This document shows, in pieces, positions 1 through 64,000 of a stretch of DNA of 64,000 nt. A program made the position numbers and the translations under genes. This DNA is from Gammaproteobacteria bacterium. Lineage in GTDB: Bacteria; Pseudomonadota; Gammaproteobacteria; Steroidobacterales; Steroidobacteraceae. The notes below the pieces were generated by a model. That model was not told the origin of the DNA and searched no databases. It saw only the letters and a program-made list of their open reading frames with translations. Where the stretch lies: assembly GCA_025357915.1 (NCBI GenBank), contig JANYLH010000027.1, positions 62,001 through 126,000 on the forward strand, read 5' to 3'. Position 1 is the first letter of the stretch. Each line of letters begins with the position of its first letter.

Positions 1-1776
1 AGTCGGCGGCGGCGCGAAACTCGCTGCGGCCTGCGGCACGCTGCTGGCCTGGGCACGGAGCGCGGTGGCCTCGCGCGCCTCGGCCCACAGCGGTTCAGCG
101 CCGTCATCGCCCGGCGGGACCAGCCACTGGAGCGTTTGCCACGCGTCGACGCCAGCGCGCGCATCCACGAAATGGAGCTTGGCGGCGGCCAGCAGGCCGA
201 AGCGATACTGCAGCGCGCCGCTGCCCGCCGTGGCGGGCAGGAACAGCTCGCGCACCGATGAAGGCAACGCCGGGCGGGCCGCGCCCGCTGCGCCGGCAGG
301 CGCCATGGCCGTGGCGCCAGACGCCGCGGACGCATTCACGCTTGCGTTCGCAACCGCCGCCGCAGCGCGCTGCGGCGCCATCAGGCGGCTGATCTCCGCG
401 CTGGTCAGCGGCCCGCGCAGGTAGGAGAGCGTCCAGCGGCTGCGCAGGAGCCGCGGCGCGTCGTCCTTCGCGCGGCGCATCAGGAACGTACGCGGCGTCA
501 GCGAGGCCATCAGCTTGTCGAGCGTGGCGCGATCGGGAGCGTTGCCGTCCACCGCGCTGGTCAGGCCTTCGATCACGCGTGCCTTGTCGCGCTCGGTCTG
601 CAGGCGGCCGATCAGCCAGGTGCCGGCGTTGCCGAGTCCCCGGTAATCGAGATCGACCGGGTTCTGCGTCGCCAGCACGCAACCGAGGCCAAAGGCGCGC
701 GCCTGCTTGAGGAGCGTCAGCATCGGCAGCTTCGCGGGCGGATTCGCGCTCGGCGGGAAGTAACCGAAGATCTCGTCCATGTAGAGCAGCGCGCGCAGGC
801 TCGAAGTGCCGCTCTGCCGACGCATCCACGCGACCAGTTCATTGAGCACCAGCGTGACGATGAACATGCGTTCGGCGTCGTTCAGGTGGGCGATTGAAAT
901 AATGCTGATGCGCGGCTTGCCCGCGCTCGTGAACAGCAGGCGCTGCGCGTCCAGGGGTTCGCCCTGCGTCCAGGCCGCGAAGCCCGGCGAGGCCAGCAGG
1001 CTGTTGACGGCCATGGCGAGTTCGAGGCGTTCTTTGGCCGGATAAAAAGTCTCGAGGTCGAAGGCGCCGATCTGGCCGATACCCGGCTTCTGGATCGCCT
1101 GGATCAGCCCCGCCAGATCAAGACTCGTGCCCGCGCTCCAGCTCTGCTCGATCAGCCGCGCGAGCAGGATGTAGTCGCGGCTCTTCACCGGATCGGCATC
1201 GCGCCCGAGGAGCGCGAGCAGCGCCCCGACGATCGAGCCAATTTGTTCGCGCAGCGCCGTCGTGTCGGCCAGGGCGGCGGCGCCGGGATGGGCGAGCGAG
1301 CGCAGCACCGAAAGGCCGAGCCCGGCCGAGCCGCCGGGCGTGTAGACGCTCACTTCCGCTGCCGCACGGAGCCGTGCGATGCGATCGGGCGTCTGGTCCC
1401 AGTCCGCCAGACCCTGCTTCCAGGCCGCGGCGGTCTGCGTCGCGAGTTGCTCGACTGTGAGGTTTTTGCGGGCGGCCTCCTGCGGATCGATCCACGGGTT
1501 GAAGTCGGCGGCCGAGAGTTCGGGAAAAGTCAGCAGCAGATTGCTGATGTCGCCCTTGGGGTCGATGCAGATCGCAGGAATACCGTCGATCGCGGCCTCC
1601 TCGAGCAACCCCAGGCACAGGCCGGTCTTGCCGCTCCCGGTCATGCCGACGCACACCGCGTGCGTCGTCAGGTCGCGCGAATCGAGCAGCAAGGGTTCCG
1701 GCCGTGTCTGGCCCGTGGCGGGATCCACTTCACGGCCCACATAAAACGCGCCCAGCTTTTCGTAGTCGGTGTTCAT
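1..1776 (-). CDS. HerA-like / DUF853-type ATPase (partial, runs off left edge)
   Basis: Minus-strand reading from ATG at 1776: MNTDYEKLGAFYVGREVDPATGQTRPEPLLLDSRDLTTHAVCVGMTGSGKTGLCLGLLEEAAIDGIPAICIDPKGDISNLL... with Walker A GMTGSGKT; open to window edge, so absent from the ORF track. Confidence 0.85.
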   Translation of the reverse strand, partial: MNTDYEKLGAFYVGREVDPATGQTRPEPLLLDSRDLTTHAVCVGMTGSGKTGLCLGLLEEAAIDGIPAICIDPKGDISNLLLTFPELSAADFNPWIDPQEAARKNLTVEQLATQTAAAWKQGLADWDQTPDRIARLRAAAEVSVYTPGGSAGLGLSVLRSLAHPGAAALADTTALREQIGSIVGALLALLGRDADPVKSRDYILLARLIEQSWSAGTSLDLAGLIQAIQKPGIGQIGAFDLETFYPAKERLELAMAVNSLLASPGFAAWTQGEPLDAQRLLFTSAGKPRISIISIAHLNDAERMFIVTLVLNELVAWMRRQSGTSSLRALLYMDEIFGYFPPSANPPAKLPMLTLLKQARAFGLGCVLATQNPVDLDYRGLGNAGTWLIGRLQTERDKARVIEGLTSAVDGNAPDRATLDKLMASLTPRTFLMRRAKDDAPRLLRSRWTLSYLRGPLTSAEISRLMAPQRAAAAVANASVNASAASGATAMAPAGAAGAARPALPSSVRELFLPATAGSGALQYRFGLLAAAKLHFVDARAGVDAWQTLQWLVPPGDDGAEPLWAEAREATALRAQASSVPQAAASFAPPPT

Positions 1777-1834
1777 CGGCAGTTCCCCAGGGTCTCTTGA
1801 CGCCCGCGGCGGGCTGTCGCCATACTGCCTTGGT

Positions 1835-1888
1835 ATGCACAGGCCTGCCCAGTCCGCCTCGATCTGCTGGTGGTGGCCCTGCTCCTAG
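1835..1888 (+). CDS. trpL: trp operon leader peptide, MHRPAQSASICWWWPCS, three consecutive Trp codons
   Basis: ATG CAC AGG CCT GCC CAG TCC GCC TCG ATC TGC TGG TGG TGG CCC TGC TCC TAG directly upstream of attenuator and trpE. Confidence 0.85.
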   Translation: MHRPAQSASICWWWPCS

Positions 1889-1890
1889 AA

Positions 1891-1984
1891 CGGAGTGGGC
1901 CCTGGGCTGTTTTCGACCAAAACCCGATTTTCTCACCGAGCACCAGACCCATCTCCGGAATCAAGCCGGGATGGGTCTTTTTTT
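1891..1984 (+). promoter_or_regulatory. trp attenuator: antiterminator CGGAGTGGG (1891-1899) versus terminator hairpin (1945-1978) plus T7
   Basis: AGACCCATC/GATGGGTCT 9-bp stem, extra CCGG/CCGG, then TTTTTTT; CGGAGTGGG can pair with CCCA(T)CTCCG at 1948-1957. Confidence 0.85.
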
Positions 1985-2000
1985 GGACGTAACTTATTGA

Positions 2001-3392
2001 ATGAAAGCGCCTTTTGACATCGCAGGGGATCTCGATACGCCGGTCTCGGCGTACGCAAAGCTGGCGGCTTTCCGCCCGCGTTTCCTGCTCGAGAGCGTCG
2101 AGGGCGGCGAGCGGCTGGGGCGTTACTCTTTCATTGGTTTTGGCGACGCGCTCGAGGTGCGGCTCGACGAGGGCAGTTTCACCATCGGCAGCGAAAAGCT
2201 GCCCGTGCCGCGCACTGCGCCCGAACTGCTGGCGGGGCTGCGTCGTGCGCTGGCGGCCGCGCCGCGCCCGCTCCCCGAGCTCGGCACCGTGCCGCTGGCC
2301 GGCGGGCTGGTCGGCTATACCTCGTACGATGTCGTGCGCTATTTCGAGCGGCTCCCGGACCGTGCGGCACGGCTCCCCAATGCGCCGCCGCTCCTGCACT
2401 ACGTCGCGCCCTGCTCGCTGCTGGTGTTCGATCACCTGACGCGCGCGATCGCGCTGCTCCATGCCGGTAGCGAAACCGAGCGCGCCGCGCTGCGCCGCGA
2501 AGTGATCCAGGCGCTGCGCGGGCCCATGCCCCGGGGCCGGAAGCAGGGTGCAGGATGCGAGCTTCCCGTAGCTGCGCTGAGCCGCGACGCCTACCTTGCC
2601 GGCGTCCGGCGCGCGCAGGAATACATCGCCGCGGGCGATGTCTATCAGCTGGTGCTGTCCTCGCGCTTTTCGGGCCGGCACGACCTCGAGCCCTTCCAGG
2701 CCTATCGCGCCCTGCGGCTCGTGAACCCTTCGCCGTACATGTTCTACTGCGAACTCGGCGAACTGACGGTGGTCGGCTCGTCGCCCGAGGCGCTGGTCAA
2801 GCTCAGCGGGGAACGGGCCGAACTGCGGCCGATCGCCGGCACCCGGCCGCGCTCCGGCGATTCCGAGCTCGACGCCGCGCGTGCGGTGGAACTGCTCGCC
2901 GATCCGAAGGAGAACGCCGAGCACGTGATGCTGGTGGACCTGGCGCGCAACGATCTCGGGCGGGTCGCGAAAGCAGGCAGCGTGTACGTCGAGCCGTTTC
3001 GCGCGATCGAACGCTACAGCCACGTAATGCACATCGTCAGTGGCGTGCACGGCCAGCTGGCCCCCGGGTGCGATGCCTTCGACCTGTTCGCCGCGGCCTT
3101 TCCGGCCGGCACGCTGGTTGGCGCGCCCAAGGTGCGCGCCATGGAGATCATCGAGGAACTCGAGCCCGTGCGTCGCGGCCTGTACGGCGGTACCGTGGGC
3201 TACTTCGGCGCCCGCGGCGACATGGACCAGGCGATCACCATCCGCACGCTGGTGTTCCACGGCGACGAATACAGCTACCAGGCGGGCGCCGGCATCGTTG
3301 CCGACAGCCGGCCCGAAGCCGAGCATGGAGAAATCCTGGACAAGAGCGCGGCGGCCGTGCAGGCGCTGCGGCTCGCGGAGGAAGGGCTGTGA
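2001..3392 (+). CDS. trpE: anthranilate synthase component I
   Basis: 463 aa; chorismate-binding motifs [43 protein letters not shown]. Confidence 0.96.
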
Positions 3393-3994
3393 GTACGCGC
3401 CTGCTGCTGATCGACAACTACGATTCCTTTACCTACAACCTGGTGCAGGCCTTCATGGTGCTGGGCGCGGAAGTGATCGTGCATCGCAACGACGCGCTGA
3501 CGGTGGAGGCGGCGGCGGCACTCGCGCCGACGCACCTGTGCATCTCGCCGGGCCCGGGCACGCCGCAGCAGGCGGGCGTGTCGGTCGCGATGATTCGCGC
3601 CTTTGCCGGGCGCATCCCCGTCTTCGGCGTGTGCCTCGGGCACCAGTCGATCGCCGCCGCCATCGGCGGCTGCGTGGTGCGCGCACCGCGCCTGATGCAC
3701 GGCAAGACCTCGCCCATCGAACACGACGGGCGCGGCGTATTCGCCGGCATTCCCAGCCCCTGCGAAGTCGGCCGCTACCACTCGCTGATCGCCGAGCGCG
3801 ATTCGCTCCCGGCCGAACTCGCGGTCACGGCGCGCACCGCGGAAGGGGAAATCATGGGCCTGCGGCACACCCGGTTGAACATCGAAGGGGTGCAATTCCA
3901 TCCGGAGAGCGTGCTGACGCCGCAGGGACCGGCGATGATGAAGAACTTCCTCGCAGCCAGCGGCGGCCGCGCGGCCGCGGCGCACGGGAGCTAG
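3389..3994 (+). CDS. trpG: anthranilate synthase component II (glutamine amidotransferase)
   Basis: GTG start overlapping trpE stop; [33 protein letters not shown]. Confidence 0.95.
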
Positions 3995-3999
3995 TGGCG

Positions 4000-5058
4000 A
4001 TGCCGGTAGTCAACGCCCTGAACGAAACGCTCGACCGCCTGCTCGACGGCCAGAATCTGGCCGAACGCGAGGCCGGAACCCTGCTGGTCGCGCTCACCGC
4101 GCCCGAACTGGCGCCCGCACTGGCCGGCGCGTTGCTGGCCGCGCTCCGGGCCAAGGGCGTGACGGCCGCAGAGCTGCGCGGATTCGCCGTGGCGATGCGC
4201 GCGCTGGCGCGCAAGCCGCAGCTGCCGGCCGCACTACGCGCCGTCGACATCGTGGGGACCGGCGGAGATAAATCGGGCAGCCTGAACCTGTCCACCGGCG
4301 CAGCGCTGCTCGCGGCGGCCTGCGGCGTCCCGGTCGTCAAGCACGGCAACCGTTCCATCTCCAGCCGTGCCGGGAGTGCGGATGTGCTGGCGGCGCTGGG
4401 GATGGCCATGCCGCTGGACGAACGGCGCGCCGGCGAATGCTTTGCTGCCACCGGGTTCACTTTCCTGTTTGCGCCGCATTACCACCCGGCGATGAAGGCG
4501 CTCGCGCCGGTACGCGCGGCGCTCGGCGTGCGCACCGTGTTCAATATCCTGGGGCCGCTCACCAACCCGGCCGAGCCGCCGTTCCACGTGATCGGCGCCT
4601 ACGACCTGCCGACCGCCGAGCTGATGGCGCAGGCGCTGTCGGGCATGAGTATCGAGCGCGCGCTGGTCGTGCACGGCGCCGGTGGCTGGGACGAGCCCAC
4701 GCCGATCGGCCCGTTCGAGCTGTTCGACGTGCGCGCGGGCGACGTGCGACGCGAGCAGCGCGACCCAGCCGACTACGGGCTGGCGCCGTGCGTGGCCGAC
4801 GATCTTGCCGGGGGCGATGCGGCGGACAATGCGCGCGCGCTGCAGCGGATCCTCTCGGGCGAACAGCAGGGCCCGCAGCGCGACGCACTGCTGCTCGGCG
4901 CGGCGCTCGCGCTCGAAGTCACCGGCCTGGAGGCGGCGCCGCGCCTGGGCGTGGCGCGCGCCGCGCAGGCGATCGATTCCGGTGCGGCCAGGGCGCTGCT
5001 CGCGCAGCTGGTGCGCGTGGCGGCGGGCACGGATCCTCTGGAGGCGCCGCATGTCTGA
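4000..5058 (+). CDS. trpD: anthranilate phosphoribosyltransferase
   Basis: VDIVGTGGDKSGSLNLSTGAALLAAACGVPVVKHGNRSISSRAGSADVL. Confidence 0.96.
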   Translation: MPVVNALNETLDRLLDGQNLAEREAGTLLVALTAPELAPALAGALLAALRAKGVTAAELRGFAVAMRALARKPQLPAALRAVDIVGTGGDKSGSLNLSTGAALLAAACGVPVVKHGNRSISSRAGSADVLAALGMAMPLDERRAGECFAATGFTFLFAPHYHPAMKALAPVRAALGVRTVFNILGPLTNPAEPPFHVIGAYDLPTAELMAQALSGMSIERALVVHGAGGWDEPTPIGPFELFDVRAGDVRREQRDPADYGLAPCVADDLAGGDAADNARALQRILSGEQQGPQRDALLLGAALALEVTGLEAAPRLGVARAAQAIDSGAARALLAQLVRVAAGTDPLEAPHV

Positions 5059-5902
5059 GGCGGGCAGGGCGGGTGATTTCCTGGCCGGCATGGCCGCGAG
5101 CAGCCGCAAGCGCGTGAGCGCGGCGCGTGCGCAACTGGCCGACGGGGAACTGGCGGCACGCGCGCTCGACTCACCGCTGCCGCCGCGGCTGCAGCTGTCG
5201 TCGCGGCGCTTCGACCTGATCGCCGAGGTGAAATTCCGCTCGCCCGCGGGCGGGAAGCTGCGCGAAGGGAGCGACGAGAGCGTCATGGCGCGCGTGGCCG
5301 GCTACGCAGAGGCGGGTGCCGCGGCGGTATCGGTGCTGACCGAGCCCAGCCGTTTCGACGGTTCGATGGCGCACCTCGAGACCGCCGTGCGCGCGCTCGG
5401 CGGGCGGATTCCCGCCATGCGCAAGGATTTTCTGGTCGACCCCTACCAGGTCTGCGAGGCGCGGCTGGCTGGTGCCGGCGGCGTGCTGGTGATCCTGCGC
5501 ATGCTCGATGAGGAGGCGATCCGGGCCCTGCTCGAGTGTGCCGTGCGCCTGAAGCTGTTCGTGCTGCTCGAGGCCTTCGACGAGGCCGACATCGCCCGTG
5601 CCGCGGAACTGGTCAGGCAGTACACCTCGGGCACCGAGTTGCTGGTCGGGCTCAACTGCCGCGACCTGGTGACGCTCGAAGTCGTGCCCGGCCGGCTCGA
5701 AGCGCTGGCGCGTACGCTCCCCGACAGCGTGCCACGCGTCGCCGAGAGCGGCGTGACCACGGCCGCCGACGCCGCACGCGTCGCCATCGCCGGCTACGAT
5801 GTCGCGCTGGTGGGCAGTGCCTTGATGGCGGCGCTCGAACCGCTCCAGCTGGTGCGCACCATGCTCTCGGCCGGGCGTACTGAGCGCGCGCGCCGTTCAT
5901 GA
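5051..5902 (+). CDS. trpC: indole-3-glycerol phosphate synthase
   Basis: LIAEVKFRSPAGGKLRE, KDFLVDPYQV, VGLNCRDLVTLEV; 8-nt overlap with trpD. Confidence 0.95.
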   Translation: MSEAGRAGDFLAGMAASSRKRVSAARAQLADGELAARALDSPLPPRLQLSSRRFDLIAEVKFRSPAGGKLREGSDESVMARVAGYAEAGAAAVSVLTEPSRFDGSMAHLETAVRALGGRIPAMRKDFLVDPYQVCEARLAGAGGVLVILRMLDEEAIRALLECAVRLKLFVLLEAFDEADIARAAELVRQYTSGTELLVGLNCRDLVTLEVVPGRLEALARTLPDSVPRVAESGVTTAADAARVAIAGYDVALVGSALMAALEPLQLVRTMLSAGRTERARRS

Positions 5903-6501
5903 GCGGCTGGGTCAAGATCTGCGGCCTGACGACCGCGGAGGGCGTGAGCGCCGCGATGGACGCGGGCGTGGACGCCATCGGCTTCGTATTCGCGCACTCC
6001 GTGCGGCGCGTGACGGCCGAGCGCGCCGGCGAGCTGGCGCGCCCGGCGCGGCAGCGGCTGACCTGCATCGCGGTCACACAGCATCCCGGACAGTCCGAGG
6101 TCGATGAGATCGTGCGCGGTTTCCACCCGGACCTGCTGCAGACCGACCTGGAGGACTTTGCGCATCTCCATCTGCCGCAGCGCCTGGCGCGGCTGCCGGT
6201 GGTGCGGGCCACGGACGCGCCGCTCGCGGAGTATCCGCCGCGGTTGCTGTTCGAAGGAGAGCGCAGCGGCAGCGGCGAGGTTGGCAACTGGGAACAGGCG
6301 GCGGCGCTGGCGAAGCGCACGCGGCTGATACTGGCCGGCGGCCTGCACGCGGGCAACGTGGCCGCGGCCATCCGCGCGGTGCGCCCCTTCGGCGTCGACG
6401 CCTCGAGCGGCGTCGAGGCGCGGGCGGGCGTCAAGAGCACGACCAAGATCATGGAATTTGTCCAGGCCGCGCGCGCGGCATTCAGCGAGATCGAAACATG
6501 A
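5899..6501 (+). CDS. trpF: phosphoribosylanthranilate isomerase
   Basis: VKICGLTTAEG, FGVDASSGVEARAGVKS; ATGA overlap with trpC. Confidence 0.95.
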   Translation: MSGWVKICGLTTAEGVSAAMDAGVDAIGFVFAHSVRRVTAERAGELARPARQRLTCIAVTQHPGQSEVDEIVRGFHPDLLQTDLEDFAHLHLPQRLARLPVVRATDAPLAEYPPRLLFEGERSGSGEVGNWEQAAALAKRTRLILAGGLHAGNVAAAIRAVRPFGVDASSGVEARAGVKSTTKIMEFVQAARAAFSEIET

Positions 6502-7757
6502 ACGACAACACGATCGACACCAAAGGGCGCGAGCGGCTGCTGGCGCGACTCCTGGCCGGGGAATTCCCCGACCAGCAGGGGCGCTACGGCCCATTCGGCG
6601 GGCGTTACGTGCCCGAGACGCTGGTGAGTGCGCACGAGCGGCTCGAGGCGGGCGTCGCGCGCTGGCTCGCGGACGCGGATTTCCAGCGCGAACTGCAACA
6701 GGAGCTGTCGACGTGGGTGGGGCGACCGACGGCGCTCAGCCACGCGCCGCGGCTCTCGCAGCGCTGGGGCGCGGACGTCTGGCTCAAGCGCGAGGACCTG
6801 GCGCACACCGGCGCGCACAAGATCAACAACGCGCTCGGCCAGGCGTTGCTGGCGCGGCGCCTCGGCGCCAGGCGCATCGTCGCCGAGACCGGCGCCGGGC
6901 AGCACGGTGTGGCCAGCGCCGCGGCCTGTGCGCGACTGGGGTTGCCGTGCACGGTGTACATGGGTGCGGTGGACATGGAGCGGCAGGCGCCCAACGTCGG
7001 GCGCATGCGCCTGCTCGGTGCCACCGTGGTGAGCGTCACCGGCGGCGATCAGACACTGCGCGCCGCGATCGACGAGGCCATGCGCGATTGGGTCGCGGAC
7101 CCGGAGGGCACCTATTACCTGCTGGGCTCGGCGGTCGGCGCGCATCCCTATCCTTACCTGGTGCGTGAACTGCAGAGCGTCATCGGCCGCGAGGCGCGCA
7201 CGCAGATCCGGGCGCAGTCCGGCGCTCTCCCCGACCTGGTCATCGCCTGCGTCGGCGGCGGTTCGAACGCGATCGGCCTGTTCCATCCCTTCGTGAACGA
7301 TCAGTCGGTCGCCATCCTCGGCATCGAGGCGGGCGGACGCGGCGCGGGCCTCGGCGACAATGCGGCGCCGCTGAGCTTTGGCCGGCCGGGCGTGCTGCAC
7401 GGCAGTTATTCCATGCTGCTGCAGGATGGCGACGGACAGATCCAGGAAACCCACTCGGTCTCCGCAGGGCTTGATTATCCGGGCGTGGGGCCGGAACACG
7501 CCCTGCTGCAAGCTTGCGGGCGCGTCAGCTACGAAGCGGCCAGCGATGCCGATGCGCTCGCCGCGGTGCGCGAATGCTGCGAGTGCGAGGGCATCCTGCC
7601 GGCGATCGAGAGCGCGCACGCGCTCGCCGGCGCGCGCCGCTGGGCGCGCTCGCATCCGGGCAAGCGCATCCTGATCGGGCTCTCCGGGCGCGGCGACAAG
7701 GACATGCTGACGCTCACGCAGATGCTGCTGGCGAAGGCGCCCACGGGAGCGGCGTGA
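6498..7757 (+). CDS. trpB: tryptophan synthase beta chain
   Basis: GPFGGRYVPETL, REDLAHTGAHKINNALGQ, CVGGGSNAIG. Confidence 0.97.
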   Translation: MNDNTIDTKGRERLLARLLAGEFPDQQGRYGPFGGRYVPETLVSAHERLEAGVARWLADADFQRELQQELSTWVGRPTALSHAPRLSQRWGADVWLKREDLAHTGAHKINNALGQALLARRLGARRIVAETGAGQHGVASAAACARLGLPCTVYMGAVDMERQAPNVGRMRLLGATVVSVTGGDQTLRAAIDEAMRDWVADPEGTYYLLGSAVGAHPYPYLVRELQSVIGREARTQIRAQSGALPDLVIACVGGGSNAIGLFHPFVNDQSVAILGIEAGGRGAGLGDNAAPLSFGRPGVLHGSYSMLLQDGDGQIQETHSVSAGLDYPGVGPEHALLQACGRVSYEAASDADALAAVRECCECEGILPAIESAHALAGARRWARSHPGKRILIGLSGRGDKDMLTLTQMLLAKAPTGAA

Positions 7758-8533
7758 TGCTGCCGCGCGAGCGTATCGTCGCGGCCATCCGTGCTGGCGC
7801 GCGCGGCGGCGAGCCGGCGCTGGTGGCGTTCCTCACAGCCGGATACCCGCAGCGCGCACAGTTTCGCGAGCATCTGGCCGCGGTCGCGGCCGGGGCCGAC
7901 GTGGTCGAAATTGGCGTGCCCTTCACCGATCCGATGGCCGACGGCATGACCATCCAGCGCTCCAGCCAGGAGGCGCTGCGCCAGGGCGTAACGCTGCAGT
8001 GGATACTCGATGAACTCACGGCGATGCCGCGCTTGCGCGCGCCACTGCTGCTGATGAGCTATCTCAATCCGCTGCTCAGCTATGGCTATGAACGGCTCGC
8101 GGCGGCCAGCATCGCCGCCGGCGTGTGCGGTTTCATCATTCCGGATCTGCCGCTCGATGAGAGCGTGGCGCTGGGCGCGGCGCTCGACCCGCACGGTCTG
8201 GCGCTGGTGCAGATGGTCACGCCGGTGACGCCCGCGGCCCGGCTCGCGCGGCTGTGCGAGGCGAGCCAGGGGTTTGTGTACGCCGTGACCATGACCGGCA
8301 CCACCGGGCACAACGTCGCCACGCCGGCGGGCATGCTCGAGTACCTGGCACGCGTGCGCGCGGTCGCCAAAGTACCGGTGTGCGCCGGGTTCGGCATCAG
8401 GTCGCGGGAACAGGTCGAACGCCTGCGCGGCGCCGTCGACGGCTGTGTCGTGGGCTCGGCGCTGGTCGAGGTGCTCGAGCGGGGCGAGTCACCGCAGGCC
8501 TGGCTGGCGGCGCTGCGCTCATCCGCGGTGTGA
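7757..8533 (+). CDS. trpA: tryptophan synthase alpha chain
   Basis: PALVAFLTAGYP, EIGVPFTDPMADG, GFGIRSREQV. Confidence 0.96.
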   Translation: MLPRERIVAAIRAGARGGEPALVAFLTAGYPQRAQFREHLAAVAAGADVVEIGVPFTDPMADGMTIQRSSQEALRQGVTLQWILDELTAMPRLRAPLLLMSYLNPLLSYGYERLAAASIAAGVCGFIIPDLPLDESVALGAALDPHGLALVQMVTPVTPAARLARLCEASQGFVYAVTMTGTTGHNVATPAGMLEYLARVRAVAKVPVCAGFGIRSREQVERLRGAVDGCVVGSALVEVLERGESPQAWLAALRSSAV

Positions 8534-9762
8534 GCGCGGGTCCGGGCGCTCAGCCCTCGGGCGGGCAACCGCCGCGCGTGGCGCTGGTGCTCGCGCTGCT
8601 GGCGACGCTTGGCCCCTACACCATCGACGCCTTCTTCCCGTCAATGCGGGCGATGGCCACGGAATTCGGCATCAGTTACTGGCAGGTGCAGCAGACGCTG
8701 ACGGTCTATCTCGTGCCCTACGCCTGCATGTCGCTGGTGCACGGGTCGCTGTCCGACGCCATCGGCCGGCGGCGCGTGGTGCTGGCGGGGCTCCTCTTCT
8801 TCGCGCTGGCCTCGGCCGGCTGTGCGCTGGCGCCGGGATTCGGCGCGCTGCTGTTCTTTCGCGCCATGCAGGGCGTGGTGGGCGGCATCGGCGTGATCAT
8901 CGGCCGCGCCGTGGTGCGCGACTGCTACAGCGGTGCGCAGGCGCAGCGCGTGCTGAGCGCCATCACCATCATGTTCAGCGTGGGGCCGGCGCTGGCGCCG
9001 GTCATTGGCGGCTGGGTGCACGTGTTGCTCGGCTGGCGCGCGGTGTTCGCCAGCATGGCGGCATACGCGCTGGTGCTGGCGCTGATGGTGCTGCGCAAGC
9101 TCCCCGAAACACTGCCAGTCGCCGAGCGCACGCCGCTCCAGTTCGGCGCCCTGCTGCGCAACATGCTGGGCGTGCTGCGTCACCGGGAATTCCTGCTGCT
9201 GACGGCCGCCAGCGGCCTGTGCTTCGTGGCGATGCAGATCTACATCGGCTCGGCGCCGGCAATCATCCTCGATCACTGGGGCGGGACCGAGACCGGCTTT
9301 GCGATGCTCACGGTGCCGATCGTGGCCGGCTACGCGCTGGGCGCACTGCTTTCGGGGCGGCTGGCCGGGCGGTTCCCGCCTTCGCGCCAGGCGAACTACG
9401 GCTACTCGCTGGTGCTGGCCACGACCGGCGCGATGCTGGCGCTCCAGACCCTGGTGGCGCACCCGCCCGTGATCGCACAGCAGCTGCTGCTCAGCTGTAC
9501 TGCATTCGGGCTGCAGCTGCTGTTTCCGATCATCACGCTGCGTATCCTCGACCTGTTCGCCCAGTCGCGCGGCGCGGCCACTGCCGCCAATACCTTCGTG
9601 CTGCTGCTGCTGGCCGCGCTCATGATGGGCGCACTGGCGCCGTGGCTGTCGGTATCGATGCAGCGGCTGGCGGTCACCGCCTTCGTGTGCAACAGCGCCG
9701 GCTGGTGCGTATGGCGTTACGCCCGGCACTATCAGCGCCAACTGGTCGCGGCCGCCAGTTGA
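8530..9762 (+). CDS. MFS transporter, Bcr/CflA drug-efflux-like
   Basis: GTG start overlaps trpA TGA; LATLGPYTIDAFFPSMRAMATEFG, HGSLSDAIGRRRVVLAGLLFF. Confidence 0.85.
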   Translation: MSAGPGAQPSGGQPPRVALVLALLATLGPYTIDAFFPSMRAMATEFGISYWQVQQTLTVYLVPYACMSLVHGSLSDAIGRRRVVLAGLLFFALASAGCALAPGFGALLFFRAMQGVVGGIGVIIGRAVVRDCYSGAQAQRVLSAITIMFSVGPALAPVIGGWVHVLLGWRAVFASMAAYALVLALMVLRKLPETLPVAERTPLQFGALLRNMLGVLRHREFLLLTAASGLCFVAMQIYIGSAPAIILDHWGGTETGFAMLTVPIVAGYALGALLSGRLAGRFPPSRQANYGYSLVLATTGAMLALQTLVAHPPVIAQQLLLSCTAFGLQLLFPIITLRILDLFAQSRGAATAANTFVLLLLAALMMGALAPWLSVSMQRLAVTAFVCNSAGWCVWRYARHYQRQLVAAAS

Positions 9763-9793
9763 GTCGCGCGCTGTGCGGGCGTAGGGTGATCGC

Positions 9794-10552
9794 ATGCAGC
9801 TCCTTACCGTCGCACCCCGCTTCTGCGGCCCTCCGGGCAGCGCCAACGGCGGCTACCTCGCCGGCCTGTTCGCGCAGCATGCGCAGCAGACCGTGCGGGT
9901 ACGGCTCCATCTGCCCCCGCCCCTGGGCGCGCCGCTGCAGGTCGCGCCGCGTGCGGGCGGCAGGTTCGAGCTGCTGCACGACACCGCGGTGGTCGCCAGC
10001 GCCGAACCGGCCACACTCGAGCTCGAAGTGCCCCCGCCGCCCGAATATTTCGCCGCCTTCGAGGCCTCGCGCCACTACCAGGGCTTCACTGGACACGCGT
10101 TTCCCGGCTGCTTCGTCTGCGGCCCGGAGCGCGCGCGCGGCGACGGACTGCGCATTTTTGCGGGACCGCTGACCCCCGGCACCGGCACCGGCACCGGCAC
10201 CGGTGCCGGTGCCGGGGACGCCGTGGCCATGGTCGCGGCGCCCTGGGTGCCCGATGTGGCGCTGGGGCTCGCCGATCACAAGGTGCGACCCGAGTTCATG
10301 TGGGCGGCGCTTGATTGTCCCGGCTACTTCGCCGCTCGCGCCGATCGCGTGGCGATGCTGCTCGGGGAATTCACGGCGCACGTTGACCGCCGCGTGCACG
10401 TCGATGAACCCTGCGTGATCATCGGCTGGCGCATCAGTGTCGAGGGCCGCAAATACGCGGTGGGCACCGCGTTGTTCGACGAGGACGGAGAGCTGTGCGC
10501 GAAGGCGCGAGCGGTGTGGATCGAACCGAAGGCGCCGCGCGCCACGCCTTAG
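9794..10552 (+). CDS. hypothetical protein, possibly hotdog/thioesterase-like
   Basis: 252 aa ORF in operon orientation; RFCGPPGSANGGYLAGLFA resembles thioesterase-family openings; stop TAG lies in the repeat-element terminus. Confidence 0.6.
   Translation: MQLLTVAPRFCGPPGSANGGYLAGLFAQHAQQTVRVRLHLPPPLGAPLQVAPRAGGRFELLHDTAVVASAEPATLELEVPPPPEYFAAFEASRHYQGFTGHAFPGCFVCGPERARGDGLRIFAGPLTPGTGTGTGTGAGAGDAVAMVAAPWVPDVALGLADHKVRPEFMWAALDCPGYFAARADRVAMLLGEFTAHVDRRVHVDEPCVIIGWRISVEGRKYAVGTALFDEDGELCAKARAVWIEPKAPRATP
10178..10213. repeat. In-frame hexamer repeat (GGCACC)4(GGTGCC)2
   Basis: Direct reading; encodes GTGTGTGTGAGA; the two hexamers are reverse complements. Confidence 0.95.
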
Positions 10553-10818
10553 GGCCTGTTCACACTTGGAACGTCGATGCGGCCGTGCCCGGTTTTGTAC
10601 AGGGCAAGGCGCGACGACCGAAATGTACTTGCTGTCCATGAGGAAGGAGCAACGCAGCCCTGTGCAAAACCGGGCCGGCCCCGGAGGGGTGTGCTCAAAA
10701 TGCTTTCATACGGCGTTGCTCGGCGCTTACGTGGAATAACCACGTCGCGCGCCTCGCGCCTTGTCTGAAAGCATCTTGAGCAGCAACGCATCGATGTTCC
10801 AAGTGTGAACAGGCCCTA
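10550..10818. mobile_element. MITE-like nested palindromic element, 32-bp terminal inverted repeats bounded by TA
   Basis: TAGGGCCTGTTCACACTTGGAACGTCGATGCG (10550-10581) versus reverse complement of 10787-10818, 31/32 identical; inner IRs 10587-10605/10657-10675, 10692-10708/10766-10782, 10729-10734/10740-10745. Confidence 0.88.
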
Positions 10819-12459
10819 GCCGCGGGCCAGCAGGGCAGCCAGGCCGCCGAGGCCGGTGACTGCCAGCAGGCCGCCGAGCCACTGCGGTTCGACGCGCAGC
10901 CCGAGCCAGAGTATCCCGCCGAGCAGGAACGTCGCCGCGACCGTGTACAGCTCGCGCCGGCGCTGCGCACGCGCCATGGCCGCATGCTGTTGCGCCGGCG
11001 GTTCCGCGGCCGCAGTGGCGGACCGCGCACCATCCTGCGCGCGTTCAACAGCGCCCTTGGCCAGTGCCGGGATCGCCTTCAGCACTTCCAGCATGTCGGG
11101 CAGGCCGCGGCGCAGCTCTCGCAGGATCGCACGCGGGCCAATGCGCTCGCGTTGCCAGGCGCGCAGCACGGGTGCGGCGGTCTTCCAGATGTCGAGCTCG
11201 GGGTAGAGCTGGCGGCCGAGGCCCTCGACGTTCAACAGTGTCTTCTGCAGCAGGATCAGCTGCGGCTGGATGTTGCCATCGAAACGCTGCAGCGCTGCGA
11301 ACAGCCGCAGCAGCACCGTGCCGAAGGAAATCTCGCGCAGCGGCCGATCGAAGATCGGTTCGCAGATCGTGCGGATCGCCGATTCCATCTCGTCGACGCG
11401 GGTGCCCGCGGGCACCCAGCCGGACTGAATGTGCAGCTCGGCCACCCGGCGGTAATCGCGATCGAACACCGCGAGAAAGTTTTCTGCGAGGTAGCGCTGG
11501 TCGCGCAGCGAGAGCGTGCCGATGATGCCGAAGTCGACCGCGGCGTAGCGCGGCGCCTGCGGGTCGTCGACGATGACGAAGATATTTCCCGGGTGCATGT
11601 CGGCGTGAAAGAAATTGTGGCGAAACACCTGCGTGAAAAAGATTTCCACGCCGTTCTCGGCGAGCCGCCGGAAATCGGTGCCGCGCTCGCGCAGCGCGGC
11701 CAGGTCGCCGATGGGCACGCCGTGGATGCGCTCCATCACCATGACTTCCGTGCGGCACAGGTCCCAGTGCACTTCGGGCACGTACAGGAGCGGTGAGCCC
11801 GCGAAGTTGCGCCTGAGCTGCGAGGCGTTGGCCGCCTCGCGCATCAGGTCGAGTTCATCGAGTATGGTCTGGCGGTACTCGCGCACCACCTCGAGGGGGC
11901 GCAAGCGCCGCGCCTCCGGCCACCAGCGCTGCGCCAGCTGTGCCATCGCCTGCATCACTTCGAGATCGAGCCCGATCTGCGCGCGCATGCCGGGGCGCAG
12001 CAGCTTGATCACCACCTCGCGCCCGTCGAGGCGGCGCGCGAGGTGCACCTGTGCAATGGAGGCTGCTGCCAGGGGTTCGATGCTGAAATCGGCGTACAGC
12101 GCGGCCAGCGGCTGGCCATAGCTGCGCTCGAGGCTGGCACGGGCGACGCTGCCCGGGAACGACGGCACCTGGTCCTGCAGTTTCGCCAGTTCGTCGGCGA
12201 TATCAGCGGGCAGCAGGTCGCGTCGCGTCGAGAGCGCCTGGCCAAACTTCACGAAGATAGGCCCGAGCTCTTCGAGTGCGAGCCGCAAGCGCTCGGCGCG
12301 CGTGGCGCCGCGCCGCCGCTGGAACCAGGTCCACGGCGACAGATAGAACAGGAAGCGCAGCGGGCGGTAAAGATGCGTGGCGCGCACGAAATCGTCGAGT
12401 CCGTGGCGCACCAGCACGCGCTGGATCTCGAGCAGCCGGCCAACTACACGTAGCCTCAT
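10816..12459 (-). CDS. ubiB: ubiquinone biosynthesis protein UbiB (ABC1/ADCK atypical kinase)
   Basis: 547 aa; ELGPIFVKFGQALSTRRDLLP, PLAAASIAQVHLARRLDGREVVIKLLRPG, FHADMHPGNIFV. Confidence 0.95.
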   Translation of the reverse strand: MRLRVVGRLLEIQRVLVRHGLDDFVRATHLYRPLRFLFYLSPWTWFQRRRGATRAERLRLALEELGPIFVKFGQALSTRRDLLPADIADELAKLQDQVPSFPGSVARASLERSYGQPLAALYADFSIEPLAAASIAQVHLARRLDGREVVIKLLRPGMRAQIGLDLEVMQAMAQLAQRWWPEARRLRPLEVVREYRQTILDELDLMREAANASQLRRNFAGSPLLYVPEVHWDLCRTEVMVMERIHGVPIGDLAALRERGTDFRRLAENGVEIFFTQVFRHNFFHADMHPGNIFVIVDDPQAPRYAAVDFGIIGTLSLRDQRYLAENFLAVFDRDYRRVAELHIQSGWVPAGTRVDEMESAIRTICEPIFDRPLREISFGTVLLRLFAALQRFDGNIQPQLILLQKTLLNVEGLGRQLYPELDIWKTAAPVLRAWQRERIGPRAILRELRRGLPDMLEVLKAIPALAKGAVERAQDGARSATAAAEPPAQQHAAMARAQRRRELYTVAATFLLGGILWLGLRVEPQWLGGLLAVTGLGGLAALLARG

Positions 12460-13118
12460 GACTTGCGCTGCGGTGTCGATTGGACCCGCGGCGCTTCAAC
12501 GGCTGGCGCCAGCCGTTCGAGCCGCGCGGCGAGCCGCGCGGCGCGCGCCTCGGCCTGCGTGAGCTGCGCACGGAGCGCTTCGACACCGCCCAGGAAACCC
12601 TCGGCCTCGGCGCGCGGCACCAGGTCGCGGCTCTCGTGGGCCAGGTAGTCAGCAGTATTGCGGACCAGGGAATCGCGCGCCGCACGACCCCAGGTGCCGA
12701 TCGAAGCCACGGCGCGCGCGGCGAGGTGCGCCGGAATCCGGCCCATGATCCGGCCCGCCGCGGCTTCCGGGTCCGGGCGCAGCAGGCGCGCAAGTTCCTG
12801 GAACCGCCGGACGAGCTGCTGGTCGCCGCTGATGCTGAGGCCGCTCCAGCTGAGCGCGGCCTCGGCGTCGCCGCCCGCCAGCGCGAGCAGGGCGAGCGGA
12901 CTGCCGCTCAACCTGACATCTGCAGGCGTGGCATCCGGGGCCGGGGCGGCCCGGGCGGCACGCAGCGCGCCACCCGCGGCGCAGAGCGACAAGGGCTCGG
13001 GGAAACCCTCGATCGTCAGCTCAAGCCGCCGGCCCTCCAGTTCCACGCACAGTTCACGCGCTCGCGGTGAGCGCTCGAGCGCGCGCGCCAGGTAGCCGTT
13101 GATCTGCCCGACGAGCAT
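12456..13118 (-). CDS. ubiJ: ubiquinone biosynthesis accessory factor UbiJ (SCP2 domain)
   Basis: Position between ubiE and ubiB; SCP2-like sequence; ATGA overlap with ubiB. Confidence 0.85.
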   Translation of the reverse strand: MLVGQINGYLARALERSPRARELCVELEGRRLELTIEGFPEPLSLCAAGGALRAARAAPAPDATPADVRLSGSPLALLALAGGDAEAALSWSGLSISGDQQLVRRFQELARLLRPDPEAAAGRIMGRIPAHLAARAVASIGTWGRAARDSLVRNTADYLAHESRDLVPRAEAEGFLGGVEALRAQLTQAEARAARLAARLERLAPAVEAPRVQSTPQRKS

Positions 13119-13874
13119 CTAGAAACGGTAGCCGCGATGCACGGCGACGATGCCGCCCATCAGGTTGTGATAGCGGCAGTCTTCAAAGCCCGCCTCGCGC
13201 AGCATCCCCAGCAGCGTCTCCTGATCGGGGTGGCGGCGGATCGATTCAGCCAGATACCGGTAGCTGTCGGCATCGCCGGCCACGACGCGTCCGAGAAAGG
13301 GCAGCAGCCGGAACGAATAAGCGTCATAGACGCTCTGTAGCGCGGCCGAAGCCGGCTTCGAGAACTCCAGCACCAGCAGCTGGCCGCCGCTCTTGAGCAC
13401 CCGCCGCATGGACTGGAGCGCGCGCGGTTTATCGGTGACGTTGCGGAGCCCGAAGCCGATGGTCACGCAGTCAAAACTGGCATCGGCAAACGGGAGAACT
13501 TCCGCGTCAGCCTGCACGCATAGCACGTTGCCCACGACGCCCGCATCGATGAGCCGGTCGCGGCCGGCGGACAGCATCGCGGCGTTGATGTCCGTGAGCA
13601 GCACCAGGCCAGACTTGCCAACTTGTTGCGCGAGCCCAACAGAGAGGTCGCCAGTGCCCCCGGCGACGTCGAGGACCCGATCGCCCGGCCGGAGCCCGGT
13701 CAGGGAAAGGGTAAAACGCTTCCAAAGCCGGTGGGCGCCCCCGGACATCAGGTCGTTCATGATGTCGTAGCGCTGCGCGACGGAATCAAAAACCGCGCGC
13801 ACGCGGCCGGTTTTATCCTCTTTGCGTACCTGCTCGAAGCCGAAATCCGTCGTCTGTGGGTCGCCTGGGCTCAA
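13119..13874 (-). CDS. ubiE: demethylmenaquinone/ubiquinone C-methyltransferase
   Basis: [42 protein letters not shown]. Confidence 0.96.
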
Positions 13875-13987
13875 TCGTGGACTCCAATGTACGCGATCAT
13901 TCTAGTAACCCCGGCGGCGCACTGCGCGGCAGAAAAGTATGCGCTGCAATAATAAAAACTATTTTTCGCCGCATGTATCATTTTGGC

Positions 13988-14089
13988 GTCAGATGATTAG
14001 AATCCCTGTCCAGTTGGCAACCCAAGTGGGCCAATCAGTGGGGGTCTTGTCAGGAATTGGCCGGGTGCATAACCCGGCCTTTCTTTTTT
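13988..14089 (+). ncRNA. candidate small RNA ending at the orphan terminator (5' end uncertain)
   Basis: Strong plus-strand terminator with no plus-strand ORF upstream; nearest genes ubiE and DUF971 are both minus; weak -10-like elements TATCAT (13976) and TAGAAT (13998). Confidence 0.4.
14059..14089 (+). terminator. Rho-independent terminator of an unidentified plus-strand transcript
   Basis: GGCCGGGT gcata ACCCGGCC then TTTCTTTTTT. Confidence 0.85.
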
Positions 14090-14099
14090 CAGGCTACCT

Positions 14100-14459
14100 C
14101 TAGGCGCTGTGTCGTGCGACACCTGCAGATGTCAGCTTCTGCAGATAGACGCGCCAGCGCGCCTCCTGCTCCGAACCCAGCTCACGCAGGTATTTCCAGG
14201 TGAACAGCCCGGTGTCGTGGCCATCGTCGAACAGCAGGCGAACCGCGTAGTGCCCGACCGGTTCAATCGCGCGGATGCCGACATTCTCCTTGCCGGTCAC
14301 CAGCACGCCCGTCTCGACGCCGTGTCCCTGTACCTCCGCGGAGGGCGAGTGGACGCGCAGGTACTCGGCGGGCAACTCGAAGCGGGCGCCATCGTCAAAG
14401 GAGACTTCGAGCATGCGGGATTTCGTGCGCAGGCGAATCTCGACGGGGGCAGGTACACT
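14100..14459 (-). CDS. DUF971 (gamma-butyrobetaine hydroxylase N-terminal-like) protein
   Basis: MSVPAPVEIRLRTKSRMLEVSFDDGARFELPAEYLRVHSPSAEVQGHG. Confidence 0.85.
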   Translation of the reverse strand, partial: SVPAPVEIRLRTKSRMLEVSFDDGARFELPAEYLRVHSPSAEVQGHGVETGVLVTGKENVGIRAIEPVGHYAVRLLFDDGHDTGLFTWKYLRELGSEQEARWRVYLQKLTSAGVARHSA

Positions 14460-14509
14460 CATCGCCCACTGTCGCCCAAAAGCGGGCGTATTGCTACACA
14501 CGGCGGCCA

Positions 14510-16315
14510 ATGACTCCTACCGATACCACAAATCCTGAACATTATCATCGTGTTGTGGACTGCCAATGGGCCTGTCCGGCGCACACCGACGTACCCGAGT
14601 ACATCCGCCTGATCGCCCAGGGGCGCCACACCGACGCCTACCTGCTCAACCGCGAATCGAACGTCTTCCCGGGCATCCTCGGGCGCGTGTGCGACCGTCC
14701 CTGCGAACCGGCCTGCCGCCGTGGCCGGGTCGAGGAAAAACCGGTGGCCATCTGCCGCCTCAAGCGCGTGGCCGCCGATCTCAAGGGCGATCTCACCGGG
14801 CGCGTGCCGCGCGCACCCTTCGAGCGTAACGGCAAGCGCCTGGCTTGCATCGGTGCTGGCCCAGCCTCATTGACCGTGGCCAACGATCTGGCGCCGCTGG
14901 GCTACGAGGTGGTGATCTTTGAGAGGCTGTCGACACCAGGTGGGCTGATGCGCAGCAATATTCCTTCCTTCCGGCTGCCCGCGAGCGTCATCGACGACGA
15001 GATCGGGCTGATCCTCGACATGGGCGTCGAGCTGCGGCTCAACAGCCCGGTCGGCAGCATGCGCGAGCTGCTGGAAAAACAGGGGTTTGACGCCGTGTTC
15101 GTCGGCTCGGGCGCGCCCAAGGGCAAGGAGCTCGACCTGCCGGGACGAGCCGATACCGACCGCATCCACATCGGCATCGACTGGCTCGAGTCGGTGGCCT
15201 TCGAACACATCGACAAGATCGGCGAGCGCGTGCTGATCATCGGCGTCGGCAATACTGCGATGGATTGCTGCCGCACCTCGCTGCGCCTGGGCGCAAAAAA
15301 CGTGAAAGTGATGGCGCGCAAGCCGCGTGGCTTCTTCAAGGCCTCCGACTGGGAACTCGAGGACGCCGAGGCCGAGAACGTCGAGATCGTCATCAACCGT
15401 GCGCCCAGGCGCTTCGTGGTCGAGGGCGGCAAGCTCACCGGCATGATCTTCGAAAAGATGGAATACGAACTCAAGGACGGCCGCATCACCGCCGAGCGCG
15501 TCGTGGGCGAAGAGCTGGTGCCTTGCGATGATGTGATCCTCGCCATCGGCCAGGAAAACGCCTTCCCGTGGATCGAGCGCGACCTGGGGCTGGAATTCGA
15601 CAAGTGGAGTGTCCCGAAGGTGGACGCCGGCACCTTTCAATCGACGCGCGCAGAAGTATTTTTTGGCGGCGATGCCGCCTTCGGCCCGAAGAACATCATC
15701 TGGGCGGTCGAGCAAGGACATCAGGCGGCCATCTCGATGCACAGCTACCTGCAAGGCAGGGCGGTGACGGAGCGTCCCGCCACCGGCGTGAAGCTCAACA
15801 GCGTCAAGATGGGCATGCACGAGTGGGCCTACAAGAACGACTACGCGACGCTCGAGCGGCGTCTGGTGCCGCACGTCTCGCTCAAGGAACGCTTCAAGAA
15901 GATCGACATCGAGGTGGAACTGGGCTTCAGCCCGGCGCAGGCGTCGCAGGAGGCGCAGCGGTGCCTGAACTGCGACGTGCAGACCGTGTTTGAGGCGAAG
16001 CTGTGCATCGAGTGCGACGCCTGCATCGACGTCTGTCCGGTCGACTGCCTGACGATCACAGCCGGCGGCGAGGAAGCCGAGTTGCGTACCCGCCTGCGCG
16101 CACCGGCCCGGGTGCTCACGCAGCCGCTGTACGTGTCCGGGGCGCTGAAACAAACCGGCCGCGTCATGGTCAAAGACGAGAACCTGTGCGTGCACTGTGG
16201 ATTGTGCGCGGAGCGCTGCCCGACGGCGGCCTGGGACATGCAGAAATCCACGATTCATTGGCCCCACGCCGGAGATGGTGAACCCGCATGCCGTACGCAG
16301 CGCCAGATCGCGTAA
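14510..16315 (+). CDS. NAD(P)H/FAD oxidoreductase (GltD-like) with C-terminal 2[4Fe-4S] ferredoxin domain, KorC-like
   Basis: LACIGAGPASLTVANDL, VGNTAMDCCRTSLRLGA, CIECDACIDVCPVDC and CVHCGLCAERCPTAAWD. Confidence 0.85.
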   Translation: MTPTDTTNPEHYHRVVDCQWACPAHTDVPEYIRLIAQGRHTDAYLLNRESNVFPGILGRVCDRPCEPACRRGRVEEKPVAICRLKRVAADLKGDLTGRVPRAPFERNGKRLACIGAGPASLTVANDLAPLGYEVVIFERLSTPGGLMRSNIPSFRLPASVIDDEIGLILDMGVELRLNSPVGSMRELLEKQGFDAVFVGSGAPKGKELDLPGRADTDRIHIGIDWLESVAFEHIDKIGERVLIIGVGNTAMDCCRTSLRLGAKNVKVMARKPRGFFKASDWELEDAEAENVEIVINRAPRRFVVEGGKLTGMIFEKMEYELKDGRITAERVVGEELVPCDDVILAIGQENAFPWIERDLGLEFDKWSVPKVDAGTFQSTRAEVFFGGDAAFGPKNIIWAVEQGHQAAISMHSYLQGRAVTERPATGVKLNSVKMGMHEWAYKNDYATLERRLVPHVSLKERFKKIDIEVELGFSPAQASQEAQRCLNCDVQTVFEAKLCIECDACIDVCPVDCLTITAGGEEAELRTRLRAPARVLTQPLYVSGALKQTGRVMVKDENLCVHCGLCAERCPTAAWDMQKSTIHWPHAGDGEPACRTQRQIA

Positions 16316-18129
16316 ACGACTTCGTCATCAAGATCGGCACCGTCAACGGCACCGGCTCGGCCAGCGCCAACGGACTGCTCATGAAAGCCGTGTTCCGCAG
16401 CGGCGTGCCCGTGGTGGGCAAGAACTATTTTCCTTCGAATATCCAGGGGCTGCCGACCTGGTACGAGATCCGCGTGACCCGCGATGGCCACCGCGCGCGC
16501 AGCGGCCAGGTCGACATCATGGTGGCGCTCAACGCCGAGACCTACGCGCGCGACCTGCAGGAAGTCACCTCAGGCGGCTATTTTCTCTACGATTCCACCT
16601 GGCCCCGCCCCGCATTGCTGCAGATGCGCGACGACGTCACGGTGCTGGGCGCGCCGCTGGCGCGGCTGTGCAACGAGAACTTCAACGGTGCGCGCACCCG
16701 CATTCTCATGAAGAACATCTGCTACGCGGGCGTGCTGGCCGCCCTGCACGACATCGATCCCGAGGTGATCCGCGCGCTGCTGACCGAGACCTACGCGAAG
16801 AAACCGCAGCTGGTCGACAGCAACATGAAGGCGATCCAGCTCGGCTACGACTACGCGAAACAGCATTTTGACTGTCCGCTGCCATTGCGGGTCGAGAAGA
16901 TGGACGCCACGCGCGGCCAGATCATCATCGACGGCAACACCGCCGCGGGTCTGGGTTGCGTTTATGCCGGGGCTACGGTGGCTGCCTGGTATCCGATTAC
17001 GCCCTCGACCTCGCTGATGGACGCCTTCAAGGGGTTTGCCGAAAAACTCCGCGCCGATCCGGCCACCGGCCGCAAGAACTACATCTCGATCCAGGCCGAG
17101 GACGAACTCGCCTCGGTCGGCATGGTGATCGGCGCTTCCTGGAACGGGGCGCGCGCCTTTACGGCCACTTCCGGCCCCGGCCTGTCGTTGATGCAGGAAT
17201 TCATCGGACTCGCCTATTACACTGAAACGCCCACGGTCATCTTCGACGTCCAGCGTGTCGGGCCCTCCACCGGCATGCCCACGCGCACGCAGCAGTGCGA
17301 CATCCGCTCGGCCGCCTACGCCTCGCACGGCGACACGCGCCAGGTGTGCCTGTACCCGGCCAACCCCGAGGAGTGCTTCCACTTCGCGCCGTTGGCGTTT
17401 GATCTCGCGGAACGTCTCCAGACACCCGTGCTGGTGCTCTCGGATATCGATATCGGCATGAACGACTGGATGTGCCCGGAGTTCAAGTGGGACGACAGCT
17501 ACGTGCCTGATCGCGGCAAGGTACTCGACGAGGCGGAGCTCGCCAGGATCGACAAGTTCTGGCGCTATTACGATCACGACGACGACGGCATTCCGCAGCG
17601 GACCATTCCCGGCGTCAGCTCCAAGGGCGCCTACTTCGCGCGCGGCTCCGGCCACAACCAGTACGGCGCCTATACCGAGGATTCGCGCGAGTACCAGGTC
17701 GTGGTCGACCGGCTGCGCAAGAAGTGGCTCACCGCCGCGCGCATGGTGCCGAAGGCGCTCATCGAGTCCGGGAGCAGCGCCGAGCTGGCGGTGGTCACGG
17801 TGGGGAGCGGTGATGCGCCCGCGCGCGAAGCCATCGCCCGGCTGCGCGCGCAGGGCGTGAAGATCGACTACATGCGCGTGCGCGGCTTCCCCTTCGGCGA
17901 GGAGGTCGAGCAGTTCCTCGAGGCGCACCAGCTCAATTTCATCGTCGAACAGAACCGCGACGCGCAATTGCGCTCGCTGCTGACGCTGGAGACCGGCGTG
18001 GCCAAGAGCCGCATGCGCTCGATACTGCATTACAACGGCCTGCCGCTGGCGGCCAGCTACGTCATCGACGGCGTCATGGCCGCGGTGCAGGATCACGCGC
18101 GCCCGGCGGCGCAGCTGGTGCGGCCATGA
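16288..18129 (+). CDS. 2-oxoacid:acceptor oxidoreductase, fused gamma-alpha subunit
   Basis: N-terminal gamma domain KIGTVNGTGSASANGLLMKAVFRSG; alpha domain AWYPITPSTSLMDAF, SIQAEDELASVGMVIGASWNGARAFTATSGPGLSLMQEF. Confidence 0.88.
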   Translation: MPYAAPDRVNDFVIKIGTVNGTGSASANGLLMKAVFRSGVPVVGKNYFPSNIQGLPTWYEIRVTRDGHRARSGQVDIMVALNAETYARDLQEVTSGGYFLYDSTWPRPALLQMRDDVTVLGAPLARLCNENFNGARTRILMKNICYAGVLAALHDIDPEVIRALLTETYAKKPQLVDSNMKAIQLGYDYAKQHFDCPLPLRVEKMDATRGQIIIDGNTAAGLGCVYAGATVAAWYPITPSTSLMDAFKGFAEKLRADPATGRKNYISIQAEDELASVGMVIGASWNGARAFTATSGPGLSLMQEFIGLAYYTETPTVIFDVQRVGPSTGMPTRTQQCDIRSAAYASHGDTRQVCLYPANPEECFHFAPLAFDLAERLQTPVLVLSDIDIGMNDWMCPEFKWDDSYVPDRGKVLDEAELARIDKFWRYYDHDDDGIPQRTIPGVSSKGAYFARGSGHNQYGAYTEDSREYQVVVDRLRKKWLTAARMVPKALIESGSSAELAVVTVGSGDAPAREAIARLRAQGVKIDYMRVRGFPFGEEVEQFLEAHQLNFIVEQNRDAQLRSLLTLETGVAKSRMRSILHYNGLPLAASYVIDGVMAAVQDHARPAAQLVRP

Positions 18130-19181
18130 GCTTCATGGCGAAGCCCAAGGTCGCGCATCCGGACCTGCCGAAAAACTCACGCGGCCTGACGCGGCGCGAC
18201 TACGAAGGCGCTAATTCCACGCTGTGCGCGGGCTGCGGCCATGATTCGATCACCGCGGCCATCGTCGAGGCCTGCTGGGCCAACGCGGTCGAGCCACGCA
18301 CCCTGGTGAAGCTCTCCGGCATCGGCTGCTCTTCGAAGACCACCGCGTATTTCGTCAGTGGCTCGCACGGCTTCAATTCGGTGCACGGCCGCATGCCCTC
18401 GGTTGCTACCGGCGCGAACGCTGCCAACCGCAAGCTCAGCTACATCGGCATCTCGGGCGACGGCGACACGCTGTCGATCGGACTCGGGCAGTTCATCCAT
18501 GCGATCCGCCGCAATCTCAACATGGTGTACATCATCGAGAACAATGGCGTGTACGGGCTCACCAAGGGGCAGTTCTCGGCCTCCGCCGACATCGGCACCA
18601 CGGCCAAGAAGGGCGAGGTCAACAACCAGGCGCCGATCGATCCGGTGCAGCTGGCGCTCACGCTCGGCGCCTCGTTCGTGGCCCGCAGTTTCTCGGGCGA
18701 CAAGGCGCAGCTGGTGCCGCTGATCCAGGCGGCGATGCACCACGATGGTTTCGCGCTCATCGACGTGCTCTCGCCCTGCGTCACCTTCAACGACCACGAG
18801 GGCTCGACGCGCAGCTACGAGTACTCGCGCGAGCACTACGAGGAAGCCGTGCACGCCGATTTTGTGGCGCCGGCCGCCAACATCACCGTGCAGTACGGCG
18901 AGGGCGAGTCGGTGCCGGTAACGATGCACGACGGCAGCCGGATCATCCTGCGCAAGGTCGACAGCGGCTACGATCCCACCGACCGGGGCGCGGCGCTGGC
19001 GCGGATCCGCGAGCGCCTGCGCGCGCAGGAATACCTTACCGGCCTCCTGCACATCAGCACCAACCAGCCGGAGTTTCACCAGCTCAACGCCACCCCCGAC
19101 ATGCCGCTGAACCAGATTCCCTACGCCACGCTCAACCCCGGGTCGGCGGTGCTGGCGAAGATCCTGGCGCGTTACCGCTAG
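18126..19181 (+). CDS. 2-oxoacid:acceptor oxidoreductase, beta subunit (TPP-binding)
   Basis: STLCAGCGHDSITAAIVEA, GISGDGDTLSIGLGQFIHAIRRNLNMVYIIENNGVYGLTKGQ; ATGA overlap. Confidence 0.9.
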   Translation: MSFMAKPKVAHPDLPKNSRGLTRRDYEGANSTLCAGCGHDSITAAIVEACWANAVEPRTLVKLSGIGCSSKTTAYFVSGSHGFNSVHGRMPSVATGANAANRKLSYIGISGDGDTLSIGLGQFIHAIRRNLNMVYIIENNGVYGLTKGQFSASADIGTTAKKGEVNNQAPIDPVQLALTLGASFVARSFSGDKAQLVPLIQAAMHHDGFALIDVLSPCVTFNDHEGSTRSYEYSREHYEEAVHADFVAPAANITVQYGEGESVPVTMHDGSRIILRKVDSGYDPTDRGAALARIRERLRAQEYLTGLLHISTNQPEFHQLNATPDMPLNQIPYATLNPGSAVLAKILARYR

Positions 19182-19265
19182 GGCCTGGGCCGGGCCCGCC
19201 GGTTTGCGCCGGCGGGTGCGAATCACTAGACTCTCGGCCCTTCGACTACATTCTGGAGAAGCTGA

Positions 19266-19400
19266 GTGGGCAAGGGTGATCGCAAGACTCGTCGCGGCAA
19301 GATTTATGCGGGCTCGTTCGGGAAATCACGCCCGAAGGACCCTTCCAAGAACAAGCCGAAGAACGCCCCGGTAAAGGCGAAGACTACCGCCAGGAAGTAG
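19266..19400 (+). CDS. 30S ribosomal protein THX-like (bTHX), 44 aa
   Basis: GTG start; MGKGDRKTRRGKIYAGSFGKSRPKDPSKNKPKNAPVKAKTTARK; absent from ORF track. Confidence 0.88.
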   Translation: MGKGDRKTRRGKIYAGSFGKSRPKDPSKNKPKNAPVKAKTTARK

Positions 19401-19449
19401 GCGCCCGCTGCCCGGCCGCCATGATTCGTGCGGCCTGCACAGCCTCCCC

Positions 19450-20730
19450 GTGACCGTGTCACCCAAGCGATTACCTCCCGGTCTGTTCGCTGCGCGCCAG
19501 AGCCGGGCGGCGGCCATGCCGTTCATCATGCTGGCCGCGCTGATCGACATGATTTCGATCGGCCTGATCATCCCGGTGCTGCCGGCGCTGGTGGGGAGCT
19601 TTACCGGTTCGCAGGCCGACCAGGCCTACTGGTACGGCGTGGTGACCTTTACCTTCGGCTTCGCCAATTTCTTCGGCTCGCCGATCCTCGGCGCGCTCTC
19701 CGACAGCTTCGGGCGGCGGCCGGTGCTGCTGATCGGCTTCTGCGGCCTGATGTTCAGCTTCTTTGCCACGGCGATGGTGACTTCGCTCCACCTGCTGGTG
19801 GGCATCCGCCTGGTGGCCGGGGCGATGCAGTCGAATCTGTCCGTGGCCAATGCCTACGTGGCGGATATCACGCCCCCCGAGGAGCGCGCGAAGCGCTTCG
19901 GGATGCTGGGGGCGATGTTCGGCGTCGGCTTCGTGCTCGGCCCGGTCATCGGCGGGCTGCTCGGCGCGGTCAATCTGCGGCTGCCGTTTCTGGTCGCCGG
20001 GAGCCTGGCGGTACTCAACCTGCTCTACGGGTACTTCGTGCTGCCCGAGTCGCTCCCGCGTGAACGCCGGCACGCCTTCGAGTGGCGGAACACGAACCCG
20101 TTCCGCTCCCTCCGCGGGCTGACACAACTCAAGGGCGCCGGACCGCTGGTCGCCGTCGTAGCCTGCGCCGGACTGGCGCAATTCCTGCTCTACACCTGCT
20201 GGGTGCTGTACACCACCTTCAAGTTCGGCTGGAGCACGTTCGAAAACGGCTTGTCGCTGGCGGCGGTGGGCGTGGTCGCGGCCATCATGCAGGGGCTCCT
20301 GCTCGGGCGGATCCTCAGGGTCATGAGTCCGCGGCGCCTCGCGGTACTGGGCCTGATTTCATCCACGCTCGCCTATGCGCTGTGGGGCGCGGCGACGCAG
20401 AGCTGGATGATGTTCGCGATCATCTTCGTGAACCTGCTGGGTGCGACCGTCGGCGCGACCATCCAGAGCATCATTTCCAGCGCCGCGGACGCGCACAACC
20501 AGGGCAGGACGCTCGGCGCCGTCGGCGGCCTCAACAGCCTCATGGCCGTGCTCGCGCCGCCTATCGGCGCAACGCTCCTGCAGATGGTGGCGCACCTGCC
20601 GCGCGGCGACTGGCGCATCGGCGCACCGTTCTACCTGTGCGCGCTACTGCAGGCGGCGGCGCTGGCGCTTACCATCACGCACTTTCGCAGGCAGCGCAGC
20701 GCGCGGCGGGTTGCCGCCGCCCCGGCCTGA
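19450..20730 (+). CDS. MFS transporter, TCR/Tet-like
   Basis: LAALIDMISIGLIIPVLPALVGSFTG, GALSDSFGRRPVLLIG. Confidence 0.85.
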   Translation: MTVSPKRLPPGLFAARQSRAAAMPFIMLAALIDMISIGLIIPVLPALVGSFTGSQADQAYWYGVVTFTFGFANFFGSPILGALSDSFGRRPVLLIGFCGLMFSFFATAMVTSLHLLVGIRLVAGAMQSNLSVANAYVADITPPEERAKRFGMLGAMFGVGFVLGPVIGGLLGAVNLRLPFLVAGSLAVLNLLYGYFVLPESLPRERRHAFEWRNTNPFRSLRGLTQLKGAGPLVAVVACAGLAQFLLYTCWVLYTTFKFGWSTFENGLSLAAVGVVAAIMQGLLLGRILRVMSPRRLAVLGLISSTLAYALWGAATQSWMMFAIIFVNLLGATVGATIQSIISSAADAHNQGRTLGAVGGLNSLMAVLAPPIGATLLQMVAHLPRGDWRIGAPFYLCALLQAAALALTITHFRRQRSARRVAAAPA

Positions 20731-20769
20731 CAGCACCGGCAGCGGGTTCCCGGGGGACGGTCGGCGGCA

Positions 20770-22719
20770 CTAGCCGCCGCGGGGCATACTGAACATCAGC
20801 TTGCTTTGGGTCTGGTCGATGTCGTGCGTGGCGCCCGCTTCGTGGGTCTGCTCGCCGCGGCGGATCAGCCCGGCGAATTCGGACGCCGGCACGGCCGGGC
20901 TGAAATGGTACCCCTGGTACTGATCGCACCCCAGGTTCTGCAGGAATTCCAGCTGCTCGGGGGTCTCGACCCCTTCCGCGACCACCTTGAGTTTCAGGCT
21001 GTGGGCGAGCGAGACGATGGCACGCACGATCGAGGCATCGTCCGCGCGTGATTCGAGTTCCTTGATGAAGGTGCGGTCGATCTTCAGTTTGTCGATCGGA
21101 AAGCGCCGCAGGTAGCTCATGCTCGAGTAACCGGTGCCGAAGTCGTCCACGGACACCAGCACGCCCATCCGGCTCAGTTTCTCGAGTATGTTCACCGATT
21201 CCTCCGGATCGCTCATCAGCGCGGTCTCGGTGATTTCCACTTCCAGGAAGCTCGGATCGAGGCTGAAATCCTGCAGTGCCGCCTCGATCACCTGCAGCAG
21301 CGTGCCGTGGCGGAACTGGAAGGCCGAGAGATTGACCGCCACGCGCGTGCGCGCCAGTCCCTCGAGCTGCCAGGCGCGCGCCTGCCGGCAGGCCTCGCGA
21401 ATGACCCACTTGCCGATCGCCTCGATCAGGCCGCACTCTTCCGCCACCGGGATGAAGTCCGCGGGCGGCACCAGGCCGCGCTCGGGATGCTGCCAGCGGA
21501 TCAGGGCCTCGGCGCCATGCACCAGCCCGGTCCTGGCGTCGACTTTCGGCTGATAGTGCAGCACGAATTGCTGCAGGGTGAGCGCCTCGTACAGGTCGCG
21601 CTCCAGCTTGCCGCGTTCATGGCTGTTGGCGTCCATGCCGGGCGCGAAGAATTGCACGCCGTTGCGGCCGCTCTGCTTGACGCAATACATTGCCGCGTCC
21701 GCCCGGGCGATCAGGATGTCGACCGTGGCGCCATCCTGCGGAAACATCGCGACGCCCACGCTGGCCGAGACATGCAGGTCGACGCCCTCGACGTGCACGG
21801 TCCGCTGCAGCGCCTCGACCGCCCGCTTGGCCACGGCCGCGGCGTCGGCCGCTGCGGTCAGCCGGTCGATGATCATGACGAACTCGTCGCCGCCGAGGCG
21901 CACCACCGTATCAATGTTGCGGGCGACACCCTGGATGCATTGCGCGGAGTGCCTGAGCAGTTCGTCGCCGGCGCGGTGCCCGAAGGAATCATTGACCACC
22001 TTGAAGCGATCAAGATCGAAGACCGCGACGGCGAAGATGTGTCCGTCGCGCGTCGCGTGCGCGATCGCCTGCGCCACGCGGTCCTCGAGCAGCACGCGGT
22101 TGGGGAGGCCGGTCAGCGAGTCGTGGGTGGCCAGATGGCGCAACTGCTTGTTGGCGGCCTCCAGGCCCTTGGTGCGGTCCTCGACCACCTGCTCCAGGTT
22201 CTCAACCTGGCGCCGGAGGGTGTGTTCGTTCTGCCATTTGCGGGTCAGCGCGTTCGCACACTGCAGCACTTCGATCGGTTCAAAGGGCTTCTTTACGACC
22301 AGCAGTTTGTCCGAATGGTCGAGGCGGGCCACCACGTCGGCCCAGTCGTAGTCCGAATGCGCCGAACAGATGACCACCTGCACATGCGGGTCGATGGCCC
22401 ACAGGCGCTGGATGGTCTCCAGGCCATCCCAGCCCGGCGGCATGCGCATGTCGACGAAGGCCAGCGCATAGGGGCGCCCTGCCTGCTGCGCGCGCTGCAC
22501 CAGCTCCACGCCGATCTGGCCCTGCAGGGCGGTGTCGACCTCGAAGCCCTGGCGGTCGGCGGGCCTGGCGTCGCCGCCGAGCAGGGCACGCTCGGCGTCG
22601 AGGAGCGCCGCTTCCGCGCCCGCCTCGGGGCTGAGGATCTTGATGAAGTCCTCGTGTATCGACCGGTTATCGTCGATGACGAGTACGCGCCGGTTATGCG
22701 GCGCTGGATTGTTCAGCAT
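20770..22719 (-). CDS. response regulator with REC-GGDEF-EAL domains
   Basis: VLVIDDNRSIHEDF; RLGGDEFVMI; HGAEALIRWQHPERGLVPPADFIPVAEE; VDDFGTGYSS. Confidence 0.92.
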   Translation of the reverse strand: MLNNPAPHNRRVLVIDDNRSIHEDFIKILSPEAGAEAALLDAERALLGGDARPADRQGFEVDTALQGQIGVELVQRAQQAGRPYALAFVDMRMPPGWDGLETIQRLWAIDPHVQVVICSAHSDYDWADVVARLDHSDKLLVVKKPFEPIEVLQCANALTRKWQNEHTLRRQVENLEQVVEDRTKGLEAANKQLRHLATHDSLTGLPNRVLLEDRVAQAIAHATRDGHIFAVAVFDLDRFKVVNDSFGHRAGDELLRHSAQCIQGVARNIDTVVRLGGDEFVMIIDRLTAAADAAAVAKRAVEALQRTVHVEGVDLHVSASVGVAMFPQDGATVDILIARADAAMYCVKQSGRNGVQFFAPGMDANSHERGKLERDLYEALTLQQFVLHYQPKVDARTGLVHGAEALIRWQHPERGLVPPADFIPVAEECGLIEAIGKWVIREACRQARAWQLEGLARTRVAVNLSAFQFRHGTLLQVIEAALQDFSLDPSFLEVEITETALMSDPEESVNILEKLSRMGVLVSVDDFGTGYSSMSYLRRFPIDKLKIDRTFIKELESRADDASIVRAIVSLAHSLKLKVVAEGVETPEQLEFLQNLGCDQYQGYHFSPAVPASEFAGLIRRGEQTHEAGATHDIDQTQSKLMFSMPRGG

Positions 22720-24565
22720 GGGCAGTCTCGCGGGGTTGGAGCGGGAGTTCGAGAATAAATGTTGCGCCCTGGGCATTGCCGCGGCTCTGGGCACGCAACG
22801 CGCCACCCAGTTCCGTGGCCGCCAGCGCGCCGCTGTGCAGCCCGAAGCCGTGGCCATTCTTCTTGGTGGTGAAGCCGTGACTGAAGATGCGCGTGAGGTT
22901 TTCGGGCGGGATGCCGATCCCGTTGTCGGTGATGGCGATCTGCACGCCCGCGGCGAGCGGTGCGACCCGCACGCTGATGCACTTGTCGGCGCGCTCGGTG
23001 GCCTGGCAGGCGTGCTTGGCGTTGCGCAGCAGGTTCACGAGGATCTGCAGCACGCGGTGCTTGTCGACGGTGATCGGCGGCACGTCGGCGAAGTCGCGCT
23101 TGAGCGTGATGCCGTGGCGCTCCAGGGAGCTGGCATTGAGGCGCAGGCCCTCCTCCACGAGCTTGTGAACGTCGACGGTTTCGTTCACGCCGGCCAGCTT
23201 GGCGTAGCTCTGCTGCATCGCCACTACTTCCTTGATGTGGCCGATATTGCTGCGCAGGGCATCGAGTTCCTGGAGCGTGGCCTGGCGCTCGGCCAGCAGC
23301 TGCCTGGACAGCTGCTCGAGATAGGTCGGCAGGTGCTTGCCGCGCTCGTCCTGCGTGATGAACTGGCCCAGGTCATGCTGGTGTTCCTGCAGGAGCGTGA
23401 CGACCCGGCCCAGGCCCTCGGCCTTGGATTTGCGGACGTAGTCGCTCACCAGGCTCGCCGAGACGTTTACGCTGTTGAGTACGTTGCCGACGTTATGCAG
23501 GACGCTGGCGGCCACCTCGGCCATGCCTGCGTGGCGTGAGGCATCGCGCAGCTGTTGCTGCAGGGCTGATTCGCGATGCTCGGCCGCCACCCGCTCGGTG
23601 ATGTCCAGATCGATGCCGACCAGGCGTGGGCCGGCGTCGGCGGAGTCGATCACGGTCTCGGCGAGCGATTCAATGTGGCGGGTTGTACCGTCGGGCAGCA
23701 CCACCCGGTAGCGTGTGCGCAGCTGCTGGTGCTCGCGCAGCGCCGTAGTCATCGCCTGCGCCGCCGCGTCGCGGTCGGCGGGGTGGATCAGCGCCAGCCA
23801 GCCGCTCAGGGTGGGCTCGAAGTCGGGCGCCGTCTGGCCATAGAGCTCGCGCATGGTCTCGCTCCACCAGACCTGCTCGCCCTGTTGCTGCAATTCGTAG
23901 ACCCCCGCGCGCGCCGCCTTGCTGGCCGCACCGAAGCGTATCGAGATCACTTCCAGCTCGGCGCGCCGCTTGCGTTCGACCGCGGCCTCGGCCTCGAGCT
24001 GCTGCTTCAGGCGCCGCCGCGTCGCCAGCACGAACACCAGGGTCAAGGTGCCGCTGGCGAGCAGCGCGGCGACGACCTGGCGCTTCTGCCTGACGGCCGA
24101 ATCGACGGCATCGCGCACCACCGCCTGGTCGCGATCGACGTAAATCGCCTCTATCTGCCGGGTCTGCTGGTCGGCGAGCAGGAAGCTGGCGCGCAGCGGC
24201 CGCAGCGTCTCGAAATCCGTGCCGTTGCCGACGATGCGCGCCAGCCCGGCGACCAGGGCCGTCGTCTCGCCGAGCGTGGCGGCTTCACCCCGATTTGCCA
24301 GCTGCATGAGTTGCTTCGAGGCCAACTGCAGCGCCTCCGCCGGCTGCCTGCCCAGCGTGCCGGTGTCGACGGCGTCGGCAGCACCGTTGCTGAAGGTCCG
24401 GAAATTGGCCCGCGCCTCGCTGGCGAGGTTGCGCAGCGGCCGCGAAGACTCCAGCGCCTCCGCCCGGCGCGCGTCGGCCGTCAGCTGGCCGAGCAGCACC
24501 AGCGTCACCGGCAGGATGACAGCCAGGAACTGCAGGGCGATCAGGTTGTCGGTTGAACGTCGCAT
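22694..24565 (-). CDS. PAS-containing membrane sensor histidine kinase
   Basis: N-terminal TM segment, H-box [23 protein letters not shown]-box [14 protein letters not shown]-box [31 protein letters not shown]. Confidence 0.9.
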
Positions 24566-24720
24566 GGTTACGCACACTGGTAGCGCACGGACGATACGGT
24601 GCCCGCTGGAAGAACATCGGGATCTGCGACCGATAGTTGAGAACGGGCATGGTCGCAGCCGCACCCAGCCTGCAAGACTGTGACGGGCGTCATGTTTCCG
24701 GGGCGACGCCCCCGGGAGGC

Positions 24721-26049
24721 CTAGAGTATGTAGCGGCTCAGGTCCTCGTCCTTCGCGAGGTTCCCCAGGTGCGCGTCGACATAAGCGGCGTCGACCAGCA
24801 GTTCCGTGCCGCGCTGCTCGCTGGCGGCGAACGAGATCACTTCGAGGAGCCGTTCCATCACCGTGTGGAGCCGTCGCGCGCCGATGTTCTCGGTGCGTTC
24901 GTTGACGTGGTGCGCCAGCTCGGCAATGCGGCGCACGCCGTCGGCGGCGAATTCCAGTTTCACCTCCTCGGTGCCGAGCAGCGCGCGGTACTGCGCGGTC
25001 AGCGAGGCGTCGGGCTCGGTGAGGATGCGCACGAAATCCTCCACCTTGAGCGAATCGAGCTCGACGCGGATCGGAAAGCGCCCCTGCAGTTCCGGGATCA
25101 GGTCCGAGGGCTTGGACATGTGAAAAGCGCCGGAGGCGATGAACAGCACGTGGTCGGTCTTGATCTGGCCGTACCTGGTGCTAACGGTGCAACCCTCGAC
25201 CAGCGGCAGCAGGTCGCGCTGCACGCCTTCGCGCGAAACATCGGCGCCGATAGTTTCCTGGCGGCGGCAGATCTTGTCGAGTTCGTCGATGAACACGATA
25301 CCGTTCTGTTCGGCGTTGGCCAGTGCGCGCGTCTGGAGCTCCTCTTCGTTGACGAGTTTGCCGGCCTCTTCCTCGACCAGCAGCTTCAGCGCCTCGCGCA
25401 CCTTCACGCGCTGCGGCTTGCTGCGCGCGCTGCCGAGACTCTGGAACATCGACTGCAGCTGCTGTTGCATCTCCTCCATGCCGGGCGGCGCCATGATGTC
25501 GACGCCCGCGGGGAGCGTGCGCAATTCGATCTCGATCTCGCGCTCGTCCAGCTCGCCGCGCAGCAGCAGCTCACGGAATTTCTGCCGCGTCTCGGCGTCG
25601 CGCGGCTGCGCGGGCTCGTCGGTGGAAAAACCGCTGAGCTTTGGCCTGGGCAGCAGCGCGTCGAGCACGCGTTCCTGTGCGGCGGCGCGCGCCGGTTCGC
25701 GCACGCGCGCGACTTCCTGCTCGCGCGTCATCTTGACGGCGACCTCGGCGAGCTCTTTGATGATCGAGTCGACTTCGCGGCCGACGTAGCCCACTTCGGT
25801 GAACTTGGTGGCCTCCACCTTCACGAACGGCGCGTTCGCCAGGCGCGCCAGGCGCCGCGCGATCTCGGTCTTGCCGCAACCGGTGGGACCGATCATCAGG
25901 ATGTTCTTCGGCGTGATCTCCTGGCGGAGCGGTTCGCCGACCTGCATGCGCCGCCAGCGGTTGCGCAGTGCGATCGCCACCGAACGCTTGGCGGCGCCCT
26001 GGCCGATGATGTGCTTGTCGAGTTCCTCGACGATCTGGCGCGGCGTCAC
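24721..26049 (-). CDS. hslU: ATP-dependent protease ATPase subunit HslU
   Basis: [53 protein letters not shown]. Confidence 0.97.
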
Positions 26050-26594
26050 GTGCCCAGCTCCTCGATGATGAGGTTCCGGTTGGTGTAGATGCAGATGTCG
26101 GCGGCGATGTTGAGCGCCCGTTCGACGATGTCGTGCGCGCTTAGCTGCGTGTTCTGCAGCAGTGCCAGTGCCGCGGCCTGCGCGAACGGGCCTCCCGACC
26201 CTATGGCCGCCAGTTCATGCTCGGGCTCGATGACATCGCCGTTCCCCGAGATCACGAACAGGCTGTGCGGGTCGCCGACCAGCAGGAGCGCCTCGAGCCG
26301 GCGCAGGTAGCGGTCGGAGCGCCAGTCCTTGGCGAGCTCGATGGCCGCGCGCGTGAGATTCCCGAATTTCTCGAGCTTACCCTCGAAGCGCTCGAACAGC
26401 GTGAAGGCGTCGGCCGTGCCGCCGGCGAATCCGGCGACCACCTTGCCACCGGCGAGGCGACGCACCTTGCGCGCGTTGGATTTCATCACCGTGGCGCCGA
26501 GGGTGACCTGACCGTCCCCTCCCAGGGCAATAACGCCAGGCCGGCGCACGGCCAGGATGGTGGTGGAATGGGGATCGAAGGCCTGGCTCATCAA
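26046..26594 (-). CDS. hslV: ATP-dependent protease subunit HslV
   Basis: [28 protein letters not shown] overlap with hslU. Confidence 0.96.
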
Positions 26595-26616
26595 CAGCCC
26601 CTTGATTTACAGAGAG

Positions 26617-27516
26617 TTACCCGCGGCGGCGGGCGCGCGGATGCGAACTCTCGTAGATGCGGGCGAGGTGCTGGAAATCAAGATGGGTGTAGATCTGCGT
26701 GGTGCTGATGCTGGCGTGACCCAGCAGCTCCTGGACCGCCCGCAGGTCGCGGCTCGACTCGAGCAGGTGGGTCGCGAAGGAATGGCGGAACAGGTGCGGG
26801 TGCACGCCAGTCGGCAGGCCCTGCGCGCGCGCATGGCGCGCCACCAACAGCTGCACCGCGCGGGCGCCGAGGCGCCGGCCGCGCATTCCCACAAAGATGG
26901 CCTTTTCGTCCGTGGCGGCCAGCGCCGGGCGCGCGCGCAGCCAGCGCTGGAGCGCGGCCACCGCCTGTTTGCCCACCGGCATGATGCGCGCCTTGCTGCC
27001 CTTGCCCATGACGCGCACCGTACGGTCGGCCAGATCCAGGTCGCCCAGGCTCAGGCCTACCAGTTCGGCGAGCCGGAGCCCCGAGGAATACAGCAGTTCC
27101 ATCATCGCCAGGTCGCGCACCTGCAGCGCGCCTTCGGGTTTCATCGCCAGCAGCCGCCCCATCTGGTCGACATCGAGCGTATGCGGCAGGCGCTTGCCGG
27201 CCTTGGGCGCGCGAACGCCGAGCGCGGGGTTGCTCTGTACCAGGCCCTCGCGGATCAGGAAGCCGAAGAACGTGCGCAGCGCCGAGAGGCGCCGCTGCAC
27301 GCTGCGTGCCTGCAGCCCGCCGGCGTGGCTGCGGGCCGCGAAGCTGCGCACGTGGTGGCCCTCGATGCAGGCCCAGTCGCGCAAGTCGCTGCGTACGCAC
27401 CATTGCGCGAAGGCGTCCAGTTCGCGCCGGTAGGCGCTGAGCGTGTGCGGCGAGAGGCGCCGCTCGCTGGCGAGGTGTTGCTGGAAGCGCTCGATCCAGC
27501 CGGCAACGGTCACCAT
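26617..27516 (-). CDS. xerC: tyrosine recombinase XerC
   Basis: LYSSGLRLAELVGL, HPHLFRHSFATHLLESSRDLRAVQELLGHASISTTQIYTHLD. Confidence 0.95.
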   Translation of the reverse strand: MVTVAGWIERFQQHLASERRLSPHTLSAYRRELDAFAQWCVRSDLRDWACIEGHHVRSFAARSHAGGLQARSVQRRLSALRTFFGFLIREGLVQSNPALGVRAPKAGKRLPHTLDVDQMGRLLAMKPEGALQVRDLAMMELLYSSGLRLAELVGLSLGDLDLADRTVRVMGKGSKARIMPVGKQAVAALQRWLRARPALAATDEKAIFVGMRGRRLGARAVQLLVARHARAQGLPTGVHPHLFRHSFATHLLESSRDLRAVQELLGHASISTTQIYTHLDFQHLARIYESSHPRARRRG

Positions 27517-27532
27517 GAGCGCCAGACAAGCC

Positions 27533-28261
27533 CTAGGGGCGCGAGATTGAATCGGCGATCAGCTCGGCCATGCGCGAGAGGAATTCCGTGCTCATGCCCG
27601 GATGGAAACGGTCACGCTCGACGCTGCCGATGGCCAGCAGGCCCGGCGGCACCGTGCCCGGGGGCACCAGGGCCGGAAGCGGAATGAGGGCCACCGAACC
27701 GATGGCGGCCGAATCATTGCCAAACAGGAAATCGCGCTGGCTGTCGCGCACCTGGCCACAGCGTGGGCGGCCGCTCCCGAACAGCGACTCGAAGCTCTTG
27801 AGAATGGGATCGTCGCCCGACACGGCGCGCACGAAGCGGCTCGCCCCATCGGTGGTGACCCGCGGGTCGCCAGCGACAACGGGCAGTACCAGCACGGCGT
27901 GCTCGGCGTCGAAATCCTCGCGCAGGCTGGCCTCGATCTGCACCAGCGCCTGTGCGCTGTCCGCAGTGCGCAGCAGCCGGCGCGTGAAGCGGTGAATCTT
28001 GTCGGCGAGCACGTCGTTGGCGCGCGCCACGCGCACGAAGTCCGCGAGTTTCTGCTCGCTGGCAGCCTGTTTTTCGCGCAGCACCTCCACCTGCCGCTCG
28101 ATCAGCGAGACGGTAGTGCCGGTGCGCGGATGCACCAGGCGCAAGCGCGTGAGCAGCTGCGGATGCCGGTCGAACAGATCCGGGTGCTGCTGCAGGTACT
28201 GGCCGATCGCCTGCTCGTCGATGGTCTCGGTGCTCAGCCCCTGCGCGGATTTGCTGGTCAT
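27533..28261 (-). CDS. DUF484 family protein
   Basis: YLQQHPDLFDRHPQLLTRLRLVHPRTGTTVSLIERQVEVLRE; conserved dapF-DUF484-xerC order. Confidence 0.9.
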   Translation of the reverse strand: MTSKSAQGLSTETIDEQAIGQYLQQHPDLFDRHPQLLTRLRLVHPRTGTTVSLIERQVEVLREKQAASEQKLADFVRVARANDVLADKIHRFTRRLLRTADSAQALVQIEASLREDFDAEHAVLVLPVVAGDPRVTTDGASRFVRAVSGDDPILKSFESLFGSGRPRCGQVRDSQRDFLFGNDSAAIGSVALIPLPALVPPGTVPPGLLAIGSVERDRFHPGMSTEFLSRMAELIADSISRP

Positions 28262-28289
28262 CCTGGAATATCCTCCTGCCCTGGAATGT

Positions 28290-29123
28290 CTAGATCTCGA
28301 CCTGGCCGGTGAACGCCACCTCGGCCGGTCCGGTCAGCCACACGCGCTGGCCCGCTCCCTCCCAGTGTACGCCGAGCCGGCCGCCCGGAACATGCACCTC
28401 GACGTTCGCGCCGAGCAGCCCCAGGGAGCGAGCGACGGCGACCGCCGCGCAGGCGCCGGTGCCGCAGGCACGCGTCTCGCCCACGCCGCGCTCGAAAACC
28501 CGCAGCCGGATGTGCGCGGCGTCGACGATTTCCATGAAACCCACGTTCACCTGGCGCGGAAAAGCCGCGTGCGACTGCAGCGCGCGGCCGATGCGCTCCA
28601 CCGGCGCGCTCTCGACGGCGGTCACGCGCAGCACGGCGTGCGGATTGCCGAGCGAAACCGCCCCGAACTCGATGGTCTCGCCGGCCACGGCCAGCGTGTA
28701 GGTCGCCGCCGCGGCCGCCGCCTGGAACGGCAGCGATGCGGGGGCGAAATCCGGGACACCAAGATCTACGGCCACGCGTCCATCGCCCAGCACGCGCGCC
28801 GCCACCGTGCCGCCCGTGCTGCCCATCTGCACGGTGCCGTCCGGCGCCACGCGGCCGTGCAACTGCAGGTAGCGCGCGACGCAGCGCGCGCCGTTGCCGC
28901 ACTGCTCGACCTCGCTCCCATCCGCGTTGAACACGCGATAGTGAACCGCCGTGCCCGGCTGGCGTGGCGGCTCGAGCAGCAGTGCCTGGTCGAAGCCGAC
29001 GCTGCCATGGCGGTCGGCCAGCGCGTGCCACTGGCCGGCGCTGGGCAGGGTGCCCCCCGCTGGCGCCTCCAGCACGATGAAGTCATTGCCGAGGCCGTGC
29101 ATCTTGGTAAAGGCGATGTGCAT
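28290..29123 (-). CDS. dapF: diaminopimelate epimerase
   Basis: FTKMHGLGNDFIVLEA, FNADGSEVEQCGNGARCVARYL, ACGTGACAAVAVA. Confidence 0.97.
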   Translation of the reverse strand: MHIAFTKMHGLGNDFIVLEAPAGGTLPSAGQWHALADRHGSVGFDQALLLEPPRQPGTAVHYRVFNADGSEVEQCGNGARCVARYLQLHGRVAPDGTVQMGSTGGTVAARVLGDGRVAVDLGVPDFAPASLPFQAAAAAATYTLAVAGETIEFGAVSLGNPHAVLRVTAVESAPVERIGRALQSHAAFPRQVNVGFMEIVDAAHIRLRVFERGVGETRACGTGACAAVAVARSLGLLGANVEVHVPGGRLGVHWEGAGQRVWLTGPAEVAFTGQVEI

Positions 29124-29144
29124 GGGTGCGCTGATAACCGGATC

Positions 29145-29951
29145 TCAGGAGCCGCCGAGCGTTGCGAGCGCCTGCGCCCACAGCGGCTCGGTGGCGGCCG
29201 CCACTACCCGATCGCCCGAGTGCGCGGTGAGCGGCTTGCCCTCCCAGTCGCTGATCGTGCCGCCGGCGCCTGCAATGACGGGCACCAGCGCCTGGAAATC
29301 ATGGGGTTTCAGCGCCGCCTCGATCACCAGGTCGCAATGGCCGGAAGCCAGCAGGCCGTACAGGTAGCAATCGCCCCCGTAGCGGCGCATGAGCGCGCGC
29401 CGCGTCAGGGCCTCGTAGCGCCGCAGGTGTTCGTCATGAAAGGTATCGGTCGAGGTGCAGTAGACGCGCGCCGCTTCGATGGTAGTGCAGTGGCTGGTTC
29501 GGACCGGCTCGCCATTGAAGGTGGTGGCCGCGCCTTCGGCGCCCACCCAGCGCTCGCCCTGCGCCGGCGCCTCGATGACGCCGAGTACGGCGCGCGCGTC
29601 ATGCTCGAGCGCGATGAGCGAACCGAACAGCGGAAAGCCCGTCACGAAGCTCTTGGTGCCGTCGATCGGGTCGAGCACCCAGGTGAATTCCGTGCCCGCC
29701 TCGGCGGCGAATTCCTCGCCCTGGATGCCGTGGCTCGGAAATGCGGCGCGGATGAGCCGGCGCATCTCCGTCTCGATCGCGCGGTCGGCGATCGTCACGG
29801 GGCTCCGGTCGGCCTTCTGTTCCACTGCGATGGGCTGGCGGAAGTAGCTGCGGGCGATGCTGCGTGCCGCGTCGGCCAGCGCGTGGGCGAGGGCCAGCGC
29901 GCGCTGGAAATCATGGTGGCGGGCATAGTCCATCCTCTCCAGTATAATCAT
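29145..29951 (-). CDS. inositol monophosphatase family / histidinol-phosphatase HisN-like (start may be 29933)
   Basis: PVTIADRAIETEMR, HGIQGEEF, WVLDPIDGTKSFVTGFPLFG. Confidence 0.85.
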   Translation of the reverse strand: MIILERMDYARHHDFQRALALAHALADAARSIARSYFRQPIAVEQKADRSPVTIADRAIETEMRRLIRAAFPSHGIQGEEFAAEAGTEFTWVLDPIDGTKSFVTGFPLFGSLIALEHDARAVLGVIEAPAQGERWVGAEGAATTFNGEPVRTSHCTTIEAARVYCTSTDTFHDEHLRRYEALTRRALMRRYGGDCYLYGLLASGHCDLVIEAALKPHDFQALVPVIAGAGGTISDWEGKPLTAHSGDRVVAAATEPLWAQALATLGGS

Positions 29952-29955
29952 TTGG

Positions 29956-30849
29956 ATGCTCGATCAGGCCACCACTGAGGCGATCACCCGGCTGCCGTGC
30001 TGGCTTGGCAGCATCGAGATCGCGCCGCTCAGCGGCGGCATCACCAACCGCAACTTCAAGGTGACCACGGGCGAGCGCGAGCGCTTCGTGGTGCGCATCG
30101 GGCGTGACATCCCCGAGCATGGCGTGATGCGCTTCAACGAGCTGGCGGCGGCACGGGCGGCGCACGCGGCCGGCCTGTCGCCGGAGGTGATCTACGCCGG
30201 CGACGGGTTGCTCGTCAGCCGCTTCATCGACGGCCGCACCTATACCCCCGCGGACGTGCGCACGCCCGAGAATCTCGAGCGCATCGTCGCCCTGGTGCGG
30301 CGCTGCCATACCGATGTGCCGCGGCATTTCCACGGACCGGCGCTGATCTTCTGGGTATTCCAGGTGATCCGCAATTACCTGCAGCTGCTGGATGTGCACC
30401 AGGCCAACCACTTTGGTTTTGCACTGGCCGAATTAGCCGCGCGGGCGCAATGGCTGGAGCGCGCGCTCGGGCCGGTGACCATCATCTTCGGGCACAACGA
30501 CCTGCTGGCCGCCAACCTGCTGGACGACGGCGCGCGCCTGTGGCTCATCGACTGGGATTACGCAGGGTTCAACAGCCCGCTGTTCGACCTGGCCAACCTG
30601 GCGACCAACAACGAACTGCCTCCGGAACTCGAGGAACACATGCTCGAGGCCTATTTCGGTGCGACGCCCGCCGCCGAGGTGCGCCGCGGCTACGCCGCCA
30701 TGCAATGCGCCTCGCTCCTGCGCGAGACGCTGTGGGGCGCCGTGTCGCGGCTCACCTCGAGCATCGACTTCGACTATGACGCCTACACCCGCGATTACCT
30801 CGGCCGCTTCGAGCGTCGCTGGCGCGCGTTCGAGGCCGCGCATGGCTGA
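29956..30849 (+). CDS. phosphotransferase, choline kinase (LicA)/APH-like
   Basis: PLSGGITNRNFKV, FGHNDLLAANLL, LIDWDYAGFNSPLFDLANLATNN. Confidence 0.85.
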   Translation: MLDQATTEAITRLPCWLGSIEIAPLSGGITNRNFKVTTGERERFVVRIGRDIPEHGVMRFNELAAARAAHAAGLSPEVIYAGDGLLVSRFIDGRTYTPADVRTPENLERIVALVRRCHTDVPRHFHGPALIFWVFQVIRNYLQLLDVHQANHFGFALAELAARAQWLERALGPVTIIFGHNDLLAANLLDDGARLWLIDWDYAGFNSPLFDLANLATNNELPPELEEHMLEAYFGATPAAEVRRGYAAMQCASLLRETLWGAVSRLTSSIDFDYDAYTRDYLGRFERRWRAFEAAHG

Positions 30850-33286
30850 ATTTCCCACCCAGGCGCGCGCCGTGGTCATCGGCGGCGGCATCGTCGGCTG
30901 TTCGACCGCCTATCACCTGGCCAAGCTCGGCTGGCAGGATACGATCCTTATCGAGCGCCACAAGCTGACCTCCGGTTCCACGCATCACGCCGCGGGGCTG
31001 GTCGGACAGCTGCGCACCAGCGCCAACATCACCCAGCTGCTGGGGCATTCGGTCACGCTCTACGACACGCTCGAGGCCGAGACGGGCCTGGCCAGCGGCT
31101 GGAAGATGAACGGCGGCCTGCGCCTCGCGTGCAACCAGGCACGCTGGATCGAACTGAAGCGCCAGGCCACCGGCGCGCGCTCTTTTGGCCTGGAAATGCA
31201 GCTGCTCACGCCGCGCGAGGCGCAGGCGCTGTGGCCGCTGATGGACATCTGCGACCTGGTGGGCGCCGCGTTCCTGCCAACCGACGGCCAGGTGAATCCT
31301 TCCGACATGACCCAGTCGCTCGCCAAGGGGGCGCGCATGCGCGGGGTGGGGATCTTCGAGGACACGAACGTGCTCGGCATCGAGCTCGACCATGGGCGCG
31401 TGGCGGCAGTGCTCACCAGCCAGGGCCGCGTGGCCTGCGAAGTGGTCGTCAACTGCGCCGGCCAGTGGGCGCGGCAGGTGGGCGCGCTGGCGGGCGTGAA
31501 CGTGCCGCTGGTCTCCGTGCAGCACCAATACCTGATCACGGACGCGATCCCCGGCATCACCCGCGGCCTGCCCACGCTCCGTGATCCGGACCGGCTGACC
31601 TATTACAAGGAAGACGTCGGCGGCCTGGTGATGGGTGGGTATGAGCCCAACCCGCGACCCTGGGCGAGCGACGGTTTCCCGGACAATTTCAATTTCCAGC
31701 TGCTGGAGCCCGACTGGGATCATTTCCAGCCGATCCTTGATCTCGCCCTGCCGCGCGTGCCCTCGCTCGCGACCGCCGGGGTCAAGGAACTCATCAATGG
31801 GCCGGAAAGCTTTACGCCCGACGGTAATTTCATCATCGGACCGGCGCCAGGCGTGACGGGCTTCTATGTGGGCGCGGGCTTCAATGCCTTCGGCATTGCC
31901 GCCGGCGGCGGCGCCGGCAAGGTGCTGGCGGAGTGGATCGTCGGCGGCGAGGCGCCCTTCGACGTCTGGCCGGTCGACATCCGGCGCTTCGGCGCGCCGC
32001 ACGCCGACATCGACTGGGTGCGCGCGCGCACGCTGGAACTCTACGGCAAGCACTACACGATCGCCTGGCCTGGCGAGGAGCACGCGAGCGGCCGGCCACT
32101 GCGGCGCTCGCCGCTGTATGAACAGCTTCGGGCGCAGGGTGCCGTGTTCGGCGAAAAGCTCGGCTGGGAGCGGCCCAACTGGTTTGCGGCGCCCGATGAG
32201 AAGCCGCACGATGAATACAGCTTCGGGCGCCCGAACTGGTTCGCGGCCGTGGCGCGCGAGCACCAGGCGGCGCGCGAACGTGTGGCGCTATTCGACCAGA
32301 CTTCGTTTGCTAAATTCATGATGACCGGGCGCGACGCCGAGCGCGCCTTGAGCTGGGTGTGCGCCAACGATGTGGCGCGGCCGGTGGGAAGCCTCGTGTA
32401 CACGCAGATGCTGAATGCGCAAGGTGGCATCGAGTGTGACCTCACCGTGGCGCGGCTCGCCGCGGAGCAGTACTACCTCGTCACCGGCACCGGCTTCGCC
32501 ACCCACGACTTCGACTGGATCGCGCGCCATATCCCACCCGGGCTCGATGCACAGTTGACCGACGTGACCTCGGCACACGCGGTGCTGGCCGTGATGGGCC
32601 CGCGCTCGCGCGAGCTGCTCGCGGCGCTCACGCGCGATGACGTCAGCAACGCGGCGTTTCCCTTCGGACAGGCGCGTCGCCTGCAGCTGGCCGGTGCGCC
32701 GCTGCTGGCGCTGCGCGTCACCTACGTGGGCGAACTGGGCTGGGAGCTGCACGTGCCGGTCGAGTTTGCGGCAACCGTGTACGGCGAGCTCATGCGCGCG
32801 GGCGCCGCGCACGGCATCGCCAACGCTGGCTATCGCGCGATCGAAACGCTGCGGCTCGAGAAGGGGTATCGCGCCTGGGGCGCGGACATCGGCCCCGATC
32901 ACACGCCGCCCGAAGCCGGACTCGGCTGGGCGGTGAAGCTGAAGACCGACCAGCCGTTCATGGGTCGCAGTGCGCTGGAACAGCAGGCACGGGCCCCACT
33001 GAAGAAATGGCTGTGCGCGTTCACGGTGGACGACCCGCAAGTGCTGCTGCTTGGGCGCGAGACCATCTATCGCGATGGCGAGCGCGTCGGCTGGCTCGGA
33101 AGCGGTGGCTACGCTCACACGCTCAAAGCCAACATCGGCTATGGCTACGTGCGCCGGCCCGCAGGCGTCACGCGCGAATACCTGCAGTCCGGCAGCTACG
33201 AACTCGAAGTGGCCACGGAGCGCGTGGCCTGCAGCCTGCACCTCGGTCCGCTCTACGATCCGACGATGGCGCGCATCAAGGCCTAG
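30842..33286 (+). CDS. FAD-dependent oxidoreductase with C-terminal GcvT domain, dimethylglycine/sarcosine dehydrogenase-like
   Basis: AVVIGGGIVGCSTAYHLAKLGW, NGPESFTPDGNFIIGPAPGVTGFYVGAGFNAFGI, GELGWELHVP. Confidence 0.88.
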   Translation: MAEFPTQARAVVIGGGIVGCSTAYHLAKLGWQDTILIERHKLTSGSTHHAAGLVGQLRTSANITQLLGHSVTLYDTLEAETGLASGWKMNGGLRLACNQARWIELKRQATGARSFGLEMQLLTPREAQALWPLMDICDLVGAAFLPTDGQVNPSDMTQSLAKGARMRGVGIFEDTNVLGIELDHGRVAAVLTSQGRVACEVVVNCAGQWARQVGALAGVNVPLVSVQHQYLITDAIPGITRGLPTLRDPDRLTYYKEDVGGLVMGGYEPNPRPWASDGFPDNFNFQLLEPDWDHFQPILDLALPRVPSLATAGVKELINGPESFTPDGNFIIGPAPGVTGFYVGAGFNAFGIAAGGGAGKVLAEWIVGGEAPFDVWPVDIRRFGAPHADIDWVRARTLELYGKHYTIAWPGEEHASGRPLRRSPLYEQLRAQGAVFGEKLGWERPNWFAAPDEKPHDEYSFGRPNWFAAVAREHQAARERVALFDQTSFAKFMMTGRDAERALSWVCANDVARPVGSLVYTQMLNAQGGIECDLTVARLAAEQYYLVTGTGFATHDFDWIARHIPPGLDAQLTDVTSAHAVLAVMGPRSRELLAALTRDDVSNAAFPFGQARRLQLAGAPLLALRVTYVGELGWELHVPVEFAATVYGELMRAGAAHGIANAGYRAIETLRLEKGYRAWGADIGPDHTPPEAGLGWAVKLKTDQPFMGRSALEQQARAPLKKWLCAFTVDDPQVLLLGRETIYRDGERVGWLGSGGYAHTLKANIGYGYVRRPAGVTREYLQSGSYELEVATERVACSLHLGPLYDPTMARIKA

Positions 33287-33291
33287 CGCCC

Positions 33292-33320
33292 AAAAAAAGC
33301 GGGGCACTTCCGTGCCCCGC
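33292..33320 (-). terminator. Rho-independent terminator for the APC permease
   Basis: Minus strand GCGGGGCAC ggaa GTGCCCCGC then TTTTTTT. Confidence 0.85.
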
Positions 33321-33349
33321 CGTACAGTCGCCGTAGCAGCAGCAGGCGG

Positions 33350-34900
33350 CTAGTGCGATGCCTTCTCCAGCGCCGCCTCGGCCGCGGCAATCTGCGCCTG
33401 GCGCTTGGCGATCATGTCGCCGATCGGCGGCCCCTTGAAGCGCCGGTTCTCGAACGCGAACCAGACGACCGCGGTCAGCACCAGGAACCCGACCGTGACG
33501 TTGAGTGCCAGCGCGTTCGGCGGCTGCACGCCGATGAAGAAGATCAGCACCATGGAGACGATCGACAGCACCGCGAACAGCGAGAAGCCGCCGCGGCCGA
33601 TGTTCCACGGGCCCATCTTCGGCCACTTCGGTCCGCCGTAGGCCATCAGGCCGAGCGTGATCGGAATGATGAACGAGAAGAACAGGAAGATCACCGTGCA
33701 GGACACGACCACCGTGTACACCGGCGTGCCGCCGGCCTCAAGCAGCTTGGCGCCCCACACGAACAGCAGCGCGAGGATGGCGCTGGTCCAGATGGCGGCG
33801 TTCGGCGTGCGGTGGGCGGGCGAGACCTTGGCCAGCGCTTTGGAGGCCGGCAGGCCGCCGTCACGCGAGAAGGCGTAGATCATGCGCGAGGCGGAAGTCA
33901 CGGTCGCCAGTCCGCACAACACCTGCGACACGAAGATCAGCGCATAGAGGATTTCCTTCATGGTGCCGGGCACGCGCTGGTCCATGGCCCAGAAGAACAC
34001 GTTCCAGCCCTGCTTGGCGGCCTCGTCCATGTTCGGGATCATGAGCAGGAATGCCACGAGGAACAGGTAGCCGAACACGCCGGACCAGATGATCGAGGAG
34101 ACGATGCCGCGCGGCGACGACAACGCGGCGTTCTTGGTTTCTTCCGAGGTGTGTGCCGACGCGTCATAGCCGGTGATGGTGTAGATCGGCATCAGCAGGC
34201 CGAGGATGAACACCCAGCCGTTCGAGACGCTGGGCCAGACGTTGGCGCCGGCTTCGCCGGAGTAATTGGTGAAGGTCCACAGCCGCGAGATGTCGTAGCT
34301 CTGTGCGTAGGCCAGGCAGACCACGGCCAGCAGCACCGAGGTGCCGAAGATCAGGTAGCCGGAAAAGTCGGTGAGCTTCGCCGTGAGCGAAATGCCGTAG
34401 TGATTGATCAGCGCCTGGCCGCCCGTGAGCAGCGTGAGGAAAACCATGAGCGTGGTGATCGAATCGGTCAGGTGCAGCATCGGGCCGAACGTGCCCATGA
34501 AGAAATAATAGGTACCGACGTTGATCGCGCCGAGCACGGTGATGAGCCCCAGCAGGTTGAACCAGGCTGTCAGCCATCCCGTGAAGCGGTTGCCGAGGAT
34601 GGAACCCCAGTGGTAGAGGCCCCCTGCGGTCGGAAATGCAGAAGCGATCTGTGCCATGGCGAGGCCAAACACGCCCGAGATGAACACGCCCAGCGGCCAG
34701 CCCAGGCCGATGGCGGCGCCGCCGGCGCCGGAGGTGGCCTGCGCCAGCGAATTGATGCCGCCCGAGAGAATGCAGATGATCGAGAAGGAGATCGCGAAGT
34801 TTGAGAAGCGGCCGAGACGGCGCGAAAGTTCCTGCGCATAGCCCATGCTGTGCAGGATCTTGACGTCCTCATCCGTGCCGGAATTATTCGCCGTACTCAT
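33350..34900 (-). CDS. APC family amino acid permease
   Basis: GYAQELSRRLGRFSNFAISFSIICILSGGINSLAQATSGAGGAAIGLGWPLG; about 12 hydrophobic segments. Confidence 0.88.
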   Translation of the reverse strand: MSTANNSGTDEDVKILHSMGYAQELSRRLGRFSNFAISFSIICILSGGINSLAQATSGAGGAAIGLGWPLGVFISGVFGLAMAQIASAFPTAGGLYHWGSILGNRFTGWLTAWFNLLGLITVLGAINVGTYYFFMGTFGPMLHLTDSITTLMVFLTLLTGGQALINHYGISLTAKLTDFSGYLIFGTSVLLAVVCLAYAQSYDISRLWTFTNYSGEAGANVWPSVSNGWVFILGLLMPIYTITGYDASAHTSEETKNAALSSPRGIVSSIIWSGVFGYLFLVAFLLMIPNMDEAAKQGWNVFFWAMDQRVPGTMKEILYALIFVSQVLCGLATVTSASRMIYAFSRDGGLPASKALAKVSPAHRTPNAAIWTSAILALLFVWGAKLLEAGGTPVYTVVVSCTVIFLFFSFIIPITLGLMAYGGPKWPKMGPWNIGRGGFSLFAVLSIVSMVLIFFIGVQPPNALALNVTVGFLVLTAVVWFAFENRRFKGPPIGDMIAKRQAQIAAAEAALEKASH

Positions 34901-35080
34901 TGCACTGTACCCCTTTGGCTTTTCTTGGAAATCGTTATGGATGCGAAACAGAAGACGGGCCGGCTCGTTCTTCTTGGCTTTGCCGCCGCTCCGGAAAGGA
35001 TAGGACCTTTCCGGGCCACTTGGCAACGGGGCCAGCCTCGGCCCGTCATACGCGGCCGCCAGACTGCCATCCCATTGAAT

Positions 35081-35818
35081 CTAAAGTCGAAATCGCTCTT
35101 TTAGCTCCCCGGCCAGGCGGCGACTCACCTCCAGCCGCTCGCCCAGGTCCCGCACCACCACGCGGTACTGGCCCTCCGCGTCGCGCTCGATCGCCGCGAG
35201 GCTCTGGATGCTCACCAGGGCATTGCGGTGGACGCGCACGAACTGCGCCGGGAACTCCTCTTCGAGAGCCCGCAACGGGTCCTCGATCAGGTCGGTCCCG
35301 CCGCGGTGCCTCACGGTCGTGTATTTCTGGTCGGCGGCGAAATAATAGATCTCCGGCACCGGGATCAGGCGCACCTGGTCCCCGAGCCGTGCCGCCACAT
35401 GCGTGCGCGCCGCGCGCGCCGGGTCGCCCGCGGCGAGGCGCGCGAGCTGGGCACCGGCGAGGCGCGCCGCGCGCGCGAGCGCGGCGGTGAGCTTCTCGAC
35501 GCGCACCGGCTTGAGCAGGTAGCCAATAGCCTGCGCCTCGAAGGCCTCGATCGCGTAGGCGTCGTAGGCGGTCGTGAACACCACGGCGGGCGGCGCCTCG
35601 AACAGCGCCAGGTGGCGTGCCGCTTCGAGGCCGTTCATGCCGGGCATGCGCACGTCGAGCAGCACGACGTCGGGCTTGAGCTCGCCCGCCAGACGCACGG
35701 CCTGCTCGCCGTTGGCGGCTTCGCCAGCGACCTCGACCGCGCTGATCTCGCCGAGCAGCCGGCGCAGCCGCTCGCGCGCGGGCGGCTCGTCGTCGACGAT
35801 CAGCACGCGCTGGCTCAC
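35081..35818 (-). CDS. LytTR-family response regulator (AlgR/LytR-like)
   Basis: VLIVDDEPPARERLRRLLGEISAVEV, VVLLDVRMPGMNGLEAARHL; LytTR DNA-binding C-terminus. Confidence 0.9.
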   Translation of the reverse strand: MSQRVLIVDDEPPARERLRRLLGEISAVEVAGEAANGEQAVRLAGELKPDVVLLDVRMPGMNGLEAARHLALFEAPPAVVFTTAYDAYAIEAFEAQAIGYLLKPVRVEKLTAALARAARLAGAQLARLAAGDPARAARTHVAARLGDQVRLIPVPEIYYFAADQKYTTVRHRGGTDLIEDPLRALEEEFPAQFVRVHRNALVSIQSLAAIERDAEGQYRVVVRDLGERLEVSRRLAGELKERFRL

Positions 35819-36900
35819 AGCGACGAGCTCCGCGTGGCGTCCTCGATGTAGGGGAAACGGAGCCGCACGATGTATTCGTCGCCGATGCGGCTTGCCTCGA
35901 CCGAAGAGCGGCCGGGGTAGAGCAGTTCCATGCGCTCGCGGATGTTGTCAAGCGCGATGCGGTTGCCCGAATGCGCCTCCTCACCCGCCTCCGGCAGCGG
36001 GTTGCGGACCGTCAGGCCGATGACGTCGCCGTCGAGTGCGCCGCTGACGGTGACGATGCCGCCGGCGGGACGCGGCTCGATGCCGTGATAGATCGCATTC
36101 TCGAGGAGCGGCTGCATCAGGAGACCGGGCACCTGGGCGCGCATCGGCAGGTCGGTCACGTCCCAGATCACGTGGAGCCGCTCGCCCAGACGGAGCTGTT
36201 CGATGCGCTGGTAGATGCGCGCGACCTCGAGCTCTTCCTTGAGGGTGATGCTGCTGCGCTTTTCGTTGAGGTTGGCGCGGAACAGATCGGCCAGGTCTTC
36301 CACGGCTTCCTCGGCGCGCTGCGGATCCGAGCGCGTGAGCGAGGCGATGGTGTTCATGCTGTTGAAGAGAAAATGCGGGCGGATGCGCGCCTGTAACGCC
36401 CGCACGCGGGCGCGCGCCTGCAGTTCGACGTTGCGGCGCCATTCGCCGGTGACGTAGAAGTAGCGCAACGCGAGCGCGGCGACGATCGCACCGATGCCGA
36501 GATTGGCGGCGAAGAATCGCCATGGGGTCTCGGGCAGCAGCAGGTTGGTGGCGCGCGGCCCGAGCAGCGCGCTGCCGCCAAGCCAGAGCACGCCCCACGA
36601 GACCAGCGCGATCACGGCCAGCATGCTCCCCAGTGCAATGGCGCTCGCGGCCGCGAGCGGCAGCTGTGCCAGGCGCGCGCGCAGCAGGCACAGCACCGCC
36701 GCGCTCCCCATGCCGGTCCACAACAGGAACAGCGAGGTGCGCGCCAGGTCGAGCCAGAAATTGAGCGCGCCGTCCTGGCGTGCGACCGCCAGCACCACGG
36801 CCGTGAGCGTGACGATCAGCACCACGGCGAGCACCGCCTGCGCGGCGCAGAAATCCGGCAGGTTCAGCGCGCGCGGTTCCTTGCGGGTCTCGCCAGGCAC
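35815..36900 (-). CDS. LytS/AlgZ-type sensor histidine kinase
   Basis: LQARIRPHFLFNSMNTIASLTRSDPQRAEEAVEDLADLFRANL, LLMQPLLENAIYHGIE. Confidence 0.9.
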   Translation of the reverse strand: MPGETRKEPRALNLPDFCAAQAVLAVVLIVTLTAVVLAVARQDGALNFWLDLARTSLFLLWTGMGSAAVLCLLRARLAQLPLAAASAIALGSMLAVIALVSWGVLWLGGSALLGPRATNLLLPETPWRFFAANLGIGAIVAALALRYFYVTGEWRRNVELQARARVRALQARIRPHFLFNSMNTIASLTRSDPQRAEEAVEDLADLFRANLNEKRSSITLKEELEVARIYQRIEQLRLGERLHVIWDVTDLPMRAQVPGLLMQPLLENAIYHGIEPRPAGGIVTVSGALDGDVIGLTVRNPLPEAGEEAHSGNRIALDNIRERMELLYPGRSSVEASRIGDEYIVRLRFPYIEDATRSSSL

Positions 36901-36904
36901 CGGA

Positions 36905-37783
36905 CTAGCCCGCCTTGGGCTGCATGAACAGCGCCGCCTTGAGGCGGAAGATCGCCGAGATATCCTCGTCGGCGTGGCCGCTCGCGATGAGCTGCGCGTA
37001 GTCGGCCAGCGCGGCCTCGACCACGGGCAGTTCGGCCCCAGCCGCGAGCGCCATGGCGCGGCAGATCAGCAGATCCTTCTGGTGCAGGCGCACGCGGAAC
37101 CCGGCCGGATAGGCGCCGCGCTCCATGAACGGGCCGCGGTTGGCGAGGTACCAGTTGGCCGCGGCGCCGCGCCCGAGCGTGGCGATGACCTTGCCCAGAT
37201 CGAGCCCCTGGGCCTGCGCGAAAGCCAGCGCCTCCGCGTTGGCGCGGATGATGCCGGCGACCATGATCTGGTTGGTCGCCTTGGCAGCCTGGCCGGCGCC
37301 ATGCGGTCCAAAATGCGTGATGGTCGCGCCCATGGCCTGCAGCACCGGTTGCGCGCGTTCGAGTGTGGCCGCTGTGCCGCCCACCATGATGGCGAGCGTG
37401 GCCTTGGCCGCGCCCTCGACCCCGCCGCTGACCGGCGCGTCGAGAAAATCGACGCCGCGGGCGGCGAGCTGCTTCGCGGCGGCACGCGCCGTGTCGGCGC
37501 CTACGGTCGAGCAATCGATGACCAGCGACCCTGGGCGCAGCGCCGGGGCCAGCGCGGCAATCACCGCCAGTACGTCCTGGTCGGCGGAAACGCAGATCAC
37601 CAGGGCATCACAGTCCCGCGCCAGTTCGGCGAGGCCCGCTGGCGCGGCGCATTGCAGTTCGGCGGCGAGGGCCGCGGCTTTCGCGGCCGTGCGGTTCCAG
37701 ACTCCCGCAAGCAGCCCGGCGCGCTGGAGGTTGCGCGCCATGCCGCTGCCCATCGCGCCCAGACCGATGAAACCCGTATGCAT
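36905..37783 (-). CDS. NAD(P)-dependent 3-hydroxyisobutyrate dehydrogenase-like
   Basis: MHTGFIGLGAMGSGMARNLQRAGL, FLDAPVSGGVEGAAKATLAIMVGG. Confidence 0.88.
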   Translation of the reverse strand: MHTGFIGLGAMGSGMARNLQRAGLLAGVWNRTAAKAAALAAELQCAAPAGLAELARDCDALVICVSADQDVLAVIAALAPALRPGSLVIDCSTVGADTARAAAKQLAARGVDFLDAPVSGGVEGAAKATLAIMVGGTAATLERAQPVLQAMGATITHFGPHGAGQAAKATNQIMVAGIIRANAEALAFAQAQGLDLGKVIATLGRGAAANWYLANRGPFMERGAYPAGFRVRLHQKDLLICRAMALAAGAELPVVEAALADYAQLIASGHADEDISAIFRLKAALFMQPKAG

Positions 37784-37850
37784 AGTCAAAGCATCCTCGT
37801 CGCCGCCTGCGCAATCTAACAGGGGCTGGAGGCCGGGCGCGAACTGAACG

Positions 37851-38321
37851 TCAGGAGGCGCTGCTGCCGCAGGCGCGTTCCATCTCGAGGCGGGCATTGA
37901 AGCGCGCCTGGTCGGCCTCTGTGTCGGAGAGGTATTCGCGCTCGCCGTCCTTGTTCATGCGGTAGACGCGCCGCGCTTCCACGGATTGCTGGTACTTTTC
38001 CCGGGCTGCCTTGCACTGGGCGGCGCGTGTGGTGGCGACGTCCTTCTGCATGGCCTGGCGCGAAGCGTCCTGCTGCAGGCGCGCATCGGCGCCGGCATCT
38101 ACCGGGGGAGCGCTGGCGCTGGCGGAATTGCTGGCAGGCGGCGCGGCCGGCCCACTGTTTCCGGGGATCGAGCTGTTGGTGCTGCCCTTGAAGGTCGCGC
38201 CGGGGCTCGGCCGGTCGCTGCAGTCACGGCCCTGGTTGTTGCAGTAGATGTCGCCCGCGCCGGCAGCGCCGATGGCGCCCAGCCCGGCGATGATCAGGGA
38301 CAGAACCGTCAGCTGTCGCAT
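37851..38321 (-). CDS. secreted DUF4124-like hypothetical protein
   Basis: Signal peptide, GDIYCNNQGRDCSDRPSPGA, C-terminal charged repeat region. Confidence 0.6.
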   Translation of the reverse strand: MRQLTVLSLIIAGLGAIGAAGAGDIYCNNQGRDCSDRPSPGATFKGSTNSSIPGNSGPAAPPASNSASASAPPVDAGADARLQQDASRQAMQKDVATTRAAQCKAAREKYQQSVEARRVYRMNKDGEREYLSDTEADQARFNARLEMERACGSSAS

Positions 38322-38414
38322 CTTAGCCTCCTGCACACACACCAAGAGTATCAGTGTTGTGCAGGGGCACAAAGATGAGCTGGATCACACAATAGTGAGG
38401 CCCGTCACGAAATG

Positions 38415-38446
38415 CCGGCCCCGGGAGCGATCGCTGCCGGGGCCGG
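38415..38446 (-). terminator. hairpin downstream of amtB, terminator-like
   Basis: CCGGCCCCGG(12)CCGGGGCCGG, only a short T run follows on minus strand. Confidence 0.5.
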
Positions 38447-38472
38447 GAACGGGGCAGAGCGCCTTCTGAGAC

Positions 38473-40032
38473 TCAGTCGTTGTAGGCGTGTTCGCCGTGG
38501 TAGGTGGTGTCGAGGCCCTCGCGTTCCTGGTCCTCGGCTACCCGCAGGCCGATCGTGAGGTCCACGATCTTGAAGGCGATGAAGGCGACACCGCCCGACC
38601 AGACCAGGGTCGTCACCACGCCCCAGGCCTGCGCCAGCAGCTGCGCGCTCATCGAAAAGTCGCCGACCTTGTTCGCGACATAGTCGTAGACGCCGGTGCC
38701 GCCGAGCGCCGGGTCGTTGAATACGCCGGTGAGCATCGCGCCGAGGATTCCGCCGATGCAGTGCACGCCAAAGACGTCCAGCGTGTCGTCGTACTTGAAC
38801 CAGCCCTTGAGCTTGGTGACCGCGAACAGGCACGCCACGCCGGCGAGCGCGCCGATGGCGATCGAACCCATCGGGCCCACCCAGCCGCAGGCGGGCGTGA
38901 TTGCCACCAGTCCTGCAACCGCGCCCGAGGCGGCGCCGATCATGGTCGGCGTACCGCGCGCCGCCCATTCCGCGCACATCCATGCGAGCGTCGCCGCGGC
39001 CGTCGCGAGCAGCGTGTTGGCGAACACCTGGCCCGCAAAACCCGAGGCCTCGAGATTCGAGCCGACGTTGAAGCCGAACCAGCCCACCCACAGGAGCGAG
39101 GCGCCGATCATCATGAACGGCACGTTGTGTGGCGCCATGGCGGCCTTGCCATAACCGACGCGCCGGCCGATGAGGATCGCGCCGACCAGCCCGGCGATGC
39201 CGGCGTTGATATGCACCACCGTACCGCCGGCAAAGTCCAGCGCGCCTTTCTGGAACAGGAATCCCGCGGTCGCAGCGGCTTTGGCGCCGGCTTCGGCGCT
39301 GGTGTAGGCATCGGGGCCGGCCCAGTACCAGACCATGTGTGCGATCGGCAGGTAGGCGAAGGTCCACCAGATGGCGATGAACAGCAATACCGCCGAGAAC
39401 TTCACGCGCTCGGCGAAGGCACCGACGATGAGGCAGGGGGTGATCGCCGCGAAGGTGAGCTGGAACACCATGAACACGTATTCGGGGATGACCACACCCT
39501 TGCTGAAGGTGGCCACGTTCGAACTGCCGTCCATCCCCTTGAGGAACAAGCGGCCGAAGCCGCCGAAGAAATCGCCGCCCTCGGTAAAGGCGACGCTGTA
39601 GCCATAGATGGCCCACAGCACCGCCATCAGGCTGAACACCACGAATACCTGCATCAGCACCGACAACACGTTCTTGCCACGGACCAGGCCGCCGTAGAAC
39701 AGCGCGAGGCCCGGAATCGTCATCAGGATCACCAGCACCGTGGAGGTCATCATCCACGAGGTGTCGCCTTTGTCGGGCGTGGGCGCCGCAACGGCGGCCG
39801 GCGCGGCCAGCGGTGCGGTGGCGGCGAGCGGTGCCGCAGCGGCGGTTGGGGCGTCGGCCGCGGCGGCAACCGGTGCGGCCGCTTCCGCGCGTGCCGGCAC
39901 GGCGTGCAGCAGCGCCAGGCCCAGGAGCGAGACGGCGAACGCCGTGGCGCACCGCCGCGCATTGAACCCGCGGAAGATACTGTTGACGGTCATGCCCATG
40001 CCTGCGACTCCCAGCATTTGTGTACGAACCAA
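38473..40032 (-). CDS. amtB: ammonium transporter (signal-peptide start likely at 39993)
   Basis: LFYGGLVRGKNVLSVLMQ, FAGGTVVHINAGIAGLVGAILIGRR, HCIGGILGAMLTG. Confidence 0.95.
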   Translation of the reverse strand: MVRTQMLGVAGMGMTVNSIFRGFNARRCATAFAVSLLGLALLHAVPARAEAAAPVAAAADAPTAAAAPLAATAPLAAPAAVAAPTPDKGDTSWMMTSTVLVILMTIPGLALFYGGLVRGKNVLSVLMQVFVVFSLMAVLWAIYGYSVAFTEGGDFFGGFGRLFLKGMDGSSNVATFSKGVVIPEYVFMVFQLTFAAITPCLIVGAFAERVKFSAVLLFIAIWWTFAYLPIAHMVWYWAGPDAYTSAEAGAKAAATAGFLFQKGALDFAGGTVVHINAGIAGLVGAILIGRRVGYGKAAMAPHNVPFMMIGASLLWVGWFGFNVGSNLEASGFAGQVFANTLLATAAATLAWMCAEWAARGTPTMIGAASGAVAGLVAITPACGWVGPMGSIAIGALAGVACLFAVTKLKGWFKYDDTLDVFGVHCIGGILGAMLTGVFNDPALGGTGVYDYVANKVGDFSMSAQLLAQAWGVVTTLVWSGGVAFIAFKIVDLTIGLRVAEDQEREGLDTTYHGEHAYND

Positions 40033-40104
40033 CCCCTAAAACCATGTTCCGGCGCGACGGCGGCGCGCGTATGCTGTCGATTCCCGCACAGCGCCAAGGC
40101 TGGT

Positions 40105-40120
40105 TGCAGAATCCGTGCCA
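40105..40120 (-). promoter_or_regulatory. candidate sigma-54 (-24/-12) promoter of amtB
   Basis: Minus strand TGGCACGGATTCTGCA: GG-N10-GC, one mismatch to TGGCACGN4TTGCA. Confidence 0.6.
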
Positions 40121-40236
40121 CGGGCACTGCTGGCCGATTCGCCTCTGTGCGGGGGTTTGCGGCGCGCCGTTGCACCAATCTGGGCTTCGGGCACCGCGCA
40201 ACGCGCGATTTCGGGGCACTCATTCAGGAACCGGCT

Positions 40237-40512
40237 ATGGAAAACACCCAGATCGAAGAAATGGTCCGGCGCTTCATTGCGGGGCTCCCGGCGGCGCTTG
40301 GCAACATGCGCAGCGAACTGGAAGCCAATTTTCGCGCCGTACTGCAGGGTGCCGCGGGGCGTTTCGATCTGACTTCGCGCGCCGAGTTCGACGTCCAGGC
40401 CAAGGTACTCGAGCGCGCGCGCGCGCGAATCACCGAACTCGACGCGCGCGTGGCCCTGCTCGAGCAGCGGTTCGAGCAGCTCCAGCAGTCGCTCCCGCCG
40501 GTATCCGACTAG
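40237..40512 (+). CDS. ubiK: ubiquinone biosynthesis accessory factor UbiK (BMFP/YqiC)
   Basis: MENTQIEEMVRRFIAGLPAALGNMRSELEANFRAVLQGAAGRFDLTSRAEFDVQAKVLERAR; followed by comM. Confidence 0.9.
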   Translation: MENTQIEEMVRRFIAGLPAALGNMRSELEANFRAVLQGAAGRFDLTSRAEFDVQAKVLERARARITELDARVALLEQRFEQLQQSLPPVSD

Positions 40513-40552
40513 CCGATCACACTGGCTGGCACTGGCGGCGGCGGGCACGGGT

Positions 40553-42064
40553 GTGAGCGTCTCGCAGGTGTTGAGTCGGGCGCAGCTCGGGCTCGACGCG
40601 CCGCTGGTGCAGATCGAGGCACACCTGGGCAGCGGCCTGCCGGGCTTCAGCATCGTGGGGCTCCCTGCACCGGTGGTGCGCGAGAGCCGCGAGCGCGTGC
40701 GCTCGGCCATTGTCAATTCGGGGTACGAGTTTCCGCCAGGCCGCATCACCGTCAACCTGGCGCCGGTGGAGCTCTCGAAGGAAGGCGGCCGTTACGATCT
40801 GCCGGTGGCTCTCGCGTTGCTCGTGGCCAGCGGCCAGCTGCGGGTCCGCCGCCAGGCAGAAGCCGAGTGCTACGGCGAGCTGGGGCTGGGAGGCGAGCTG
40901 CGTCCGGTGCGCGGCCTGGTGCTGGCGGCCATCCAGGCCGCGCGGGTCGGGCACGACATGCTGTTGCCGCGCGCTGACCTGCAGGAGGTGGCTCTGGCGC
41001 GCCACCGGCAGGCCTTCGGCTTCACCAACCTGCGCGGCGTGTGCCGTTTTCTCGGAGGCGAAGCGGACGGCGAAGTCGCGGTGGCCGATCCTGGCGCCGC
41101 GAGTCCCTGCGTTCCCGTGCCCGCTGATTCGATCGACGAAGTCCGGGGGCAGTGGCGAGCGAAGCGGGCACTGACGATCGCTGCAGCCGGCGGCCACAGC
41201 CTGCTCATGGTCGGGCCGCCTGGCAGCGGCAAGACCATGCTCGCCTCGCGCCTCCCGGCGCTGCTCCCGCCGCTCACCGAAGCCGAGGCGATCGAGGTCG
41301 CGGGCATCGCCTCGATCAGCATGCCGGGCTTTGATCCGGCGCGCTGGGGGCAGCGGCCGTTCCGGTCCCCGCACCACGCCTCCTCCGCCAATGCCATCGT
41401 CGGCGGCGGCTCGAAGCTGCGCGCCGGCGAAATCAGCCTGGCCCATCACGGCGTGCTGTTCATGGACGAATTGCCCGAGTTCGACCGGCGTGTGCTCGAA
41501 GCCCTCCGTGAGCCGCTCGAGTCGGGCGCCATCACGCTGGCGCGCGCCGCCGACCGGCTCGAACTGCCGGCGGAATTCCAGCTGGTAGCCGCGATGAATC
41601 CCTGTCCCTGCGGTTACCTCGGCGACGATTCGCGCCGCTGCAAGTGCGGGCCACGGCGCGTGCAGCGCTACCGCAGTCGCATCTCCGGCCCATTGCTCGA
41701 CCGCATCGACCTGCACATCGAAGTGCCGCGCGTCGATCCCGCGTCGCTCCAGCGGGCCGCTTGCGCCGGCGAGGGGGCCAGGCTTGCCGGGTCGGTGCGC
41801 GCTGCGCGCGCCCTGCAACTGGCGCGGCAGCGCTGCTGCAACGCGCGACTCGATCATGCCGGCATCGAGGCGCATTGCCGCACCGAACCCGCCGCCCGCC
41901 GCCTGATCGCGCGCGTGAGCGAGCGCCTCGGGCTATCGGCCCGCGGCTATCATCGCTTGTTGAAGGTGGCGCGCACGATCGCCGACCTGGAGGGCACAGA
42001 CGCCCTCGGCGCCGCGCATGTCAGTGAAGCCGCGGGCCTGCGGCCGTCGGCCGAAGAACCCTAG
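40553..42064 (+). CDS. comM: YifB/ComM family Mg-chelatase-like ATPase
   Basis: [60 protein letters not shown]. Confidence 0.95.
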
Positions 42065-42576
42065 CCGCCCTTCAGCACCAGGTAATCGACGCCGGCCTTG
42101 ATGAGTTCATCGCCGAGGTCGGTGCGCCCACCCTTGGCGGGCATTGCGCCGGCAGTGCCCACGTAGCCCTTGATCGCGTGCTCATACAGCGCCGCCTTGC
42201 CCTTGGCGATGCGCGGCGCCCAGGCCGTGCGATCGCCGAACTTCGGTGCGCCGACCAGGCCGGCGGCGTGGCAGTTCTTGCAGACCGCTTCGTACAGGGC
42301 CGGCCCGTCCTTGGGCACCTGCAGGGCGATGGCGGATCCCTGCGCCGGGGCCGCGATCACCAGGGCGGAATTATCCGCGCCGGCCACGGCGACGCGCGCG
42401 AAGGGCTTGATCCGCTCACCGACGCTGTCCACGTATTTCGGATCCGAGTAGACCTCGGGCTCCTGGGTGCGGCCGGCCACCACCCGCGCCAGCGCGAAGA
42501 TGATGAGGGCGATCACGATCAGCCCGCCGATGATCATGCTGAAGGTATTGAAGAAATGGGTGTCTTGTTTGCTCAC
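42061..42576 (-). CDS. cytochrome c5-type c-type cytochrome
   Basis: N-terminal TM anchor; [21 protein letters not shown]. Confidence 0.88.
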
Positions 42577-42676
42577 GGGCAGTCCGATAGGTGGCCAAGG
42601 AACTCGATCGGGTCAATTATAACGGCTGAATCCGTATTCGTTGAACCGCCCGCAACTCCCGCCGCTCACGGCAGGA

Positions 42677-42753
42677 TGGCGCGCCCGGCGGGATTCGAAC
42701 CCACGACCCCTGCCTTCGGAGGGCAGTACTCTATCCAGCTGAGCTACGGGCGC
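42677..42753 (-). tRNA. tRNA-Arg(CCG)
   Basis: GCGCCCGTAGCTCAGCTGGATAGAGTACTGCCCTCCGAAGGCAG...GGTTCGAATCCCGCCGGGCGCGCCA; 7-bp acceptor stem, loop CTCCGAA, encoded CCA. Confidence 0.95.
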
Positions 42754-42823
42754 GGCGGCGCGCAAGATTACCCGAACCGCCCGGCCCGCGCGACCTGCCT
42801 GTAACCGGGCGGCCCGGCGGCCG

Positions 42824-43789
42824 CTACAACCAACCGCGGCGCTTGAAGATCAGGTAGGGAATGACCGCCGAGGTGACCATCAGTCCGAGCGCGCCCAGGA
42901 ACCCCCAGGACTCGTGGGCCCAGGGTATGTGGTCGAAATTCATGCCATAGATGGCGCCGATCACTGAAGGCGGGAGCAGGAACACCGTGACCACCGAGAA
43001 GATCTTCAGGATGTTGTTCTGGTCGATATTGATCATGCCCAGGGTGGCATCGAGTATGAACGAGACGTTGTTGCCGAGGAACGAGGCGTGGTCGCTCATG
43101 GCGATGACATCGCGCGAGAGCGTACGGAGCCGCGTGCGCACGTCGTTGGTGAGGTTGACCGCGGTCGCCTGCTGTACGAAGGCCAGCGCCCGCCCGAGGC
43201 TCACCAGGCTTTCGCGGGTCTTGGCGATGAGCTCGCCGCTCTGGCCGACGCGCTCGAGCACGGCCCGGAAGTCACGCGGCCCGCCGCGCCGGCGATGCGT
43301 GGGGCGCGTGAATACCTCGGCGGAAATGGCGTCGAGGTCCGCGCTGACGCGCTCGATGACGTCGGCCACGCGGTTGATGATCGCCTCGATGAGGCCAGCC
43401 AGCACCGCGGGCCCCGAACTGCACGCGGGCGCGTGACGCTCCGCGTAGCTGATGAAGCGCCGGAACGGCAGCGGGTCGGTGTAGCGGTTGGTAATCAGCC
43501 AGCCATCCTTGAGGATGAAGGTGACCTGTGAATTCTGCGGCAGGTCGGTGTCGAGCTTGGTGACAATGGTCGCGGTCAGGTAGATCGCGCCAGCCTCTTC
43601 GTAGAGCCGATTGGAGGATTCGATCTCGCGCATTTCCTCGCGCGTCGGTACGTCAACGCCGCACTGGGCCTCGATGGCCCGTTCCTCCTCGGGTGTGGGT
43701 TCGAGCAGGTCGATCCACAGCGTATCAGCGAGCGCCGCGTCGCCGGCGCTGACCAGCCCCTGGCCCTGTAGCGCGTAGCGGTTGAGCAT
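42824..43789 (-). CDS. corA: magnesium/cobalt transporter CorA family
   Basis: C-terminal IYGMNFDHIPWAHESWGF (GMN motif) and two TM segments. Confidence 0.92.
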   Translation of the reverse strand: MLNRYALQGQGLVSAGDAALADTLWIDLLEPTPEEERAIEAQCGVDVPTREEMREIESSNRLYEEAGAIYLTATIVTKLDTDLPQNSQVTFILKDGWLITNRYTDPLPFRRFISYAERHAPACSSGPAVLAGLIEAIINRVADVIERVSADLDAISAEVFTRPTHRRRGGPRDFRAVLERVGQSGELIAKTRESLVSLGRALAFVQQATAVNLTNDVRTRLRTLSRDVIAMSDHASFLGNNVSFILDATLGMINIDQNNILKIFSVVTVFLLPPSVIGAIYGMNFDHIPWAHESWGFLGALGLMVTSAVIPYLIFKRRGWL

Positions 43790-43812
43790 CGGCGCCGCGC
43801 GGCCCGCGCTGC

Positions 43813-44637
43813 CTAGCGACCTTTTTCGCTGGCGACGAGGTCGTTGACGATGCTGATCAGGTTGGCGGGGCTCCCCGCCATGTTGACGTCGGTGACGTAC
43901 TTGCCGTTGATCACGATCAGCGGCACGCCGTCCACGTGGTAGCGATGCACGAGGTCGTCGGCCTTCGCCATATTGGCCTGCACCGTAAAGGAATTGAGGG
44001 CATTGCTGAAATCCGCGGCGCTGATGCCGTGCGCCTTGGCGAAGGCCGTCTGCGCCGCCAGGGTTTCGCTCGCGTTGTCCTGCGCGAACATGTAGTTCTT
44101 GCGGTCGTGCATTTCAGCGAACACTTCGCTGTGCACGGCCGCTTCCTTGCCCAGCGCCTCGAGCGCGTAGAACAGCCGCGCGTGCGACTGGTGCACCGGC
44201 TGCCAGGTGACCGGCACGCGGCGGAAATCGACGTAGGGCGGCTTGCTCTTGCGCCAGCTCTCGAGATAAGGATCGAGCGCGTAGCAATGCGGGCAGGCGT
44301 ACCAGAACACTTCGATGACTTCGACCTTGCCCGGTGCGGCGTCAGTCGGCTGGGCCGGCACCAGCGGCCGGTAGTTGACGCCTGCGACCCACTTGCCCGA
44401 GGGCAGCTGGCCCGCGGCCGGGAGCGGCGAAACGCGCTCGAGCTTGGATTCCTCGGCCGCTGGCGCCGGCGCAGCCTTGGCATCGGTGCTCGCAGATTCG
44501 GCGGGGGCCGCAGGTTGCGCAGCCACCGGCACCGCCGGGGCTTCGGCCGGAGCGGCCGGCGGCGGGGTCTCGGGCTTGCCAGAGCAGGCGGCCAGCGCCA
44601 GCAACACCATGGCAGGCCAGGTCAGGGGTTTGTTCAT
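43813..44637 (-). CDS. dsbA: DsbA-type thiol:disulfide interchange lipoprotein
   Basis: Lipobox-like LALAAC|SG, Ala/Pro-rich linker, active site FWYACPHCYALDPYL, cis-Pro VPLIVINGKY. Confidence 0.9.
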   Translation of the reverse strand: MNKPLTWPAMVLLALAACSGKPETPPPAAPAEAPAVPVAAQPAAPAESASTDAKAAPAPAAEESKLERVSPLPAAGQLPSGKWVAGVNYRPLVPAQPTDAAPGKVEVIEVFWYACPHCYALDPYLESWRKSKPPYVDFRRVPVTWQPVHQSHARLFYALEALGKEAAVHSEVFAEMHDRKNYMFAQDNASETLAAQTAFAKAHGISAADFSNALNSFTVQANMAKADDLVHRYHVDGVPLIVINGKYVTDVNMAGSPANLISIVNDLVASEKGR

Positions 44638-44639
44638 GG

Positions 44640-45299
44640 TCAGCGCATTCCCTGCATGTAGGAAGCAAGATTCCGCATGTCCTCGTCCGTCAGGCGCGCG
44701 GCGATCGTGTGCATGATGTTGCCGTTGTCGCCGCCGAAGCTCACGCCCTTCTCGTTCTTCGAGTAGCGCACGTCGGCGCTGTAGGCGCCAAGCTGCTTGA
44801 TGACGTACAAGGATTGCTGGGCGCGCAGCGCGGGGTAGCCAGCCGCGGGGTTGCCGCGGCCGGTCGGGCCATGGCAGGCCGCGCAGGCGGGGATGGCGCG
44901 GGCGCGATCGCCGCTGCGGTAGAGTTTCTCTCCCGCCTGCCAGTAGGACGGGTCGGCCTCGAGACCGCTGGCCGCCTGCTGGGAAAAATAGGCGGCCACG
45001 TCCTCCATATTCTGGTCGCTGAGCGTGACGGCCATCGCCGGCATCATGGCCGCAGAGGCGTCGCCCGCCTTGCCGGTGCGCCGGCCATCATGGAGCAGAT
45101 GCAGCTGGTGCTCGATGTAGGCGGCATTCTGCCCGGCCAGGTTGGGCCATTCGGCGTTAATGCTGTTGCCGTTGGGGCCATGGCAGGCCAGGCAGGTGGC
45201 CGCGACCGCGGCGCCGGCCTCGGCGGAGCCCTTCGACCAGGAAACGGGCGCCGCAAGCAGCAGCAGGGCGCAGCAGGCCAGACGAATTGTCGCAGTCAT
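44640..45299 (-). CDS. diheme cytochrome c4-like
   Basis: Signal peptide; CLACHGPNG and CAACHGPTGRGNPAAGYPAL. Confidence 0.92.
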   Translation of the reverse strand: MTATIRLACCALLLLAAPVSWSKGSAEAGAAVAATCLACHGPNGNSINAEWPNLAGQNAAYIEHQLHLLHDGRRTGKAGDASAAMMPAMAVTLSDQNMEDVAAYFSQQAASGLEADPSYWQAGEKLYRSGDRARAIPACAACHGPTGRGNPAAGYPALRAQQSLYVIKQLGAYSADVRYSKNEKGVSFGGDNGNIMHTIAARLTDEDMRNLASYMQGMR

Positions 45300-45365
45300 G
45301 ATGTTATCCGTGTCAGCGGGACGTGCAATTGTACACCAGGGTCTGCGCACACTACATTCGTCGCG

Positions 45366-45965
45366 ATGAGTACCTACCCCAATGCCGCTCTGCTGTTGAG
45401 CGCGGCCCATCCTCGGCATTTTCCGCCTGACCTGGGTGCCGAAGCGGCCTTTGCCGGTCGCTCGAATGCCGGCAAATCCAGCGCCATCAACGCGCTCACG
45501 GGCCGGCGCGCGCTCGCCCGCACCGCGAAAACCCCGGGCCGCACCCGGCTGCTGAATTTCTTCGAACTGGCGCCGGGCTGCCGCATCGTCGATCTGCCGG
45601 GCTACGGCTATGCGGAAGCGAGTGCCGCGGAACGCGCCACCTGGGCGCCGATGACCACCGCGCTGGCCCAGCGCGCCTCGCTCCGCGGCCTGTTTCTCAT
45701 CGTCGACAGCCGCCGCGGTCTGCTCGAGGGCGACGACGGGCTGATCGCCTGGGCGGAGGCGGTGCGCTGCCCGGTCCACGTGCTGCTCAGCAAGACCGAC
45801 AAGCTCAAGCGCGCCGAGCTGGCGCAGGCCCTGGCGGCCGCGCAGCGCGCCCTGGCGGGGCGCGCCACCGTGCAGGCCTTTTCAGCCGTGGATGGCACCG
45901 GGCTCGAGGAGGCCAGGCACCAGCTGCACCAGTGGTTCCAGAAAATAAAAGGCCCCGGTGGCTAG
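45366..45965 (+). CDS. engB: ribosome biogenesis GTP-binding protein YihA/EngB
   Basis: EAAFAGRSNAGKSSAINALTGRRALARTAKTPGRTRLLNFF, IVDLPGYGYA. Confidence 0.95.
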   Translation: MSTYPNAALLLSAAHPRHFPPDLGAEAAFAGRSNAGKSSAINALTGRRALARTAKTPGRTRLLNFFELAPGCRIVDLPGYGYAEASAAERATWAPMTTALAQRASLRGLFLIVDSRRGLLEGDDGLIAWAEAVRCPVHVLLSKTDKLKRAELAQALAAAQRALAGRATVQAFSAVDGTGLEEARHQLHQWFQKIKGPGG

Positions 45966-45992
45966 AAATCTGGGGGGAGTAGCCACCGGGGC
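45952..45992 (-). terminator. Rho-independent-like terminator for the minus-strand OMP gene, overlapping the engB 3' end
   Basis: 13-bp perfect stem GCCCCGGTGGCTA/TAGCCACCGGGGC; minus strand continues CCTTTTATTTTC. Confidence 0.7.
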
Positions 45993-46095
45993 AGAGCAGC
46001 CCGCTCAGGGAGGGAAGCGGGGAGCGCATTGGTAGCACTCACATTCAGTTCGAGCGGGCCGGCCCGGGTTAGTTCCCTGCCAGCGGCGCCGGTTT

Positions 46096-46623
46096 CTAGA
46101 GAAAGGTATAGGTGGCGCCGAGCGACAGGAACGTCGGTTTTGCCGCCGTCTGCGCATCGAAGGCCTCATATTCCAGGCGCGCCGCGAAACTCCCGAAATG
46201 CAGTTGCACGCCGGCTCCGTAGGCGAGGTCGCTCCCGGTGGTGCGCAGCGAAAAACCCGGCGCCGAAGCGTCGGTCTTCCAGGAGACGTACCCGAGCTTG
46301 CCGTACACATCCACGAGCGGGATCGGCAGGAACGCCATGACGAAGCCGTCCGCGGCACGGGTTTTTGCCTGCGCCGTGCCCACACTGGAACTGCCGAGGT
46401 CGAGGTAGTTGATTTCGACGGCCAGCAGGCTCAGGGCTCGGATGCCGGCGATCAGCTTGTAGCCCTGGTCCCGATCCTTGAAATTGAAGTTGCTGCTGCG
46501 CAGGCCGCTCTCGGACTGGCCAAGCCCGGCGCCCAGGTAGAAGCCGTGGTCGACGCTGAATGCGGGGGCAGCGGTGAGGCCCAGGGCCAGCGCCGCGGTG
46601 ATTGCGAATTTTCCAGGCTGCAT
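46096..46623 (-). CDS. small outer-membrane beta-barrel protein (OmpA/OmpW-like fold)
   Basis: Signal peptide, FYLGAGLGQSESG, amphipathic strands, terminal GATYTFL. Confidence 0.75.
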   Translation of the reverse strand: MQPGKFAITAALALGLTAAPAFSVDHGFYLGAGLGQSESGLRSSNFNFKDRDQGYKLIAGIRALSLLAVEINYLDLGSSSVGTAQAKTRAADGFVMAFLPIPLVDVYGKLGYVSWKTDASAPGFSLRTTGSDLAYGAGVQLHFGSFAARLEYEAFDAQTAAKPTFLSLGATYTFL

Positions 46624-46737
46624 CGGTTTATCTTTGCGGTGACAGAGCGCGGTCCGCTCCGGACTGGCGCCAGTCTACGGCCCGCCGCCGCGCGCCAGCG
46701 CATGTCGGCGTCAGGCGACGCTTTGTTTGCATAATGA

Positions 46738-49509
46738 TCAGTGCGCCTGGTCCCAGTTGAGGCCGTGGCCCACGTCGACCCGCAATGGCACGCGCAGTGC
46801 GGCCGCGCCGACCATCAGCGCACGCACCTGCGCGGTGGCCGCGGCGAGGAAATCGGCCTGCACTTCCAGCACCAGCTCGTCGTGCACCTGCATCAGCAGT
46901 CGCGCGGGCACCTCGGGGCGCTGGCACCAGGCATCGACGTCCAGCATGGCGAGCTTGATGATGTCCGCGGCGGTACCTTGCATGGGCGCGTTGATCGCGC
47001 TGCGTTCGGCGTACTGCTGCAACGGGCGGTTGCGCGAGTTGATCGCGGGCAGGTACAGCCGCCGTCCGTATACGGTCTCGACGTAGCCGTCGCGCTTCGC
47101 GCGCTCGCGCGTGCTGTCCATGTACTGGCGGACGCCGGGGTAGCGCGCGAAGTAGAGCTCGACGTATTGCGCGGCGGCGCCGCGCTCGATCCCGAGCTGC
47201 TTCGCCAGGCCGAAGGCCGACATGCCATAAATCAGTCCGAAATTGATCGCCTTCGCCGAGCGGCGCTGATCGGCGCTCACCTGCTCAGGCGCGACGCCGA
47301 ACACTTCCGCAGCCGTGGCGCGGTGGATGTCCTGGTCGGCGGCGAAGGCGCGCAGCAAGCCCTCATCGCCCGAGAGGTGCGCCATGATGCGCAGCTCGAT
47401 CTGCGAATAGTCGGCGGCCAGCAGCAGCTGGCCCGGCGGCGCGATGAAAGCCTGGCGGATGCGGCGCCCCTCGGGGCTGCGGATCGGAATGTTCTGCAGG
47501 TTCGGATCGGTCGAGGACAGGCGCCCGGTCGCCGCGACCGCCTGGTGGTACGAGGTGTGCACGCGGCCGGTGACGGCGTCGATCTGCTCCGGCAACTTCT
47601 CGGTGTAGGTCGAGCGCAGCTTGGCCAGCGTGCGGTAGTCGAGGATGATCCGCGGCAGCGCGTGGTCGGCCGCCAGCTCCTCGAGCACGTCCTCGGCCGT
47701 CGAGGGCTGCCCGGTCGGCGTCTTGCGCAGCACCGGGATCTGCAGTTTCTCGAACAGGATCTGCTGCAACTGCTTCGGGGATTCGAGGTTGAATTCCTGC
47801 CCGGCGGCGCGATGCGCCTCGCCGCCGAGTTCGACCAGGCGTGCCGCGAGCTCGAAGCTGTGCTGCTTCAGCATCGCGCGGTCGATCAGCACGCCGCCGC
47901 GCTCCATCCGCTGCAGCACCGGCACCAGCGGCTGCTCGATTTCCGTGTATAGCTTCGCCAGCGCCGGAATCGCCTCGAGCTGCGGCCACAGCTGCTGGTG
48001 CAGCCGCAAGGTGATGTCGGCGTCCTCGGCCGAGTACTCGGCCGCGGTCTCGACGCTCACCTGGTCAAAGCTGATCTGCTTCGCACCCTTGCCGGCGACA
48101 TCTTCAAAATGGATGGTGCGGATGCCGAGGTATTTTTCGGCCATCGAATCCATGTCGTGGCGCGTCGCGGTGCTGTCAAGCACGTAGGATTCGAGCATGG
48201 TGTCGTAGCGCTGGCCGCGCAGCGCGATGCCGTGGTTTTCGAGCACATGCATGTCGAATTTCATGTGCGCGCCGACCTTGGCGTGCGCGGCGTCCTCGAG
48301 CAGCGGGCGCAGCGCTTCGAGTACCCGCGTGCGCTCGAGTTGCTCGGGTGCACCGGCATAGTTGTGCGCCACCGGAACGTAGGCGCCGTGCCCGGGTTCG
48401 ACGCAGAAGGAGACGCCGACGATCTGCGCTTGCATGTAGTCGAGCCCCGTGGTCTCGGTGTCGAAGGCGAACAGCGGCGCGCGCGCCAGCCGTTCGCACC
48501 AGCCGAGGAATTGCGTCCAGTCGTTGATGAGCGTGTAGTGCCGCTCGAGCGGGTCGGCGCCGGGCGGCGGCGCTGCCGCGACGGCCGGCGCGGCGGCGGG
48601 CGCGGCGGGATCCCCTGCGCCCGTGGCGGCAGCGCCGCTGCCGGCCGCGGTCTCGCCGCCCTCGAGAGCGCGCAGGAACGAGCGCATCTCCAGGCGCGTG
48701 TACAGCTCGCGCAGTGAGGCGGTATCCGGCGCGCGCGGCCTCAGCGCGGCTTCGTCGGCCGGCAGTTCGACATCGCAGCGTATGGTGGCGAGCGCTCGCG
48801 AGAGCGCGACGGTGTTGGTGCCGGCGCGCAGGTTCTCGCCGACCTTGCCGGGGATTTCCGCGGCGTGCGCCAGGATCCCTTCGAGCGTGCCGTAGGTGTT
48901 GAGCCACTTGGCGGCGGTCTTCGGACCCACCTTGTCGACGCCCGGGATGTTGTCCGAGCTGTCGCCGACGAGGGCCAGATAGTCGATGATCTGTTCGGGG
49001 TACACGTCGAATTTGGCTTTCACGCCGGCGCGATCGAGGAGCGAGTCGTTCATGGTGTTGATGAGCGTGATGCGCTCGTTGACCAGCTGCGTCATGTCCT
49101 TGTCGCCGGTCGAGATCAGCACCTGCTGGCCGGCTGCCGCGGCGCGCGCCGCCAGTGTGCCGATGACATCGTCCGCCTCGACGCCGCTGACGCGCAGCAG
49201 CGGCAGGCCCATGCCTTGCACCGCCTGCAGGAGCGGCTCGATCTGTGCGCGCAGGTCATCGGGCATCGGCGGCCGGTGTTCCTTGTATTGCGCGAACAGG
49301 TCGTCGCGGAAGGTCCGGCCCGGCGCATCGAACACCACCGCCAGAGGCGTGCCCGGGTAATCGCGCAGCAGCTTCTTCAGCATGTTGAGTACGCCGTGCA
49401 CCGCGCCGGTCGGCTCGCCGCGCGAAGTGGCGAGCGGCGGCAGCGCGTGGAACGCCCGGTACAGGTACGAGGAACCGTCGACGAGTATCAGGTCTGGTTT
49501 TGGAGACAT
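46738..49509 (-). CDS. polA: DNA polymerase I
   Basis: 923 aa; LILVDGSSYLYRAFHALP, FAFDTETTGLDYMQAQIVG, ADYSQIELRIMAHLSGD, LLMQVHDELVLEV. Confidence 0.97.
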   Translation of the reverse strand: MSPKPDLILVDGSSYLYRAFHALPPLATSRGEPTGAVHGVLNMLKKLLRDYPGTPLAVVFDAPGRTFRDDLFAQYKEHRPPMPDDLRAQIEPLLQAVQGMGLPLLRVSGVEADDVIGTLAARAAAAGQQVLISTGDKDMTQLVNERITLINTMNDSLLDRAGVKAKFDVYPEQIIDYLALVGDSSDNIPGVDKVGPKTAAKWLNTYGTLEGILAHAAEIPGKVGENLRAGTNTVALSRALATIRCDVELPADEAALRPRAPDTASLRELYTRLEMRSFLRALEGGETAAGSGAAATGAGDPAAPAAAPAVAAAPPPGADPLERHYTLINDWTQFLGWCERLARAPLFAFDTETTGLDYMQAQIVGVSFCVEPGHGAYVPVAHNYAGAPEQLERTRVLEALRPLLEDAAHAKVGAHMKFDMHVLENHGIALRGQRYDTMLESYVLDSTATRHDMDSMAEKYLGIRTIHFEDVAGKGAKQISFDQVSVETAAEYSAEDADITLRLHQQLWPQLEAIPALAKLYTEIEQPLVPVLQRMERGGVLIDRAMLKQHSFELAARLVELGGEAHRAAGQEFNLESPKQLQQILFEKLQIPVLRKTPTGQPSTAEDVLEELAADHALPRIILDYRTLAKLRSTYTEKLPEQIDAVTGRVHTSYHQAVAATGRLSSTDPNLQNIPIRSPEGRRIRQAFIAPPGQLLLAADYSQIELRIMAHLSGDEGLLRAFAADQDIHRATAAEVFGVAPEQVSADQRRSAKAINFGLIYGMSAFGLAKQLGIERGAAAQYVELYFARYPGVRQYMDSTRERAKRDGYVETVYGRRLYLPAINSRNRPLQQYAERSAINAPMQGTAADIIKLAMLDVDAWCQRPEVPARLLMQVHDELVLEVQADFLAAATAQVRALMVGAAALRVPLRVDVGHGLNWDQAH

Positions 49510-49578
49510 TGGGTGCCCTCAGGCGGCGCAGTATAGTGAGCCAGGCCGCACGTGGCGCGAGCGGACGAGGCGCAGGAC

Positions 49579-50145
49579 ATGAACGCCGTGGAATTGCAGG
49601 TCATCGTGATTGCCCCGGGCGCACTCGCGAGCGCGGCCACGCCGCTGCAGCCGGGGAGCGCGCCGGGTGGGCGGCTGCTGCAGCTGGCGCTGAGTCGCGC
49701 GACGGCCGTGGCCGGCCACGCCGTCACCGCGGTGCTCGGCGCGCACTCCGGAGATCTCGCTCCGGCACTCGGTCGCCTGCCCGTCTCTGTCGTGGTCAAC
49801 CGGGAATGGCGTGAAGGCCTGGCCGCGGCGATCCGCGCGGGGCTCGCGAGCCTCCCCGGCAGTTGCGGCGGCGCGCTGTTGTGGCCGGCGGATCAGTCCG
49901 GCGTCACCAGCGCCGACCTGCAGCGCCTGGTGGATGCCGCGCGGCGCAATCCGCGCAGCATCGTCGCGGCGCAGTACGGCGGCGGGCGTGGCCTGCCGGC
50001 GGTTTTCCCGCGCAGTGAGTTCGCATCACTCCTGGCGCTGCGCGGCGACGCAGGACTGGCCGCGTTGTTGCGCAGTCCGGCGGCGGGACTCATCGGCGTG
50101 CCGATGCCCGCCGCCGCGCCGGTTCCGGCCACTACTGGCTCTTAG
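49579..50145 (+). CDS. MobA-like/MocA-type nucleotidyltransferase family protein
   Basis: QLALSRATAVAGHAVTAVLGAHS, WREGLAAAIRAGLASLPG, LLWPADQSGVTSADLQRLVDA. Confidence 0.75.
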   Translation: MNAVELQVIVIAPGALASAATPLQPGSAPGGRLLQLALSRATAVAGHAVTAVLGAHSGDLAPALGRLPVSVVVNREWREGLAAAIRAGLASLPGSCGGALLWPADQSGVTSADLQRLVDAARRNPRSIVAAQYGGGRGLPAVFPRSEFASLLALRGDAGLAALLRSPAAGLIGVPMPAAAPVPATTGS

Positions 50146-50359
50146 CAGGATCCGGCAGGCGTGGCGCCTTGCCGCGCGTGGCTTCGCCGGCCGGGTCCGG
50201 CGCGGCGGGTGTTTCCGGCACGGCAGGCGTCTGCGGCATGGCCTGCGGTGCGGGATCTGGCAGGTACAACGCGCCCTTCTGGCCGCAGCCGCCGCAGGCC
50301 AGCAGCGCGCCGGCAGCAAAGAGCACGATCGACAGCCGCACGGGCCGCAGCGCGCTCAT
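50132..50359 (-). CDS. lptM: LptM/YifL-type small lipoprotein
   Basis: MSALRPVRLSIVLFAAGALLACGGCGQKGALYLPDPAP. Confidence 0.82.
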   Translation of the reverse strand: MSALRPVRLSIVLFAAGALLACGGCGQKGALYLPDPAPQAMPQTPAVPETPAAPDPAGEATRGKAPRLPDPAKSQ

Positions 50360-50805
50360 GGAGCTATCGCCGCAGGCGGCGGTTCATGCCGCGGCATGGG
50401 CTGTCGCTTGTGCAGCGCCAGCCAGCCGCGTGCCACGCGATAGGCCACCCACAGGCCGACGATGCCGATACCCGCATAGGCGATGAAGATGCCGATCACG
50501 ATCAGCGTCAGGGGCGCGCTGATCAGGAGCGTCACGCCGATCCACAGGAACGCATACCAGAAAGTGTGGATCTGCCACTCGAAATGCGTCGCGAGCCAGG
50601 TGCCCCGCGCCTCCGCGCGCCGCGCGTAATTCATGATCACCGCGATAATCGAGGGCAGCCCGAACACGAAGCGGCCCGCGATGGTCGAGCTGGTGAAGAT
50701 CCCGGTCAGCACGGCAAAGGCGTGCAGGCCGTAGATGAGCTGCACGTAGTTAAAGAGCCCGGTATCGCTCGGGCTCTGGGTGGTGTCGTCGGCCGTGTCG
50801 CTCAT
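50356..50805 (-). CDS. DUF4870-like membrane protein
   Basis: Three hydrophobic segments; LFNYVQLIYGLHAFAVLTGIFTSSTIAG. Confidence 0.65.
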   Translation of the reverse strand: MSDTADDTTQSPSDTGLFNYVQLIYGLHAFAVLTGIFTSSTIAGRFVFGLPSIIAVIMNYARRAEARGTWLATHFEWQIHTFWYAFLWIGVTLLISAPLTLIVIGIFIAYAGIGIVGLWVAYRVARGWLALHKRQPMPRHEPPPAAIAP

Positions 50806-50815
50806 GGCGCTGCTC

Positions 50816-52009
50816 TCACTTGCTCGTGCGTGTGAACCGGGCGGCAATGCGCCGGTAGGCTTCGCGAAACGGGATGCCTTCCTTCACCACCAGGGCGTAG
50901 GCCTCGCCGGCGGCGTGCACCGCCGGATCGATCTGGACGCTTTCGGCCCGAAACTGCAGCGCGTCGATCGCGGGCACCATTATTCCAAGACTCTCGCCAG
51001 CCAGATCAATGCCGCGGAACAGCGGCGCCTTGAGCAGCTGCAGGTCGCGCTGGTACCCCGAGGGCAGTTTGGCGTACAGCATCAATGCCTCGGTGAGACA
51101 GGCGAGTGCGCTGGCGCCGCGGCCGCGCACCAGCTCGAACACGTCTGCATTGCGCTTCTGGGGCATGATCGACGAACCGGTGGTAAAGGCGTCCGGCAAG
51201 TCGACGAAGGCAAATTCCCGCGTGTAGAACAGCAGCAGGTCGGCGGCCAGGCGTCCCAGGTCCTGCATCAGCAGCGTCGTCTCGAACAGCAACTGTGCCT
51301 CGGCCTTGCCGCGCGAGAGCTGCACGGCCGTGACCGGCTCGTGTATCGCCTCGAACCCCAGCGTCCGCGTGGTGGCGGACCTGTCCAGCGGGAGCCCCGG
51401 CGTGCCGTAGCCTGCGGCCGACCCCAGCGGATTGCGGCCGGCGCGGCGCCCCACGGCGCGCAGGCCGTCCGCGTCGTCGCGCAGTTCGGCGGCGAAACCG
51501 CCGGCCCAGAGCGCAACCGTGCTGGGCATGGCCTGCTGCATGTGGGTGTAGCCCGGCAGTGCGATCGATCCCTGGCGCTGACCCAGGCCCTCAAGTGCGG
51601 CGGCCACGGCTTCGGCGCCGGCGGCGAGGGACTGGAGCGCCTCGCGCATGTACAGGCGCACCGCGGCCAGTACCTGGTCATTGCGCGAGCGCCCGAGGTG
51701 GATGCGTTCGCCGGCCGCGCCGATCCGCGCCGTCAGGCGCTTCTCGAGCGCGGTCTGGCCGTCTTCGTCTGCGAGTTCGATGCGCCACTCGCCGCGCTCG
51801 TGTTCGGCCCCGAGCGCGCTCAGCCCAGCGCGGATCGCCGCGGCGTCCGCTGCCGTGAGCAATCCCTGCGCGTGCAGCATGTCCGCGTGCGCGATGGAGG
51901 CGCGCACGTCGGCCACCACCAGGCGCTCATCGAGCACATGGTCGTCGCCAGCGGTGAAGCGCAGCACGCGATCATCGAGCGGCGCGCCCTTGTCCCACAG
52001 TCTGCTCAT
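50816..52009 (-). CDS. argH: argininosuccinate lyase
   Basis: RIHLGRSRNDQVLAAVRLYM, GYTHMQQAMPSTVALW, GSSIMPQKRNADVFELVR. Confidence 0.96.
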   Translation of the reverse strand: MSRLWDKGAPLDDRVLRFTAGDDHVLDERLVVADVRASIAHADMLHAQGLLTAADAAAIRAGLSALGAEHERGEWRIELADEDGQTALEKRLTARIGAAGERIHLGRSRNDQVLAAVRLYMREALQSLAAGAEAVAAALEGLGQRQGSIALPGYTHMQQAMPSTVALWAGGFAAELRDDADGLRAVGRRAGRNPLGSAAGYGTPGLPLDRSATTRTLGFEAIHEPVTAVQLSRGKAEAQLLFETTLLMQDLGRLAADLLLFYTREFAFVDLPDAFTTGSSIMPQKRNADVFELVRGRGASALACLTEALMLYAKLPSGYQRDLQLLKAPLFRGIDLAGESLGIMVPAIDALQFRAESVQIDPAVHAAGEAYALVVKEGIPFREAYRRIAARFTRTSK

Positions 52010-52101
52010 ACGGCCCCGCAGCGGGTGAAGCCAGGCCATGATAGTCCCGGGAACCGGGCCTCGCCCGGCGAACCGCCGGGTTGCCGGATACGATGGCAAC
52101 C

Positions 52102-52136
52102 GGAATATTGATTCATTAGTGATACAGTTCCATTCT
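52102..52136 (-). promoter_or_regulatory. candidate ARG-box pair upstream of argH
   Basis: Minus strand TGAATCAATATTCC (52102-52115), one mismatch to TGAATN4ATTCA; a partial second box 21 bp away (52123-52136). Confidence 0.55.
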
Positions 52137-52183
52137 TAAGCATATTATTGAAACACCAGAGATTCAATATCGGCCTGCGATTC

Positions 52184-53812
<1,629 letters not shown>

Positions 53813-53840
53813 GGACCTGGGTGCGTGGTGGGCTGGCTGG

Positions 53841-54794
53841 CTAGTCTACAGCCTGGGCGCCGCCCGATTCCTGCTCCGCGCTGCTCAGCGCCGTGATGTC
53901 GGCCACGATCAGCGTGCCGGTGCCCTCGTTGGTGAACACCTCGGCGAGGATGCTTTCGCTCGAGCGGTAACCGATCACGTGCACGCGGCGCACGCCGCCA
54001 CGGATCGCGTCTTCGATCGCCCTGGCCTTGGGCAGCATGCCGTCGTTGAGCTTGCCCGCAGCGCGCAGCCGCGTGAGGCCCGCCAGGTCGGTGTAGGAGA
54101 TCACGGAGCCGGGGTCGGCCACGTCGTCGAGGATCCCCGGCGCGCCGGTGCACAGGATCAGCTTCTCGGCCTGGAGCGCGGCGCCGATCGCGGCGGCGAC
54201 GGTGTCGGCGTTGATGTTCAGCAATTGCCCGCGCGCGTCGGCCGAAAGCGGGCTGATCACCGGCATCAATCCGTTGTCCAGATGCTTGCGGATGACGTTG
54301 GTGTCGATGCGGTCGATGTCGCCGACGAAGCCGAAATCCACCGTCTCCGTATCGGTGGGCTGCAGTTTCACGGGCGGGCGACGGTGCGCCTGCACCAGCC
54401 CCGCGTCGACACCGGAGAGCCCGACCGCGTCGATCTCCAGATCGCGGCAGATCGCCAGGATCCGGGTGTTGATCAGCCCGTTGAGCACCATCGAGGTGGC
54501 GTCGATTGATTTCTCGTCGGTGATGCGCCGGCCCTGCACCATGCGCGTCGGCACGCCCATGGCCGCGGTGACTTCGGTGAGCTGTGGCCCGCCGCCGTGC
54601 ACCATCACCACCCGCACCCCGAGGTAATGCAGGATCGCGATCTGCTCCATGAGGGCGCGCGTCATGTCCGCATCGCCGAACACGGCGCCGCCGGCCTTGA
54701 CGACGAAGATCTTGCCCTTGTACATGCGGATGTACGGCGCGGCGGCGCGCAGCGCCCGGATGGTGGCGACCTGGTCGGCGCGGTGCAGTTTCAT
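53841..54794 (-). CDS. argB: N-acetylglutamate kinase (AAK family)
   Basis: GKIFVVKAGGAVFGDADMTRALMEQIAILHYLGVRVVMVHGGGPQL. Confidence 0.93.
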   Translation of the reverse strand: MKLHRADQVATIRALRAAAPYIRMYKGKIFVVKAGGAVFGDADMTRALMEQIAILHYLGVRVVMVHGGGPQLTEVTAAMGVPTRMVQGRRITDEKSIDATSMVLNGLINTRILAICRDLEIDAVGLSGVDAGLVQAHRRPPVKLQPTDTETVDFGFVGDIDRIDTNVIRKHLDNGLMPVISPLSADARGQLLNINADTVAAAIGAALQAEKLILCTGAPGILDDVADPGSVISYTDLAGLTRLRAAGKLNDGMLPKARAIEDAIRGGVRRVHVIGYRSSESILAEVFTNEGTGTLIVADITALSSAEQESGGAQAVD

Positions 54795-54835
54795 GGGTGC
54801 GGAGAGCTCCTTCGGGTGGCGATCAAGGGCAAGTG

Positions 54836-55834
54836 TCAGGGCCTGAGCAGGCGGTGGAGCACGGCCATTTGCGCGGGCAAGCGGTTGAAGGCCTGGCGCA
54901 GCACCAGGCTGCGCGGCCCGTCGAGCACTTCGTCGGCAATGGCGCTGTTGCGCCGTACGGGCAGGCAGTGCATGACCCGGCAATCGTCTGCGGCGCGCGC
55001 AAACCAGTCATTGCGCAGGCACCAGTTCTTGAGGGGCCGGCGCAGCTCGCGGTCCGCGGCTTCGTCGCCGTAGTGACTCGTGCAGCCCCATTCCTTCGCG
55101 TACACCACCTGCGCGCCCTCGAGCGCGGCCGCGCGGTTGGCGGTCTCCGCCACGCTCCCGCCGCTGGCGGCGGCGGCCTGGCGGGCGCGCTCCATGACGG
55201 TGGTGGGCAGGGCGAAACCTTCGGGCCGCAGCACGACGACGTCCATGCCGCGCAGCGCCGCCATGTGCACGGTGGCCGCCGGCACGGCCAGCGGCAGCGA
55301 CTTCGGGTGCGATACCCAGGCCAGCACGAATTTACGGCGGGCCGGGCCGGGGAGTTCATCGAGCGTCTTCCAGTCGGCCAGCGCCTGGCAGGGATGGTTG
55401 ATCGCGGACTCCATGTTGATGAGCGGCCGGTCGACCAGGGCCGCCATGGCGTTGAAGCGCTCATCGGCGAGGTCGGCCGCCAGGTCCTCGCCCGCGGCGA
55501 AGGCGCGGATCCCCAGCGCGTCGCAATACGAGGCAAGCACCGGGAGTCCTTCGCGGATGTGCTCGGCGGCGGCGCCGGTCATCACGGCGCCGTCACGCGC
55601 TTCCAGCTGCCAGGTGCCCTGGCCGGGCGTAATCACGAACGAGGAGCCGCCCAGCCGCGCCATGCCCGACTGGAATGAGGCGAGTGTGCGGAGCGAGGGA
55701 TTCATGAACAGGAGCCCGAGTACCTTGCCGGCCAGCGAGCGCGGTTCGGGGTGATGCTCGAGCCGCTGTGCCAGCGCAACCAGGTCCTGCACCTCGCCGC
55801 GCGTGAAATCGGCCAGGTCGACGAAGCGCTTCAC
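54836..55834 (-). CDS. N-acyl-L-ornithine carbamoyltransferase (AOTCase/SOTCase family)
   Basis: GTG start overlapping argD stop; LFMNPSLRTLASFQSGMARLGG, LAWVSHPKSLPLAVP, VYAKEWG, MHCLPVRRN; HPCQ loop. Confidence 0.88.
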   Translation of the reverse strand: MKRFVDLADFTRGEVQDLVALAQRLEHHPEPRSLAGKVLGLLFMNPSLRTLASFQSGMARLGGSSFVITPGQGTWQLEARDGAVMTGAAAEHIREGLPVLASYCDALGIRAFAAGEDLAADLADERFNAMAALVDRPLINMESAINHPCQALADWKTLDELPGPARRKFVLAWVSHPKSLPLAVPAATVHMAALRGMDVVVLRPEGFALPTTVMERARQAAAASGGSVAETANRAAALEGAQVVYAKEWGCTSHYGDEAADRELRRPLKNWCLRNDWFARAADDCRVMHCLPVRRNSAIADEVLDGPRSLVLRQAFNRLPAQMAVLHRLLRP

Positions 55835-57000
55835 GCGCCACCGATCTCGAGCAGCGCCGCGCGCAGCTGCTCGACGTGTTCGGGCTGCAGGATGAACGGC
55901 GGCAGGAGCCGCAGCACGGCCGGGTCGGCGCTGGTGCCGGCGAGAATGCCGCGCTCGAGCAGTGCGCGGTGGATCTCTTTGGCGGGCCGGTCGCAGATCA
56001 GGCCGGCCAGGAACCCCGCGCCCTGGTAGCCGCGCACCGGGCCGGCTACGCAGCGCTCGCGGATGAGCTCGCCCACCAGACGCACGTTCTCGAGCAGGTT
56101 CTCGTGCCCGAGCGCCTCGATGACGGCCAGCATTGCCGCGCAGGCCATGGGGCCGCCGCCGAAAGTGGTACCGAGTGCGTCGAGCTTTACGGCGGCTGCC
56201 ACGGGCGGGCTCAGCAGCAGCGCGGCGCAGGGGAAGCCATTGCCGAGCGCCTTGGCCGTGGTGATCATGTCGGGCATCACGCCGTAGAGATTCGCGGCGA
56301 ACGGCGCGCCCGTGCGGCCCATGCCGCATTGCACTTCGTCGAATATGAGCAGCGCGCCGGTGGCATCGCACCGGCGGCGGAGCGCCGCCAGGTATTGCGG
56401 GCCCAGATCGAAGGCGCCGCCCACGCCCTGCACGGGCTCGACGATCACCGCCGCGGTCTGCCCGGTAATCGCGCCCAGTGCCGAGGCATCGCGACGCGGC
56501 AGGAAGCGGACCTCAAAGGGAGGGCGCGGAAAACCATACCACTTCGCCGCCGCTCCCCAGGTGATGGCGCCGGCCGCGGCCGTGCGGCCGTGAAAGCCGT
56601 GCTCGAGCGCGATGACCTCGGAGCGGTGCGTGATCGTGAACGCCATCTTCAGCGCATTCTCGTTCGCCTCGGCGCCCGAATTGACAAGGAACACCTGGTT
56701 GAAGTGCCCTCCGGCGAAGCGCAGCAGGCTTGCCGCGGCACGGCTGCGCACCTCGAGCGGGACGGCGTTGCTCTGGAAGTTGAGCGTCTGCGCCTGTGCG
56801 TGGAGCGCGCGCGTCCAGGCGGGATGGGCATAGCCGAGCGCCGCGACCGCGTGACCGCCGTAGAGATCGAGCACGCGTGCGCCCGCGGCGGTGTGCAGCC
56901 ACACGCCTTGCGCGGAGGTCACCTGCAGCGGGTATTGCGCAAAGACTGGCGCCAGCGGGTCGGCCGGCAGGGTGGGCTGCAATGCGAGGCTGGTGCGCAC
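55831..57000 (-). CDS. argD: acetylornithine (acylornithine) aminotransferase
   Basis: VLDLYGGHAVAALGYAHPAW, ITHRSEVIALEHGFHGRTAAAGAITW, LIFDEVQCGMGRTG, TTAKALGNGFPCAALL. Confidence 0.93.
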   Translation of the reverse strand: MRTSLALQPTLPADPLAPVFAQYPLQVTSAQGVWLHTAAGARVLDLYGGHAVAALGYAHPAWTRALHAQAQTLNFQSNAVPLEVRSRAAASLLRFAGGHFNQVFLVNSGAEANENALKMAFTITHRSEVIALEHGFHGRTAAAGAITWGAAAKWYGFPRPPFEVRFLPRRDASALGAITGQTAAVIVEPVQGVGGAFDLGPQYLAALRRRCDATGALLIFDEVQCGMGRTGAPFAANLYGVMPDMITTAKALGNGFPCAALLLSPPVAAAVKLDALGTTFGGGPMACAAMLAVIEALGHENLLENVRLVGELIRERCVAGPVRGYQGAGFLAGLICDRPAKEIHRALLERGILAGTSADPAVLRLLPPFILQPEHVEQLRAALLEIGGA

Positions 57001-57004
57001 CGCG

Positions 57005-58063
57005 CTAGGTCCAGCCAGCTGCGCTCGCCGTGAGTCCGGTGCTTTCCGGAAAACCCAGCAAACGGTTCATCCATTGCAGCGCGCCGCCGGCCGCGCCCTT
57101 GTTCAGGTTGTCGGCCACGCTCATCACAGCGACCGTGCGACCGTCGCTGACCGCGCCGAGCCGCGCGTAGTTGCTGGCGACAACGTCCTTCAGGCGCGGT
57201 AGTGCGGCGCCCACCTGCACGAACGGCGAGGCCGCGTAGAAATCGCGCAAGCGTGACAGCAATTGGCCGCTGTCGAGCGGACGCTTGAGCACCGCCTGCA
57301 CTGTGGCGTGGATGCCGCGCGCGAACGGCCCCGAGTGCGGCACGAACGCGAAGTGCGCGGCCACGCCGGTCGCGGCGTGTGCGCAAGCGGTGATCTCGGG
57401 CGCGTGGCGGTGCGCCAGTGCCTGGTACGCGTACAGGTCGCCGTGCCGCAGCGGATGGTGCGTGCCCTCGGTGGGCTTGCGCCCTGAACCGGTGCTGCCG
57501 GTGACCGCGGACACGAACAGTTGCGGCTCGACCAGGTCGAGCGCCAGGAGCGGCACGGCGGCGAGCAGGATCGTGGTGGCGAAGCACCCCGGGTGCGCCG
57601 CGTGGGGTGTGCGGATCTCGCCCAGGTGTTCGGGCACCGCGCAGGTGAATTGCGCGATGCGCCCGGGCGCACCGTGCGGGTGCCGGTACACGGCTTCGTA
57701 GGCAGCCGCGCTCGGGTAGCGGAAATCCGCCGAGATGTCGACCACGCGTGGCGTGTGGCCCGAGCGTTCCGCCACCGTGAGCAGCCGGTCGATCAGCGCG
57801 GCGGAGACGCCGTGCGGCGCGGCGGCGAGTATCGCTGGCGTACGCTCGCGCTGCAGCAGCGCCTCGATCTGCTGCTGCGAATGGAACCGCGTTTCGGGAT
57901 AGACCGCGGCGAGGTGCGGGAAGGCCGTGGCCACCGGCTCGCCGGGGCTGCCGTCGGACATGACGCCCGCCAGCTGCAGCCGCGGGTGGGCGGCGATCAG
58001 CCGCAGCAATTCGCCGGCCACGTAACCGGTGCCGCCGAGCACGATGGTGGGGACGCGGCTCAC
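57005..58063 (-). CDS. argC: N-acetyl-gamma-glutamyl-phosphate reductase
   Basis: TIVLGGTGYVAGELLRLIAAHP, HPGCFATTILLAAVPLL. Confidence 0.94.
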   Translation of the reverse strand: MSRVPTIVLGGTGYVAGELLRLIAAHPRLQLAGVMSDGSPGEPVATAFPHLAAVYPETRFHSQQQIEALLQRERTPAILAAAPHGVSAALIDRLLTVAERSGHTPRVVDISADFRYPSAAAYEAVYRHPHGAPGRIAQFTCAVPEHLGEIRTPHAAHPGCFATTILLAAVPLLALDLVEPQLFVSAVTGSTGSGRKPTEGTHHPLRHGDLYAYQALAHRHAPEITACAHAATGVAAHFAFVPHSGPFARGIHATVQAVLKRPLDSGQLLSRLRDFYAASPFVQVGAALPRLKDVVASNYARLGAVSDGRTVAVMSVADNLNKGAAGGALQWMNRLLGFPESTGLTASAAGWT

Positions 58064-58066
58064 GAC

Positions 58067-59146
58067 CTACTCGGCGGCGCGCGCGATCGCGGCCTGGGCG
58101 CCCAGGCCCACGGCCGCGATGATCGCGTCACCGAGCGCCGCCGGGTTGCTGATGGCGTTGAACGCCGGCACCTTCAGCTGCTGCTCGATGATGTCGACGC
58201 CGACCTGGTTGTCGGTCGATGGTCCGGTGACCATGCATGGCTCGACGTGGAAGCGCTCGCGCAGCAGCTTCACGCCGCCCCACGCGGCCACCGGGTCGTT
58301 CGCCGAGAGCACCAGGCCGGTGATCGCGCGGCGGATGTCCTCGCAATTGAGGATCGCATCGACGCCGTAGGTGCCGAGCAGCCCGTCACCGAGCTCGAAG
58401 ACGATGACGTCGGGCTTGCCGGCGGCCAGCTCGGTGAGCATGGTGCGCGTCAGCGCCGGACCGGTGCGCGCCGAGGTGGTGACCACGCCCAGGTCCGTGA
58501 AGAGCATCGATTTGCGCGCGCCGGCATCTTCGAAGGCCATGATGTCGCGCCGCAGCGATACGCCGGTGGCCTTGAAGGCGTCGATCACCAGGCCCCGGTG
58601 GCGCATGCGCGAGATGATGGCGGCCGCGGCCGCGGTCTTGCCCGCTTCCATGCAGGTGCCGGCCAGCGCCACCACCGGTACGCCGCGCACCTCCAGGGGC
58701 GAATCGTAATTGAGCCGCCGGTAGCCGACCCGCGCCGGCACGCCGATGCGCTCGCCCAGGTACGGGAACTGCAGCACCACGCCCAGCACGCGGCAGTCGA
58801 AGGGCTTGCCCTTGTCCGGGGTCGCCGAATCGCACACGCCCATGACGCCGCCGATGTTCAGCATCTGGATGATGTCGCCGGGCTTGAGCGAGTCGGGCAC
58901 GTGGCCCGAATATCCGAACAGGGCCTTGCGGGGACCCAGTGCGCCGACCACCACGTCGCCCCGTGCGACCTTGGCCATGCGGCCGCTGGTCAGCTCGAGC
59001 GTGTTGTAGGTCGACTTGTTGTTGAGGATCTCGGCGACGATCACCACGCCCTCCTCGGCGGGGATCTCGTCGGCCACGCGCAGCTCGTGGCCGAGCGCGC
59101 AGGCCTGCGTGATCGAGGCGATCTTGTCGACCACCACGGTCTTCAC
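58067..59146 (-). CDS. uncharacterised two-domain P-loop protein embedded in arg operon (DUF1611/DgcN- or dethiobiotin-synthetase-like)
   Basis: GTG start in GTGA overlap with argG stop; Walker A-like GTCMEAGKTAAAAAI; N-terminal VGALGPRKALFGYSGHVPDSLKPGDIIQMLNIGGVMGVC. Confidence 0.75.
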   Translation of the reverse strand: MKTVVVDKIASITQACALGHELRVADEIPAEEGVVIVAEILNNKSTYNTLELTSGRMAKVARGDVVVGALGPRKALFGYSGHVPDSLKPGDIIQMLNIGGVMGVCDSATPDKGKPFDCRVLGVVLQFPYLGERIGVPARVGYRRLNYDSPLEVRGVPVVALAGTCMEAGKTAAAAAIISRMRHRGLVIDAFKATGVSLRRDIMAFEDAGARKSMLFTDLGVVTTSARTGPALTRTMLTELAAGKPDVIVFELGDGLLGTYGVDAILNCEDIRRAITGLVLSANDPVAAWGGVKLLRERFHVEPCMVTGPSTDNQVGVDIIEQQLKVPAFNAISNPAALGDAIIAAVGLGAQAAIARAAE

Positions 59147-60387
59147 GGTTGCTGTGCTCCCTGTGCGGCCAGTTCGCCGGCGCGGGCGTGGAACATGCCG
59201 GTCAGCGCGACGATCTTCGAAAAGCCCAGCGCGTCGGCGCCGGTCCATTCGCCGGCGGCTTCGCCGTAGACGCCGCGCGATGCGCTCATGAGCGAGTACG
59301 GTGATTCGACGCCTTCGACGAACAGCGAGCCGGCCCGAAACAGCAGGTGGACTTCACCGCTCACGCGTTGCTGGGAAGACACGAGCAGCGCCTCGATGTC
59401 GCGGCAGACGGGGTCGAGGAGCTGTCCCTCGTGCACCCAGTCGCCGTAGGGCAGGGCGAGGCTTTCCTTGATACGCTGCTGGCGTGAGGTGAGCACCAGT
59501 TTCTCGAGCTCGCGGTGCGCGGTCAGCAGCACTTCGGCGGCCGGCGCCTCGAAAGCCACCCGGCCCTTGGTGCCGATGATGGTGTCGCCCAGGTGAATGC
59601 CACGGCCGATGCCAAACGGCGCGGCCAGCGCCTCGAGCCGCTCGATCAGTTCCACGGGCGCGAGCGTCTTGCCGTCGAGCCCTGCGGGCCGGCCCCGCTC
59701 GAAGCGCACCGTATGGTGTTGCGGGAGCGGTGGGTGCGTGAAGGCATCCTTCGAGAGCACCCAGGCGCTCTCGGGAATGCTGCCTTTCGAGTTGAGCGTC
59801 TCGGCGCCGCCGATGGTGACGCCCCACAGCCCGCGATTGGTCGAGTATGCGGCACCAAACGCTGGTATCGGAAGGCCGCGCGACTGCAGGTACTCGAGCT
59901 CCTCCGCTCGCTTGAAGGCATGGTCACGGACCGGCGCGATGATCTCCAGTTCCGGCGCCAGCGTGCGCAGCGCGACTTCGAAGCGCACCTGATCGTTCCC
60001 GGCGGCCGTGCAGCCGTGCGCGATGGAGTTCGTGCCCAGACGCCGCGCCATCAGCGCGATGGTCTGCGCCTGCATGACGCGTTCGGCTCCTACGCACAGC
60101 GGATAGAGCTGGCCGCGGCGCACGTTGCCCATGATCAGGAAACGCAGCACCTGCTCGTAGTAGTCGGCCCGTGCGTCGATCTGGTGATGTTCGATGGCGC
60201 CGAGCGACAGCGCGCGCGCGCGCAGCGCGTGCGCCGCGTGCGCGTCGATGCCGCCGGTGTCGACGGTCACTGTGATGATGGGGCGCTGGTACTGCTGCGC
60301 GAGCCACGGCACCAGGAACGAAGTGTCGAGGCCCCCGGAATAGGCCAGCACGATGGGCTTGGCGCCCGCAATCGATCCCGTGGTCAT
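59143..60387 (-). CDS. argG: argininosuccinate synthase
   Basis: KPIVLAYSGGLDTSFLVPWLAQQY, AHGCTAAGNDQVRFEVALRTLAPELEIIAPVRD. Confidence 0.96.
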   Translation of the reverse strand: MTTGSIAGAKPIVLAYSGGLDTSFLVPWLAQQYQRPIITVTVDTGGIDAHAAHALRARALSLGAIEHHQIDARADYYEQVLRFLIMGNVRRGQLYPLCVGAERVMQAQTIALMARRLGTNSIAHGCTAAGNDQVRFEVALRTLAPELEIIAPVRDHAFKRAEELEYLQSRGLPIPAFGAAYSTNRGLWGVTIGGAETLNSKGSIPESAWVLSKDAFTHPPLPQHHTVRFERGRPAGLDGKTLAPVELIERLEALAAPFGIGRGIHLGDTIIGTKGRVAFEAPAAEVLLTAHRELEKLVLTSRQQRIKESLALPYGDWVHEGQLLDPVCRDIEALLVSSQQRVSGEVHLLFRAGSLFVEGVESPYSLMSASRGVYGEAAGEWTGADALGFSKIVALTGMFHARAGELAAQGAQQP

Positions 60388-60391
60388 GGTT

Positions 60392-60844
60392 TCAGATTCC
60401 GAAGTGTTCGCGCAGGCGCGCGAGCAGCCGCTGCTGCGCGCGGCCGCCGGTGGTGGCGATGAAGATCGTGTCGTCGCCGGAAATGGTGCCCACCACCTCC
60501 GGCCAGGCCGCCTTGTCGAGTGCGACCGCAACGCTCTGCGCGGCGCCGGTGCTGGTGCGCACCACGGTGAGTGCCGCGCCCGCCGGGCGCGCCGAACGCA
60601 CGAACTGCGCCAGCGCGCCAAAGCTCCCGTTGGCGTGTGCGGTCTCGGCCGGCGGCGCCAGGTACCGGCCGCTCGCCTTCAGCACACCCAGCTCCCGCAG
60701 GTCGCGGCTGACCGATGACTGCGTTACTGCAAAGCCGCGCCTGCGCAGCAGCTGCGTCAGCTCGGACTGGCGGCGCACCACGGCGCCATTGAGGATGCCG
60801 AGGATCGCGTCGCGCCGGCCCTGCAGGTGATGGTCGTTCAGCAT
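60392..60844 (-). CDS. argR: arginine repressor
   Basis: RRDAILGILNGAVVRRQSELTQLLRRRGFAVTQSSVSRDLRELGVLK; C-terminal VVGTISGDDTIFIAT. Confidence 0.95.
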   Translation of the reverse strand: MLNDHHLQGRRDAILGILNGAVVRRQSELTQLLRRRGFAVTQSSVSRDLRELGVLKASGRYLAPPAETAHANGSFGALAQFVRSARPAGAALTVVRTSTGAAQSVAVALDKAAWPEVVGTISGDDTIFIATTGGRAQQRLLARLREHFGI

Positions 60845-60853
60845 GTCAGCCTC

Positions 60854-60888
60854 TGCATAAACATGCGCGTATTGTGCATAAATATGCA
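60854..60888 (-). promoter_or_regulatory. tandem ARG boxes upstream of argR
   Basis: TGCATAAACATGCG (60854-60867) and TGCATAAATATGCA (60875-60888), 21 bp start to start. Confidence 0.75.
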
Positions 60889-61060
60889 GAGGCGTCAAGT
60901 GCGCCTGCTGGTCCACGCGCGCCACCAGGCGGCGACGGCTCGCGGCCTGGATGCGTCGCGGCGGGGCCCTATGACCGCGCGCTTTCTGCCGTGACTTGCC
61001 GGATCGTGTGCCGCGGTGGATGATCCAAAGGTCACCGTAGCTGAATCAAGGGGATCAGCC

Positions 61061-61426
61061 ATGCTGCTGGGACTGCGCACCGTCATCTATCCTGCTCCCG
61101 ATCTGCAGCGCGCCAGGCAGTGGTACACGCAACTGCTTGGCCAGCCCCCTTATTTCGACGAGCCCTTCTATGTCGGGTTCGCGGTCGGTGGCTTCGAACT
61201 CGGCCTGCTGCCCGACGCGGAGCCGGACACACGTGGCCCGCAGGCGCTGTGGGGCGTGGCCGACAGCGGCGCGACCCAGGCGCGGCTGATCGCGATGGGC
61301 GCCGTGGAGCTCGATCCGGTGACCGACGTGGGCGGCGGCATACGCGTTGCGGCGGTGTGCGATCCCTTCGGCAATCGCCTCGGCTTGATCCAGAATCCGA
61401 ATTCTGATCCCGCAGGAGTGCGCTGA
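61061..61426 (+). CDS. VOC/glyoxalase family protein
   Basis: RTVIYPAPDLQRARQWYTQLLGQPPYFDEPFYVGFAVGGFELGL, VCDPFGNRLGLIQNP. Confidence 0.85.
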   Translation: MLLGLRTVIYPAPDLQRARQWYTQLLGQPPYFDEPFYVGFAVGGFELGLLPDAEPDTRGPQALWGVADSGATQARLIAMGAVELDPVTDVGGGIRVAAVCDPFGNRLGLIQNPNSDPAGVR

Positions 61427-62062
61427 ATGTACACACTCTATTACTCACCGGGTACGGCGAGCATGGCCGTGCACCTGGCGTTGCTCGAAAGCGGTGCGCC
61501 GCACCGGCTCGAACTGGTCGACTTCGACCAGCAGGCCCAGCGCAGCCCCGCGTACCTGCGCCTGAACCCGCAGGGCGTCGTGCCCACGCTCCTGATCGAC
61601 GGGCAGCCTTATGGTGAGGTCGCCGCGTTGCTGATCATGCTCGCTGACCGGCACCCGGAAGCGCGCCTGGCGCCGCCGTCCGGGACGGCGTGGCGCAACG
61701 AGTGGTACCAATGGCTCGCCTACCTGAGCTTTTCGCTGGGTGCTACCTATCGCAACTGGTTCTATCCGCGCGACCTGGGCTGTGCCGAGCATCCGCCGGA
61801 GGTGCGTGCCGCGCTCCGCGCGCGCATCGAGGGTGTGTGGGAACGCATCGATTCGCAGCTGATGGCAAGGGGCCCCTACCTGCTGGGTGAGGAACTGTCC
61901 ACGGCCGACCTGCAACTGCTCATGTACATGCGCTGGTCGCGCAACATGCCGAAGACCGCGCTCGAGTGGCCGGCGCTCAAGCGCTTTGCCACGCGCATGC
62001 GCGCACGCAGCAGCTGGCAGCAGCTGTGCGACATCGAAGGACTCACGGAATGGCGCGCTTAG
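61427..62062 (+). CDS. glutathione S-transferase family protein
   Basis: MYTLYYSPGTASMAVHLALLESGAPHRLELVDFD, YLRLNPQGVVPTLLIDGQPYGEVAALL. Confidence 0.88.
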   Translation: MYTLYYSPGTASMAVHLALLESGAPHRLELVDFDQQAQRSPAYLRLNPQGVVPTLLIDGQPYGEVAALLIMLADRHPEARLAPPSGTAWRNEWYQWLAYLSFSLGATYRNWFYPRDLGCAEHPPEVRAALRARIEGVWERIDSQLMARGPYLLGEELSTADLQLLMYMRWSRNMPKTALEWPALKRFATRMRARSSWQQLCDIEGLTEWRA

Positions 62063-62228
62063 GCGCATTGCAAAAACATTCATTGGCATCAGGGACTTAA
62101 ACCGGCCGCTACACTCCCGTATTGCCAGTTGACGTGCACTGGCGGATATTCGCCGCCGCAGGCGATGCCATGCGGGGTCGCGCTCGCCCAATAACAAGCG
62201 GACCGCCGCAAATCAGGGAGTCAGGACC

Positions 62229-63596
<1,368 letters not shown>

Positions 63597-63609
63597 TGAG
63601 CAGGTTGCC

Positions 63610-64000
63610 ATGATGAAGACCATCAGCCCGGTCGACGGGCGCGTCTATGTGGAACGGGCCACGGCCACGCCGCGCGACATCGATGCGACGCTGCAACGCG
63701 CGCAGGCCGCGCAGCGGCAGTGGCGCAGCGTCCCGATCAGCGAGCGGGCGGCGATCATGGAGCGGTTCTGCGCCGCCTTCGAAGCGCGCGGCGCCGAAAT
63801 CGCCGCCGAGCTCAGCTGGCAGATGGGGCGGCCCAGCCGCTACGCACCCAACGAAGTGCGCGGCATGCTCGAGCGCGCGCGCTACATGACCAGCATCGCG
63901 GGTGAGGCACTGGCCGACATCGAGGTGGGGCCGAAGCCGGGCTTCCACCGGTTCCTGCGGCGCGAGCCGCTCGGCGTGGTGTTCACGGTGGCGGCCTGGA
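63610..64000 (+). CDS. aldehyde dehydrogenase (partial, runs off right edge)
   Basis: MMKTISPVDGRVYVERATATPRDIDATLQRAQAAQRQWRSVPISERAAIMERFCAAF...RREPLGVVFTVAAW; open at edge so absent from track. Confidence 0.85.
   Translation, partial: MMKTISPVDGRVYVERATATPRDIDATLQRAQAAQRQWRSVPISERAAIMERFCAAFEARGAEIAAELSWQMGRPSRYAPNEVRGMLERARYMTSIAGEALADIEVGPKPGFHRFLRREPLGVVFTVAAW

Follow-up and report, generated by a model that had tools for sequence, protein, structure and literature searches.

A candidate transcription attenuator with a probably leaderless leader peptide upstream of the trp operon of a Steroidobacteraceae bacterium

The DNA 5' of an intact trpEGDCFBA operon, whose genes are contiguous or overlapping, raises the question of whether these genes are controlled by ribosome-mediated attenuation and, if so, how translation of the leader begins and which RNA segments pair. 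The window is the whole 64,000-nucleotide stretch of contig JANYLH010000027.1 that was analysed, and all positions refer to it. A preliminary description, made from the sequence alone, read this region as a classical trp attenuator, with a leader peptide, mutually exclusive pairings and a terminator just before trpE. The genes of the operon are as follows.

2001-3392, + strand: trpE, which opens the operon (TIGR00564 trpE_most as best NCBIfam match, at E = 1.4e-141 and 472.7 bits, short of the 517.7 cut-off)
3389-3994, + strand: trpG (NCBIfam family over curated cut-off)
4000-5058, + strand: trpD (NCBIfam family over curated cut-off)
5051-5902, + strand: trpC (family by best match only)
5899-6501, + strand: trpF (family by best match only)
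6498-7757, + strand: trpB (NCBIfam family over curated cut-off)
7757-8533, + strand: trpA (NCBIfam family over curated cut-off)

The overlap or near-abutment at E/G, D/C, C/F, F/B and B/A (3389-8533) suggests translational coupling of the trp genes. Upstream of the leader, a gene that weakly matches HerA/DUF87 starts at 1776 on the minus strand and runs divergently. The elements of the leader RNA are listed below, each with the evidence on which it rests.

1835-1888, + strand: trpL, 17-aa leader peptide MHRPAQSASICWWWPCS, predicted to be leaderless, with no Shine-Dalgarno sequence (sequence, relatives, SD scan)
1868-1876, + strand: regulatory Trp codons TGG TGG TGG (sequence; WW or WWW in relatives)
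1875-1885, + strand: strand 1 (revised) GGCCCTGCTCC, pairing with 1892-1901 in the candidate protector hairpin (minimum-energy fold; relatives)
1891-1901, + strand: strand 2 CGGAGTGGGCC, 3' arm of the protector and 5' arm of the antiterminator (spacing in relatives; alignment)
1902-1946, + strand: outer extension of the antiterminator, 1902-1908 with 1939-1941 and 1943-1946 (fold of 1889-1962)
1948-1957, + strand: strand 3 CCCATCTCCG, 3' arm of the antiterminator and part of the terminator 5' arm (duplex test, alignment, folds)
1945-1984, + strand: intrinsic terminator hairpin 3:4 (1945-1958 with 1966-1978) plus T7 (covariation)

Read directly from the sequence, trpL runs from an ATG at 1835-1837 to a TAG at 1886-1888, and its codons 12-14 are the three consecutive TGG codons that the preliminary description had seen in its 17-aa leader. 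Strands 2 and 3 (CGGAGTGGG at 1891-1899 and CCCATCTCCG), the terminator arms AGACCCATC/GATGGGTCT (1945-1953/1970-1978) and the T7 run (1978-1984), 16 nt before the trpE ATG at 2001, also lie where that description put them. The ORF at 1704-2000 that it called spurious is present in the ORF list, and overlaps the promoter, leader and terminator in another frame.

Conservation of the leader and the question of TrpR

TrpE relatives were drawn from named contigs and from whole genomes belonging to the genus, the family and the order of this bacterium, among them a Woeseia MAG (L013) with 63% TrpE identity. Forty-six loci were examined, of which two were duplicates, leaving 44 distinct loci. Of the 44, 41 carry an ORF of 15-29 codons that begins with ATG, 129-223 nt upstream of the trpE start, and contains WW or WWW. 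Reading by eye added a 42nd locus (L106), which has a GTG-started W-R-W version and a CCCATCCCCG/CGGGGGTGGG terminator; it revealed no clear leader in L014, which does have a terminator, and neither leader nor terminator in L015. In one relative of the same genus (L086:1379-1500) the WWW, strand 2 and the CCGG hairpin are kept, with degradation of both the terminator stem and the T run (CCCCCGCTCCGG...CCGGATCGGATGCATTTGCC), and attenuation may have been lost or altered there.

In every one of the 41 loci the last Trp codon is followed by strand 2 at a distance of 8-14 nt (median 12), a spacing that on geometry alone is what a ribosome stalled at that codon would leave free. Strand 2 starts at the stop codon in 21 loci and inside the leader ORF in 20, where it encodes, for example, P-E-W-A or G-V-G-A; in both arrangements a non-stalled ribosome would run onto strand 2 and mask it. 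Across the order the Trp codons persist, as does the distance from them to strand 2, while the rest of the leader peptide drifts.

A covariance model built from 37 of the relative loci matches 167 of the 196 genomes of the order, and 129 of 146 among the more complete ones; the 167 are model matches, and their coordinates abut trpE matches in those genomes that were also in the TrpE search. Conservation across relatives, which the preliminary description had proposed as a check, is thus borne out by the leaders, by these model matches and by a terminator that covaries (see below). The model finds one true copy in the bacterium's own genome; a second match there (L124) was rejected as the end of a glycine-rich RNA-binding protein gene with its terminator. 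Elsewhere in the class the model is weak or absent, with a class-wide search giving strong matches only in the own genome and one of the same family, and eleven others at E values of 1e-4 to 1e-2. A gapped DNA pattern run over the class matched seven genomes; the own genome, G056 and G038, all of the same order, have trpE leaders at the match, and the other four look like chance, judging from the matched letters. One class genome outside the order (L128:1501-1647) has ACCCATCTC/GGGGTGGGT with a T run after a GGTGGCGG stretch, at 31 bits, which could reflect remote kinship with the attenuator or chance.

A different reading of the locus is that the hairpin terminates constitutively, that the WWW ORF is a by-product, and that trp is regulated otherwise, for example by a TrpR-like repressor. 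The genome does contain a TrpR-family gene (L111:1453-1770, contig C16), although its product, the sole member of the family found there, is YerC/YecD-like: it scores 67.6 bits and passes the cut-off for YerC/YecD, but reaches only 26.5 against 67.25 for TrpR. The gene sits directly 5' of a hisG-like gene, and the protein may regulate the his genes rather than trp. No TrpR equivalog over the NCBIfam cut-off was found in 30 genomes of the family, with a positive E. coli control; since the own genome is 93% complete, absence from it alone is weak and the family result is the stronger. The Trp codons and strand 2 spacing, kept across the order despite drift in the peptide, also speak against a by-product, and we regard this reading as extremely unlikely.

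Alternative RNA pairings

The terminator covaries, and the antiterminator is conserved mostly by invariance. In the terminator (3:4), 89.8% of alignment cells are paired and 6 of 13 pairs carry two-sided changes; none of 500 shuffles was as high on either cells paired or covariation score. In the antiterminator (2:3), 89.2% of cells are paired, as against 38-57% when the strands are slid, but two-sided changes occur at one pair only and 75 of 500 shuffles reach the pairing. This weak covariation, and the failure to exceed the shuffle control, reflect the fact that both strands are nearly invariant and are shared with 1:2 and 3:4. Changes from G-C to A-U on both sides are seen in two sequences (L103 and L107), in 21 of 41 loci the best 2:3 duplex outdoes spacer shuffles (p≤0.01), and CTGGGC and CACCAG of the outer extension are present in the alignment consensus.

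Folded on its own, the leader gives z = -2.1. With ribosome-covered bases removed in silico, the RNA preceding strand 4 forms a 2:3 hairpin of 6 bp or more in 40 of 41 loci, and the RNA 3' of strand 2 folds the terminator in 41 of 41. Strand 3 is common to both hairpins, and 2:3 would exclude 3:4. Conservation and geometry strongly support strands 2, 3 and 4 as originally described. Once strand 4 is present the terminator is the minimum-energy fold even with strand 2 free; with everything transcribed the terminator is favoured, and antitermination must therefore be kinetic, so that timing matters.

Strand 1 had been placed in the preliminary description 5' of the Trp codons, as CCCAGTCCG at 1848-1856, pairing with strand 2. 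Eight of nine pairs are possible in the window, and two relatives (L082 and L083) likewise reach 8 of 9 at the same place, but 26% of shuffled leader ORFs do so too, which makes the match no better than chance (p = 0.26). Many relatives drop to 5-7 of 9 with no fixed position and do not keep the pairing, and the minimum-energy fold of the window pairs 1847-1852 with 1902-1907, leaving strand 2 to 1875-1885. This assignment was rejected, and that it is nevertheless correct seems to us very unlikely.

The better-supported strand 1 is 1875-1885, directly 3' of the Trp codons, whose hairpin with 1892-1901 is part of the minimum-energy fold of the window. For 32 of the 41 relatives the local 1:2 hairpin is better than shuffles (p≤0.05), and it has four pairs with two-sided changes, a number matched by 17 of 500 shuffles. 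In folds made before strand 4 is transcribed it is the minimum-energy choice for strand 2 in 19 of the 41 and not in the remaining 22. The RNA folding proposed at the outset yields the 2:3 hairpin while strand 4 is absent and the terminator once strand 2 is masked, and would put strand 1 on the other side of the Trp codons.

Predicted promoter and start of the leader

The sole promoter-like site in 1600-2100 is TTGACG-N18-CATACT at 1797-1826.

1797-1802, + strand: -35 box TTGACG of the trp promoter (predicted; promoter scan, relatives)
1821-1826, + strand: -10 box CATACT, 18-nt spacer (predicted; promoter scan, relatives)

The -10 box ends 8 nt before the leader ATG, and +1 is predicted at about 1833-1835. 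A -35 box of the form TTGAC[GC] is present in 37 of the 41 relatives and the full pattern TTGAC[GC]-N17/18-NATACT in 34, where the -10 box ends 6-11 nt short of the leader ATG (6-9 nt in 32 of these loci). No comparable match to the pattern was found in L003, L005, L006 and L007 among the 41, and L104, L108 and L110 have other -10 choices. A scan for SD-like 4-mers (AGGA, GGAG or GAGG) 4-17 nt before the leader ATG found none in 40 of the 41 relatives and one in the remaining relative. The same scan at trpE found an SD-like 4-mer in 15 of 41; the missing SD at trpL is suggestive, but SD sequences are not universal in this group anyway.

Given a promoter that puts +1 no more than about 3 nt from the A of the leader ATG, and given the absence of an SD, trpL is predicted to be leaderless, in this genome and across the order. 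From promoter position and SD absence we infer both the transcription start and leaderless translation: the leader peptide's start codon is probably the very 5' end of the RNA, with no ribosome-binding site before it. This feature is an addition of the present analysis and went unremarked in the preliminary description. Translation of trpL from an ordinary 5' UTR, with transcription starting further upstream or an in-frame GTG or TTG as the real start, would find some encouragement in an in-frame GTG 66 nt upstream of the leader ATG and in a -10 box that fits the consensus at only 4 of 6 positions. The start codons further upstream, however, fall within the predicted promoter or 5' of it and are not conserved in relatives, whereas the boxes, the spacer and the distance to the ATG are kept in 34 of 41 and the SD-like 4-mers are confined to a single relative. 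We consider an ordinary 5' UTR unlikely.

Proposed mechanism and comparison with known systems

The elements of the leader, their conservation and spacing, the covariation of the terminator and the predicted folds are direct observations on these sequences. From them we infer ribosome stalling and a response to Trp, and put the probability at about 0.94 that trp transcription is attenuated here by a ribosome-mediated mechanism, in which trpL would be leaderless and strand 1 would take its revised position. Attenuation at the Trp codons, as originally proposed, is strongly supported by conservation and geometry, strands 2, 3 and 4 included, and departs from the original in the position of strand 1.

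Under this model RNA synthesis would begin at the leader AUG or no more than about 3 nt from it, and a ribosome would load on the leaderless message. Under a shortage of charged tRNA-Trp, this ribosome would stall at Trp codons 12-14 and cover strand 1 (1875-1885); strand 2 (1891-1899), just past its leading edge, could then pair with strand 3 (1948-1957) as it emerges, no terminator would form, and trpEGDCFBA would be transcribed. When Trp is plentiful, the ribosome would reach the stop codon at 1886-1888 and cover strand 2, strand 3 would pair with strand 4, and RNA polymerase would terminate at T7 to give a product of about 150 nt.

For a lineage that has been little studied, these results point to a well-understood form of control over the trp operon, with the strand 1 assignment corrected. 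It is probably an ordinary, well-conserved attenuator of a known kind, new here in this lineage, and the less ordinary part is the probable leaderless leader.

The Escherichia coli trp attenuator combines a short leader peptide, in which Trp codons stand side by side, with alternative 1:2, 2:3 and 3:4 pairing and an intrinsic terminator 5' of trpE. E. coli trpL (Rfam RF00513, Trp_leader) and the leader described here are alike in leader peptide, alternative pairings (here predicted) and position of the terminator. They differ in the number of Trp codons (three here, two in E. coli) and in the sequences of the strands, and here the promoter abuts the leader AUG, with no SD and no TrpR equivalog found. 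RF00513 gave no match in 1500-2300 and none over its gathering threshold (41 bits) in 21 genomes, and the Rfam model misses the whole group. One sub-threshold match, in G006, was set aside, as it lies on contig C3 and away from the G006 trpE (contig C9); a match to Rfam SdsR over 1910-1984, at 17.5 bits (E 2.7; gathering threshold 38), is the terminator hairpin, hit by chance.

A literature search found a precedent in Sinorhizobium and no paper on the trp leader of this group. In Sinorhizobium meliloti the 5' end of the trpLE(G) attenuator RNA (rnTrpL/peTrpL) is the trpL ATG, the mRNA is leaderless, and there is no transcription repression (PMC7298713). The likeness is one of arrangement, a leader RNA beginning at the AUG, with the 5' end here predicted; trpE(G) there is one of three trp operons, whereas here, in another lineage, there is a single trpEGDCFBA operon. 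The rhizobial analogy could be carried further, to order-wide leaderless attenuation without TrpR in which the terminated RNA of about 150 nt (or the peptide) also acts in trans on other genes, but we view this as a long shot. More modestly, the abutment of promoter and leader AUG suggests that an arrangement known from rhizobial trpL is the rule in another large group, and opens leaderless initiation within attenuation to comparative study.
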